Source: Candidatus Gottesmanbacteria bacterium GW2011_GWC1_43_10
GTDB taxonomy: Bacteria > Patescibacteriota > Microgenomatia > UBA10105
Assembly (NCBI GenBank): GCA_000995415.1
Contig: LCEX01000013.1
Location: 1 to 43,580, forward strand
DNA length: 43,580 nucleotides
Direction of reading: 5' to 3'
A model generated the notes under the pieces. The model was not told where the DNA came from, did not search any database, and saw only the letters and a program-made list of their open reading frames with translations. The translations under genes were made by a program, and so were the position numbers. This document shows, one piece after another, positions 1 to 43,580 of this stretch; positions within the stretch are counted from its first letter, which is position 1, and each line of letters begins with the position of its first letter.

Positions 1-802
1 TGGCTGGAGATAAAGCGGCAATAATAAATTGACTCGAATCATCATTCCATTGGATGATGTCCACCTTTTCACTTCCGCCGAGTTCCGAAATCACTGCCTG
101 GACTCTGACCCCTTTTTGTCCAACACATGATCCTACCGGATCGACTCCGGATTGGGTCGAGAAAACTGCGACCTTGGAACGGCTACCAGGCTCGCGGGCG
201 ATCTCCCGGATTTCGACAGCTCCTTGGGCCACTTCCGGTACTTCGCGTTTAAATAAACCGGAGACCAACCCTTTGTGGGCCCGCGATACGACAATTTCAT
301 TTCCGCGGTAAGTTTCCCGAATCCCTTCAATATAAAAAGTGTAACGCTGGTTGAGACGATAACGCTCATTTGGGACCTGTTCCTGGGGTGGCATGACTGC
401 CTGCGCCCGGCCAATATCCACGATCACATTTGGTCCGTCAAATCTTAGTACCATACCGGGAATCAAGTTTCCAACCTTGGCGGAGTAATCAGTCAGGATG
501 GCTTGTTTTTCAGCTTCACGGATTCTTTGTAAAATGACTTGTTTAGCAGTTTGAGCGGCAATTCGACCAAAACCTGGAGGGGTAATATCCTTGCCGTCTT
601 TTGTGATATGGGCTTCACCGTTATCAGGATTTAATTCTACAACCAAGCCTTCAAGCTCATCAGTGGGAGTGCTATAGTCTTTGCGGTAAGCAGCAAGTAT
701 CGCAGCTTTGATCGATTCAAGCACTACCGACGGGTCAATTCCCCGCTCGGTGGCAACTTGATTTAACGCTAGTGCAAATTCGCTTCTGACTATTGCTGGC
801 AT
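1..802 (-). CDS. nusA: Transcription termination/antitermination protein NusA, N-terminal part (runs off window)
   Basis: NusA binds RNA polymerase and nascent RNA and controls pausing, termination and antitermination. The minus-strand frame is open from the ATG at 802 to the window edge (267 codons). It begins MPAIVRSEFALALNQVATER, the NusA N-terminal RNAP-binding helix region, followed by an S1-like segment (GMVLRFDGPNVIVDIGRAQ, then RYRLNQRYTFYIEGIRET and EIVVSRAHKGLVSGLF). The first KH domain has the hallmark EIAREPGSRSKVAVFS and DPVGSCVGQKGVRVQAV. The remaining KH part lies outside the window. There is no clear Shine-Dalgarno, but the gene has its own promoter and a long folded leader. 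Assignment is secure from motifs; only the C-terminus is unseen. Confidence 0.95.
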   Translation of the reverse strand, partial: MPAIVRSEFALALNQVATERGIDPSVVLESIKAAILAAYRKDYSTPTDELEGLVVELNPDNGEAHITKDGKDITPPGFGRIAAQTAKQVILQRIREAEKQAILTDYSAKVGNLIPGMVLRFDGPNVIVDIGRAQAVMPPQEQVPNERYRLNQRYTFYIEGIRETYRGNEIVVSRAHKGLVSGLFKREVPEVAQGAVEIREIAREPGSRSKVAVFSTQSGVDPVGSCVGQKGVRVQAVISELGGSEKVDIIQWNDDSSQFIIAALSPA

Positions 803-998
803 ACTTTAGAAACACTTTGCGAATTTATGAGCTTAGTGTTTCTTAAACCCGCCGACCAAGCGCTCTTTGTGCCGCGCTACGAATAGTAGGTAAGGCACAA
901 AGCAAGCTTAGGCGGGTCAACCTCAATTTTTAATAAAAAAGGCGGGAACTTCCCACCTTTATCCCGCCTCAAACTTACCTAGGCGGGTTCTTTCAACC
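803..998 (-). promoter_or_regulatory. Structured nusA 5' leader with alternative hairpins (candidate attenuator)
   Basis: In transcript order the leader holds CCCGCCT (987-981), AGGCGGGA (969-962), TCCCGCCT (947-940) followed by a T-run, then CCCGCC (916-911) and GGCGGG (853-848). The second arm can pair with the first (antiterminator-like) or the third (terminator-like), not both. A further 9-bp hairpin pairs 902-894 with 873-865, and an 8-bp hairpin (842-835 with 816-809) ends 6 nt before the start codon. No ATG-started leader ORF was seen. Function is inferred. Confidence 0.5.
931..969 (-). terminator. Rho-independent terminator inside the nusA leader
   Basis: On the minus strand AGGCGGGA (969-962) and TCCCGCCT (947-940) form a perfect 8-bp GC-rich stem with a 14-nt loop, followed by a run of Ts (complement of 940-935). 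It lies about 140 nt before the nusA start and after the promoter, so it is a premature terminator rather than a gene end. Confidence 0.55.
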
Positions 999-1004
999 TT
1001 CCTT

Positions 1005-1032
1005 ATTATAGCACCAAATTCGCTCCCGTCAA
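1005..1032 (-). promoter_or_regulatory. Sigma70-type promoter for nusA
   Basis: Minus strand TTGACG (1032-1027), 16 nt, then a perfect TATAAT (1010-1005). The predicted start near 998 gives a leader of about 196 nt before the nusA ATG. Confidence 0.75.
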
Positions 1033-1095
1033 TCTGCCATCACCTAACTGTTTTTGATATATCAACTCTGGTCTTAATTTGTTAATATAATAATT

Positions 1096-2244
1096 ATGAT
1101 CGACACAAACGAATCGGCTTCACAAACAGTTCAACCGTCTTCCCAACCGGAGGCAGTTCATATTTCTCCAACTGCAAAAACTCAAAAAGGTCCCAATAAA
1201 TATTTCCTCGTTGGCAGCTTCCTTATTTTAGTAAGCATTCTTGCAACCACTGCTTTCCTCTCTAAAAAAACTAATAATAAAAATACGGCGTCTCCTGGTG
1301 GTGTGGCAGCCAACCAAATAAATATAAATACATTTATTCCGGGTAAACAATTTAAGAACAATTGTTTTTCAGGAGAAAAAGGAGTGTTCAATGCTAATGG
1401 CACAGTTGATGTCACCTGGGGCAGGGACTATGTTCCAAACGATACTCGGCCGAATTTCGGCACCGGTAATTGGGAAATCCAAAGCAACAAATTAGTGATA
1501 AGTGATACGTCAATTAGCGACGGAGAGTACGACTTGGTCTTTAGTCAAGACGTCGCGGGAAATCAAATCGCCAAAACTTTTACCGGCAAAAGCTGCGGAC
1601 TCACTATTCAGGCAAATTCGGAAGTTACACAAACTAAACCTACTATCATGTACTACATGGCTCCTGCGGCTTATGAAAGTATCTCTTTTGAGTCTTTCAG
1701 CACGTATCCAGTACACATAAAAAATGATAAAGAATATTTTCCATTAGATGGTCAGGGTATTGTTATCAGTCAACTGGATATCAATAATTTCGACTATTCT
1801 GAGTCAGGTCCGGGCTTCACAAAAGAAAAAATACAAAGTTATTACAATGAACTGCAACAAGGTAAAGTATCTGGCAAGTCCCCTTTTTCACTCTGGAGTC
1901 TTGATGCAACCGACCAGGTCAAAAAGACCAAAACCGGAAAATTCTTTTGGGTATCTACGACCTTTGCGGCTTATGACGTTTGTGATTTCAAATTTCACAC
2001 CGCCATCGATATTCCGGTAAATAATAAGTTTATTCACATACTCATTCTGGGAGACAAAACTAAAATCAGAAATAGCCTGACCAATTCGGAACTCCTGACA
2101 CTGTGGACTGGTTGTACTGAAAAGTCATTTGTGGACAAAGGGCAGCAGAAATTTTACGATCTCTTACTCCGCGGCGAGGGGACACCTGAAGCTAAAGACT
2201 GGTATAGCGCTGCAAATGAAGTGATTGACTCCTTAAACTTCTAG
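1096..2244 (+). CDS. Hypothetical membrane-anchored extracytoplasmic protein
   Basis: Not recognised as a named family. The 382-aa product has a polar N-terminus (about 1-36), one hydrophobic segment (about 37-56, YFLVGSFLILVSILATTAF), then a long soluble domain predicted outside the membrane with four scattered cysteines (in NNCFSG, KSCGL, DVCDF, TGCTEK) that could form disulfides. The region around 75-165 alternates short beta-like stretches. A TATAAT at 1086-1091 lies only 4 nt before the ATG, so the transcript may start at or next to the start codon. It is convergent with the 2267-2881 gene, with a 20-nt palindrome between them. The gene belongs to a patch of lineage-specific surface or membrane proteins. 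Confidence 0.7.
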   Translation: MIDTNESASQTVQPSSQPEAVHISPTAKTQKGPNKYFLVGSFLILVSILATTAFLSKKTNNKNTASPGGVAANQININTFIPGKQFKNNCFSGEKGVFNANGTVDVTWGRDYVPNDTRPNFGTGNWEIQSNKLVISDTSISDGEYDLVFSQDVAGNQIAKTFTGKSCGLTIQANSEVTQTKPTIMYYMAPAAYESISFESFSTYPVHIKNDKEYFPLDGQGIVISQLDINNFDYSESGPGFTKEKIQSYYNELQQGKVSGKSPFSLWSLDATDQVKKTKTGKFFWVSTTFAAYDVCDFKFHTAIDIPVNNKFIHILILGDKTKIRNSLTNSELLTLWTGCTEKSFVDKGQQKFYDLLLRGEGTPEAKDWYSAANEVIDSLNF

Positions 2245-2245
2245 G

Positions 2246-2265
2246 GGTTTTATTTAAATAAAACC
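2246..2265. terminator. Perfect palindrome between convergent stop codons, possible bidirectional terminator
   Basis: GGTTTTATTTAAATAAAACC is a perfect 20-nt inverted repeat filling the gap between the stop of the 1096-2244 gene and the stop of the opposite gene at 2267. It is mostly A/T and lacks a separate U-tract, so terminator function is only probable. Confidence 0.45.
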
Positions 2266-2266
2266 A

Positions 2267-2881
2267 TTAATTCTCCAACTTTGATTCGGTGATATCAGAT
2301 TTGGTTAAATATTTTGTAAGCGATTGTTTGTCTATGTCGGACATCTGAAAAATTTTGCGTTGCACCAGTATTCCAGTGAAATACATCAAATACAGACCTG
2401 GACCAAAAGTAAACCCGGAGATCCAAGCCAGACTATGATTAATAAGTTCATTTATTTCTCCTGACAGACCTTTTTGTACAAAACTCAAACTAAAAAATAT
2501 AATTGTTACCACTACAAATACTACAGCCTTTGGTCCGGAAATCCGACGTGGTGCGGCAATCTGCACGACGGGTTTAAGTGTTCCCTTTACAAACTCATTT
2601 ATGTAAGTAGCGTTGATGTTTTTGAGATACTGATAACACGTCCATGGCAGAATCAGACAGAAAACAACTGTATTTGTGAAGAAACCGTAAAAAAACAGCA
2701 CAGAATCTTGATCGACGAGATTAAGTATCGCGATGAGTTGAAAAATAAACAGACATAGTAATAACCACAGTAGTCCTTTGTTTCCCCAGCTTAAGATATA
2801 CAGTACTCCCCACGCCCGCCAATACGGATCTTCACGCCAATTATCGTTCATATTTAGTTCTGGGGGTTGCTCGGATAACAT
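2267..2881 (-). CDS. Hypothetical multi-pass membrane protein
   Basis: The 204-aa product has about four hydrophobic segments: WLLLCLFIFQLIAIL, VLFFYGFFTNTVVFCLILPW, AVVFVVVTIIFFSLSFV, and a C-terminal one near FTFGPGLYLMYFTGILV. No family is recognised. The start is uncertain: the first ATG (2881) overlaps the upstream gene by 28 nt, while an internal ATG at 2851 (MNDNWREDPYW) begins 2 nt after the upstream stop and may be the true start. Neither has a Shine-Dalgarno. It is tightly coupled behind the 2854-3807 gene and probably co-transcribed. Confidence 0.65.
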   Translation of the reverse strand: MLSEQPPELNMNDNWREDPYWRAWGVLYILSWGNKGLLWLLLCLFIFQLIAILNLVDQDSVLFFYGFFTNTVVFCLILPWTCYQYLKNINATYINEFVKGTLKPVVQIAAPRRISGPKAVVFVVVTIIFFSLSFVQKGLSGEINELINHSLAWISGFTFGPGLYLMYFTGILVQRKIFQMSDIDKQSLTKYLTKSDITESKLEN

Positions 2882-3807
2882 TCGGACATAATTTCTTTTG
2901 GAACCGCGTTCTTTTCGAGAGCTTCACAGGTTGGGATATCCTGTCCCGAAAACAACTCTTTCCATTTTCCGTTGATGAGTTTTGCTACAGTATAATGCCC
3001 GTGCCCGCTTCTTCTTTCATTAACATTTAATTTTACGAAGTCACCTACTTTTTGCTGCACATGAATAACTGCCTTATCTATTCCCAAATCTGTGAGATAA
3101 GGAGCTTGTTGTTGGTAATTTTTATCAAAGTCTTCTGTGCATCCTAATGAAAATGTATAGTACATTGGACCTTCCAAAGAAGTACCGCCGCAATTCGGAC
3201 TAGCCACAAATGCACATTTAGTAGTTCCTTTTTCATAAGCCTGAACATAATCATGAAATTGATTGTCTGCAATTGATGTCGATGAGTTCTTTTGATTTAA
3301 ATTAAAGCCATTTTGTCTCATTTCTAGGTCTATTTTAGAACTGGCTGACTGAGCAATTTCTTTAAAGTCCAGCAGTTGGCTTACGTCTTTTTCGCAGTTA
3401 AAACTACGCAGCTCAAACCCGGAAGAATCGTCGTTTATGATATTTAAGTTATCTTGACTGATCCACCCAATTCCGAGTTTGGCAGTTTCTAAAACTTGGC
3501 TTTGATATTTTTCTGCAATTTTTTGGAATTCGGCTTTGATACGCGGATAGAATTCGTATTTACTTGCTTGAGTGGTCACTGGAGAAGAAATTGAAGGAGT
3601 GTTTGGGGAAATTTGGGTTTCCGCGACTTGTTTCTTAAGTTGTTGATTTTGATAAATAACGGTAGCTCCTATAAGCAAAATAACAACTAACAGAAAAAGT
3701 AATAACCATCTTGTGTTTTTTAAAAATGAATTTGGCTCTTTGGGTAGTTGAGATACTGCATCAGCAGGTTTTGATGGAGTTATTTGAACTTGATCATTTT
3801 CTGGCAT
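2854..3807 (-). CDS. Hypothetical single-TM exported protein
   Basis: No family is recognised. The start is placed at the ATG at 3807 (MPENDQVQITPSKPAD) because a good promoter (TTGAAC-17-TATACT) lies just upstream. The longer frame to 3909 would read through that promoter and into the divergent gene. The product has a short cytoplasmic N-terminus, a TM helix (WLLLFLLVVILLIGATVIY, about residues 34-53), then a coiled or linker stretch and a soluble domain with several cysteines (FNCEKD, TKCAF, SPNCGG, LGCTED, PTCEAL, SECYP), suggesting an oxidised extracytoplasmic fold. It is followed by the membrane-protein gene ending at 2267. Confidence 0.7.
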   Translation of the reverse strand: MPENDQVQITPSKPADAVSQLPKEPNSFLKNTRWLLLFLLVVILLIGATVIYQNQQLKKQVAETQISPNTPSISSPVTTQASKYEFYPRIKAEFQKIAEKYQSQVLETAKLGIGWISQDNLNIINDDSSGFELRSFNCEKDVSQLLDFKEIAQSASSKIDLEMRQNGFNLNQKNSSTSIADNQFHDYVQAYEKGTTKCAFVASPNCGGTSLEGPMYYTFSLGCTEDFDKNYQQQAPYLTDLGIDKAVIHVQQKVGDFVKLNVNERRSGHGHYTVAKLINGKWKELFSGQDIPTCEALEKNAVPKEIMSECYPSNPQN

Positions 3808-3819
3808 GGCGTTTAATAA

Positions 3820-3872
3820 AGTATATATATTTTCCTGACGAGGTTCAACACAAATTAAATAATTGCTATAAT
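3820..3872. promoter_or_regulatory. Overlapping divergent promoters
   Basis: Minus: TTGAAC (3848-3843), 17 nt, TATACT (3825-3820), reading into the 2854-3807 gene. Plus: TTCAAC (3844-3849), 17 nt, TATAAT (3867-3872) with a TG extension, reading into the 3889 gene. The two -35 boxes overlap, so polymerases would compete. Confidence 0.6.
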
Positions 3873-3888
3873 TGACCATCTCATCAAT

Positions 3889-4297
3889 ATGAAAAATCAG
3901 AAACAGCAATACGTTCGAACACTGTTTATTAGCTTAGCGGGATTGGGATTAGCTTGGTTAATGACATATGGTAGATGGGAATTACTCTCGCAAAAATATG
4001 CCAAAGAATTTAACTCAAAAGCTCAAGTCTTTATGAAAGCATCAAACAAATCAACTTTTCTTGTAGATTTTACGAAAAATGGTGGGTCCTGGACAATGAG
4101 AGAAAAGATAAATGATACGCAGTGGGTATGCAATTTCACCGTAATCAATAGCCGTACCGGTGGTTCAGCTAAAGGTATATATTGGTACAATTAGTACATC
4201 GCAAATAGCTTTGGATCCTCATGAAGTAAAGTGTCTTGCTATTTATAAACAGTTTCTTTTTGTGCAAAATCGCGAAATTTTGACACTCCCGGAGTGA
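3889..4297 (+). pseudogene. Small single-TM protein gene with apparent frameshift near its 3' end
   Basis: The intact first frame gives 101 aa: a basic start, a TM segment (TLFISLAGLGLAWLMTYG, about 11-28) and a soluble part, ending at the TAG at 4192-4194. From 4175 the +1 frame continues with a protein-like stretch that begins VYIGTISTSQIALDPHEVKC and ends at a TGA at 4295-4297. The simplest reading is loss of a GT dinucleotide around 4174-4178 that split one gene of about 135 codons. It could instead be a sequencing error or a programmed shift. No family is recognised. It is driven by the extended -10 promoter at 3867-3872. Confidence 0.5.
4265..4296. terminator. Two small hairpins between convergent genes
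   Basis: CAAAAT/ATTTTG (4265-4270 with 4277-4282) and CACTC/GAGTG (4284-4288 with 4292-4296) lie between the 3889 (+) and 4337 (-) genes. U-tracts are weak, so the terminator call is tentative. Confidence 0.35.
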
Positions 4298-4336
4298 AAT
4301 GTATTTGCGATCCGGGAAAACTAGAAACATTCTTCA

Positions 4337-5134
4337 CTACAACGACCAAAGGTAAATATCATAAGTCGCCGACTGCCCTGCTGTCAGATCTACCCAACGT
4401 TGGGACAACTCCTGATATCCCAACACTTGCTCTGCACCAAATGTATATGAACCAATATACTTTACTGTTAGCAAAAAATTTCCTTGACTATCGGTAGTCG
4501 TTGAACCAGCTTCATATAAATTTTTGTAAGCGGCGCCAGTTCTTACGAACGCGTTTATCTTTTTATTTGCAAATGTAGTCTCTCCTTCATTGTAAGTACC
4601 GCTTTTGTTTGCGTCAAAATAATATTTACCACTGATTTTTATCGGTTGGGCATACATCGGGATGGTATAAAACTGTTGGTCTTTATAAGAAGTCAATGTC
4701 ACTGTTTTAGTCCCCACAAGCTGTGTTGTTTCTGCATCTGCCCGGTAAGTACCCAAAGGGACTTGAAAAAGAACATTTCCCCCACTACCTCCGTTGCCTT
4801 TCATTACGATCGGTGGTACCACTTGTTCCCCAAGTAATCGATTTTGACTGTCATAGAGACGAACCTTGACACCAGGTACATCTCCGCTTGGTTCGCCCAA
4901 AGAATAGTTACTGGTATTGAAATGCAATTCAAATAAGGGTATTGCCGGAGTAGCAACCGGTGTTGGAGAAGGTTCACCCGAGGCTGCGGGTAGAGTGGAA
5001 ATTTCAGGATTGTCTACTTCTTTAATAACTGATGGTAGAGAAGTAATTGGTGATATCAATTTACGCTGTATTAAAAGACTGACGATAGCTATACTTAAAA
5101 AGACAGCAATAAAAAACAGCAATATCTTTTTCAT
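4337..5134 (-). CDS. Membrane-anchored protein with SdrD B-like domain
   Basis: The 265-aa product begins with a signal anchor (KKILLFFIAVFLSIAIVSLLI), then a Pro/Thr-rich linker (about 45-68). Next comes a beta-sandwich region with a carboxypeptidase-regulatory/SdrD B-like signature (GKYYFDANKSGTYNEGETTF, then KKINAFVRTG and a DSQGNFLLTV strand). Such domains are structural, calcium-stabilised spacers in surface adhesins; binding function is unknown. The ATG lies 4 nt after the dnaJ stop, so it is probably the last gene of the heat-shock operon, an odd place for a surface protein. No LPXTG motif is seen. Confidence 0.65.
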   Translation of the reverse strand: MKKILLFFIAVFLSIAIVSLLIQRKLISPITSLPSVIKEVDNPEISTLPAASGEPSPTPVATPAIPLFELHFNTSNYSLGEPSGDVPGVKVRLYDSQNRLLGEQVVPPIVMKGNGGSGGNVLFQVPLGTYRADAETTQLVGTKTVTLTSYKDQQFYTIPMYAQPIKISGKYYFDANKSGTYNEGETTFANKKINAFVRTGAAYKNLYEAGSTTTDSQGNFLLTVKYIGSYTFGAEQVLGYQELSQRWVDLTAGQSATYDIYLWSL

Positions 5135-5138
5135 TCTT

Positions 5139-6044
5139 CTACGAACTGCTTCTTAATTCTTCCAACAATTCTTTTTGCCGACGATTTAAATGTGTGGACA
5201 CGGTAACGACCAAGCGGACATATTCATCTCCCCGGCCCCCGCCGCGAACGTCAGGTATTCCTTGACCGCGCAGCCGCATAAGCGTCCCCGGCTGGACTCC
5301 GGGTTTGACGCGTAATTTAACGGTTTCACCAATTGTAGGCACTTCAATCACCGTGCCTAGTGCCGCATCAGAATAGGACAACTCCACATTTACATACACA
5401 TCATTACCATCACGTTTAAATTTGTCGCTCGGTCTCACCCCAACCACGACATCAAATTCATCAAACCGGATGCGCATCCCTTCATCCACTCCGGCTGGGA
5501 TTTTGATAGTTTTTCTTTTGCCATCGATGTCCACTTCTTTGGACACACCGTGGACTGCTTCCATAAAATCTATTTGGAGAGAATAAACTTGTTTGCGCAC
5601 TTGTCGTCTACCGCCAAAAGGCGAGGCGCCTCCGCCAAAAAATTGTTCAAAAATTTCAAATGGATCACTAAATCCAAAATCGGAAAAATCGAAGCCTTGA
5701 CCGCCACTCGTGGAATAGGAATAAGTGAACGGTCCCTGACCGCCCCAGCCAGAGGCTGGTCCGCCTTTGGCGGAGAATGGACCTTGACTAGCAGCATTTC
5801 CAAATCCGCCCTGTTGGAAAGCCGCATGACCATACTGGTCGTAGGCGGCTTTTTTCTGCGCATCAGAAAGCACTTCATAGGCTTCATTGATTTCTTTAAA
5901 CTTGGCTTCAGCTGTTTTTTTATCACTTTGGTGCCTGTCCGGATGCCAGGCCAGTGCCTGCTTCCGGTATGCCGCCTTAAGCTCTGCATCAGATGCAGAC
6001 TTGGAAACACCTAATATTTCGTAATAATCTCTATCTGTTACCAT
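5139..6044 (-). CDS. dnaJ: DnaJ-family co-chaperone lacking the zinc-finger domain (CbpA-type)
   Basis: Hsp40 co-chaperone that delivers clients to DnaK and stimulates its ATPase. The J domain at residues 6-71 contains the invariant HPD at 34-36 (LAWHPDRH). A Gly/Phe-rich region follows (about 75-150). The C-terminal client-binding domains follow directly ([14 protein letters not shown] through [20 protein letters not shown]). The four CXXCXGXG repeats of classical DnaJ are absent and total length is 301 aa, so by architecture it is a class B (CbpA-like) protein. Its place in the hrcA-grpE-dnaK operon says it acts as the main DnaJ here. It starts 3 nt after the deaminase stop. Confidence 0.93.
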
Positions 6045-6047
6045 AAT

Positions 6048-6491
6048 TTAATTGTGTAGATATCTATTCCGTTGCGCTAAACATTTGTTGGCTAAAATGC
6101 CACTAATAACTTTAATCGGATATTTCTTGGAATATGAAGCAATCATCTCGGCTGGCAATGGTAATGACGCGGTTAACTCAGTTTTTGCTCCATAAAAGTT
6201 TGCTGAAACCTGTGCCTTAATCATCCCAGTTAAACAGGTAGGACACGGTTCTGAAGTGGTATAAAATGTATAACCTTTAAGGGACATTGTATTCAATTTT
6301 TTACATAGAGAGCGAATTGCATTTATTTCTCCATGTGCGGTTGGATCCATACGTTCTTTCTGTCGATCATGATCCTTCCATACTACTTTTCCCTCGGAGT
6401 TGACTACCACCACAGCAAATGGACCATTGCCCTCTTTAACGGAAAGTTCGGCTTCCTCAATCGCTTGTTGCATATAGTCTTCAGGTGTCAT
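6048..6491 (-). CDS. Zinc-dependent nucleoside/nucleobase deaminase (cytidine deaminase-like fold)
   Basis: The 147-aa product has the CDA-superfamily zinc site: H53-x-E55 (TAHGEINAIR) with the catalytic Glu, and P82-C83-x-x-C86 (EPCPTCLTGM). The N-terminal A-x-x-x-A-x-x-S pattern and the GPFAVVVV strand resemble guanine deaminase/TadA-type enzymes. The exact substrate (guanine, cytosine or tRNA adenosine) cannot be fixed. It sits between dnaK and dnaJ, an unusual position for a deaminase. A TATAAT at 6507-6502 could give it an internal promoter about 10 nt upstream of the ATG. Confidence 0.85.
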   Translation of the reverse strand: MTPEDYMQQAIEEAELSVKEGNGPFAVVVVNSEGKVVWKDHDRQKERMDPTAHGEINAIRSLCKKLNTMSLKGYTFYTTSEPCPTCLTGMIKAQVSANFYGAKTELTASLPLPAEMIASYSKKYPIKVISGILANKCLAQRNRYLHN

Positions 6492-6513
6492 AGTAATTAG
6501 TATTATATCAAGC

Positions 6514-6534
6514 GGGCGCGCTCATCGCGCGCCC
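6514..6534. other. GC-rich hairpin between dnaK and the deaminase gene
   Basis: GGGCGCGC (6514-6521), 5-nt loop, GCGCGCCC (6527-6534): a perfect 8-bp stem. On the operon strand it is not followed by a U-tract, so it looks more like an mRNA processing or stability hairpin than a terminator. Confidence 0.5.
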
Positions 6535-6535
6535 T

Positions 6536-6570
6536 AATTTTGATTTTTGACTTTTGAATTTTGAATTTAT
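6536..6570. repeat. 7-nt tandem array (AATTTTG-like) at the dnaK 3' end
   Basis: Five consecutive heptads: AATTTTG, ATTTTTG, ACTTTTG, AATTTTG, AATTTAT. The last overlaps the dnaK stop codon. It has the same 7-nt period as the arrays at 6650, 13831, 18543, 21257, 23900, 24598 and 28521. Confidence 0.6.
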
Positions 6571-8471
6571 TCTACTACCTGTCCCTCTTCGACTTTTTTG
6601 TCGTCTTTCTTTTCCCCGTTTTTATTCTCTTCAGATCCTTCCTTTTTATCTGCAGACTGCGAACTGCCTGCTGCCGACTGATCTTTATACATCGCCTCGC
6701 CCACCTTTGACAACGAGTCTGACAAATCTTTGGTTAACTTTTCCAGCTCTTCTTTGTCAGCTGACTCGAGCTTATCTTTCAAAGCTTTGATCTTTTCCTC
6801 AACCTCTTTTTTGATTTCCGGCTTGACCTTGTCTTCGGCGTCTTTCAAGGATTTTTCAGCGGTATAAATCAGGCTGTCAGCTTGATTGCGGGCTTCAATC
6901 TTACCTTTGACTTTGGCATCCTCTTCGACATGGGCTTCAGCTTCTTTTTGCATCCTATCAATTTCGTCTTTACTAAGTCCAGTTGAGCCGGTGATCCGAA
7001 TCGACTGGGATTTGCCAGATGCTTTATCTTTGGCGCTCACATTTAAAATCCCGTTGGCATCAATGTCATAAGTCACTTCAATTTGCGGCACTCCACGCGG
7101 AGCCGGCGGAATCCCATCCAGATGAAATTGGCCCAAGGATTTATTGTCGCGGGCCATTGGCCTTTCTCCTTGCAAAATATTGATTTCAACTGAAGTTTGA
7201 TTGTCAGCTGCTGTAGAAAACACTTGTGACTTGCTTGTGGGGATAGTCGTATTGCGCGGAATAAGTGGAGTAGCCACACTTCCCAACGTCTCAACTCCAA
7301 GAGTTAGTGGCGTCACGTCAAGTAAAAGAATGTCCTTAACGTCTCCGGCTAACACACCTCCCTGAATTGCGGCACCAATGGCAACGACTTCGTCGGGGTT
7401 GACCCCTTTGTGTGGATCTCGGCCAAAAAAGTTTTTGACAGTCTCCACCACTTTGGGCATACGGGTCATGCCGCCAACCAAAACTACTTCATTGATTTTG
7501 TTGGCTTCAATTCCGGCATCTTTGAGACAGGCTTTGACCGGACCAATGGTTTTATCAATCAAATCACCCACCAACGCTTCCAATTTGGCTCGTGAGAGTT
7601 TCATCACTAGATGCAATGGTCCCTCTTTACCCTGAGTAATAAACGGTAGATTGATTTCCGACTCCGTTGAAGTAGAAAGCTCAATCTTGGCTTTTTCCGC
7701 TGCATCTCTGAGTCTTTGCAATGCTTGAGGATCTTTCGTCAGATCGACATTGTTCTCTTTTTTAAATTCATCTGCCAAGTAATGCAAAATCACCTGGTCA
7801 AAATCATCGCCTCCCAAATGCGTATCGCCATTGGTAGCTTTGACTTCAAAAACTCCTTCCCCAAGTTCCAAAATTGTGATGTCAAACGTACCTCCACCCA
7901 AATCATAAACGGCTACAGTGTGGGCATTTTTTTTGTCTAGCCCATAAGCCAAAGCTGCAGCAGTGGGTTCATTGATGATTCGCAGCACTTCAAGACCGGC
8001 GATTTCTCCAGCCTGTTTGGTCGCTTGACGCTGCGCATCGTCAAAATAGGCAGGTACTGTAATGACTGCTTGTTTGACTTCACTACCCAAGTAGCTTTCG
8101 GCATCTTTTTTGATTTTAGTAAGAATCATGGCCGAAATTTCCTGCGGTGTATAATCTTTACCATCGACATTGACTATCGCTCTTCCATCTCGTCCAGCTT
8201 TGATCGTGTATGGCAACCATTTCATATCCCTCTGCACTGATTCGTCGCTGAATTTGTGCCCCATCAAGCGTTTGATGGAAAAAATCGTATTTTGAGGGTG
8301 AATCACTATTTGGCGTTTGGCCACATCTCCCACTACCCGTTTGGTCGGATCAACTACCGACGGAATCACATTTCTACCTTCTGCGGAATGAATCACTTTG
8401 GGAGCTCCTCCCTCCATCACCGCCACACAGGAGTTAGTAGTTCCCAAATCAATACCAATTATTTTACTCAT
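6567..8471 (-). CDS. dnaK: Molecular chaperone DnaK (Hsp70)
   Basis: ATP-dependent Hsp70 that binds exposed hydrophobic segments, cycling with DnaJ and GrpE. The product has 634 aa. The nucleotide-binding domain starts [17 protein letters not shown] and contains [12 protein letters not shown], the phosphate-2 motif [14 protein letters not shown] and [13 protein letters not shown]. The [11 protein letters not shown] linker region leads into the substrate-binding beta domain and the helical lid. The tail ends EEGQVVE rather than the usual EEVD-like ending. Residues about 596-608 ([13 protein letters not shown]) are encoded by a 7-nt tandem array, a repeat-derived linker in the disordered C-terminus. 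An AAAGGAG Shine-Dalgarno precedes the ATG. It lies downstream of grpE across a dyad-repeat spacer. Confidence 0.98.
6650..6684. repeat. In-frame 7-nt tandem array in the dnaK tail
   Basis: Heptads on the plus strand: CTGCAGA, CTGCGAA, CTGCCTG, CTGCCGA, CTGATCT. They encode part of the disordered DnaK C-terminus. Confidence 0.65.
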
Positions 8472-8503
8472 ATAGTTTCTCCTTTCTGAAAAACTTAATA
8501 ATT

Positions 8504-8606
8504 TCTAATTGACCTAATGACTAATTGGTCTAATCAAATCCCAATTTTCAAATTTATTTAATTGGTACTTATTTAGATCAATTAGATTAATTAGAAATTA
8601 GGTCAA
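8504..8606. repeat. Dyad repeat with short-period arms (8-9 nt) in the dnaK-grpE spacer
   Basis: Left arm units: TCTAATTGA, CCTAATGA, CTAATTGG, TCTAATCAA (8504-8537). Right arm units: TTAGATCAA, TTAGATTAA, TTAGAAA, TTAGGTCAA (8573-8606). The arms are roughly inverse complements and can fold into a long imperfect hairpin. A 21-nt stretch of the right arm (8588-8608) recurs exactly at 38428-38448, so this is a dispersed element. Confidence 0.65.
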
Positions 8607-8610
8607 TTTT

Positions 8611-9108
8611 TTACTTTTTCTTGCTTACTTTCACCTGCGCCGGACGCAAAATTGCCCCGTGCATGGTGTATCCACTGCGCAACTCTTCCAAAACTTTTCC
8701 ATCATCTTTACCTTCTTCTGTAACCAGAGCCTCCATTGAATGGATATCATACTCCTTGCCGAGAGTATCAATCTTTTCCACCCCTTCCTGCTTGAGTAAT
8801 TCAAATAATTTCTTAAGTGCGAGCCCCAATCCCTGATCTTTGACATGCGCTTGGGCTTTTTCAAAATCATCAACGATTGCCAATAATCTAACTATAAAAT
8901 TTTTGGCCGCGTACCGCACGAAATCAATCCGTTCTTCTCCTACCCGTTTATCCAGATTTTGATAATCAGCTAGCGCCCGCTTCCACTGGTTGGTCCGTTC
9001 ATCAAGTTGTATTGTTAACGCTGCAACTTGTTTTTCCAGTTCGGCAATTTTGGGATCGGTCAATTTCTGTTCCTCTGTTTTGTTTTGCTTATCATCGGTC
9101 TGCTTCAT
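8611..9108 (-). CDS. grpE: GrpE, nucleotide exchange factor for DnaK
   Basis: Releases ADP from DnaK as a homodimer. The 165-aa product has a charged coiled-coil N-terminus (about 15-60, KIAELEKQVAALTIQLDERT) and the core LADYQNLDKRVGEERIDFVR. The family signature runs through LLAIVDDFEKAQ, GLALKKLFELLKQEGVEKID and GKEYDIHSMEAL. The C-terminal beta domain holds the GYTMHGAILRPAQVKVSKK end typical of GrpE. It lies between hrcA and dnaK in the CIRCE-controlled operon. Length is slightly below the usual 180-200 aa. Confidence 0.97.
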   Translation of the reverse strand: MKQTDDKQNKTEEQKLTDPKIAELEKQVAALTIQLDERTNQWKRALADYQNLDKRVGEERIDFVRYAAKNFIVRLLAIVDDFEKAQAHVKDQGLGLALKKLFELLKQEGVEKIDTLGKEYDIHSMEALVTEEGKDDGKVLEELRSGYTMHGAILRPAQVKVSKKK

Positions 9109-9115
9109 ATTTGAA

Positions 9116-9197
9116 AAGTATCACAAGTATCACGGGTAGCACAGGTATCAAACGAAAAACTCTTGATACTCGTGGTACTTTTGATACCCTTGATACT
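9116..9197. repeat. 9-nt tandem arrays arranged as a dyad in the hrcA-grpE spacer
   Basis: Left arm: AAGTATCAC, AAGTATCAC, GGGTAGCAC, AGGTATCAA (9116-9151). Right arm: CTTGATACT, CGTGGTACT, TTTGATACC, CTTGATACT (9162-9197). The right units are inverse complements of the left units, so the RNA can form a long imperfect hairpin within the operon mRNA. Confidence 0.7.
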
Positions 9198-9206
9198 TTA
9201 AAGTAC

Positions 9207-9935
9207 TTACCATTCTCCCGCGATATCCCCAATCAAATGCCCAAAATAGGAAACTATGGGAATCACATAGGGAAAATTGAGCCGGGCTGGTCCTACGATC
9301 CCAATCGCACACTCTATTTTGGGCGTATGCACATTGGCATAAACCATGCCACAATTGGCTAAGAATTGTTGTTTCAAATCATCGCCAAAAATGACATGGA
9401 ATGGGGCTTCGCCTACATCTTTGCCAAAGATACTCCACCAAAAATCAGATTCATCAAGTATTAAGAGTAAATTTTTGGTGGCGATCATGTCGTAAAACTC
9501 CAGCATATCCAAAAGATTTGCCATTCCGGCAAAGTAAACATCACCTGTATTGGTAGTTGAAATCGCCAAGGTATGCGTTTTATCAGCTAGAGCTTTGGTA
9601 GCCTCGCGCAGCAATTTATCTGTTTTTTGCCGATAATCCCAAATTTTTTGCTTGACCGAGACTTCATCCGTCACCGACATTTCTTTTTGCTGCATCAGAT
9701 TTTGGATGTAGAATTTCAAAGCCATGGGTGTGGGCACGCGCCCGGCAGAAGTATGTGGCTGTTTTAAGAATCCGTTCTTGGTCAGAGCCACCATTTCATT
9801 GCGGATCGTTGCCGGCGATACACCTAAATTGTATTTTTTGTCCAGGGTTTGCGACCCCACCGGCTCGGCCGTCTCAATATATTCTTCAATCACGGCTTTT
9901 AAGAGTTTTATTTGGCGATCAGTAAGTTCAACCAT
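9207..9935 (-). CDS. hrcA: Heat-inducible transcription repressor HrcA (short form)
   Basis: HrcA binds CIRCE operators and represses chaperone operons; GroEL-dependent folding tunes it in other bacteria. The winged-helix N-terminus is clear: LTDRQIKLLKAVIEEYIETA, EPVGSQTLDKKYNLGVSPAT, then IRNEMVALTKNGFLKQPHTS and AGRVPT. The middle is a GAF-like dimer region. At 242 aa it is about 100 aa shorter than typical HrcA; the ending (IPIVSYFGHLIGDIAGEW) still resembles the family's YFG-x-x-x-G-x-I-G terminus, so internal shortening rather than truncation is likely. First gene of the operon, with a near-perfect CIRCE site upstream, indicating autorepression. Confidence 0.95.
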   Translation of the reverse strand: MVELTDRQIKLLKAVIEEYIETAEPVGSQTLDKKYNLGVSPATIRNEMVALTKNGFLKQPHTSAGRVPTPMALKFYIQNLMQQKEMSVTDEVSVKQKIWDYRQKTDKLLREATKALADKTHTLAISTTNTGDVYFAGMANLLDMLEFYDMIATKNLLLILDESDFWWSIFGKDVGEAPFHVIFGDDLKQQFLANCGMVYANVHTPKIECAIGIVGPARLNFPYVIPIVSYFGHLIGDIAGEW

Positions 9936-9947
9936 AGGTAATAAATT

Positions 9948-10044
9948 AAGTAGAACAAGTAGTAAAAGTAAAGAAAGTAGACTGGGGAAAAATAAAAAAA
10001 CTCCCTCTTCTACTTAATCTACTAAACCTACTTATTCTACGTTT
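9948..10044. repeat. 9-nt tandem arrays arranged as a dyad in the hrcA 5' leader
   Basis: Left arm: AAGTAGAAC, AAGTAGTAA, AAGTAAAGA, AAGTAGACT (9948-9983). Right arm: TCTACTTAA, TCTACTAAA, CCTACTTAT, TCTACGTTT (10009-10044). Four units face four inverse units. This lies in the transcribed leader of the heat-shock operon, so a long temperature-labile hairpin is possible. Confidence 0.7.
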
Positions 10045-10050
10045 AACTAT

Positions 10051-10077
10051 TTAGCACTATTAAACCACGACTGCTAA
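10051..10077. promoter_or_regulatory. CIRCE operator (HrcA binding site)
   Basis: TTAGCACTA, 9-nt spacer, GACTGCTAA. Compared with the CIRCE consensus TTAGCACTC-N9-GAGTGCTAA, each half has 8 of 9 matches with exact spacing. It overlaps the hrcA promoter -10 box and spacer. Confidence 0.92.
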
Positions 10078-10087
10078 ATTTTGTCAA
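10059..10087 (-). promoter_or_regulatory. Promoter of the hrcA-grpE-dnaK-dnaJ operon
   Basis: Minus strand TTGACA (10087-10082), 17 nt, TTTAAT (10064-10059). The CIRCE site lies across the spacer and -10, consistent with steric repression. The predicted start near 10052 gives a leader of about 117 nt. Confidence 0.85.
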
Positions 10088-10100
10088 CTCCACTTCACCC

Positions 10101-10129
10101 TTGGCAAGCAAATTTGGTTTAGTTATGAT
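10101..10129 (+). promoter_or_regulatory. Promoter for the GH39-like gene, divergent from hrcA
   Basis: TTGGCA (10101-10106), 17 nt, TATGAT (10124-10129). The start near 10136 gives a very short leader before the ATG at 10144. Confidence 0.6.
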
Positions 10130-10143
10130 GGGAATGAGGAGTT

Positions 10144-11589
10144 ATGAAAAGACGTATGCGCAAACGCCAAAAATTATGGCCTATCGCTATAAAAGTTCTC
10201 TTGTTGTTTCTACTTCTACCTCTTTTACTTATCGCTAGCCAAAATGTGGCTCGATTTTTGATTCGCGCTGGCGGAATCAAGGCCAATATCGTAGTCAACT
10301 TTAATTTGACGCTTGAACCAATCAAACCCGTCTGGAATTCTTTTAGCCAGGGCGGTGAGTCAGAACAAAATATGCTGGCTCCAGTAGCAAATCAAATAAA
10401 AGCCTTGTCACCAAATTATATCCGCATCGACCATATCTTTGATCATTACCAACTAGTATCGCGCACTGCTCAGGGTCAATTGGTATTTGATTTTTCCCAA
10501 CTTGATGCGACGGTCAATAGTATCCTCCAAAGTGGCGCGCTGCCGTTTTTTTCTTTATCCTATATGCCACAGGTAATTGCAGAAAATGGCGATGTGACTG
10601 GTAAACCCCAAGATTGGAACGAGTGGGCCTTAGTCGTCCAAAAAACCATCGAACACTATAGCGGAAAGGCTCATTTCAATTTAACAAATATCTACTACGA
10701 AGTTTGGAACGAACCGGATTTCTTTGGTGGTTGGGAACTGTCTGGCCCCAAAAATTACACCACCCTATATGCTTATGCCGTCAGCGGTGCCAATTCAGCC
10801 CAAAATGTCAATTCATTTAAAATTGGCGGTCCAGCCACTACCAACCTTTATAAAAAGTGGATCACGAGCTTAGCTGATTTTGTCATCACCAACCATCTGC
10901 GTCTCGATTTTTGGTCCTGGCACCGCTACACTACCGACCCTACCCAATATGCCAAAGACCCCGAGCGGATCACCGATTGGCTTTTACCTTATCCGGACTT
11001 GATTATCCAACCGCGCTTGATCACAGAATGGGGTTTTGATTCCGAAATCAATCCTGGCTATGACGGTGACTTGGCTGCCGCCCATGCCGTAGCCTCGGTC
11101 CGTCAGGCGCTTTACGGATACGAAGGTTTATTTGCTTTTGAATTGGTAGATGGCCTTGATCCACAAGGACAGACTTTTTGGGGCAGATGGGGTTTACTTA
11201 CTCATCCTAGTACTGGCAATCAGGCTAAACCCCGATACGCAGCATTTAAGTTGCTCAACCAAATCGACGGCACCCGGTTGGTCACTACCGGCGAAGGCAC
11301 TTGGGTCACCGGTTTTGCTACATCAAACGATGCGACTATCCAACTCATTTTGGTCAACTATGATAAATTTGCCCAACACAGTGAACAAGTTCCGGTACAG
11401 TTTATAAACTTAGCCAATGGTGATTATTTATACCAACTCGTTCGTTTGGGGCAAGGAGGAAATCCGACAAAAAAGATTTCTGTGACGCAAAATAGTTTTG
11501 CGACAGAAGTCATCATGCCACAAAATAGTGTGGTGCTTTTGGAATTGACTCCTACTGCCTCCGCATCAGCCACCCCATCCGCCACTTAG
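10144..11589 (+). CDS. Membrane-anchored GH39-like glycoside hydrolase
   Basis: The 481-aa product has a basic N-terminus and signal anchor (about 12-32, LWPIAIKVLLLFLLLPLLLI), then a (beta/alpha)8 barrel typical of clan GH-A. The acid/base is probably E190 in YYEVWNEPDFFGGW and the nucleophile E295 in RLITEWGFDSE, matching beta-xylosidase-like GH39 spacing. A C-terminal beta domain (about 385-465) and a short Thr/Ala/Ser/Pro tail follow. Substrate is unknown: a wall or capsular polysaccharide, or host glycan, is plausible. The stop codon uses TA from the MITE target-site copy plus G from the MITE end; the pre-insertion site would also have read TAG, so the protein end is unchanged. Confidence 0.8.
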   Translation: MKRRMRKRQKLWPIAIKVLLLFLLLPLLLIASQNVARFLIRAGGIKANIVVNFNLTLEPIKPVWNSFSQGGESEQNMLAPVANQIKALSPNYIRIDHIFDHYQLVSRTAQGQLVFDFSQLDATVNSILQSGALPFFSLSYMPQVIAENGDVTGKPQDWNEWALVVQKTIEHYSGKAHFNLTNIYYEVWNEPDFFGGWELSGPKNYTTLYAYAVSGANSAQNVNSFKIGGPATTNLYKKWITSLADFVITNHLRLDFWSWHRYTTDPTQYAKDPERITDWLLPYPDLIIQPRLITEWGFDSEINPGYDGDLAAAHAVASVRQALYGYEGLFAFELVDGLDPQGQTFWGRWGLLTHPSTGNQAKPRYAAFKLLNQIDGTRLVTTGEGTWVTGFATSNDATIQLILVNYDKFAQHSEQVPVQFINLANGDYLYQLVRLGQGGNPTKKISVTQNSFATEVIMPQNSVVLLELTPTASASATPSAT

Positions 11590-11752
11590 AGCCTGTTTGG
11601 AAAGTCTCTTTTGAGATAGAATTGTCCAAGTTCGAGGTAAAAACCATGAAGCGTGAGGAGCTGTATCGAGACTAGATACAGTGACGAACGATGAATGGTT
11701 TTTAGCCAAATGTGGGCAATTATAGCCAAATACGGACTTTCCAAACAGGCTC
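11589..11752. mobile_element. 164-bp foldback MITE with 18-bp terminal inverted repeats and TTA target duplication
   Basis: Ends GAGCCTGTTTGGAAAGTC (11589-11606) and its exact inverse complement (11735-11752). Flanking TTA copies lie at 11586-11588 and 11753-11755. Internal inverse segments (AAAAACCAT/ATGGTTTTT, GTATC/GATAC) make it a foldback. No ORF is present. The 3-bp TNA duplication fits the IS1031 group of the IS5 family. It sits in the overlapping stop codons of the convergent GH39-like and murJ genes and preserves both. Confidence 0.88.
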
Positions 11753-13417
11753 TTAGGGAATCTGCGAATGTTCATCATTCACCAACGTCTCCGGTTCGGC
11801 AAATATCATCCGCGGCGCGCGTTTGAATTTTTGCATGAGTTTAAAGAAAGTTGCCACTTCTTCAATATCCAAAAACCAGGCTAAGAAGATATAGACAGAC
11901 AACCCCGAAATTGCCGCCACAGTAGTCAGTAAAATCAAATCCAATACCCGAGTCGTGTCAAAAATGAGTTGGTCAAACAGTTTCATCGGCACATAAAGAA
12001 ATACCGCCGTAGTACAAGCAGCGATCAACATTTTAAATGGCGGAATAATTAAAGCTTTGAGATCAAAACCGGAAATTTTCCGGTAGAGAAAAACCAGCAA
12101 TAATAGAGCGTTCAAAATGCTTGCAACTGAAGTAGAAACTGCCAACGACCATACCGGCCAATTAAGAATTGACACTAACACGATGCTTAAAACCGTATTC
12201 ACGACTACGGAAAAAATTCCGATGATCACTGGAGTTTTGGTATCGAGTAGTGCATAAAACCCCCGCGCATAAAGTTGCACCAGACTCTGGGCAAAGATAG
12301 AAACAGCAAAAAATGACAGTGTCTGCCCGGTGGTGACGGTGGCATCCCAGTCAAATCTGGCAGCTCCAAAAACCAAACGGACTATCGGCGTTCGCAGAAC
12401 TATCAACATCGCCGAGGCCGGCAGCACAAAAAACAATATCTGGTGCATCGAAGCCAAAAACAGTTTTTTAAATTCAACTAGATCAGTTTTGGCTCCCGTG
12501 ATAGACAAAGTCGGCAAAGCCGCTTGCGCAAAAGTGGCTCCAAACAAACCGATGGGCAACTGTTGCAGATGCTGCGCGAAGTTAAAGATGGTGATACTCC
12601 GGGCACCCAAATACGAAGCCAGCATCAAATCTACAGTGGTATCGATTTGGGAAACGGCTAGACCAAAGGTCCGCGGCAACATCAGTTTGACCACTTGACG
12701 CACTCCCGGTTCGTGAAGTTTGAGTTGCCAGTTGTGCCGGTAACCCAGTTTAAACAGTAGTGGCAGTTGAATGACTAGATAAAACACTGCCCCCAGAGCT
12801 ACTCCCCAAACCGCACTATAAAGTCCGAGAGAACTTCTAAAGAGTAAAATACCTAAGATAATCCCGATGTTATAAACTACCGGCGCTAATGCCGGTAGTA
12901 AAAAACGTTGAAATGATTGCAAAATCCCAGTCACAAAATTTCCAATCACCATGGGCAAGAGTTGTCCCACCAACATAATCCGCGTGAAGGAAACCATGAG
13001 TTCGCGTTGGCTTTCGGAAAATCCGGGGACCAGTAAGTAGGAAATTGGCCGGGTAAAAATAAGCAGCGGCAACATCAACACTATCACAGTCAAAAACCCT
13101 AAATTGATGATTTGAGCAGCTATTGCAAACGCCCGTGTTTCTCCCTCTTGGGACAGGTGTTTGGTAAAAACCGGGATGAAAGCCGTCGCTAGAGCTCCCA
13201 TCACCAGAAGTTCAAACAGTAAATTTGGCAATCTAAATGCGGCAAAATAAATTCCCAATTCGTCAACACTAAAAAATCCGGCCAAAAGCCGGTCACGCAT
13301 TAAACCTAAAACGCGTGAAATTAAAACTGTGAACATGATGACCGTGGCTGCAGACAATAAAGTGCTTTGTTTTTTGAGTAAAATCGCGCTGCTGTTGGCT
13401 AGAAAATTTCTAAACAC
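11753..13417 (-). CDS. murJ: MurJ/MviN lipid II flippase
   Basis: Flips lipid-linked peptidoglycan precursor across the membrane (MOP superfamily). The 554-aa product is hydrophobic throughout with about 14 TM helices. Family features include SRVLGLMRDRLLAGFF near the N-terminus, then AFRLPNLLFELLVMGALATA, FIPVF, and PLFKLG-x-R. The start is a GTG at 13417 with a TATAAT at 13432-13427 only 9 nt upstream. Its TAA stop is one copy of the MITE target duplication. With LCP, FemAB and WecA/TagO-like genes elsewhere in the window it supports a real peptidoglycan wall. Confidence 0.93.
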   Translation of the reverse strand: MFRNFLANSSAILLKKQSTLLSAATVIMFTVLISRVLGLMRDRLLAGFFSVDELGIYFAAFRLPNLLFELLVMGALATAFIPVFTKHLSQEGETRAFAIAAQIINLGFLTVIVLMLPLLIFTRPISYLLVPGFSESQRELMVSFTRIMLVGQLLPMVIGNFVTGILQSFQRFLLPALAPVVYNIGIILGILLFRSSLGLYSAVWGVALGAVFYLVIQLPLLFKLGYRHNWQLKLHEPGVRQVVKLMLPRTFGLAVSQIDTTVDLMLASYLGARSITIFNFAQHLQQLPIGLFGATFAQAALPTLSITGAKTDLVEFKKLFLASMHQILFFVLPASAMLIVLRTPIVRLVFGAARFDWDATVTTGQTLSFFAVSIFAQSLVQLYARGFYALLDTKTPVIIGIFSVVVNTVLSIVLVSILNWPVWSLAVSTSVASILNALLLLVFLYRKISGFDLKALIIPPFKMLIAACTTAVFLYVPMKLFDQLIFDTTRVLDLILLTTVAAISGLSVYIFLAWFLDIEEVATFFKLMQKFKRAPRMIFAEPETLVNDEHSQIP

Positions 13418-13495
13418 GGTACCATAATTATACTGGGTAACTGGTTTTGGCGGTAGAGAGGAAAAGTGAGCATTAACAAAATAGGGCTTGCTCTA

Positions 13496-13524
13496 TTGCG
13501 AAAAAAGCTAGCTTGATTTATACT
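13496..13524 (+). promoter_or_regulatory. Promoter for rpsT
   Basis: TTGCGA (13496-13501), 17 nt, TATACT (13519-13524). A dyad AATAGGGC-tt-GCTCTATT (13480-13497) abuts the -35 and could be an operator. Confidence 0.65.
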
Positions 13525-13560
13525 TCAATTACCTGCTCCAAAGATTTGGAGGATTTATTT

Positions 13561-13809
13561 ATGCCAATCACCCATTCGGCCAGCAAAAAACTCAAACAGG
13601 ATAAAAAACGCCGCGCGCAAAATCTAAAAGGACTCGCGAGTTTCAAAGCTGCTCTAAGAACTGCGCGACTTACTCCCACGCCCAAAAATTTGAGCCAGGC
13701 ATTTTCCCAACTTGATCAAGCTGCCAAAAAACATCTGATCCACAAAAATAAAGCTGCCCGTCTCAAATCGAAATTAAGTTCAAAATTAAAAGATCAAAAA
13801 TCAAAATGA
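13561..13809 (+). CDS. rpsT: 30S ribosomal protein S20
   Basis: Primary 16S rRNA-binding protein of the small subunit. The 82-aa, highly basic product is helical, with MPITHSASKKLKQDKKRRAQ at the start and the family ending around IHKNKAARLKSKL. The start at 13561 is chosen over the longer frame because GGAGG (13548-13552) is exactly 8 nt upstream and the sequence then begins as S20 does. It follows a clear promoter. A 7-nt repeat array separates it from the pilus genes. Confidence 0.93.
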   Translation: MPITHSASKKLKQDKKRRAQNLKGLASFKAALRTARLTPTPKNLSQAFSQLDQAAKKHLIHKNKAARLKSKLSSKLKDQKSK

Positions 13810-13830
13810 CAATATAAAATTTGTAAAATT

Positions 13831-13872
13831 TGATCTTTAATTTTACATTTTGATCTTTACATTTTGCATTTT
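13831..13872. repeat. A/T-rich 7-nt tandem array after rpsT
   Basis: Heptads TGATCTT, TAATTTT, ACATTTT, GATCTTT, ACATTTT, GCATTTT fill the rpsT-pilN spacer. Period matches the other heptad arrays; composition differs. Confidence 0.5.
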
Positions 13873-13877
13873 TTACC

Positions 13878-14441
13878 ATGCCTGCCATCAATATCAATCT
13901 ACTGCCACAGAAAGATTTTGAAAAAACCCCACTGGGTAAACTTTTAAGTTGGTCTCTTTCTTACGGCCGCTACATCATCATCTGTACTGAAATCATTGTC
14001 CTTTTGGCTTTTATTTATCGGTTTTCACTTGACCGCAAAATCACCGACTTCAACGACGAGATTGACCAAAAATCAGCTATCATCCAAGCCAACCAGGAAT
14101 TTGAGGGAAAATTTAGGAATTTACAGGGTCGGGTCGGACAAATCGGAGGCCTAATTACCGACCAAAATCTAATGGTGCAAGTCATTCATCATTTGGAACA
14201 AATCACACCTGAAGGCATAAAACTGACTACCTTAAACATTTCCAACACTTCAGTAAGCTTGTCTGCTTCTGCCAACTCTAATCAAGACTTAGCTCTTTTC
14301 ATCTATCAACTTAAGACTTCCAATTTGCTCGCGCAAATCAATCTGACTAGTCTGAGTAAAAACGCAGGTGGTCAAGCCTTATTTACGATTGATGCGGCGG
14401 TTAGGCCCCGGCCGGGGGCTTTGGCAGGAGGCACACCATGA
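13878..14441 (+). CDS. pilN: PilN-like type IV pilus assembly protein
   Basis: The 187-aa product starts MPAININLLPQKD, matching the conserved N-terminal INLLP motif by which PilN binds cytoplasmic PilM. A TM helix follows (YIIICTEIIVLLAFIYRFS, about 32-50), then a periplasmic-type coiled coil and a ferredoxin-like domain (HHLEQITPEGIKLTTL). It overlaps pilO by 4 nt (ATGA), showing translational coupling. The inner-membrane alignment complex PilMNO links the pilus motor to the wall; pilM and the ATPases are not in this window. Confidence 0.78.
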   Translation: MPAININLLPQKDFEKTPLGKLLSWSLSYGRYIIICTEIIVLLAFIYRFSLDRKITDFNDEIDQKSAIIQANQEFEGKFRNLQGRVGQIGGLITDQNLMVQVIHHLEQITPEGIKLTTLNISNTSVSLSASANSNQDLALFIYQLKTSNLLAQINLTSLSKNAGGQALFTIDAAVRPRPGALAGGTP

Positions 14442-15100
14442 GTGAATCCTTATTTCAACTTAACCGTTACCGCAATTACTACCGCCGGCTTAAACCTATT
14501 TTCTCTGCTCCTGAAGTCCAAGCTTACACCATGGTGACATTGTCTTTGTTTGCCATCACCTTTTTTGGTTTTTTTGCCATCCGTCCGACTCTCAAAACTA
14601 TTGCTACTTTGCAGCGGCAAATTTCTGACAAAGCCCAGGTCGACCAAAAACTGGAAGCCAAGATCAACAGCCTGATTCAGGCACAAGCCGAATACGAAAA
14701 AATTGAGGTCGATTTAGCTACAATATATAACTTTATGCCTGAAAAACCGGAATTTCCTTCATTAGTCAGAAAACTGCAAAGTTTGGCTATCGACAATAGT
14801 GCTACTATCTCAAGTATCCAATTCAGTCCAATAGTTTTGTATAACGATATCATAACTCCCACGGGCACATCGGCAGCCGACCCGGTTCCGGTGGCAATTG
14901 CACAATCTGCTATCCTTTTAAATTTTAATTTGTCATTTCAAAGCGACTATGCACATCTGGTGACTTTACTTGACCAGTTGACCAAACTCGAGCGCTTAGT
15001 TACTATAAGTTCAGCTGGGTTTTCTGGCATAAGTAGTGAAGTGACTACTTTAACTATCAGTGTCCAGTCACAAGCTTATTATTACCCTTTAAATTTCTGA
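14438..15100 (+). CDS. pilO: PilO-like type IV pilus assembly protein
   Basis: The 220-aa product has a TM helix (about 31-50, YTMVTLSLFAITFFGFFAIR), a coiled coil (TLQRQISDKAQVDQKLEAKI), and a PilO-like domain (NFMPEKPEFPSLVRKLQSLA; YAHLVTLLDQLTKLERLVTI). PilO heterodimerises with PilN. The stop TGA shares its A with the ATG of the next ORF. Family call rests on architecture and position, so it is less certain than for rpsT or dnaK. Confidence 0.75.
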   Translation: MSESLFQLNRYRNYYRRLKPIFSAPEVQAYTMVTLSLFAITFFGFFAIRPTLKTIATLQRQISDKAQVDQKLEAKINSLIQAQAEYEKIEVDLATIYNFMPEKPEFPSLVRKLQSLAIDNSATISSIQFSPIVLYNDIITPTGTSAADPVPVAIAQSAILLNFNLSFQSDYAHLVTLLDQLTKLERLVTISSAGFSGISSEVTTLTISVQSQAYYYPLNF

Positions 15101-15288
15101 TGCAAAGTAAAGATTTGCTGATCATTTCGATCGTGACCCTGATCACCGTATTTGCGTGGATCGCTTTTGATGTCTATCATGCGGCGAGTTCTTCCAGTGT
15201 TTCGCCAACCCAGGAACTACTAATGACCGAACTCAACCCTAAATTTGATATCAATACTATAAATAGTATTAGACAATTAAAAAAATGA
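15100..15288 (+). CDS. Small single-TM protein in the pilus operon
   Basis: The 62-aa product has one TM helix (LLIISIVTLITVFAWIAFDVY) and a short extracytoplasmic tail (SPTQELLMTELNPKFDINTI). Its start overlaps the pilO stop by 1 nt and the next gene starts 1 nt after its stop, so it is translationally coupled. Probably an accessory pilus-assembly subunit; no family is recognised. Confidence 0.7.
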   Translation: MQSKDLLIISIVTLITVFAWIAFDVYHAASSSSVSPTQELLMTELNPKFDINTINSIRQLKK

Positions 15289-15289
15289 T

Positions 15290-16594
15290 ATGAAACCTCA
15301 ACCACAGATTCCTACACTAGTGGGAATATTGATTTTACTTATTGGTTTGGGCGGAGCGATTTATTTAATCGAATCAGGGCTCAGGTTATCATCCCGAGCC
15401 CAAACATCTTCCGAGCCTCGGGAAGTAACTCTCGCCAATGTGACCGATTCCTCATTTACTGTTTCCTGGTTGACATTGGAACCAGTCAGCGGCAGTATTC
15501 AATATAAAGAGACGGGATTACTCGGCATCAGTCAAACAGCCTTGGATATCAGAGATCAAAATCAAACAACTCAAAGATATACACACTTCGTTCAGGTGGC
15601 CGGCCTCAAACCACAGACACGTTATGAAATCACTCTTGTAAGCGGAAAACAAGCCTACCGTAATTCCGGTTATCAACTGGTCACCGGCATGATTTTACCC
15701 GCACCCACCAATCCGTTGCCACCGGCATTTGGCACACTTTTGGATAAACAGAATCATCCGATCGCTGAAGCTCTGACCTCCATTTCATTCACCGGCAGTC
15801 AAACCCTTACCGGTTTGGTGAAAGATAATGGTAGTTGGGTATTACCTTTAGGCAATTTACGAAGCAATGATGGTAATCGCTATTTTTTACCTGCTAAGTC
15901 TGATCTAGCCCAGTTGTTTTTTGTCGGAAAAGAGGGCGTGTCTTCAATCACATCAACCATTGCCAAGACCTCACCCCTACCGCCAGTCCGCCTGGGAGAA
16001 AACTACAATTTTGCTCGTCTAAATCAGAGTAGAGGCGTGATTTTAGCCCAAGCCCAATCCTTTGGCAATTTATCCGCATCTGTAAATGATGATTTTACCC
16101 TTATCTTACCGCAAAACAATTCGGCTATTCCGTCAAGTTACCCACAGTTTAAAGGAACAGGTATTCCGGGCAAACAAGTAATTATCACTTTTACTAACAC
16201 TTCGACCAATTCTCCTTATTCGACCCAAACTGTCATCCCTGAAAACGGCAACTGGAGCTGGACACCAAATACGAGTCTTGCCCCTGGTACATACAGTGCA
16301 TCAGCTGTTTCATTTAATTCCAAAAATGAACCCCAGACCAAAGGCGTGTCCTTCATTGTTTTAAAAAGCGGCACCCAGGTTTTGGGAGATGCCACTCCGG
16401 CAGCATCTTTAGTACCTTCACCCTCACCCGTATTTAATCCCAGTCCGAGCCCGTCCCTGACTCCGTCTCCGTCGGCGACTACTTCTGCTAGTCTACCTGT
16501 ACCGGGAAATTGGGAACCAACTATCGGTATTTTGCTTATGGGTTTGGGACTGTTAGCTATTGGTATAGTAGTACAGCGTAAAAGTTTTCCTTGA
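15290..16594 (+). CDS. Surface protein with fibronectin III-like and Ig-like domains, anchored at both ends
   Basis: The 434-aa product has an N-terminal signal anchor (about 8-28). An Fn3-like/purple acid phosphatase N-terminal-like module follows (EVTLANVTDSSFTVSWLT through TRYEITLVSG), then a beta-rich region. A bacterial Ig-like domain (about 265-355, PGKQVIITFTNTS ... NGNWSWTPNTSLAPGTYS) is next. A Pro/Ser linker (about 373-400) and a C-terminal TM helix (IGILLMGLGLLAIGIVV) with a short basic tail complete it. The layout suits a surface or pilus-associated structural protein. Coupled to the pilN/pilO genes. Confidence 0.72.
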   Translation: MKPQPQIPTLVGILILLIGLGGAIYLIESGLRLSSRAQTSSEPREVTLANVTDSSFTVSWLTLEPVSGSIQYKETGLLGISQTALDIRDQNQTTQRYTHFVQVAGLKPQTRYEITLVSGKQAYRNSGYQLVTGMILPAPTNPLPPAFGTLLDKQNHPIAEALTSISFTGSQTLTGLVKDNGSWVLPLGNLRSNDGNRYFLPAKSDLAQLFFVGKEGVSSITSTIAKTSPLPPVRLGENYNFARLNQSRGVILAQAQSFGNLSASVNDDFTLILPQNNSAIPSSYPQFKGTGIPGKQVIITFTNTSTNSPYSTQTVIPENGNWSWTPNTSLAPGTYSASAVSFNSKNEPQTKGVSFIVLKSGTQVLGDATPAASLVPSPSPVFNPSPSPSLTPSPSATTSASLPVPGNWEPTIGILLMGLGLLAIGIVVQRKSFP

Positions 16595-16660
16595 CACTGA
16601 TTTGCGGATTCTTTAGGATGAAGTTAACTCCAAAAATTTGGGGTACTTATTTTATAGAAA

Positions 16661-18523
16661 ATGGTGAAAAAAATTAAAACGCGTTCTCAACTTCATTTGA
16701 CTGTAAGTCTCATGCAACCTATGGTAGCAGGAGATACTGCTACTGGGGATGATCAATCAACTACGAACTTTCCTGCTACGCCTCCGGCAACTTTAGATCC
16801 TAATTCACCACCTCCGTTTACTCCCGAACCGCCGCCGGCTCCACCAAATGATGTACCGCTAGTTTCAACTGTACCTGTAGCAGAAGCTCCGGCTGCGCCA
16901 CCTCCAGTTGATGCTTCTCCTATTACCCCCCCGCCGCCAGTTGCACCTCCTATGCCACCCGAATCAACGACATCTGTAAATCCGCCGGCTGAAATTGCTC
17001 CGGCTGTAGCCCCGACTACTGCTCTAGAAGGAGAACCCGGATTTACTTTGTCATCGGAACCACCACCTCCACCTCCGCCTACCGAACCGCCGACTTATGA
17101 TTCTTTGGGAAGTGTTCCTAGAAAAAAAAGGTCAGCCAAAATCCTAACCATGATCGCAGTTACGGTTTTTATAGCCTTGACGATCCCGGTGGTGGTTTTT
17201 CTCGCCAAACGCAACCAGGACATCCGTCAGAAAGCGGCTTGGAATCCAACGTGTAGCGGATCCTGGACCTGTACCAAAGACACTCAATCTTTTACATACC
17301 AATGCGCTCCTTTTAACGGGCAAACTGAAGCCGGTTGTACCGGCGGAAATGATGTCCAAGGAAATTTCTGTAACACTGCTGAAGGATGGGTTCGTACTGG
17401 TGGTTGCACTTGGAATTCTGGATGTTCACCGGAAGGATATGCAATTTTAAATGGTCAATGTTATGCATTAAATGGGATGTCGTGTGGAACATACTGTTGT
17501 AACCAACCAGTAGATATGTCTCTTTGCAACAATCCACCTTCTTCACCCAACCCTTCTCCTTCTCCTGATACCTCTCCTTCTCCAGGAGATTTGCCTCCGG
17601 GTGACGGACCGGTGTGTAATCCAATCGGTCAAGTGGAATATGAATGTCCAGACCCACCAGGTAATAATAATAAATGCCATCAATGTGGTTCTAATAATCA
17701 ATGGATACAAACTAATGCTCCCGGTTGTCAAACCACTGATCCAAATTACTTTTTTTGCAATGCCTGTGACACTGCACTTTATCCAAACCGCGTCTGTTAC
17801 TCTGCTACCCCCAGCGGTTCACCCAATCCAGCCGCCCAGATAAACTACAGCGATCCGAATTGTTTAGGTGTTGCCAATACCGGCAATTTGGATCTGAACT
17901 ACACTACCCGCCGCTGCGTTTGCCAAGGGTCGGTAGGCGCTTGCGATACTGCCAACGGCGGTACTTGTAACAACGTGTCACAGGGCGTGATCACTCCCGG
18001 ACAGTCGCTCACTCAAACGATTTGTTATGCCGGACCAACTAGTTGTACGTCTGAACAAATTGACTTGGATGTTTGGTATGGCTCAACCAATGTCACCGGC
18101 GGCGGTATCATCCGCCAGAGTTCAGTCCAGGGTGAAGCTTGCACTTCAGCTTCACCTTCCCCGGGTGTCACAGCTCAATGCACCAATCTAAACATTTACC
18201 AGGTCACAGGTGATATCACCCAGGCCGGCTCCTGGCAACTCCTGGACTCCACCCAACTTTCAGCTCTACAACCAGGCGCCATCATTTACGCAACCACTAA
18301 AGGCACTGTCACCGGCGGGGCGTTTGATAAAGCCAGAATTCGTATCAATCCGACTGCCAATCAAGCCTGGAACGTGGGAGATGAAACTACGCTACTCAAA
18401 CCCAAAGTCAACGTCGGCGATTTGGATGAATATTATGTGTCCTATACCATCCCCAATGATGGCACAATAACATTTAGTTTTGAATCTGAAATACATGAAC
18501 CAACACAAGATAAATGGTTCTAA
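16661..18523 (+). CDS. Proline-rich, cysteine-rich single-TM surface protein
   Basis: No family is recognised for the 620-aa product. Residues 1-155 are Pro/Ala/Thr-rich and predicted cytoplasmic, with several PPP runs. A basic stretch (RKKRSAK) and a TM helix (about 161-182, LTMIAVTVFIALTIPVVVFL) follow. The extracytoplasmic part has many cysteines in pairs (CSGSWTC, CNTAEGW, YCCNQ, NKCHQCG, CNACD), pointing to disulfides. A PSPSPDTSPSPG linker and a C-terminal beta-rich domain close it. The long Pro-rich cytoplasmic tail is unusual and suggests a binding partner inside the cell. CCAAAAATTTGG lies just upstream and may terminate the previous operon. Confidence 0.65.
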   Translation: MVKKIKTRSQLHLTVSLMQPMVAGDTATGDDQSTTNFPATPPATLDPNSPPPFTPEPPPAPPNDVPLVSTVPVAEAPAAPPPVDASPITPPPPVAPPMPPESTTSVNPPAEIAPAVAPTTALEGEPGFTLSSEPPPPPPPTEPPTYDSLGSVPRKKRSAKILTMIAVTVFIALTIPVVVFLAKRNQDIRQKAAWNPTCSGSWTCTKDTQSFTYQCAPFNGQTEAGCTGGNDVQGNFCNTAEGWVRTGGCTWNSGCSPEGYAILNGQCYALNGMSCGTYCCNQPVDMSLCNNPPSSPNPSPSPDTSPSPGDLPPGDGPVCNPIGQVEYECPDPPGNNNKCHQCGSNNQWIQTNAPGCQTTDPNYFFCNACDTALYPNRVCYSATPSGSPNPAAQINYSDPNCLGVANTGNLDLNYTTRRCVCQGSVGACDTANGGTCNNVSQGVITPGQSLTQTICYAGPTSCTSEQIDLDVWYGSTNVTGGGIIRQSSVQGEACTSASPSPGVTAQCTNLNIYQVTGDITQAGSWQLLDSTQLSALQPGAIIYATTKGTVTGGAFDKARIRINPTANQAWNVGDETTLLKPKVNVGDLDEYYVSYTIPNDGTITFSFESEIHEPTQDKWF

Positions 18524-18542
18524 CATCAAATTTATGAAAAAT

Positions 18543-18577
18543 AAACTGCAAACTGTGAACTATAAATTGTTAACTAG
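18543..18577. repeat. 7-nt tandem array (AAACTGC-like) in a spacer
   Basis: Heptads AAACTGC, AAACTGT, GAACTAT, AAATTGT, TAACTAG fill the gap before the 18581 gene. The first units match the coding arrays in the uvrD-like gene and the second FemAB gene. Confidence 0.6.
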
Positions 18578-18580
18578 CTT

Positions 18581-19195
18581 ATGAAATTTTTGAAGAAAAA
18601 CTGGCCATTTTTGCTGATCGGATTGGTTAGTCTGTTATTGGGCGTTTTGGCCATCTTGACTGCTGCTAAACTGCGGCAAACCAAACCGGTAGCTCCAACT
18701 GCTCCTCAGTCCAAACCACAGGCTTTGGAAGGTAGTCCAGTGCCAGAATGTCGGACTTCATTTACTATCACTTTGGGTTCGCCCGGCCCGTCAACCACAC
18801 CTTCACCCACACCCACCACGTCACCTGGTACGCCAACTCCCACGCCATCACCGACTGCCACACCTGTTGCCACACCCACTCCGACTCCTTCGGCGACTCC
18901 GGCAGTGACACCTTCACCTACCGCTTCACCGCCACTTGACTGCGGATCAACCTGTACCAGCAGCACTAATTGTACGTCTGGCATGACTTGCTACATCGCC
19001 AGCGGAACTACCGGAGTTTGTCGCAACGTGAGCTGTCAAACTGATACGGATTGTGTGTGTGATGTGGCTTTAGCCGCTTCGCCCAATCCGTCGTCTTCGG
19101 TGATCCCAAGTGTTCCGCAAGCCGGCACTGCTTGGCCTACTCTACTACTTATTCTTGGCGGCACGGCACTCCTGATCCTTGGCTTCGCTCTGTAA
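18581..19195 (+). CDS. Thr/Pro-rich surface protein anchored at both ends
   Basis: The 204-aa product has an N-terminal TM helix (about 9-30, FLLIGLVSLLLGVLAILTAA), a long Thr/Pro/Ser stalk (about 67-117) and a small Cys-rich knot (about 119-163; CGSTCTSSTNC, MTCYI, VCRNVSCQTDTDCVC). A C-terminal hydrophobic segment (WPTLLLILGGTALLILGFAL) follows with no basic tail. The stalk plus Cys knot suggests a spacer-presented ligand domain. Last gene of the surface cluster; it converges on the LCP gene across a 9-nt-period hairpin. Confidence 0.68.
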   Translation: MKFLKKNWPFLLIGLVSLLLGVLAILTAAKLRQTKPVAPTAPQSKPQALEGSPVPECRTSFTITLGSPGPSTTPSPTPTTSPGTPTPTPSPTATPVATPTPTPSATPAVTPSPTASPPLDCGSTCTSSTNCTSGMTCYIASGTTGVCRNVSCQTDTDCVCDVALAASPNPSSSVIPSVPQAGTAWPTLLLILGGTALLILGFAL

Positions 19196-19199
19196 AATA

Positions 19200-19237
19200 T
19201 AAGTTACTTAAGAAACCTAGGTAACTTAAGTCACTTA
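19200..19237. repeat. 9-nt periodic dyad between convergent genes, probable terminator
   Basis: From 19201: AAGTTACTT, AAGAAACCT, AGGTAACTT, AAGTCACTT. Most units are self-palindromic (AAGTNACTT), and TAAGTTACTTAAG (19200-19212) pairs with CTTAAGTCACTTA (19225-19237) with one mismatch. It lies between two converging stop codons. Confidence 0.6.
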
Positions 19238-19240
19238 TAA

Positions 19241-20227
19241 TTACTTCACCAACTCCTCACAATTCGTCTGGTTTTCAATCACACAGTCCACGTATTTACC
19301 AATTTGCCCAAAATCTCCGTGTTTGGGGATAAGCACCCATTTGCCGTCATATTGCCACTGCGGCGGGTTGACGAGTAAACCGGTGATTTTTTTCTCCGGT
19401 TCATCCTGGATTAAAGCACTGGTGCGAACTTGTTCTTGATTTAAAACAAACGGCCGGCCCGCTAACATCACCTCACCCAAGCTCATATCTGTAGTTGTAG
19501 CCGTATCCAAAGCCGTAGCAAATTGCTTAAGCAGTTTGATATTGGTGATGATTTCTTTGTCCAACAAACGTTTTTTGAGCGCTAGCATCACTGCCTGTTG
19601 TCTCCGGCCCCGCGAAAAGTCAGTTCCGGCGTCGCCCTCTGCATGTCGACTGCGCACATATTTTAAGGCGCGGTCTCCATCCATATGTTCAACTCCCAAA
19701 CCAAAAGTCACTGTTTCATACCGACAGAGGTACTCCTTGTCTCCGTCACACAAATCGTTTTCCTTGCCCGCGATAGGGTCAAAGTCGATAAGTAACGCGT
19801 AATGGATCGGTATTCCCACCACTTCTTCAACTGCCGACTTGGCTAAAATCAAACCGCCGCCGGCAATTTTAGTCTCGCCTATGTGATATGCGGCGTTGAT
19901 TTTATCTTTGAGGTTAGTGAGCCAAATATCCCGCGGCACCGAAAGTAAAACCGTGTCTTTATTGGTTAACCCAACACTTGCCACCATGATGGTGTCAGTC
20001 AGATCGGCGCCTTCATGCATCCCGCCACCGATTCCCAAAAGTAAGATATTGGTCCGCCCCTGGCTTTGTTTTAGTCTAGTTGTTTGGCCGCTAGCTAAGT
20101 CAATGATAATTCCCGGTGTCAATTTATAAGTCATACTGATGTTTATTAACAAGACCAAACCGTAGAATAGCAGGGCCAAAAGTATTCCCACCAATATCCG
20201 CTTTATCCATTTAAATCGAGTCGGCAT
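19241..20227 (-). CDS. LytR-CpsA-Psr (LCP) family cell-wall glycopolymer transferase
   Basis: LCP enzymes attach lipid-linked glycopolymers to peptidoglycan outside the membrane. The 328-aa product has an N-terminal TM (about 10-30). The LCP core is clear: NILLLGIGGG-x-H, GADLTDTIMVASV, LLSVPRDIWL, KINAAYHIGE, HYALLIDFD. The catalytic arginine-rich block is LKYVRSRHAEGDAGTDFSRG followed by RRQQAVMLALKK. It lies 14 nt downstream of tpiA, so likely co-transcribed. Functionally linked to the WecA/TagO-like enzyme at 40.4 kb, which would make the lipid-linked donor. Confidence 0.92.
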   Translation of the reverse strand: MPTRFKWIKRILVGILLALLFYGLVLLINISMTYKLTPGIIIDLASGQTTRLKQSQGRTNILLLGIGGGMHEGADLTDTIMVASVGLTNKDTVLLSVPRDIWLTNLKDKINAAYHIGETKIAGGGLILAKSAVEEVVGIPIHYALLIDFDPIAGKENDLCDGDKEYLCRYETVTFGLGVEHMDGDRALKYVRSRHAEGDAGTDFSRGRRQQAVMLALKKRLLDKEIITNIKLLKQFATALDTATTTDMSLGEVMLAGRPFVLNQEQVRTSALIQDEPEKKITGLLVNPPQWQYDGKWVLIPKHGDFGQIGKYVDCVIENQTNCEELVK

Positions 20228-20241
20228 ATTTTACTCCCAGA

Positions 20242-20928
20242 TTAGTTATGAGTCGCGTTAGTAATGAGGTGATAAAATGTAGCTGGAGTCAGGCTGGCAC
20301 CACCCGGCAATACTCCATCCAATTCGTTTTTTTCTGCATATGCGGCCACATTTTCTGCTGTCACGCTGCCGCCGTAAATGATCTTGGTGTCTGGCGCCTG
20401 GTTTTTGATAGCAGCTGCCGCTTGGGCCGCATTTTCGGCTGTTTCCGGTTTGCCTGTGCCGATGGCCCACACCGGTTCGTAAGCTACCCATTTGACTCCT
20501 GCAGGGATAGGCATTTTACTGTCTTGGACGCAGTAAATTGACGTTATACCAATACTTTGTGCCTCTGCAATTTTGGCACTTAAATCATGATCTGTTTCGC
20601 CAAAGTATTTGCGGCGTTCAGAATGACCAATGAGAGTAAATCCAACTAAGTCTTTGACCATGCTTGCCCCGATTTCACCCGTATAAGCTCCAGTCGGATA
20701 GCTAGAAATAGTTTGTGCTCCCAGCACTAGCGGTAATTTATTAAGTTCAATAAGCGAGTGCAGTGTGGTTAAGTGAATAAAAGGTGCGCACAAAATGATC
20801 TTTGCTTTTGCGCTGTCAAATGGCTGTTTTTTCCACAGAGTAGTAAAATCCTGCATCCAAATCACTGCTTCACCTACAGTTTTATTACTTTTCCAATTTC
20901 CAATGATGTAAAAAGGTGCAGTGCGCAT
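20242..20928 (-). CDS. tpiA: Triosephosphate isomerase
   Basis: Interconverts dihydroxyacetone phosphate and glyceraldehyde 3-phosphate in glycolysis. The 228-aa product carries N11 and K13 (IGNWKSNKT), catalytic H102 (LIGHSERRKYFGE) and catalytic E151 (VAYEPVWAIGTGK), plus the phosphate-binding IIYGGSVTAEN and DGVLPGGASL. It is shorter than the usual about 250 aa, matching the compact style of the window. A TATAAT at 20942-20937 lies 8 nt before the ATG, suggesting an almost leaderless transcript. First gene of a two-gene unit with LCP. Confidence 0.95.
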   Translation of the reverse strand: MRTAPFYIIGNWKSNKTVGEAVIWMQDFTTLWKKQPFDSAKAKIILCAPFIHLTTLHSLIELNKLPLVLGAQTISSYPTGAYTGEIGASMVKDLVGFTLIGHSERRKYFGETDHDLSAKIAEAQSIGITSIYCVQDSKMPIPAGVKWVAYEPVWAIGTGKPETAENAAQAAAAIKNQAPDTKIIYGGSVTAENVAAYAEKNELDGVLPGGASLTPATFYHLITNATHN

Positions 20929-21017
20929 GTGGCTTGATTATATATTTTACCTAGTTTCCGCCAGTTTTACAAACCGCTCTTACCAAGTTTTGGTTCCGCG
21001 TATGTTATCATCAAAAG

Positions 21018-22844
21018 ATGTCCTTACCTACTACCGAACTACTGACAGATCTAAATCCGGCCCAACAACAGGCGGTCAAAACCACCGACGGCCCCTTACT
21101 GATTTTAGCTGGAGCCGGCAGTGGTAAAACCCGGGTCCTGACTTATAAAGTCGCGTACTTGATTAAGGAAAAACGCATCCCGCCAGAACAAATTTTGATG
21201 GTCACTTTTACAAATAAAGCTGCTAACGAAATGAAAAACCGCATCCAAAAATTGTTAACTGCGAACCGCGAACTGCCTACTGCCAACTCTATACTTCCCT
21301 TTGCCGGCACTTTTCATTCACTTTGTGCCAAAATCTTACGCCGTGATGGCCACTTTTTGAGTATCCCGCCGTTCTTTGTGATCTATGATGAAACCGACCA
21401 AAAAGAGGCAATCAAAGACATCATGGATCGATTTGATATTTCGCAAAAACAATACCATCCGGCAGCAGTCCTAAACCTGATTTCTCAAGCCAAAAATGAA
21501 CTCATTTCCGCTTCCGAATACCCCCAGTATGCGCGTGGTTACTTTCAGCAAATCGTGGCCAAAATTTATATCGCATATCAAAAATTACTCAAGGAAAGTG
21601 GTGCCCTCGACTTTGACGATCTGCTTGGTGAAACCGTCCGCCTGTTACAAAATTTTCCCGAGTGCCGGCGTCATTACCAGAAACAATTCCATTATGTATT
21701 GGTGGATGAATATCAAGATACCAATCACGCCCAATATACCCTAACTAAACTTTTGAGTTCCGGCACGCACAATTTGTGTGTGGTGGGAGACGCCAGCCAA
21801 TCTATTTACGCCTGGCGGGGAGCCAACTTTCAAAACATTTTAAATTTCCGGCGCGACTTTCCCCAGGCCCGGATTTTTCATCTGGAACAAAATTACCGCT
21901 CGACCCAAAATATTTTGGATACGGCCTTTGCCGTCATCTCCAAAAACACATCACACCCAATCCTCAAACTATGGACCCAAAATCTGCGCGGTGAACTGAT
22001 AAAAGTGTTTGCCGCCGGAAACGAACACATTGAGGCCCTGTTTATCCTCGGGCAAATAACCAAACTGCAACTGCCGCTATCTCATGTTGCAGTTCTTTAT
22101 CGTACCAACGCCCAATCTCGCGTGTTGGAAGAAGCTTTTTTGCGAAGCGGCCTGCCTTATACCCTGATCGGCGGGATGCGTTTTTATGAACGTAAAGAAA
22201 TCAAAGACCTATTGGCTTATCTCAAACTAGTGCAGAACCCCCAAGACCAGATCGCCCAAAAAAGAATCGTCAAAATTGGCAAAGGCCGACAGGAAAAATT
22301 TAGCCTCCTAAGAGATAAACTTGATCCCCAACGACCAACGGGCGAGATTTTAGAACTGATCCTGGCAGCAACCAATTACCAAAAACTTTATGACCAAAAC
22401 AGTGAAGAGGAAAGGATGCGCCTCGAAAATATCGCGGAGCTCAAAAGTGTAGCGAGTGAATTTCCCAATTTAAGTGAGTTTTTGGAAAATGTCGCTTTGA
22501 TTGAAACCGGTTACCATCCGCGCGGCCGGCCCAGGGAAAACCAACCGGCAGTGACCTTGATGACCATGCACGCGGCCAAAGGCCTCGAGTTCCCGGTAGT
22601 ATTTATCGTGGGTATGGAAGAAGGCCTATTTCCCCATAGCCGGTCACTCCTTGATAGTTCGGAACTTGAGGAAGAACGCCGGCTGTGTTATGTGGCTATC
22701 ACCCGTGCCAAACACCAACTATACTTGACCTATGCCCGCCGCCGTTTGTACTTTGGGTCGCGGATGAGCAATACTGTCTCGCGCTTTTTATCCGAGATTC
22801 CCGAAAACTTACTTGAGGATATTTATCTATCGGAATTGGAGTAA
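21018..22844 (+). CDS. UvrD/PcrA-type SF1A DNA helicase (short)
   Basis: 3'-5' helicase for repair and replication restart. The 608-aa product has Walker A LAGAGSGKTRV, motif Ia VTFTNKAANEM, Walker B VDEYQDTN, motif III GDASQSIYAWRGA, motif IV NYRST, motif V MTMHAAKGLEFPVVF and motif VI EEERRLCYVAITRAK. It is 100 or more aa shorter than PcrA, mostly in 2B and the C-terminus. Residues about 80-92 (TANRELPTANSIL) are encoded by a 7-nt array lying in a loop just before the conserved GTFHSLCAKILR. TATCAT at 21006-21011 lies 6 nt before the ATG, the leaderless spacing. Confidence 0.93.
   Translation: MSLPTTELLTDLNPAQQQAVKTTDGPLLILAGAGSGKTRVLTYKVAYLIKEKRIPPEQILMVTFTNKAANEMKNRIQKLLTANRELPTANSILPFAGTFHSLCAKILRRDGHFLSIPPFFVIYDETDQKEAIKDIMDRFDISQKQYHPAAVLNLISQAKNELISASEYPQYARGYFQQIVAKIYIAYQKLLKESGALDFDDLLGETVRLLQNFPECRRHYQKQFHYVLVDEYQDTNHAQYTLTKLLSSGTHNLCVVGDASQSIYAWRGANFQNILNFRRDFPQARIFHLEQNYRSTQNILDTAFAVISKNTSHPILKLWTQNLRGELIKVFAAGNEHIEALFILGQITKLQLPLSHVAVLYRTNAQSRVLEEAFLRSGLPYTLIGGMRFYERKEIKDLLAYLKLVQNPQDQIAQKRIVKIGKGRQEKFSLLRDKLDPQRPTGEILELILAATNYQKLYDQNSEEERMRLENIAELKSVASEFPNLSEFLENVALIETGYHPRGRPRENQPAVTLMTMHAAKGLEFPVVFIVGMEEGLFPHSRSLLDSSELEEERRLCYVAITRAKHQLYLTYARRRLYFGSRMSNTVSRFLSEIPENLLEDIYLSELE
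21257..21291. repeat. In-frame 7-nt tandem array in the uvrD-like gene
   Basis: AACTGCG, AACCGCG, AACTGCC, TACTGCC, AACTCTA. Five 7-nt units (35 nt) encode a surface loop between helicase motifs. Confidence 0.7.
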
Positions 22845-22847
22845 GTT

Positions 22848-23081
22848 TTATCTAGGTGAAATATTACTTGGAGCTTGAGTCGAGGCAGCGCGGGTCTGGT
22901 CAGGGGTAGTTGAAGTCTTAGGAAGCAGTACTAAAATCAAGGTTCCAATTACAGCTAGAACTGCAAACAACATCTCTACAAACAGCGCAGTCCGCACCCA
23001 GACGCTCTTGGGATATTTGAAGGAAAATACATCCGGAATGATCCGCTCATCCACTGGCAACCAAGGATACTTTTTGTTCAT
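22848..23081 (-). CDS. Small single-TM protein
   Basis: The 77-aa product has a polar N-terminus with Pro/Tyr/Trp residues (NKKYPWLPVDERIIPDVFSF), one TM helix (ALFVEMLFAVLAVIGTLILVLL) and a Thr/Ser/Pro tail. No family is recognised. It is supported by a good promoter and an ATG 9 nt after the -10. It converges on the helicase gene with a 3-nt gap. Confidence 0.65.
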   Translation of the reverse strand: MNKKYPWLPVDERIIPDVFSFKYPKSVWVRTALFVEMLFAVLAVIGTLILVLLPKTSTTPDQTRAASTQAPSNISPR

Positions 23082-23090
23082 GTCACCATA

Positions 23091-23119
23091 ACTATATTCT
23101 CCTCAAATTAAAAAATCAA
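23091..23119 (-). promoter_or_regulatory. Promoter for the 22848-23081 gene
   Basis: Minus strand TTGATT (23119-23114), 17 nt, TATAGT (23096-23091). The start codon is 9 nt downstream, so the leader is at most a few nucleotides. Confidence 0.6.
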
Positions 23120-23239
23120 GAACTTGAAAATTGTGGTCAAACAGTTAATTAATAATGCAAGCCGTCAAAATTTAGCTGGTTAATTTTAACCATTCAGCCA
23201 TATAACAATTCTTGCGCATAACCATATATAATACACCTT

Positions 23240-24316
23240 ATGTATCGCGAATTGACCGAAACTGATCGAACTACATATAACCGTCTGGTTAACCACCCAC
23301 TCCAATCATGGGAATGGGGAGAGTTTCGGGAGAAAACTGGGGTAAAAGTTGTCCGGGTTGGTTTATTTGATAAAGGTAATCTAACAGACGGATTTCAACT
23401 CACATTTCACCAGATTCCCTTTACCAACTACAGTGTCGGCTATTTTCCCAAAGGCAAACTGCCAACTACTGAAATGATTGCTGCTTTAAAAGAAGTTGGT
23501 CAAAAACATAATGCAATATTCATAAAACTCGAACCAAATGTCATTCTGGCAAGTCCCGAAGGGACGCGTCCAGAATCTGATTCAAAAGATTCTGGAGTCT
23601 CCGCCAACTGGCGGATCCCCAGAATGACTAACCTTATTCGTTCTTCGAAGGAAATTTTTACCAAATACACTTTTTACATTGATTTAACAAAATCTGAGGA
23701 AGAATTAATCAAAAGTTTTGAAAGTAAAACTCGTTACAATATCCGCCTTGCTCAAAAACATGGAGTAACAATTCAAGAAGAAAATACTAAAGAAGCGTTT
23801 GATCGTTATTTGGAACTGACTCAAGAAACGACCAAACGCCAAGGGTTTTATGCCCACTCCGATAAATACCACCGCCTCATGTGGAAACATCTTAATCATC
23901 AGCTGACAGCTGATAGCTCACAGCTCACAGCTCATTTGTTTACCGCCCGTTACCAAGGAAAAATCCTGGCGACTTGGATTTTATTTTTGTTTAATAATGT
24001 CTTGTATTATCCTTACGGCGCATCTTCGCAAGAACACAAAAATGTGATGGCATCAAATCTCATGATGTGGGAAGCGATCCGCTGGGGCAAGTCCTACGGC
24101 GCCCGAACTTTTGATCTTTGGGGCACTCCCGGACCAGATCCCAAACCCACCGATGATTATTATGGATTCCATAAATTTAAACTCGGATACCATCCACAAC
24201 TTGTTGAATTTATAGGAACTTATGATCTGATCCTTAAACAACCACAATATGTGATTTTTCAAATAGTAGATAAATTTCGATGGATACTTCTTGGACTAAA
24301 GGCAAAATTAGTATGA
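23240..24316 (+). CDS. FemAB/FemX-like peptidoglycan interpeptide bridge aminoacyltransferase (copy 1)
   Basis: The GNAT-fold Fem family adds amino acids from aminoacyl-tRNA to the lipid II stem peptide. Family features in the 358-aa product: LQSWEWGEFREKTGVKV near the N-terminus, KLEPNV, YIDLTKSEEELIKSFESKTR followed by YNIRLAQKHGV, and the C-terminal ASNLMMWEAIRWGKSYGART, FDLWG and GFHKFKLGYHPQLVEFIGTY. Two non-homologous insertions interrupt it: residues about 101-130 come from an 89-bp palindromic element and about 221-232 from a 7-nt array. TATAAT at 23227-23232 lies 7 nt before the ATG (leaderless). Confidence 0.9.
   Translation: MYRELTETDRTTYNRLVNHPLQSWEWGEFREKTGVKVVRVGLFDKGNLTDGFQLTFHQIPFTNYSVGYFPKGKLPTTEMIAALKEVGQKHNAIFIKLEPNVILASPEGTRPESDSKDSGVSANWRIPRMTNLIRSSKEIFTKYTFYIDLTKSEEELIKSFESKTRYNIRLAQKHGVTIQEENTKEAFDRYLELTQETTKRQGFYAHSDKYHRLMWKHLNHQLTADSSQLTAHLFTARYQGKILATWILFLFNNVLYYPYGASSQEHKNVMASNLMMWEAIRWGKSYGARTFDLWGTPGPDPKPTDDYYGFHKFKLGYHPQLVEFIGTYDLILKQPQYVIFQIVDKFRWILLGLKAKLV
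23540..23628. repeat. 89-bp palindromic element inserted within FemAB copy 1
   Basis: Terminal inverted repeat GTCATTCTGG (23540-23549) / CCAGAATGAC (23619-23628). Three internal hairpins lie between: GTCCC-gaa-GGGAC, CCAGAATC/GATTCTGG, CCGCC-aact-GGCGG. Cloverleaf-like, it reads through as an open frame. It shares one hairpin with the element at 24975. Confidence 0.8.
23900..23934. repeat. In-frame 7-nt tandem array in FemAB copy 1
   Basis: CAGCTGA, CAGCTGA, TAGCTCA, CAGCTCA, CAGCTCA: five nearly perfect heptads encoding QLTADSSQLTAH. Confidence 0.75.
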
Positions 24317-24323
24317 TTTTTAT

Positions 24324-24370
24324 AACGCCCCCATTCCCCCTCTTAAATTAAGAGTGGGTTAGGGGGAGTT
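24324..24370. repeat. Palindromic element with CTCTTAAATTAAGAG core between FemAB genes
   Basis: AACGCCCCC (24324-24332) opposes GGGGGAGTT (24362-24370), with a perfect 15-nt palindromic core at 24340-24354. Same design as 25373-25440. It fills the gap between the two FemAB genes and may end transcription or act as a repeat element. Confidence 0.6.
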
Positions 24371-24378
24371 ATTTTTTA

Positions 24379-25374
24379 ATGATTAACATTCGCCAATCAC
24401 CTCTCTATGCCCAATTTATGCGCGCGATCAAGTGGCAGGTTGAAGAAATAGATGGGGTCAATATTTTCATCAAAAAATTTCCACTGCTTCCGGCCGTAGC
24501 CAAAATCCAACGCCCTGATAAATTACCGGATTACAATAAACTCAAACATCTTATGCAAAAATACGGTGCTCGCTCTATAACTATTGAACCAAATATCGAC
24601 TGCCAACTGCCAACTGCGTCCGCCAAAGGTGGATCTGGGCCAAAGGCCCATCGGCCGTTGGTTGAGGCCTTTGGCCGAAACTGCCAACTTTCGCCTGATC
24701 CTTACATCCACACCAAAACTATACATATTGATTTGACGGCTCCGGAAATAATTATCTTTAACCGTTTTACCGAAGCCAAACGCCGCGGGGTCCGCCGCGC
24801 CCAAAAAAATGGGGTTCAAGTTGAAATTTCAGATAACATTGATGCGTTTATCAAACTCAAAAACCGGGCAGCCGGATTTTTTTTAGGGTTTATGACCACT
24901 CGTGGTTTTACCAAACCTTTGTGGAATACGTTTGCTCCCAAATATGCCAAAGTTTTGCTAGCATATATAGATAATTGTCATTGCGAGGATCCGCCAACTG
25001 GCGGAGACGAAGCAATCTCAAAAGCTGGGAAATCAGAGATTGCCGCGGCCCCGATTAAATCGGGGCCTCGCAATGACAACCAACAACGATCAAAGGAATA
25101 CATCGCCGGTATTCTCCTTCTCTGGTATGGCAAAACCGCCTACTACTGGATGGCAGCTGCTAGTCGCGAGGGCAAAAAAAGTTTTGCTCCGACGCTTTTA
25201 GTTTGGAAAGCTTTAAAATTTGCCAAAAAACAAGGATGCACTATTTTTGATTTTGAAGGCGTTTTTGATGAACGGTACCCCAAGCAAAGTTCGGACTGGA
25301 AAGGTTTTAGTATATTTAAATCAGGTTTTGGCGGAAAGCCAATTTTTTATCCCCAACCCTTTTTGATTAAATAA
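24379..25374 (+). CDS. FemAB-like aminoacyltransferase (copy 2), repeat-riddled
   Basis: Paralogue of the upstream gene, 331 aa. Family features: SPLYAQFMRAIKWQVEEIDG, IEPN, HIDLTAPEIIIFNRFTEAKR then RGVRRAQKNGV, and WKALKFAKKQGCTIFDFEGV with GFSIFKSGFGG. Residues about 74-105 come from a 7-nt array split by a 60-bp palindromic insert. Residues about 199-234 come from a 105-bp palindromic element (NCHCEDPPTGGDEAIS...). Both remain in frame. The second insertion lies in the acyltransferase core just before the conserved AGILLLWYGKTAYYWMAA strands, so activity is not guaranteed. Two Fem copies usually add successive bridge residues. Confidence 0.82.
   Translation: MINIRQSPLYAQFMRAIKWQVEEIDGVNIFIKKFPLLPAVAKIQRPDKLPDYNKLKHLMQKYGARSITIEPNIDCQLPTASAKGGSGPKAHRPLVEAFGRNCQLSPDPYIHTKTIHIDLTAPEIIIFNRFTEAKRRGVRRAQKNGVQVEISDNIDAFIKLKNRAAGFFLGFMTTRGFTKPLWNTFAPKYAKVLLAYIDNCHCEDPPTGGDEAISKAGKSEIAAAPIKSGPRNDNQQRSKEYIAGILLLWYGKTAYYWMAAASREGKKSFAPTLLVWKALKFAKKQGCTIFDFEGVFDERYPKQSSDWKGFSIFKSGFGGKPIFYPQPFLIK
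24598..24692. repeat. 7-nt array interrupted by a 60-bp palindromic insert, in frame in FemAB copy 2
   Basis: GACTGCC, AACTGCC, AACTGCG (24598-24618), then 60 bp (24619-24678) with hairpins TCCGCC/GGTGGA and TGGGCC/GGCCCA and a TCGGCC/GGCCGA closing pair, then AACTGCC, AACTTTC (24679-24692). Removing exactly 60 bp rejoins the heptad register. Confidence 0.7.
24975..25079. repeat. 105-bp RPE-like palindromic element inserted in frame in FemAB copy 2
   Basis: Perfect 14-bp ends TTGTCATTGCGAGG (24975-24988) / CCTCGCAATGACAA (25066-25079). Internal hairpins: CCGCC-aact-GGCGG, CAATCTC/GAGATTG, CCCCGATTAAATCGGGG. 105 bp = 35 codons, no stop. Similar TCATTGCGAGG palindromes are known dispersed repeats in many bacteria. 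Confidence 0.85.
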
Positions 25375-25440
25375 CCCCACCCCTGCCTCGCCGGCAGGCA
25401 GGCTTCCCCCCCTTAAATTAAGGGGAGGTGAGGAGGGGTT
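25373..25440. repeat. Palindromic element overlapping two convergent stop codons
   Basis: Ends AACCCC (25373-25378) / GGGGTT (25435-25440). Internal hairpins CCTGCC/GGCAGG and CCCCTTAAATTAAGGGG (25409-25425). The outer ends overlap the stops of FemAB copy 2 and the CPBP gene, so it fills the whole intergenic space and could serve as a bidirectional terminator. Confidence 0.65.
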
Positions 25441-26089
25441 ATATAAACAGTGTATTAGAAAAATTCCAAAGAGCATGAGCCATAGTCGTCGCTGCCACGG
25501 AACGGGTTTCGAGATAAATAAAACCTTGAGTAAAACCGATCACCGAAATAGTCAATAAATATACTGCCAGATCGTTACCAAAATAATTCAGGCGAAACAC
25601 CCCGACTCCCAGATGACCAATTACAAATAGCATGGTCGTCAGCAAATTGGCTGTGTATGCCCGTCCAGTCAGTTGCCAGATTTTATCCAGCAAAAATCCG
25701 CGGTAGAGGATCTCTTCCGTCAAGGCAGTGGCTAATGACACCGCTGCCGATATAAGTAAATGGCTTGGTAAAAATACGTTAGCCGATATTCCCGACCATT
25801 TACTCCACCAGATGACCAAATTTTCCAGAGTCAAAAACAAACCAAACCCGACCCCCCAACCCAAAATTGCCATAAATTTAGCCCGGTGAAATCCTAAATC
25901 TACGAGTGTCACTTTGGGCTGTTTAGTCTTTAAATATATCCACACCGGCAGCACGAAGACCACAGGTTTGAGGATGATTTCTTCCACCCATTCCGGCATT
26001 TGCCAAAAATAGCGGTACCCGGCCCAAACCAGGACGGTCACGATCCAAACTCCCAAAATCGAAATTAAGCTTGTGTTAGTTTTGGGCAT
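25439..26089 (-). CDS. CPBP-family intramembrane metalloprotease
   Basis: The ABI/CAAX-protease family cleaves within or near membranes. The 216-aa product has about six to seven TM segments and the conserved motif EEILYRG (TALTEEILYRGFLLDKIW) followed by the histidine motifs (FVIGHLGVGVF; TTMAHALWN). Substrate is unknown. Its ATG lies inside the 3' end of the helicase-nuclease gene (14-nt overlap), so the two are co-transcribed and translationally coupled. Confidence 0.88.
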   Translation of the reverse strand: MPKTNTSLISILGVWIVTVLVWAGYRYFWQMPEWVEEIILKPVVFVLPVWIYLKTKQPKVTLVDLGFHRAKFMAILGWGVGFGLFLTLENLVIWWSKWSGISANVFLPSHLLISAAVSLATALTEEILYRGFLLDKIWQLTGRAYTANLLTTMLFVIGHLGVGVFRLNYFGNDLAVYLLTISVIGFTQGFIYLETRSVAATTMAHALWNFSNTLFI

Positions 26090-29063
26090 AAACTCCGCAC
26101 CACATTTGATACTCGCAAGTATTACAACTCTCGCGCCCGCTACAGCGAAAATCAGACTGTTCGATTTCGTGAACCAGCGAAATGATTTTTTCCGTTTCGG
26201 TCTGGAGCTGGGTTTGCGTTCTGGTGGTTGAAATTTTTTCCTGCGTATCTAGATAATGCATCGACAATACCACGTCTTGCACTTGCCTATTAAAGGGTGA
26301 TTCCTTGACTTGGGTTGCTGCCAAAGCATAAATCGTCAGCTGTAAATCCTGGTCTACATCCTTTTGGGTCGACGGCTTACCTGTTTTATAGTCGATAATT
26401 TCAATTTTACAGTTACCCAAATCATCTATGCGATCAATTTTGCCGCCGATTTTGAGATAGCCAGCCCGACCCAGTACCGGCACGGTAAAATTTTGTTCTA
26501 AAAGTAATATTTTAGTTTTGGGCGAATGTGCCGCAGCTAAATATTTGGTCAAGTACTCACGTCCGCGTTTTTGCATTTGGCGTTCGTAGTCCTTGTTGGC
26601 ATAACCTTCCCGCAGCCAGTTACTTTCAAATAATTTGAACAGTAATTCCCGGTTTACTTCTTCACCCTTGGTAAACAATTCATAAAAATCGCGCAAAGTA
26701 GCATGAATACTTGCCCCAAAAGAAAGTGCGGCTGATGGGGGAGTGGGGATTTTGAGTATGTAGCGTAGTTTGTAATGCAAAGGACACATGCGATATGTCT
26801 CAAGTTGCGAATAAGAGATGTAGGTCAGCCGGAGAGGTACTGCAGATTTGGGTTTGTCCAGTAGATTTTTCTGCCAATCCAAAAGCGATAACTGCATATC
26901 CGGACGAACGGTTTTGGGTAATGCTACTTTCTCGCCCAAAACTTCAAGTACAAACGGCGAGATTTTTTTGGCGCGTTTGCCCTCGCCGTAAAAGTTGGCT
27001 GTCGTCAAATACAACTCATCCCGCGCTCGCGTCATCCCGACGTAAAACAATCGGCGTTCTTCTTCAAGATGCGCATCTCCTTCCGGCAAGATTTCTTTGA
27101 TAAGCTGGTCAGGAATCGGGATAGTTTCGCGCCGTTCGGTTGAGGGAAATCTTTGCCCGACCAAGTTGACCAAAAATACCACCGGAAACTCAAGTCCTTT
27201 GGCCGAATGGACAGTCAAAATATTCACTGCATCATTTTCTGTCCAGTCGCTATCTGTGGCTCGCGGCGATTCACCCAACTCCATGGAGAGCAAAATCCAA
27301 TCGAGGACGGCCGCCACAGAACTGTCTTCATGTTCGGCTTCGTAACTTTTGACTTTATTGAAAAATTTAGTGATGTTTTCTGCCTTAGTCTGGTCCAGCG
27401 GAAACTTATAATCCAATATGTTTTTGATAAGTCCAGTGTCATCCAAGAAATAATACAATATTTGGCCGGCGGTTTCACTGTGCACCAATTTTAAATGTCG
27501 GTGCACCATCGCTACCAGACGTTTAAGTTCAATTACTGTCTCGGGACTTATGTTTGGCAAAGCCATTCCAGTTGCTGGTCTCATGCCCACCAGCAATTCG
27601 CTGGCTTCAAACAAGGATACGGCATATTTTTTGGCCAGGTTGGCAAGGGCTGCCAAATCCCGTGGTGAGATCCCGAAAAATTCCATAGACAGTACCCGCG
27701 ACCACGCCACATTGTCTTCAAAATTATTTAAGACTTTTAAGTAACTTATGAGTTCCTTGATTTCCATCTGGCGGAAAAGCTGGGCTGGGCCCAAAAACTG
27801 AAACGGAATTCCCTGTCGGGTCAAGGCCCGGACGAAAGGCTCGGCGTGTTTATTGGCTCTGACCAAAATGGCAAAATCCTTCCAGGCATATTTTTCTTTC
27901 TGTGCTTCATTTTTAATTCTAAATTCTAAATTCTTAATTGTTTTTGCTACTAGATCCGCTTCATTTTCGACGCGGTCAGCATGGATATAACCAATATCCA
28001 AATTGGGCTTAATCGGATGTTGCCGAGTACTAATGAGTTTTTTGCTAATCCCCAGTTTAGCTTCCAAAGTATCCGGATCGTTGTGTTTGATCAATTTGTA
28101 AGCTGCATCCAAGATATACTGGTAGGACCGATAGTTTTGGCTAAGTAAAACTTGCTCTGCCTGGGGATAGTCTTCTTTAAAATGTAAAATGTTGGATACG
28201 GCTGCCCCGCGGAATTTGTACACCGATTGATTATCGTCGCCGACCACGGTTAAGTTGGGATTTTTATCAGGTGGCGCCAGAAGTTTAATCAGTTCATACT
28301 GAGCAGTATTTGTATCCTGAAATTCATCCACCAACATGAATTTAAATTGTTTACGATACTGGGCCAAAACATTGGATCGCTTACGAAACAGGTCTAAAGT
28401 CTGGGAAACCAGGTCGGCAAAATCCATGACCCCGGTTTTTACTTTTAGCTTTTCATAAGCTGCATAAGTCTGCGCCAGTTCGGTATATTTTTCAGTTTCC
28501 AACAACTCTTCTTCCGAACTACTGCCCACTGCTGACTGCAATCTACGAACTTTTACCCAATCCAGATATTGCTCGGGTAATACATCTTCGTCCTTCAGCC
28601 GCGAAAAATGATTGAGCATAGCTCCGATAAATTTCTGCGGATTGCCCAGAGGACGAAAATACTTGAGATCCAAGGTAAACAAATTTTTGCGCAGTAATAG
28701 TGTCGCATCGGCATCAGTCAACAATTGGTAACCGGAGTTAAGCCCGATGTGAATCGCTTCGGCGCGTAAGATCCGGTCGCAAAAGGAATGAAAAGTGGAG
28801 ATCCACATTTGGGTATACCCGTACGGCATGGCTTTGTCTACCCGTTCTTCCATTTCACGGGCGGCTTTTTCCGTGAATGTCAGGGCTAAAATCTCGCTCG
28901 GTTTAGCCAAGCCGGCGGTAATCAAATGTTTTATCCGCTCGGTGACCACCGTAGTCTTACCTGTTCCCGCTCCGGCAATGATCAGAAGTGGTCCGATACC
29001 AAATTCCACAGCCTGTTTTTGCTCCGGATTAAGCAAGCGTTTTTCCAGCGGCACTTTAGGCAT
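26076..29063 (-). CDS. UvrD-like helicase fused to a RecB-type PD-(D/E)XK nuclease with Cys cluster
   Basis: Double-strand-break end-processing enzyme resembling AddA/AddB or RecB-like helicase-nucleases. Helicase motifs: IIAGAGTGKTTVV, LTFTEKAAREM, VDEFQDTN, GDDNQSVYKFRGA, NYRS, LTVHSAKGLEFPVVF, EEERRLFYVGMTRARDE. The C-terminal nuclease has GKIDRID and IEIIDYKTGKPS. Cysteines C-P-L-H-Y and C-x5-CNTC-x4-C are likely Fe-S ligands as in AddB. The start is set at 29063 (MPKVPLEK) because a TATAAT at 29078-29073 would put the transcript start just upstream; an in-frame ATG exists at 29093. Residues about 174-184 contain a 7-nt array. Product about 995 aa. Confidence 0.92.
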   Translation of the reverse strand: MPKVPLEKRLLNPEQKQAVEFGIGPLLIIAGAGTGKTTVVTERIKHLITAGLAKPSEILALTFTEKAAREMEERVDKAMPYGYTQMWISTFHSFCDRILRAEAIHIGLNSGYQLLTDADATLLLRKNLFTLDLKYFRPLGNPQKFIGAMLNHFSRLKDEDVLPEQYLDWVKVRRLQSAVGSSSEEELLETEKYTELAQTYAAYEKLKVKTGVMDFADLVSQTLDLFRKRSNVLAQYRKQFKFMLVDEFQDTNTAQYELIKLLAPPDKNPNLTVVGDDNQSVYKFRGAAVSNILHFKEDYPQAEQVLLSQNYRSYQYILDAAYKLIKHNDPDTLEAKLGISKKLISTRQHPIKPNLDIGYIHADRVENEADLVAKTIKNLEFRIKNEAQKEKYAWKDFAILVRANKHAEPFVRALTRQGIPFQFLGPAQLFRQMEIKELISYLKVLNNFEDNVAWSRVLSMEFFGISPRDLAALANLAKKYAVSLFEASELLVGMRPATGMALPNISPETVIELKRLVAMVHRHLKLVHSETAGQILYYFLDDTGLIKNILDYKFPLDQTKAENITKFFNKVKSYEAEHEDSSVAAVLDWILLSMELGESPRATDSDWTENDAVNILTVHSAKGLEFPVVFLVNLVGQRFPSTERRETIPIPDQLIKEILPEGDAHLEEERRLFYVGMTRARDELYLTTANFYGEGKRAKKISPFVLEVLGEKVALPKTVRPDMQLSLLDWQKNLLDKPKSAVPLRLTYISYSQLETYRMCPLHYKLRYILKIPTPPSAALSFGASIHATLRDFYELFTKGEEVNRELLFKLFESNWLREGYANKDYERQMQKRGREYLTKYLAAAHSPKTKILLLEQNFTVPVLGRAGYLKIGGKIDRIDDLGNCKIEIIDYKTGKPSTQKDVDQDLQLTIYALAATQVKESPFNRQVQDVVLSMHYLDTQEKISTTRTQTQLQTETEKIISLVHEIEQSDFRCSGRESCNTCEYQMWCGVYAQN
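28521..28541. repeat. In-frame 7-nt tandem array in the helicase-nuclease gene
   Basis: TACTGCC, CACTGCT, GACTGCA: three heptads of the same ACTGC family, encoding part of LQSAVGSS in helicase domain 1B. Confidence 0.55.
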
Positions 29064-29143
29064 AGTGGGATGATTATACCTTACCTTTGTCATTTCCGCG
29101 CAGGTGAGAATTTGTATATAAATTTTATTTTCGAAGCGGAAAA

Positions 29144-29188
29144 TTCCCTCTCTTTTTTCAAAGAGAGGTCCGCCAGATGGCGGAAGGG
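29144..29188. repeat. Palindromic element upstream of the hydrolase 3' end
   Basis: CCTCTCTT/AAGAGAGG (29147-29154 with 29161-29168), then CCGCC-agat-GGCGG (29170-29183), enclosed by CCCT and AGGG. The second hairpin is nearly the one found inside both FemAB elements. Confidence 0.6.
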
Positions 29189-29192
29189 TGAG

Positions 29193-29765
29193 TTAAATAT
29201 ATCGAAGTAACTCTGGGAATTCCTTAAAACGTTTGCCACCAGCATTAACACTGAAATGCAACGCACCAGGTAAAATGACTAATTCTCCATTTAATTTTTC
29301 TTCGAGCGTCTTGGCATGTCTCATTTGGATGTATGGATCATTAACGCTTTGCACTATGACAAATTTCCTGCAACTTGTTTTGATTTTTTCCCAATTCCAT
29401 TTTTTAGGGAATAATTTATAGTAGTGTTCTTTCGGAACTTCTTGAAAAAGTCGTTCGGTTAAATCCGCATCAACAAAGCCAGCAACCAAAATTGCTTTTT
29501 GGATAATTATATCTTTTGGAAGTCTTTGTAGTATTCCTAATATATAGGCGGCACCCGACGAATGTCCAATCACTGTTGTTTCGTTAGTGATAAATCTTTG
29601 ATCGAAAAGAAAGTTAAATGTTTCATCAAAATCGAGCTTATCAATATATGGGAGCCGAGGGATATTTACGGAGTAACCTTTTTCTTGCGCTTTCACACCA
29701 ATATATTGGTACCAATTTTTGTTAGGATCTCCATATGATCCATGAAGTAGCAAAAGGTTTTTCAT
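29193..29765 (-). CDS. Small alpha/beta hydrolase (RBBP9/YdeN-like)
   Basis: The protein starts KNLLLLHGSYGDPNKNWYQY, the HG oxyanion motif of serine hydrolases, and has the nucleophile elbow VIGHSSGAAYIL. The Asp is probably in SVNDPYI and the His in GALHFSVNAGG, as in RBBP9/YdeN enzymes. Substrate is unknown. The start is chosen at 29765 (MKNLLLLHG) because TATAAT (29777-29772) is 6 nt upstream, the leaderless distance. The 9-residue longer start at 29792 would lie upstream of that promoter. Product 190 aa. Confidence 0.82.
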   Translation of the reverse strand: MKNLLLLHGSYGDPNKNWYQYIGVKAQEKGYSVNIPRLPYIDKLDFDETFNFLFDQRFITNETTVIGHSSGAAYILGILQRLPKDIIIQKAILVAGFVDADLTERLFQEVPKEHYYKLFPKKWNWEKIKTSCRKFVIVQSVNDPYIQMRHAKTLEEKLNGELVILPGALHFSVNAGGKRFKEFPELLRYI

Positions 29766-29788
29766 GTCCAAATTATACACTAAACCAT

Positions 29789-30046
29789 TCACGCTCTCTT
29801 TTTCCCTGCTGGTTTCTTGGGTGGAGTAGAAAATATAAGTAAATAAACAATTTCCAATATCCCCAAAGTATTAAGAACCAAGAGCGCGACAAACCACCCC
29901 TTTTGGCCGCTCCTGGCGGCGCGGTAAAGAGCTAAGCCTTTCCAAAACAATGACCATATTACGGTCGGGATAAGTAGCGGCCAAAGAAAAAAGCCGGCAT
30001 TGTTCAAACTAAAATTGTAATAATCAGGCATGTTTCCCCAAGGCAT
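29789..30046 (-). CDS. DUF5652-like small membrane protein
   Basis: The 85-aa product has two TM helices (AGFFLWPLLIPTVIWSLFWK and FVALLVLNTLGILEIVYLLIF) joined by LALYRAARSGQKGW, the pattern of the DUF5652 family common in CPR genomes. A Lys/Pro tail follows. The longest frame starts at a TTG at 30073; the ATG at 30046 (MPWGNMPDYYNFS) is preferred, and 30031 is also possible. Function is unknown. It lies between rmuC and the hydrolase on the same strand. Confidence 0.7.
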   Translation of the reverse strand: MPWGNMPDYYNFSLNNAGFFLWPLLIPTVIWSLFWKGLALYRAARSGQKGWFVALLVLNTLGILEIVYLLIFSTPPKKPAGKKRA

Positions 30047-30098
30047 ACATTTATCTTGCACCAAACAACTCAAAATGTAAGTGACTTTTACCCCAGAG

Positions 30099-31133
30099 TC
30101 AATTTTCGATCTTGAGTTGTTCGGTTTTCTCGCTGACGGAAAAACTTTGGGTTGAGGCCAGCTTTTGGCCCAATAAATTAAAGGTTCCCGACACTGTACT
30201 CATACTGTTATAAGCATTATTGATGTGCCGACCCAATACACCTAGGTTTTCCTCCACTTTAGTATAGTCTTTTTGGATCGCGCGCAGCAACCGGAAAATT
30301 TCGCGGGATTTTTGCTCCAAATCCTTACCTTGAAAACTTAAAAGCAACACTTGTAAATGGGCATATAGGGTGTTGGGGGAGACCGGGTACACGCGGATGC
30401 GACGGGCATATTCCATGAGTTCATTTAGATTGGCGATCTCGTAGTAGACGGATTCTGATGGAATATACATCAGGGCAAAATCCATAGTGCCTTCTTCAGG
30501 CAAAATATATTTTTTACTGATATCCGCTACATGTTTTTTGACATCGGCGATGAAATCTTTTTTGGCTTGGTTACGTTCGGCTTCGGTGTCCCCTTTGTGC
30601 ATCAGTGTAAAATTTTCCATCGGAAATTTGGAATCAATACACAAAAGTCCGGCGTCGGTTTTTAAGACCGCGTCGACTTTGACCCCGGATTTAAATGAAT
30701 ACTGAAGATGAAACGAATTTTTGGGAAAAGTTTGGCCGATCATATCCTGCAATACCTGTTCGCCGATATTTCCCCGCAGTTTTGGGCTTTGTAAAAATTC
30801 CTGTAGACTACGAATACCTTTGCCCACTTCTGACATCTCGCCCAAATTTCTTTTTAAATCGCCGATTACTTTGGCTGCCATATCGAGCCGCTCGTTGAGT
30901 TGTTTGGAATTGTTTTGTAGTAGTCTGGCTACATCCGAAGTTGAACCCCGCATCGCTTCGTTTAAGGTCTTATTGGTGAGGTCAATTGAGCTTTGCATGG
31001 ACTTGAGCCATTCGACCAAGGTCGCATCTGGTTTTTTCTCTCCCAGTTTTGCCAGTTCTTTTTTGACGATCCAAACTAAAACCCCGAATCCGGCTATCAA
31101 TACAAAGGTGATAATCAGTAAATCTGGCTGCAT
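30099..31133 (-). CDS. rmuC: RmuC-family DNA recombination protein
   Basis: RmuC proteins limit recombination at inverted repeats and carry a predicted PD-(D/E)XK-type nuclease core. An N-terminal TM (LLIITFVLIAGFGVLVWIV) is followed by a long coiled coil (about 30-110). The core is NIGEQVLQDMIGQTFPKNSF, VKVDAVLKTDAGLLCIDSKF PMENF, FIADVKKHVADISKKYILP, TMDFALMYIPSESVYYEI and the late VSPNTLYAHLQVLL. The ATG at 31133 is chosen over the TTG at 31139. TACAAT (31148-31143) lies 9 nt upstream. Relevance: the window is rich in inverted repeats, the substrates linked to RmuC. Confidence 0.92.
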   Translation of the reverse strand: MQPDLLIITFVLIAGFGVLVWIVKKELAKLGEKKPDATLVEWLKSMQSSIDLTNKTLNEAMRGSTSDVARLLQNNSKQLNERLDMAAKVIGDLKRNLGEMSEVGKGIRSLQEFLQSPKLRGNIGEQVLQDMIGQTFPKNSFHLQYSFKSGVKVDAVLKTDAGLLCIDSKFPMENFTLMHKGDTEAERNQAKKDFIADVKKHVADISKKYILPEEGTMDFALMYIPSESVYYEIANLNELMEYARRIRVYPVSPNTLYAHLQVLLLSFQGKDLEQKSREIFRLLRAIQKDYTKVEENLGVLGRHINNAYNSMSTVSGTFNLLGQKLASTQSFSVSEKTEQLKIEN

Positions 31134-31142
31134 AACCAAGTC

Positions 31143-31173
31143 ATTGTACCATCCGCTTCAGCTTGTGTACAAT
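31143..31173. promoter_or_regulatory. Symmetric bidirectional promoter between rmuC and a small membrane gene
   Basis: Perfect dyad ATTGTAC (31143-31149), 17 nt, GTACAAT (31167-31173). On each strand TTGTAC serves as -35 and TACAAT as -10 with 18-nt spacing. Starts lie 6 nt (+) and 9 nt (-) from the -10 boxes. Both promoters occupy the same DNA, so firing should be mutually exclusive. Confidence 0.65.
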
Positions 31174-31179
31174 AAAAAT

Positions 31180-31491
31180 ATGCACCTGCGCCAGAAACGA
31201 AAATTGGGATGGCTGATTTTGGGACTTACCGGACTTGCAAGTCTTGCTTTCTGGGTCTATTTTTTTAGTCCGGATAAGTTATTGACGTTAATTGTCTTTT
31301 ATCTTTTAGTCGGCTTGTCTAGTTTCTTTCTGGTCTTATTTATCCTAAATCATCGCCGCCGCGCTGTACTCATAAGTAGCGGATTGGTGCTCTTTTTATT
31401 CATGCGCCAACTGGAACTTCGCCAACCTGTCTATTTACTTTTGATTTTAGCTACTCTGGTTTCTCTTGAACTTTATGCGTGGAAAAAATGA
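31180..31491 (+). CDS. Small multi-pass membrane protein
   Basis: The 103-aa product has about four hydrophobic segments (LGWLILGLTGLASLAFWVYFF; LLTLIVFYLLVGLSSFFLVL; AVLISSGLVLFLFM; YLLLILATLVSLELY) and basic loops (NHRRRA). A longer frame to 30721 exists only as the shadow of rmuC and is rejected: the ATG at 31180 lies 6 nt after a TACAAT box. No family is recognised. It is divergent from rmuC. Confidence 0.75.
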   Translation: MHLRQKRKLGWLILGLTGLASLAFWVYFFSPDKLLTLIVFYLLVGLSSFFLVLFILNHRRRAVLISSGLVLFLFMRQLELRQPVYLLLILATLVSLELYAWKK

Positions 31492-31530
31492 AGCTCCACA
31501 CCCCACTATGTGTGACGTGGTATCTATCAA

Positions 31531-31602
31531 TTCGGCGGAGCTGAAATCCGCCGAAGCAGAAGCGCATTCATCCACGGCCGTTTCACTCCCGTGGTCTTCT
31601 GC
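31531..31602. repeat. Cluster of palindromes in a spacer
   Basis: TTCGGCGGA/TCCGCCGAA (31531-31539 with 31547-31555), then GCAGAAG/CTTCTGC (31556-31562 with 31596-31602) enclosing CCACGG/CCGTGG (31572-31577 with 31589-31594). The spacer 31492-31652 holds no gene. Confidence 0.6.
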
Positions 31603-31652
31603 GAAGGTGGATAAACTCTTTTACTTTTTTTGTAAAAGTTTACATTAAACAT

Positions 31653-33161
31653 ATGGATCAGATTCAAAATTTCATAAATCAGGCACGAACACAAGGAAAA
31701 ACAGATGAACAAATTAAGGAATTGTTCTTACAACAAGGTTGGACATCACAACAACTTCAATCATATTTTGAGGCCAACAATCTTTCGAGTCCCAATCCGC
31801 AACCAATGACTCCCGCAAAAAAAGATGTAAAATTGTGGATTTTCATCCTAATAATCATGTTCGTCTTAACTAGTATAGGAACAAGTGTTTGGTTTCTGAG
31901 TACAAATTTTAAAAAAACTGCTCCAAATAACTCAAATTTACCATCAACGATCAGCCCTACTCCGATTGCTGAACTACCACCTTCACCTTTGGCCTTATTT
32001 TTGCAATTTGATGAGCAAACTACGCGCGTGGGCGATAATAATACAAATCTAGCCGAAGTGAAAGTTTTTGATCTTGCTCAAAAGAAATTGCTTTTGGTTG
32101 ATCCTTTACTTGCAAAAAATGAAAATTTTTTGCCTACATTTGGACCCTGGTCTCATGATGGCAAGTATTTACCAATTCTTATGGTCACCCAAAGCGGCCA
32201 ACCTCATCCGTTGATTTTTTACGATGCGTTCACTCAAAAGGCCAAAACTATATATACATTTACTGGTGAAGAACAACAATATGGAAGTATGAGCACACAA
32301 TTTTGGTTTGCAAGTCGTTGGCTTGATAACTCGCGATTTGCTTTTAATAGAAGTTTTAGTCCACCAAATACTCCAATCACTTTCGATACTATTACAGATA
32401 GTGGCACGATCGGACAGACTGTCCAAACTAATACTATTAAAATGGCAACAACTCGTTTAACTTTTGAAACTGAGATAGCTTCTGCTACTTCGTCTGGAGT
32501 TGTATTTATATACAAAAACATGCAAATCGATAATCAACCCGTATCAATAGCACCAACAGGAACGATCCTTGGACTCATCGGTGAACAGCTAGTTAGTTGG
32601 GAACGTCCGAAAATACTTTCATTTCAGGAGCTTGCTCAGGATCCGGTCTTTAGTAAAAAACTCCAATCCGCTTCTGAGGCGGAAGCCGCGCTTATTATTG
32701 AACAAGCTTTGCATCCTCAAGGAGACTCTTTGGTGCATTTTTACGATATCCGTACTGGTAAGGAAGCTAATTTACAAGTTATCAAAAACGATGGCTGGAT
32801 TGTGACGGATATTCAAATTAGACCTCTCAAACAAACACTTATTTTTGCTCAGAAGGAAAAAGCCATTGCTCCCTATGCAACTCGTTTCCTAGAAATTGAT
32901 CCCCAAAACTGGACACAGGGTAAAATTAAAGCCACGACTGCACCGTTACAAGATTTGCCTCTAGTCTCAGCTGATCTTACAGACGTGTCCTTCGCCCTTT
33001 CAGCTGATAGTCTGTGGCTACTGGCCTATGAAGCTCCGGTTACCTCTGCTCGAGGGGCAATATCAGCCTGGAATATTGATTCAGGAGAAAAAATAGTGGT
33101 ATGTGAAAAATTATGTTCACATCTGAGTGTGTACAATCCTAACCAGTTGACTCGACGTTAA
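31653..33161 (+). CDS. Single-TM protein with beta-propeller-like extracytoplasmic domain
   Basis: The 502-aa product begins with a short helical module (DQIQNFINQARTQGKTDEQI ... GWTSQQLQSYF), a Q-x-G-x-x-D-x-x-I-x-x-x-L pattern I associate with CPR membrane proteins. A TM helix (about 58-80, LWIFILIIMFVLTSIGTSVWF) and a Ser/Pro linker follow. A long beta-rich domain resembles TolB/WD40-type propeller repeats (FGPWSHDGKYLPIL; SADLTDVSFALSADSLWLLA). TACATT lies 6 nt before the ATG, leaderless spacing. No enzyme motif was seen. Confidence 0.7.
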   Translation: MDQIQNFINQARTQGKTDEQIKELFLQQGWTSQQLQSYFEANNLSSPNPQPMTPAKKDVKLWIFILIIMFVLTSIGTSVWFLSTNFKKTAPNNSNLPSTISPTPIAELPPSPLALFLQFDEQTTRVGDNNTNLAEVKVFDLAQKKLLLVDPLLAKNENFLPTFGPWSHDGKYLPILMVTQSGQPHPLIFYDAFTQKAKTIYTFTGEEQQYGSMSTQFWFASRWLDNSRFAFNRSFSPPNTPITFDTITDSGTIGQTVQTNTIKMATTRLTFETEIASATSSGVVFIYKNMQIDNQPVSIAPTGTILGLIGEQLVSWERPKILSFQELAQDPVFSKKLQSASEAEAALIIEQALHPQGDSLVHFYDIRTGKEANLQVIKNDGWIVTDIQIRPLKQTLIFAQKEKAIAPYATRFLEIDPQNWTQGKIKATTAPLQDLPLVSADLTDVSFALSADSLWLLAYEAPVTSARGAISAWNIDSGEKIVVCEKLCSHLSVYNPNQLTRR

Positions 33162-33189
33162 TCTCTAAATTGTGTATAATAAGCTCAAC

Positions 33190-33234
33190 ATGACAAATCA
33201 AACCTCCATGATGATGGAAATGCCAGCCGACTAA
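33190..33234 (+). CDS. Met-rich leader peptide upstream of metG
   Basis: ORF of 14 codons encoding MTNQTSMMMEMPAD followed by TAA: four internal Met codons (33208-33216 and 33220-33222). TATAAT at 33175-33180 lies 9 nt before the ATG, so it would be the first thing translated on the metG transcript. No Shine-Dalgarno, as for other near-leaderless genes here. The stop codon directly abuts the antiterminator segment at 33235. Proposed role: ribosome stalling at Met codons when charged Met-tRNA is low switches the downstream RNA to read-through. There is no direct evidence of translation, but the amino-acid match to the downstream synthetase makes chance unlikely. Confidence 0.72.
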   Translation: MTNQTSMMMEMPAD

Positions 33235-33281
33235 GCGGAGATGTTTCATGTGTACCAAGGCCTCCGCAAGGAGGCTTTTTT
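33235..33281 (+). terminator. metG attenuator: terminator with competing antiterminator
   Basis: Terminator: GCCTCC (33260-33265), GCAA tetraloop, GGAGGC (33270-33275), then six Ts (33276-33281). Antiterminator: GCGGAG (33235-33240), right after the leader stop codon, is the exact inverse complement of CTCCGC (33262-33267), which overlaps the terminator's 5' arm. A ribosome at the stop codon would cover 33235-33240 and let the terminator form. One stalled at the Met codons would leave it free. Confidence 0.75.
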
Positions 33282-33350
33282 GATGGCCGGCTACTGAACT
33301 GAACAAAGTGAAGTTACCAGCCAATCAATCCACCTTTGGCGGATGAGGAG

Positions 33351-33378
33351 TTAATGTTTTTATAAAATCAGGTACAAT
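33351..33378 (+). promoter_or_regulatory. Possible second, weaker promoter directly before metG
   Basis: TTAATG (33351-33356), 16 nt, TACAAT (33373-33378). Its start near 33385 would cut into the metG Shine-Dalgarno (AAGGAG, 33381-33386). If active it would bypass the attenuator. Confidence 0.35.
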
Positions 33379-33390
33379 ATAAGGAGACTT

Positions 33391-34818
33391 ATGAACCAAA
33401 AATTTTATCTCACCAGCGCCATTCCTTATGTCAATGCCGCACCACATATTGGACACGCCCAAGAATTTGTGTATGCCGATGTGATTCGTCGGTATCATCA
33501 ACTACTGAATCAAGAGGTGCTGTATCTATGTGGAGCAGATGAAAATGCTTTGAAAATTTTCCAAGCTGCAGAAAAATCTGGTCAAACCCCGCAAGCCTTC
33601 ACTGACTTACACAATCAGGAATTTTTGGAAGTGGCTAAGCAACTCAACGTGCATTTTGATATTTGGCAAAGAGGCTCTGATCAAAAAAATCATTTTCCTT
33701 CTTCACAAAAACTCTGGGAACTCTGTCAAAAAAACGGCGATATTTATAAAAAATCCTACACCGGTCTCTACTGCGTGGGATGTGAGATGTTTTATACCGA
33801 AGACGAGTTAAATGAAAAAGGCGAATGTTTTGAACATCCCGGAAGAAAGTTAGATAAAGTTTCAGAAGAAAATTATTTCTTTAAACTTTCCCGCTATCAA
33901 ACTTTCTTAGAAGATTTATTAGTGCATGATAAATTAAAAGTTATCCCTGATATTCGCAAAAATGAAGCATTGGCTTTTGTGCAAAGAGGTCTTCCTGATT
34001 TTTCCATTTCCAGAAGCAGAGAACGAGCTCGCGGTTGGGGCATACCGGTTCCCGGTGACGAAAGTCAAATCATGTATGTCTGGTTTGACGCTTTAAACAT
34101 TTATCAAACCGGAATTGGATTCCACGGTGATGAGACAACGTATCGAAAATGGTCACCACAAGATGTGATGGTGATTGGCAAAGGCATTATTCGTTTTCAT
34201 GCAATTTACTGGCCGGCGATTTTGAAATCCGCAGGTCTTCCACTTCCTAAAGAATTGTTTGTACACGGGTATCTAACTGTTGATGGACAAAAGATGTCCA
34301 AAACAATTGGTAATGTAGTCGATCCAATTGAAGTAATCCAAAAATATGGTACTGATGCGACTCGGTATTATCTCCTCCGCGAAATTCCTTCAACCGCTGA
34401 CGGCGATTATTCCCAGCGCCGATTTAAAGAACTCTACAACGCAGATCTGGCAAATGGACTAGGAAATCTCGTTGCTAGAATAAGTCGTTTGGCTGAAAAA
34501 GTTACATTAACTCCTCCACTCACCGAAGAATTTCAAGCGGATTACAAAAATTTGCTTAACTCTTTCCAATTTGATCTGGCACTCGCTTGGATTTGGGAAA
34601 AGATAAAAATTACGGATAAATTTATTAACGACAACGAACCTTGGAAAATCACTGATCAAAAAAAATTAACTGAAGTTTTACAAAAAGCAGTTAATGAAAT
34701 AGGGGAGATCGCGTTTCATCTCCAGCCTTTTTTGCCAGACACTGCAGAAAAAATTCTCACGCAGTTCTCCGGCTCTCAAATAAAATCTCAACCACCACTG
34801 TTTCCCCGACTTTCTTAA
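33391..34818 (+). CDS. metG: Methionyl-tRNA synthetase
   Basis: Class I synthetase that charges tRNA-Met, including initiator tRNA. The 475-aa product has the HIGH motif at H19-IGH (VNAAPHIGHAQEFVYAD), the KMSKS-type loop at 301-304 (DGQKMSKTIGNVVDP), the CP region with one zinc knuckle (C128-x-x-C131, LYCVGCEMFY) plus GECFEHPGR, and the WFDAL and GKGIIRFHAIYWPAIL signatures. The anticodon-binding helical domain ends near 460; no C-terminal tRNA-binding (OB) extension is present. AAGGAG lies 4 nt before the ATG. It is preceded by a Met-rich leader peptide and attenuator. Confidence 0.96.
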   Translation: MNQKFYLTSAIPYVNAAPHIGHAQEFVYADVIRRYHQLLNQEVLYLCGADENALKIFQAAEKSGQTPQAFTDLHNQEFLEVAKQLNVHFDIWQRGSDQKNHFPSSQKLWELCQKNGDIYKKSYTGLYCVGCEMFYTEDELNEKGECFEHPGRKLDKVSEENYFFKLSRYQTFLEDLLVHDKLKVIPDIRKNEALAFVQRGLPDFSISRSRERARGWGIPVPGDESQIMYVWFDALNIYQTGIGFHGDETTYRKWSPQDVMVIGKGIIRFHAIYWPAILKSAGLPLPKELFVHGYLTVDGQKMSKTIGNVVDPIEVIQKYGTDATRYYLLREIPSTADGDYSQRRFKELYNADLANGLGNLVARISRLAEKVTLTPPLTEEFQADYKNLLNSFQFDLALAWIWEKIKITDKFINDNEPWKITDQKKLTEVLQKAVNEIGEIAFHLQPFLPDTAEKILTQFSGSQIKSQPPLFPRLS

Positions 34819-34853
34819 TTAAAGATTCTTATCTGTTGGAAATTTTTTTGAAT

Positions 34854-35717
34854 TTACACTACCAACAGCATGAGTCCCAGAGTCATTCCAATGATCCCCA
34901 GCACTTTTTGTTTTGATAGTTCATCTCCGAAAATAACTGCCGAGAAAAAAGCCACTGCGGCGATTGACGAAGCATTCATCGCATTGACGTATCCGATATT
35001 TGGAGCCGTATTAAATCCTTCTTGCATAAAATAGTTAAAACCGGCGGATGATAAACCCATAAACACGAGCACCATCATTTGTTCTTTGGTCAGCATTTTC
35101 CAGTGTATCTTCTTTTGTCTCATTTCCAAAAGAATCAGCACTGTGACGATAGCAATTAAATATGTGAGCCTAGCCAGAATTGATACTCCCAAAGTGAGTA
35201 AATATTTTGACGACAAAGCTAGTAAACCCCAACAAAAAAATGACCCGATAGATAGAGGCAACCAAGACGGGCAAACATGAGATTTGTCTTGAGATTTTTT
35301 AGTGATCATAATGAGGGCCGAAGCAATGATGATCAACATGATGGCGGCAGCTTTTTGCCACGAAAGAGTAGCCTGAAACAAAAAAATTGCCGCAATTGTC
35401 GTAAACAACACATAACTTTTTGAAAGTACCAAACTATACCCGGGATTTGGCGCATACTCAATGCTTTTTAAGGAAAATACATTTCCCAGGTAACTAAAAA
35501 ATATCGCTGAAACAAGAATTATCAAAAACTCGTAAAAGTTGATGCGCATATCGGCCCGAGTAAATCCAACCATAATTAAATAAACCATCAGCGGGACTAT
35601 AAACATCGCCAAGTTGTTAAATTGTGAAGGAGTTTTGAGAAGTGAACTTTTCCGCACCAAAAGATAAAGCATAACCGAAGAAATAAACATCAGGGTGCTG
35701 GCAAGTATCCAATTCAT
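34854..35717 (-). CDS. EamA/DMT-family transporter
   Basis: The 287-aa product has about ten TM helices in the two-fold EamA repeat: the first half around GYSLVLSKSYVLFTTIAAIF, the second around GYVNAMNASSIAAVAFFSAV followed by IFGDELSKQKVLGIIGMTLG, with conserved FxD-x-L-x-x-x-x-x-x-G. Substrate is unknown (amino acids, nucleotides or metabolites in relatives). It converges on metG. The 208-bp gap before its start holds a TATAAT (35781-35776) about 58 nt upstream of the ATG, and otherwise no gene. Confidence 0.85.
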   Translation of the reverse strand: MNWILASTLMFISSVMLYLLVRKSSLLKTPSQFNNLAMFIVPLMVYLIMVGFTRADMRINFYEFLIILVSAIFFSYLGNVFSLKSIEYAPNPGYSLVLSKSYVLFTTIAAIFLFQATLSWQKAAAIMLIIIASALIMITKKSQDKSHVCPSWLPLSIGSFFCWGLLALSSKYLLTLGVSILARLTYLIAIVTVLILLEMRQKKIHWKMLTKEQMMVLVFMGLSSAGFNYFMQEGFNTAPNIGYVNAMNASSIAAVAFFSAVIFGDELSKQKVLGIIGMTLGLMLLVV

Positions 35718-35925
35718 AAATTTTCGTGGATTTTTATTATCCGTTTTTAGCTCCGCGACTTACTTAAGTGCTAACATTATATCAATAAAACCCTCCCAGA
35801 GTAGGGAAATAGCCTAATTTCTCAGCGACTTTGTTATGTAATTTTTTGGGAAATTATTATCTCTGCTTCTCTTTTGTTGAGTATTAGTCAATTTGGATTA
35901 ACTGTGTTTATAATAGGGGAGCGAT

Positions 35926-36810
35926 ATGCTTATCGATACTCATTGTCATCTGAATTTTCAGGCGTTTGCCAAAGATCTCGACGATGTTGTGCGACGTGCT
36001 CAAGAAGCAGGAGTAGAGAAGATCATTATTCCGGGAACTGATCTAGCATCTAGTAAACAGGCTGTTGAGATCGCCCAAACTTACGCTACTTGTTATGCCG
36101 CGGTCGGCATCCACCCCCATCATGCCAAAGATCCTGATCTGGCACTTAATGACGACTTGAGACAACAACTAAAAGAACTACTCACCCAACCAAAAGTCGT
36201 AGCAGTAGGGGAGATCGGCCTGGATTACCACGTGTATAAAAATACAAAATATGAAAATACACACATTACAAAAGAATACCAACTTAAACAAAAACAACTT
36301 TTGGAACTACAACTGGAACTAGCAGTTATCCACAAATTACCGGTGATTCTGCATTGCCGTGATGCTCATGATGATATGATACAAACTATATCAGCTTTCG
36401 CCGAAGCTACGGCTGACAAGTCGTCCCTAGGACAGCAGATTTCCCGCAAGCACTCCCCACCTAACAACTATATCAAACCCGCTCAAGTATTACCTGGCGT
36501 TTGGCATTGTTTTGGCGGTAGCACTCCCCAGCTGCAACTGATAATTACTATGGGATATTACGTCGGTTTTGATGGAAATATCACCTATAGTTCAGACTAC
36601 TCTGCTCTAGTGGCAGCCACACCTTTGGATAGACTGCTACTTGAGACTGATTCCCCATTTTTGACTCCAGTTCCATATCGAGGGAAGCGCAATGAACCGG
36701 GATATTTACCATATATCGCTCAAACCGTAGCTAAATATCAGACTACTCCCCTCTCCGAAGTTATCCACTTATCCACAAATAATGCTTTGCGCTTATTTCG
36801 GTTAGGCTGA
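35926..36810 (+). CDS. tatD: TatD-family metal-dependent DNase
   Basis: TatD enzymes are TIM-barrel metallohydrolases with DNA exonuclease activity. The 294-aa product has metal ligands visible as MLIDTHCHLNF (HxH), the GEIGLDYH Glu, LPVILHCRDAHDD and GVWHCFGGS (two His), and LLLETDSPFLTP (Asp), plus YRGKRNEP. Residues about 155-185 (SAFAEATADKSSLGQQ...) interrupt the usual HCRDA-to-HCF segment and coincide with a palindromic repeat, so this is an in-frame insertion. TATAAT at 35909-35914 is 11 nt upstream. GGGGAG (35916-35921) could be a Shine-Dalgarno if the transcript starts early enough. Confidence 0.93.
   Translation: MLIDTHCHLNFQAFAKDLDDVVRRAQEAGVEKIIIPGTDLASSKQAVEIAQTYATCYAAVGIHPHHAKDPDLALNDDLRQQLKELLTQPKVVAVGEIGLDYHVYKNTKYENTHITKEYQLKQKQLLELQLELAVIHKLPVILHCRDAHDDMIQTISAFAEATADKSSLGQQISRKHSPPNNYIKPAQVLPGVWHCFGGSTPQLQLIITMGYYVGFDGNITYSSDYSALVAATPLDRLLLETDSPFLTPVPYRGKRNEPGYLPYIAQTVAKYQTTPLSEVIHLSTNNALRLFRLG
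36390..36435. repeat. Palindromic insertion within tatD
   Basis: TCAGC (36391-36395) with GCTGA (36412-36416) encloses AGCTT/AAGCT. GTCC-cta-GGAC lies just after (36423-36433). It reads as SAFAEATADKSS in frame, in a position where other TatD proteins have no extra residues. Inverted repeats are shorter than in the FemAB elements. Confidence 0.5.
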
Positions 36811-36869
36811 AGTTTTGCCTTTCGTAGTGCCCTATTTGTTACCGGTGTGTTAAAATTAAGAAGAGTCTT

Positions 36870-38351
36870 ATGAAACGCTTAATTGAGCGCTATCCTCTCA
36901 AAAGTCGCCGGTTTTTCGAGATCGTGATCCCCTTACTTTCCTGGGGCTTGATCACCATGCCAATTTGGCTCTCTTTTTGGCATCCCGCCTTGGTCGCCTA
37001 TTTTGTACTGGGATTTGACGTCTACTGGTTTTATAAGTCGTTTACCATGGCATTTAACGGTGTCCGGGCTTTCTTGACCATCTCCGCTCACGTCAAAGTT
37101 GACTGGCGAAGACAGATTGAGCAAATCCCCGACTGGCAAAAACTTTATCATGTCGTGATCATCCCCGAATTTAAGGAGCCTATCACCGTCCTTGAAGAAA
37201 CTTTGACTAACCTACTAAAACAGGATTTTCCCCTCTCTCATCTGATCATTGTTCTAGCTACTGAAGCTAAAGACGCTGAAGCTACTACCACCAGCCAGTA
37301 TTTAAAAGCCAAATTTAGCGGCAAGTTCAAATACTTTTGGGTCACCAAACATCCGCAAATCCCAGGCGAAGTCGCGGGTAAATCTGCCAACATGGCCTGG
37401 GCAGGCAAAGTCATCACCAAAAAACTAAAGCGTCTGGGATTTGATCTAAATTGGGTCACCGTCACCTCCTGCGATGCCGACGTCCTACTACATCCCAAAT
37501 ATTACTCGTATTTGACTAATGCTTTTCTGACTGATCCCGAGCGCGAGTTTCACTTTTACCAGCCGGCGATTCTTTTTTATTCCAATATCTGGCGGATTCC
37601 CCTCCCCGGTCGAGTGGTCAATACAGTCAGCAGCATCTTCAACTTATCGATTTTGCCTCAAGGCGATCGATTGATCAATTTCTCTACTTATTCTTTGTCT
37701 TTGGCAACGGTAGCTAAGGTTGGATTTTGGGGAGTGGATGTCATTCCCGAAGACTACCACCTGTTTTTCAAAACTTATTTTGCCTTGGGGGAAAAAGTCA
37801 AAACCAAACCTTTATATTTACCGGTGCTGGCTGATGCGGCCGAATCCCATGGGTTTTGGAAAACCATGGTTAACCAATACGAACAACACAAACGTTGGGC
37901 CTGGGGCGTATCAGACCTACCATATGTCCTCAAAAACTATTTTACCAATACCACCATCCCTTTTTGGGACAAAACCATGCGCGTACTACGCCTTTTGGAA
38001 AACCACCTTCTTTGGCCGACTAACTGGTTTATCTTGACTTTGGGTTCAACTATTCCCCCAATCATCAATAAAAACTTCTCACGCACGGTTCTAGGTCACA
38101 ACCTGGCACAACTTTCTTCTGCCATTTTGACGTTTTCGATCGGCTTTTTACTCATCATGATCATACTAGATTTACGCGCCAAACCGGCTAGGCCTAAAGA
38201 ATTTAAACTCTGGAAAATCCCGATTCTTTATTTGCAATGGCTCACCTTACCGGTGGTATCTTTCTTTTTGTCTGCCCTACCGGGTTTGGATGCCCACACT
38301 CGCATGATGTTGGGTAAAAAGTTAGAATATAGGGTGACGGAGAAAATTTAG
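36870..38351 (+). CDS. Membrane-bound family 2 glycosyltransferase
   Basis: Processive-type GT2, 493 aa. Two N-terminal TM helices (about 20-60), then the cytoplasmic GT-A domain: VVIIPEFKEPITVLEETLTN, HPQIPGEVAGKSANMAWAGK, the DAD metal site in TSCDADVLLHP, an ED base in VDVIPEDYHLFF and the acceptor motif QHKRWAWGV (Q-x-x-RW). Three or more C-terminal TM helices follow. The Q-x-x-RW motif is typical of polysaccharide synthases. AAGAAGAG precedes the ATG. Followed by a dyad-repeat spacer, then the envelope-glycan cluster. Confidence 0.88.
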   Translation: MKRLIERYPLKSRRFFEIVIPLLSWGLITMPIWLSFWHPALVAYFVLGFDVYWFYKSFTMAFNGVRAFLTISAHVKVDWRRQIEQIPDWQKLYHVVIIPEFKEPITVLEETLTNLLKQDFPLSHLIIVLATEAKDAEATTTSQYLKAKFSGKFKYFWVTKHPQIPGEVAGKSANMAWAGKVITKKLKRLGFDLNWVTVTSCDADVLLHPKYYSYLTNAFLTDPEREFHFYQPAILFYSNIWRIPLPGRVVNTVSSIFNLSILPQGDRLINFSTYSLSLATVAKVGFWGVDVIPEDYHLFFKTYFALGEKVKTKPLYLPVLADAAESHGFWKTMVNQYEQHKRWAWGVSDLPYVLKNYFTNTTIPFWDKTMRVLRLLENHLLWPTNWFILTLGSTIPPIINKNFSRTVLGHNLAQLSSAILTFSIGFLLIMIILDLRAKPARPKEFKLWKIPILYLQWLTLPVVSFFLSALPGLDAHTRMMLGKKLEYRVTEKI

Positions 38352-38356
38352 TAATG

Positions 38357-38445
38357 TCTAATTTCTAATTAACCTAATTGACCTAAACAAGCACCAATTT
38401 TTTGGAAATTGGGATTTTTTTTAGAATAATTAGAAATTAGGTCAA
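38357..38445. repeat. Dyad repeat with 7/9-nt arms, second copy of the dnaK-grpE spacer element
   Basis: Left: TCTAATT, TCTAATT, AACCTAATT, GACCTAA (38357-38386). Right: TTAGAATAA, TTAGAAA, TTAGGTCAA (38421-38445). The central CCAATTT/AAATTGG forms a hairpin followed by Ts, possibly terminating the GT2 transcript. Shares 21 exact nt with the element at 8588-8608. Confidence 0.65.
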
Positions 38446-38496
38446 TTAAAATTTTCCCAATCTATTAAGTCAGATGCATTTGATAATAACAATCCT

Positions 38497-39795
38497 ATGT
38501 TAAACACCATTACTGCTTTTTTCATGAATCACACTCCTCTTTTCTACTGGACTCAGAGCTTGTGGCGGGATGAGGCTTTTTCTGTGTGGATCGCCCAAGA
38601 TTCTTTATCCGAACTTATCCGCCGTACCAGTGGCGATTTCAATCCTCCACTCTACTACATCTTGCTTCATTATTGGCTACAAATCTTTGGTCGCAGTGAA
38701 ATAGCTTTGCGCGGCTTATCAGTAGCTTTCTGGTTGTGTTTTTTAGCCGTCGTCTATATCTTTGCCAAGAAAATTTTTAAATCGCAACCGGCCGCCATCC
38801 TGACCACAGCTTTGATGGCCGTCAACCCGATGCTTCTCTATTTTGCTTTTGAACTACGGATGTATTCGCTGCTGATTTTGTTAGCTACTCTCTCCATGTA
38901 TTTTTTCTATACCCAAAACTGGTGGTGGCATATCCTTGCGACTATGGCCGGAATGTATACCCAACCTTTTATGGCATTTGTAGTGATCAGCCAAATCGCC
39001 TATCTGGGATTTAAAAAAGATTGGCGCCGGATCGGACAAAATTCCATCTGGTTTTTCCTACTTTATCTACCTTGGATCCCAACTCTTCTCAAACAGTTTG
39101 CAGCTAGCGGCCCGATGTGGATGTACCCAGTGGATTTAAATCTGGTGGTTTCTGTTTTGGGTAACCTGTATGTTGGTTATGAAGGTACGCCGGGAAATGT
39201 CTGGGGGTGGATGCAAATCCTATCTGTGGGAATTATTGTCATCACCTTCAGTCTCTGGTCAAATGCCAAGTTACGCCGGAAATATGACTTGTTTTTTTTC
39301 TGGGTCTATATACCAACTTTTTTGGTTCTGGGCATCTCTTTACTTAAACCGATCTACGTCCATCGCTATGTCATTTTTGTGACTGTAGGCGAAGTCTGGT
39401 TGGTAAGTTTTTATTTGCAATATCTTCTTCGTCCAAAACTCAAAAATTGGGTCGGTTGGAGTTTAGTGATACTTACAATACTTATTGATTTATTTGCCGT
39501 GTCATTTCACCGCAAAGTCGATCTCAGAACCACTTTTACCCAAGTCTTACCGCTACTTCAACCGGGAGATCTGGTGTATGCCCAAACGCCTTTGGTTTAT
39601 TATGAAACGTTATATTACGTCGGCAAATCCGCGCCGGTTTTCCTCTACAATCCGCAGCGTATCACTCCTCCACGTTACGTCGGATCAGTCGGTATGCCGG
39701 AAAGTGCCTGGGCGACGAGTTACCCCTTTTTTCCCAGGCGCGCATTTACTATCTCTGAATCAGGAAGTTTCCGTATCAATTCCCAATTGCCATAA
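38497..39795 (+). CDS. GT39-like (PMT/ArnT superfamily) membrane glycosyltransferase
   Basis: GT-C fold enzyme using polyprenyl-phosphate sugars, 432 aa. The N-terminal loop LWRDEAFSVWIAQDSLSELI contains the acidic DE motif after the first TM, and SGDFNPPLYYILLHYWLQIF is the conserved NPPLY segment. About 9-10 TM helices follow, with a soluble C-terminal part. It lacks a typical long first TM, so the true start could be slightly upstream, but no better start codon is visible. Its TAA stop is one copy of the MITE target duplication. Before insertion it lay 7 nt from the next gene. Confidence 0.83.
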   Translation: MLNTITAFFMNHTPLFYWTQSLWRDEAFSVWIAQDSLSELIRRTSGDFNPPLYYILLHYWLQIFGRSEIALRGLSVAFWLCFLAVVYIFAKKIFKSQPAAILTTALMAVNPMLLYFAFELRMYSLLILLATLSMYFFYTQNWWWHILATMAGMYTQPFMAFVVISQIAYLGFKKDWRRIGQNSIWFFLLYLPWIPTLLKQFAASGPMWMYPVDLNLVVSVLGNLYVGYEGTPGNVWGWMQILSVGIIVITFSLWSNAKLRRKYDLFFFWVYIPTFLVLGISLLKPIYVHRYVIFVTVGEVWLVSFYLQYLLRPKLKNWVGWSLVILTILIDLFAVSFHRKVDLRTTFTQVLPLLQPGDLVYAQTPLVYYETLYYVGKSAPVFLYNPQRITPPRYVGSVGMPESAWATSYPFFPRRAFTISESGSFRINSQLP

Positions 39796-39956
39796 GGAGC
39801 TATCCGAAAATAAGTTACACAAAATCACATGGATTTTTGAGCAAGATTCAAGACGCTGGCAAACGATAGTATACGGCGTATACTTGAGTTTGACAGCAAC
39901 AAAGAAGCTTGCCAAAAAGACACGTCAGTTTGGGGAAGTTATTTTCGGACAGTTCC
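39796..39956. mobile_element. 161-bp foldback MITE inserted in a stop codon with TAA duplication
   Basis: Ends GGAGCTATCCGAAAATAA (from 39796) and, on the other strand, GGAACTGTCCGAAAATAA (from 39956): 18 of the first 21 positions match. TAA copies lie at 39793-39795 and 39957-39959. The interior folds back (TTTTTGAGCAAG/CTTGCCAAAAA) around the centre GTATACGGCGTATAC. No transposase. Ends resemble the 11589 element (shared CTGTyyGrAAA). Confidence 0.85.
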
Positions 39957-39966
39957 TAAACAAACT

Positions 39967-40335
39967 ATGCAACTTACAGACCTAAAAACCAGATTGCGTG
40001 ACTTCCAAGAGGATCCATATTTTCGTTGGTCGTCAATCTTAAGTTTGGTTATACTATTTAGCTCGTTCTCTTTTTTGGCTTGGTTTTGGCGTAAACTTCC
40101 GCCAGTGATGCCTTTTTACTATTCTCTGCCATGGGGCGAAGATCAACTGACTAATCCGTTGTCTTTGTTGCTCCTTCATTTTGGTACCTTGCTGATTTTA
40201 GGTTTAAATGTGACGTTTGCAGCTTTGGTTAAGCCGCTATCCAACTTTTATTCCCGACTCATTCTGGTGACTACCGTGGTCATTTGTTTTTTGGTTGCTG
40301 TCACTAACATCCAAATCATACTTTTGTTAACTTAA
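39967..40335 (+). CDS. Small three-TM membrane protein
   Basis: The 122-aa product has a short amphipathic N-terminus (MQLTDLKTRLRDFQEDPYFR), a TM (LSLVILFSSFSFLAWFWRKL), then LPPVMPFYYSLPWGEDQLTN, similar to the PxPxHxxxxGxxD loop of DUF1648 proteins. Two more TM helices follow. Function is unknown. It sits between the GT39-like gene and the WecA/TagO-like gene, so probably belongs to the same envelope operon, now separated from the GT by a MITE. Confidence 0.75.
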   Translation: MQLTDLKTRLRDFQEDPYFRWSSILSLVILFSSFSFLAWFWRKLPPVMPFYYSLPWGEDQLTNPLSLLLLHFGTLLILGLNVTFAALVKPLSNFYSRLILVTTVVICFLVAVTNIQIILLLT

Positions 40336-40355
40336 AACTAGTAAAAGAACCAAGT

Positions 40356-41435
40356 ATGCTAGAACTATTGCTGCCGGCGCTGATCGCTGGCTTAATCACC
40401 TACTTTACTACCCCTCAAGTGATGCGTTGGGCTATGAAACACGGTTTGATTGATGACCCGCGTGTCCGAAAACACCCAGCCCATACCCATAAGGGCATTT
40501 TACCCCGAGCCGGCGGCTTGAGTTTGTTCACCGGAATTGTGTTAAGCGTCCTTATTTTTCTGCCTCTAAACAAAGTGGTCATCGGGATACTTCTAGCTAC
40601 AGCTCTGGCAACCCTGATTGGACTCTGGGATGACTGGCAGGATTTATCGCCTTACCTTCGGTTTGCGGCTAATATACTGGTAGCGCTAATTGTGGTCGGA
40701 GTCGGAGTTGGTATTCCCTTTATCACCAACCCTCTAGGAGGAGTCGTGTCTTTGGAAACTTGGAGGATTTCGTTTTCTTTTTTTGGAACTCATTCCATCA
40801 TGGTTTGGGCTGATATATTTGCGGTACTCTGGATCGTCTGGACGATGAATATCGTTGGTTGGTCGTCCGGAGTGGACGGACAAATGCCGGGATTTGTGGC
40901 AATTGCGGCTACCACACTGGCTTTGTTGAGTCTGCGTTTTTCAGCGCACGATATTTCCCAGACTGTAGTAGCCCAACTGGCACTCATCACCGCTGGAGCT
41001 TTTTTGGGATTTTTACCCTGGAATTTTTATCCGCAAAAAATTTTGCCGGGTTATGGCGGGAAAACTTTGGCCGGACTTCTACTAGCTACCATTGCTATCC
41101 TCTCCGGAGGCAAAGTCGGGTCAGCCCTCTTAATACTTGCGATTCCCATGCTTGATGCGGCCTACGCTTTGTTTCGCCGGATTGTCAGTAAGAAATCTCC
41201 ATTTTTGGCTGACCGCAGTCACCTACACCATCGCTTGCTGGACCTGGGATGGGGCAAACGCCGAATCGCGTTGTTTTACTGGCTGGTTTCGGCTATACTG
41301 GGCGTACTCACACTGACTTTGAATAGCCAACAAAAAGTCTTTGTGTTTTTGACTATCAGCCTTACAGTTGGCGGTATTTTATTGTGGCTATCATATTTAC
41401 TGCATCAACCCAATAAAACCGACACTGAAAATTAA
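40356..41435 (+). CDS. WecA/TagO-like polyprenyl-phosphate HexNAc-1-phosphate transferase
   Basis: Starts synthesis of lipid-linked glycans by moving a sugar-1-phosphate to undecaprenyl phosphate. The 359-aa product has about 10-11 TM helices with the family loops: VRKHPAHTHKGILPRAGGLS, the Asp pair GLWDDWQDLSP, the catalytic loop NIVGWSSGVDGQMPG, and the WecA-type C-terminal LADRSHLHHRLLDLG (HxHH). The last motif separates it from MraY. It shares its final A with the start of the prenyltransferase gene. It likely supplies the donor lipid for the GTs and LCP protein. Confidence 0.9.
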   Translation: MLELLLPALIAGLITYFTTPQVMRWAMKHGLIDDPRVRKHPAHTHKGILPRAGGLSLFTGIVLSVLIFLPLNKVVIGILLATALATLIGLWDDWQDLSPYLRFAANILVALIVVGVGVGIPFITNPLGGVVSLETWRISFSFFGTHSIMVWADIFAVLWIVWTMNIVGWSSGVDGQMPGFVAIAATTLALLSLRFSAHDISQTVVAQLALITAGAFLGFLPWNFYPQKILPGYGGKTLAGLLLATIAILSGGKVGSALLILAIPMLDAAYALFRRIVSKKSPFLADRSHLHHRLLDLGWGKRRIALFYWLVSAILGVLTLTLNSQQKVFVFLTISLTVGGILLWLSYLLHQPNKTDTEN

Positions 41436-42364
41436 TGAACTTATTTTTTATTTTTAAATCTGTCCGCCCCCGGCAGTGGCTCAAAAATTTAGCTGTATTT
41501 ACTTCAATCATTTTTACCGGCCAGCTGTTTAACCAGGATTTGGTTATCACGAGTATCAAGGTTTTTCTGATTTTTTGTGCCATCTCCTCCGCCAACTATC
41601 TGTTTAATGACGTCATGGATGCAAATAAAGACCGGAAACATCCTTTTAAAAAATACCGCCCCATAGCCAGCGGTGCCATCTCCCGACCCGCAGCTCTTAG
41701 TCTATCTTTTGGTTTATTGGTTGTAGGTATTATGGGTAGTTTGACTATCAACTCGACATTTTTGGCTATAGCGCTGGTATTTGCCTTACTTTCTTATTCA
41801 TATACGCTTTTTTTCAAGCACTTTGCGGTGATCGATATCCTGGTAATTGCCATGGCTTACTTTTTGCGCGTCTATGCCGGTGAGGCAGCGACTGGTTTTC
41901 ATTTGTCGATTTGGTTAAGTCTAGCTGTGTTTTCTTTATCTTTATTTTTGGCTATCGGTAAACGCCGGGCAGAGTTGACGCTCATCCAAAACTATCCTGG
42001 CACCAATCCCAAAGAAACACGCTCCACTCTCGGTCATTATTCAGAAAAACTACTAGACACTTATACGGCGATGTTTGCCAATTCAACCTGGATTGCTTAT
42101 ACCTTTTATACTTTTTTGGAACGTCCGCCGATATCCAAGTGGAGCTATCGGACCTATATTTTGGATACGTTTCCGCCGGATCGGAAGTGGTTGATGGCTA
42201 CCATCCCGTTCGTGCTTTTTGGGATCATGCGCTATATGCAGCTTATTTATGAAGGCCAGGGAGAATCTCCGGAAAAAATTTTGACTTCTGATTTGCCGCT
42301 CATGAGTACAGTCATTTCCTGGGCACTAGTCGCAATTTTGATTATCTATATCATCGGAGGGTAA
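41435..42364 (+). CDS. UbiA-family prenyltransferase, decaprenyl-phosphate phosphoribosyltransferase-like
   Basis: The 309-aa product has about eight to nine TM helices and the two UbiA Asp motifs: NYLFNDVMDANKDRKHP with the KKYRPIASGAIS that follows, and a second site near YAGEAATGFHLSIWL. RPRQWLKNLAVF at the N-terminus and KRRAELTLIQN ... RSTLGHYSEKLLD match DPPR synthase (Rv3806c/UbiA type), which transfers phosphoribose to polyprenyl phosphate for arabinan precursors. A ribose- or arabinose-type envelope sugar is inferred. Coupled by 1-nt overlap to the WecA/TagO-like gene. Confidence 0.85.
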   Translation: MNLFFIFKSVRPRQWLKNLAVFTSIIFTGQLFNQDLVITSIKVFLIFCAISSANYLFNDVMDANKDRKHPFKKYRPIASGAISRPAALSLSFGLLVVGIMGSLTINSTFLAIALVFALLSYSYTLFFKHFAVIDILVIAMAYFLRVYAGEAATGFHLSIWLSLAVFSLSLFLAIGKRRAELTLIQNYPGTNPKETRSTLGHYSEKLLDTYTAMFANSTWIAYTFYTFLERPPISKWSYRTYILDTFPPDRKWLMATIPFVLFGIMRYMQLIYEGQGESPEKILTSDLPLMSTVISWALVAILIIYIIGG

Positions 42365-42367
42365 ACT

Positions 42368-43261
42368 TTACTCGTACTTTTTGGCGTATTGACCGGAAAT
42401 CCAACCTTCTTTACTGTCTTCGTAAACGATCTTGAACCAACCGTTGTTTTCGTCAAGTAGTGAATAGAGTTCACCGGGATTGATTTTGGTTAAAATTTCG
42501 GCGGAAGTTGAGGCTTCTTGACGGACGTTTAAAAATCCGGTCGGGGTATCAAGAACTTCCACATACGGCTTTGGCGGCGGCGTCCCTTTGGGTTTGGGTG
42601 TAGTTGTCGGACCAGGTTTTGAAGTTGGTGACGAAGTGGGAGTCGGAGTTGGACTCGGTATGGTAGCAGCGGTTGTACCGGAAACCGTGCCCATAGCTGC
42701 TAGTTGCAGATTGGCAGTCAGTTTGTAACCACCGGTGGCTTTTATCGCCAGGCTACGGGTTCTAAACCCGGCTGAAGTCAGAACTAGATCATATTTTCCC
42801 GGATCCAAATCACGGATAATAAGTGGGGTGGTACCGCGATCTGTTCCTGCAACCGTGACTGTGGCACCATCAGGATTTGATAAGACAGTCAGTTCGGCTT
42901 TTTTACCGGAACTTTTTTCAAGCGTCAAGACTTCCCCACCGGAGGTGAGATCAGTTTCACTAAAATCACGGTTGACAAAAGTCAATAGATTCGGCTGCAA
43001 TTTGATCCGGCTCTCCCACGCTGAAAATTGCGGATTTCCGGATTCTGGAACTAGTTTCAGCGTATATTCCCCTGCCGCGACCTGACCTTGATACGGAGTT
43101 TTACCCAAACTTTGGTCATCTAAATAGACAGTGGCTACCGGAGTGGAATTTACCTTGAGTTCTGCCGCACCTTTACTGCTGCTTTTTTTCAACCACAAAA
43201 AGCCGGCTCCACTTCCGCCGATAACCAAAACTACAAATAAAAGAGTAAGGATTTTTTTCAT
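42368..43261 (-). CDS. Exported protein with two PEGA domains and an SH3-like domain
   Basis: The start is placed at 43261 (MKKILTLLFVVLVIGGSGAG), a clean signal anchor; the longer frame to 43294 overlaps the promoter. The 297-aa product has PEGA domain 1 (AELKVNSTPVATVYLDDQSL GKTP) and PEGA domain 2 (AELTVLSNPDGATVTVAGTD RGTTP, LDPGKYDLVL). A Thr/Pro/Lys linker (about 205-235) and a C-terminal bacterial SH3 domain (GFLNVRQEASTSAEILTKIN, NNGWFKIVYE, EGWISGQY) follow. PEGA and SH3b domains commonly bind or decorate cell-wall components. It converges on the envelope operon with a 3-nt gap. Confidence 0.85.
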   Translation of the reverse strand: MKKILTLLFVVLVIGGSGAGFLWLKKSSSKGAAELKVNSTPVATVYLDDQSLGKTPYQGQVAAGEYTLKLVPESGNPQFSAWESRIKLQPNLLTFVNRDFSETDLTSGGEVLTLEKSSGKKAELTVLSNPDGATVTVAGTDRGTTPLIIRDLDPGKYDLVLTSAGFRTRSLAIKATGGYKLTANLQLAAMGTVSGTTAATIPSPTPTPTSSPTSKPGPTTTPKPKGTPPPKPYVEVLDTPTGFLNVRQEASTSAEILTKINPGELYSLLDENNGWFKIVYEDSKEGWISGQYAKKYE

Positions 43262-43284
43262 GAGGTTTGTCCCAAAGTATGCAA

Positions 43285-43313
43285 TGTATACCACATCTAG
43301 CCGTCTTTGGCAA
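43285..43313 (-). promoter_or_regulatory. Promoter for the PEGA/SH3 gene
   Basis: Minus strand TTGCCA (43313-43308), 17 nt, TATACA (43290-43285). The predicted start near 43278 lies inside the longer frame, supporting the ATG at 43261. Confidence 0.65.
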
Positions 43314-43362
43314 TGTTTTCACTAGAGTGAATTCAGTACCTCTCAATAAATCAATTATTGTA

Positions 43363-43446
43363 TGCGGGTGACGCGAAGCCAGGGACCCCAAAAGCGGGGT
43401 GCCCCGCGGTACGGCGATTTTGGGGTGGCAAGCGGCAGGACCCGCA
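43363..43446. other. Long nested stem-loop, possible structured RNA or repeat element
   Basis: TGCGGGT (43363-43369) pairs with ACCCGCA (43440-43446). Inside, CGC/GCG and GCC/GGC flank a GAA/AA internal loop, then ACCCCAAAA (43385-43393) with TTTTGGGGT (43418-43426), then GCGGG/CCCGC. It is very GC-rich compared with its surroundings. The 3' side lacks a T-loop TTC, so it is not a tRNA. Class unknown. Confidence 0.45.
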
Positions 43447-43489
43447 GGTTGGCAAAAGTGAATATTTACGCTCTTCTACGCAGAGTCAT

Positions 43490-43530
43490 ACCTAATTGAA
43501 TAAGTGAAGTGAAAACGGGGTTAGGTTTTT
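43490..43530 (+). terminator. Weak terminator-like hairpin following the nested stem-loop
   Basis: ACCTAA (43490-43495) and TTAGGT (43521-43526) with a 25-nt loop, followed by TTTT. If real it would end a plus-strand RNA that includes the stem-loop at 43363-43446. The large loop makes it uncertain. Confidence 0.3.
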
Positions 43531-43580
43531 CTATTTGAACCGCTTTGGTGATCTTGTTCTCTGATCTTCTGGAATAGTTT
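43521..43580 (-). CDS. C-terminal tail of an unidentified gene entering from the right edge
   Basis: A minus-strand frame is open from the window edge to a TAA at 43521-43523 and encodes KLFQKIREQDHQSGSNRKT. It is hydrophilic and too short to assign. It may be chance; extending the sequence would settle it. Confidence 0.25.
   Translation of the reverse strand, partial: KLFQKIREQDHQSGSNRKT

Follow-up and report, generated by a model that had tools for sequence, protein, structure and literature searches.

A putative Met-codon attenuator upstream of metG in a Gottesmanbacterium and related leaders with gene-matched codons in Microgenomatia

The analysed window is a 43,580-nucleotide stretch of Candidatus Gottesmanbacteria bacterium GW2011_GWC1_43_10 and corresponds to contig 13 of a 1.4-Mb, 94% complete host genome. 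It contains metG, whose product was assigned to the class I methionyl-tRNA synthetases by Pfam, preceded by a short open reading frame (ORF) and an intrinsic terminator (Table 1). The stop codon of the upstream gene is at 33161, and a promoter and the 14-codon ORF lie between this stop and the terminator; the metG start codon is located 110 nt beyond the T-run. The upstream gene (31653-33161) encodes a 502-aa protein with no Pfam match and is placed between metG and a small membrane-protein gene, which directly adjoins metG in many relatives. Codons 7, 8, 9 (33208-33216) and 11 (33220-33222) of the short ORF are Met codons. Transcription from P1 is expected to start at approximately 33187, yielding a 5′ untranslated region of about 3 nt; the ORF begins only 9 nt past the -10 box, and the leader RNA should therefore be leaderless. 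The GCGGAG abutting the stop codon is the exact complement of CTCCGC, which overlaps the 5′ arm of the terminator. The terminator stem (33257-33265/33270-33278) is closed by a GCAA loop and has its core at 33260-33265/33270-33275, and the fold of 33187-33281 has a free energy of -29.6 kcal/mol (z -3.3). A sequence-only reading of this DNA had described the TATAAT box, the Met-rich ORF, the GCGGAG/CTCCGC complement, the terminator and metG some 110 nt further on, and all of these were recovered where it had placed them. In a simple terminator scan of the window the metG-leader hairpin was not listed, probably because its stem pairs into the T-run.

Table 1. Features of the metG leader region in the window.
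Feature	Position	Strand	Evidence or remark
P1 promoter: TCGACG (33152-33157), 17 nt, TATAAT (33175-33180)	33152..33180	+	promoter score 10/12
Leader ORF MTNQTSMMMEMPAD, 14 codons, ATG 33190 to TAA 33234	33190..33234	+	sequence; homologous ORFs before metG elsewhere
Segment 1, AACCTCC; complements segment 2 (GGAGGTT) in most relatives	33201..33207	+	pairing imperfect in window
Segment 2, GCGGAG; putative stop-adjacent antiterminator arm, abuts TAA	33235..33240	+	sequence, alignment, folding
TGTG, resembling the RNA-polymerase pause consensus	33249..33252	+	putative role
Segment 3, 5′ arm of terminator; CTCCGC (33262-33267) predicted to pair with segment 2	33257..33265	+	folding
Segment 4, GGAGGC, and T-run 33276-33281 (T6); intrinsic terminator	33270..33281	+	terminator -14.9 kcal/mol
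Post-T-run element GATGG...ACCAGCC...ATCAATCC...TTTGGCGGA	33282..33345	+	also past the T-run of the host leuS attenuator and ileS T-box
Possible second -10 box TACAAT, could bypass the attenuator	33373..33378	+	gap to metG start 12 nt
metG Shine-Dalgarno AAGGAG	33381..33386	+	sequence
metG, methionyl-tRNA synthetase, 475 aa; putative regulated gene	33391..34818	+	Pfam tRNA-synt_1g, 313.6 bits

The host genome was scanned for the same assembly (1.415 Mb, essentially the whole genome; 103 terminator-like sites). The full architecture was defined as a terminator, a sequence further upstream that complements the terminator's 5′ arm, an ORF whose end lies beside this complement, and a -10-like box immediately before the ORF. 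It was present at 3 of the 103 sites, compared to an expectation of 0.17 after shuffling of the DNA ahead of each terminator. A stricter scan had missed the 6-bp arm of the window; the required arm was shortened to 6 bp including five or more G-C pairs and hence tuned on the window, so that the fair count is the two other sites. One of these, on contig 20, is a second attenuator candidate: its ORF (MHHISLLALLLSHV) holds five Leu codons, the stop codon is followed by GCGGGG, CCCCGC lies in the terminator, and a 162-aa ORF and then leuS follow. The other (C11:12233, MLNNNVSIFLPMTLPIRRE) lacks an evident cognate gene and probably reflects chance or an unrelated element.

Of 30 metG loci from relatives, two have a plainly homologous leader immediately before metG (MKTQTSTLMAMQAVL in G014 and MNLRAALMEMPAV in G015). 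A covariance model (R1) built from these two leaders and that of the window was used to search 374 genomes of the class Microgenomatia. Met leaders were found before metG, or before an operon of a SAM-hydrolase gene and metG, in about 20 of the 374 genomes, belonging to Gottesmanbacteria and Roizmanbacteria (examples are MISQTSVMMDMMNAS, MTITISMMMAMTAD, MSKLIQTSMMMVMRAG and MKSSISMMMVMGPSK). Carriers include G014, G015, G094, G111, G011, G024, G017, G125, G363, G282, G231 and G131, as well as G049, G150, G088, G037 and G008. A pattern scan of GTDB genomes returned six named records, all from Candidatus Gottesmanbacteria, Roizmanbacteria or unnamed Patescibacteria. The leaders share a leaderless promoter, an ORF of 9-24 codons with cognate codons about four before the stop, a stop-adjacent arm, and a terminator. 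In 18 aligned Met leaders the terminator was paired in 93% of cells (three pairs, eight double changes; 0 of 500 shuffles as high) and the antiterminator in 88% (three pairs, five double changes; 3 of 500 shuffles). Pairing of segments 1 and 2, the protector or pause hairpin expected of trp/phe-type leaders, was present in 84% of cells with no covariation above shuffles, and is poor in the window. In the comparison that the sequence-only reading had proposed, relatives keep the Met codons, the stop-adjacent arm and the terminator together, with paired changes in the terminator.

Predicted RNA folding was consistent with two alternative states. Ahead of a ribosome at any Met codon of the window leader, the RNA folds segment 2 onto segment 3 before segment 4 has been made (-9.5 to -9.7 kcal/mol). 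Once the ribosome has reached the stop codon, the RNA in front of it can no longer adopt this helix and forms the terminator (-14.9 kcal/mol). The last cognate codon lies 3-5 codons before the stop in 43 of 53 family leaders. Modelled on this spacing, a ribosome stalled at the last cognate codon would leave the stop-adjacent arm free, and a ribosome at the stop would cover it. Across the family the mean antiterminator energy was -13.7 kcal/mol, compared to -7.1 kcal/mol for shuffled linkers. The antiterminator of the window (-9.7 kcal/mol) is weaker than its own terminator and weaker than those of all other Met relatives, and its segment 2 carries GGAGA where relatives have GGAGG. Taken alone, the stop-adjacent pairing in the window is unexceptional against shuffles (antiterminator z -1.2); its weight comes from conservation. 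A TANNNT motif was located 4-10 nt before the start codon in 49 of the 53 leaders (background 15%), and a Shine-Dalgarno before the leader ORF in none of them. Of the 53 leaders, 25 have a GTG 12-17 nt past the stop (12.3 on average and at most 23 in shuffled sequence), a recurrence that would suit a polymerase pause after segment 2.

The matches to R1 already included Thr, Lys, Cys and Asn leaders. A further model (R3) covered only the region from the stop codon through the T-run, so that it contained no information on the peptide, and was run on the 374 class genomes. The ORFs were read after the search, and the downstream genes were named with NCBIfam and Pfam, except that several thrS and pheS genes were named by evident N-terminal similarity to library-matched ones. 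Thr runs preceded thrS (MFNLRLVNTTTTTFL), Phe codons preceded pheS (MTGKLALTSFFFFSHC) and the prephenate dehydratase gene pheA (MQNQRENFNFFFTFV), and Leu codons preceded leuS (MFILGLSRLLLTH). Lys was found before lysS of both classes, Arg before argS (..NSRRAAS), His before hisS (..GVHHFLP..) and Tyr before a tyrS operon (..KYYYLQP). Gln codons (..KNQQNQQV; L255, G116:C4) stood before gatC-gatA and a following gene, and a Gln-rich attenuator at this position fits the production of Gln-tRNA by amidation. Two leader types apparently control tRNA genes: six Asn codons before tRNA-Asn(GTT) (L069/L185, G593) and KK before tRNA-Lys(TTT) (L072/L188, G282:C1). Cognate-rich leaders before other synthetase genes, which the sequence-only reading had suggested looking for, are thus present in the same clade, including at leuS of the host itself.

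Of 55 loci whose target is a synthetase, a tRNA, GatCA or pheA, 52 have at least two cognate residues in the last 12 codons, a count that is biased in that the Met loci came from models that include the leader and the target was taken as the first such gene downstream. Counted as failures, with no convincing cognate run, were G145 before tRNA-Leu(CAA), and G218 and G363:C1 before lysS. Summed over the 55 loci there were 191 cognate residues compared to 60.4 ± 10.0 with permuted targets; none of 20,000 permutations was as high, a figure that is no strict probability as the loci share descent. Among the 24 non-Met loci that had contributed to none of the models, 21 had at least two cognate residues (86 residues vs. 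31.4 ± 6.8). As read from these sequences, the leader codons follow the identity of the downstream gene in many gene families, and the genes concerned serve tRNA charging with about ten amino acids. R3 matches in other classes (G601, G394, G569, G404 and G598) look like plain terminators and were rejected.

Matches behind rplT and before pheS were kept apart, the ORF there being the tail of the ribosomal protein. In L228 (G152), the C-terminal tail of rplT (L20) ends ..AGFFFTS, and the attenuator scaffold with pheST comes immediately after it, as though the tail also served as a leader for Phe; FFF is missing from most other rplT tails in this position before pheS. In L221 (G179) and L256 (G049:C2), the Phe leader is followed by a PheS with a fused N-terminal AlaX-like (tRNA-synt_2c) domain. 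Mixed Cys-Thr-Cys-Thr leaders (L055 in G319, L234 in G239, L238 in G138 and L215 in G246) stood either some 500 nt ahead of a cysteine synthase gene or ahead of genes without a Pfam match. A Thr leader (L051 in G173, ..NGTTTTLV) precedes two genes, one of the NAD-epimerase family and one of the class I/II aminotransferase family, that might form a Tdh-Kbl threonine pair.

The distribution of the metG leader is patchy. It is absent from the two genomes of the same family, the nearest relatives G001 and G002, which keep metG, and is present in 7 of 27 genomes of the order. The sequence-only reading had counted retention of metG with loss of the Met-rich ORF against attenuation; this pattern holds for both same-family genomes and for most of the order, whereas the seven carriers keep the leader, which is accordingly patchy and not fixed. 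On the metG tree, leader presence required at least 8 changes for 11 carriers, and the leader accompanies metG of two deeply divergent types, one in G024/G282 and the other in the remaining carriers. Such a distribution suggests that the metG leader has often been gained, lost or transferred.

A second promoter, which had been raised earlier as a possible bypass, proved to be a recurrent family feature: TANNNT was found 4-11 nt before the start of the regulated gene in 25 of 52 cases compared to a 12% background, and many relatives among the 30 metG loci have a leaderless promoter directly at metG. In the window, the TACAAT overlaps the context of the metG Shine-Dalgarno. Since the second promoter recurs, the attenuator probably modulates metG expression above a basal level; regulated transcripts may add to those from the promoter past the terminator, which may supply part of metG expression.

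Together, the observed anatomy, its conservation, the match of codons to genes across amino acids and the predicted alternative helices support ribosome-mediated attenuation by Met codons, as first proposed from the sequence, and we conclude that the metG leader is very probably a transcription attenuator sensing charged Met-tRNA. Leader translation, stalling, termination and the dependence on charging are what we infer from this arrangement. Transcription would start about 3 nt before the leader ATG, and the ribosome would begin on leaderless RNA. When Met-tRNA is ample, the ribosome would run to the UAA and its footprint would hide segment 2; 33257-33265 would then pair with 33270-33278 and transcription would stop at the T-run. 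When Met-tRNA is scarce, the ribosome would wait at Met codons 7-11, and the free segment 2 would pair with CTCCGC once this is made, resulting in no terminator and read-through into metG. Because initiator tRNA also becomes scarcer under Met starvation, the response should be counteracted in part.

Several other explanations were weighed. The hairpin could be an ordinary terminator of the upstream gene, accompanied by a chance Met-rich ORF, with metG driven only by the promoter at about 33373. The TACAAT and Shine-Dalgarno before metG, and the leaderless promoters directly at metG in many relatives, would agree with this; against it, a promoter and a complete 14-codon ORF separate the upstream stop codon from the terminator, and the same assembly stands with cognate codons before many synthetase genes. 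A chance ORF before a terminator was rejected on the genome-wide shuffles (3 vs. 0.17 in the host) and on conservation, and we regard this explanation as very unlikely. Alternatively, the family may be real and the copy in the window decayed, so that it acts here mainly as a constitutive terminator and metG is expressed from the second promoter. Decay would account for GGAGA in place of GGAGG, for the low antiterminator stability and z-score, and for the absence of the element in sister genomes. However, the promoter, the four-Met ORF, the position of the stop, the 6-bp complement and the terminator are all intact, and in the classical trp leader it is normal that the terminator is more stable than the antiterminator. 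A decayed attenuator is in our judgement very improbable.

A nascent peptide of the form [LM]MxMPA could arrest the ribosome when a ligand, for example SAM or Met, is sensed, in place of stalling at empty Met codons; MxM followed by a small residue recurs in Met leaders, and S-adenosylmethionine hydrolase genes are found in the same operon. The same scaffold, however, bears gene-matched runs of Thr, Phe, Leu, Lys, Arg, Tyr or Asn. Stalling at codons accounts for these runs, and an arrest peptide specific to Met does not; a conserved arrest peptide was therefore rejected as highly improbable. A T-box or SAM riboswitch at metG might be imagined from the T-boxes before ileS, glyS and the tyrS operon of the host. 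No Rfam family reached the gathering threshold in the window, and a sensitive Rfam scan of 33100-33420 detected no T-box (RF00230) or SAM riboswitch, only a sub-threshold Phe_leader and an unrelated lncRNA, which leaves a riboswitch here with almost no probability.

Beyond the window, we consider it likely that in Microgenomatia, and sparsely in other Patescibacteria, a single exchangeable attenuator scaffold serves as a general sensor of tRNA charging. The scaffold would consist of a leaderless mini-ORF whose stop is fused to GGAGG, a complementary CCTCC, and a GGAGG with a T-run, with the codon run swapped for each gene. Its outputs would comprise synthetases for at least eight amino acids, GatCA, prephenate dehydratase, tRNA-Asn and tRNA-Lys, and the Met version would work although Met starvation also hits initiation.

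The pheST (pheM), trp, his, leu and thr leaders of Proteobacteria likewise combine a cognate-codon ORF, a stop-adjacent antiterminator arm and an intrinsic terminator with a biosynthetic or synthetase target. The metG family differs from these in its Met codons, in being leaderless without a Shine-Dalgarno, and in using one scaffold for many amino acids. The attenuator elements had no match at gathering among Rfam leader families; the Phe_leader RF01859 scored 22.3 bits (E 0.15) against the window, below the gathering cut-off of 55. Leaderless leaders in Actinobacteria (Streptomyces leuS, trpS, thrS and alaS) also place short cognate-codon ORFs before synthetase genes (PMC8079986). A Met-containing ORF of 29 aa, metL, has been proposed before metNIQ in Streptomyces, with no typical Rho-independent terminator found; unlike the leader in the window, it precedes a transporter (PMC8079986). 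Also in Actinobacteria, attenuators were reported for trp, trpS and leuS, and no conserved RNA structures at methionine operons (PMC1262725). A His leader before hisS/hisZ in Bacillus is likewise a leader-peptide attenuator in place of a T-box at a synthetase gene; it serves a single amino acid in Firmicutes, unlike the multi-amino-acid scaffold described here. According to that study, Proteobacteria and Actinobacteria were previously the only groups with demonstrated leader-peptide systems (PMC2965389). T-box riboswitches also tie synthetase genes to tRNA charging but sense the tRNA by RNA; they are present in the host genome, with none at metG. The host T-boxes (C3:40568, C22:4930 and C3:68426; L063-L065) precede glyS, a tyrS-containing operon and ileS, respectively, and score 44-50 bits, below the Rfam cut-off of 93 bits; one CPR genome would thereby combine T-boxes and leader-peptide attenuators. 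In the open-licence literature we found no leader peptides or attenuators in Patescibacteria, the Candidate Phyla Radiation or Microgenomates, and none for metG, in agreement with the earlier statement that no described Met-codon attenuator of metG in CPR bacteria was known. The attenuation mechanism is established; the codon and the phylum appear to be new, the start is predicted to be leaderless, and the scaffold is probably exchangeable.

To our knowledge, the control of gene expression in the Candidate Phyla Radiation has hardly been studied, and many amino-acid pathways are missing in these hosts. A common tRNA-charging sensor that can be read from sequence would reveal which synthetases and tRNAs are controlled and which amino acids become limiting. 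An attenuator with Met codons is a special case, as a sister of the sensed tRNA starts every protein, and whether leaderless starts escape the conflict between Met starvation and initiation becomes testable. Leader control of tRNA genes and GatCA would extend attenuation to outputs for which we found no earlier report, and one scaffold with exchanged codons provides a natural experiment on the codon logic of attenuation.

The element that follows the T-run in the window is a GATGG... inverted repeat ending in ATCAATC. In the host it was also found at C20:7441 (leuS attenuator) and C3:68704 (ileS T-box), and the remaining TTTTTGATGG sites of the host are without extended similarity. The same inverted repeat lies behind the Met leaders L008 (G011) and L043 (G047), and its hairpin would exist only in read-through RNA.
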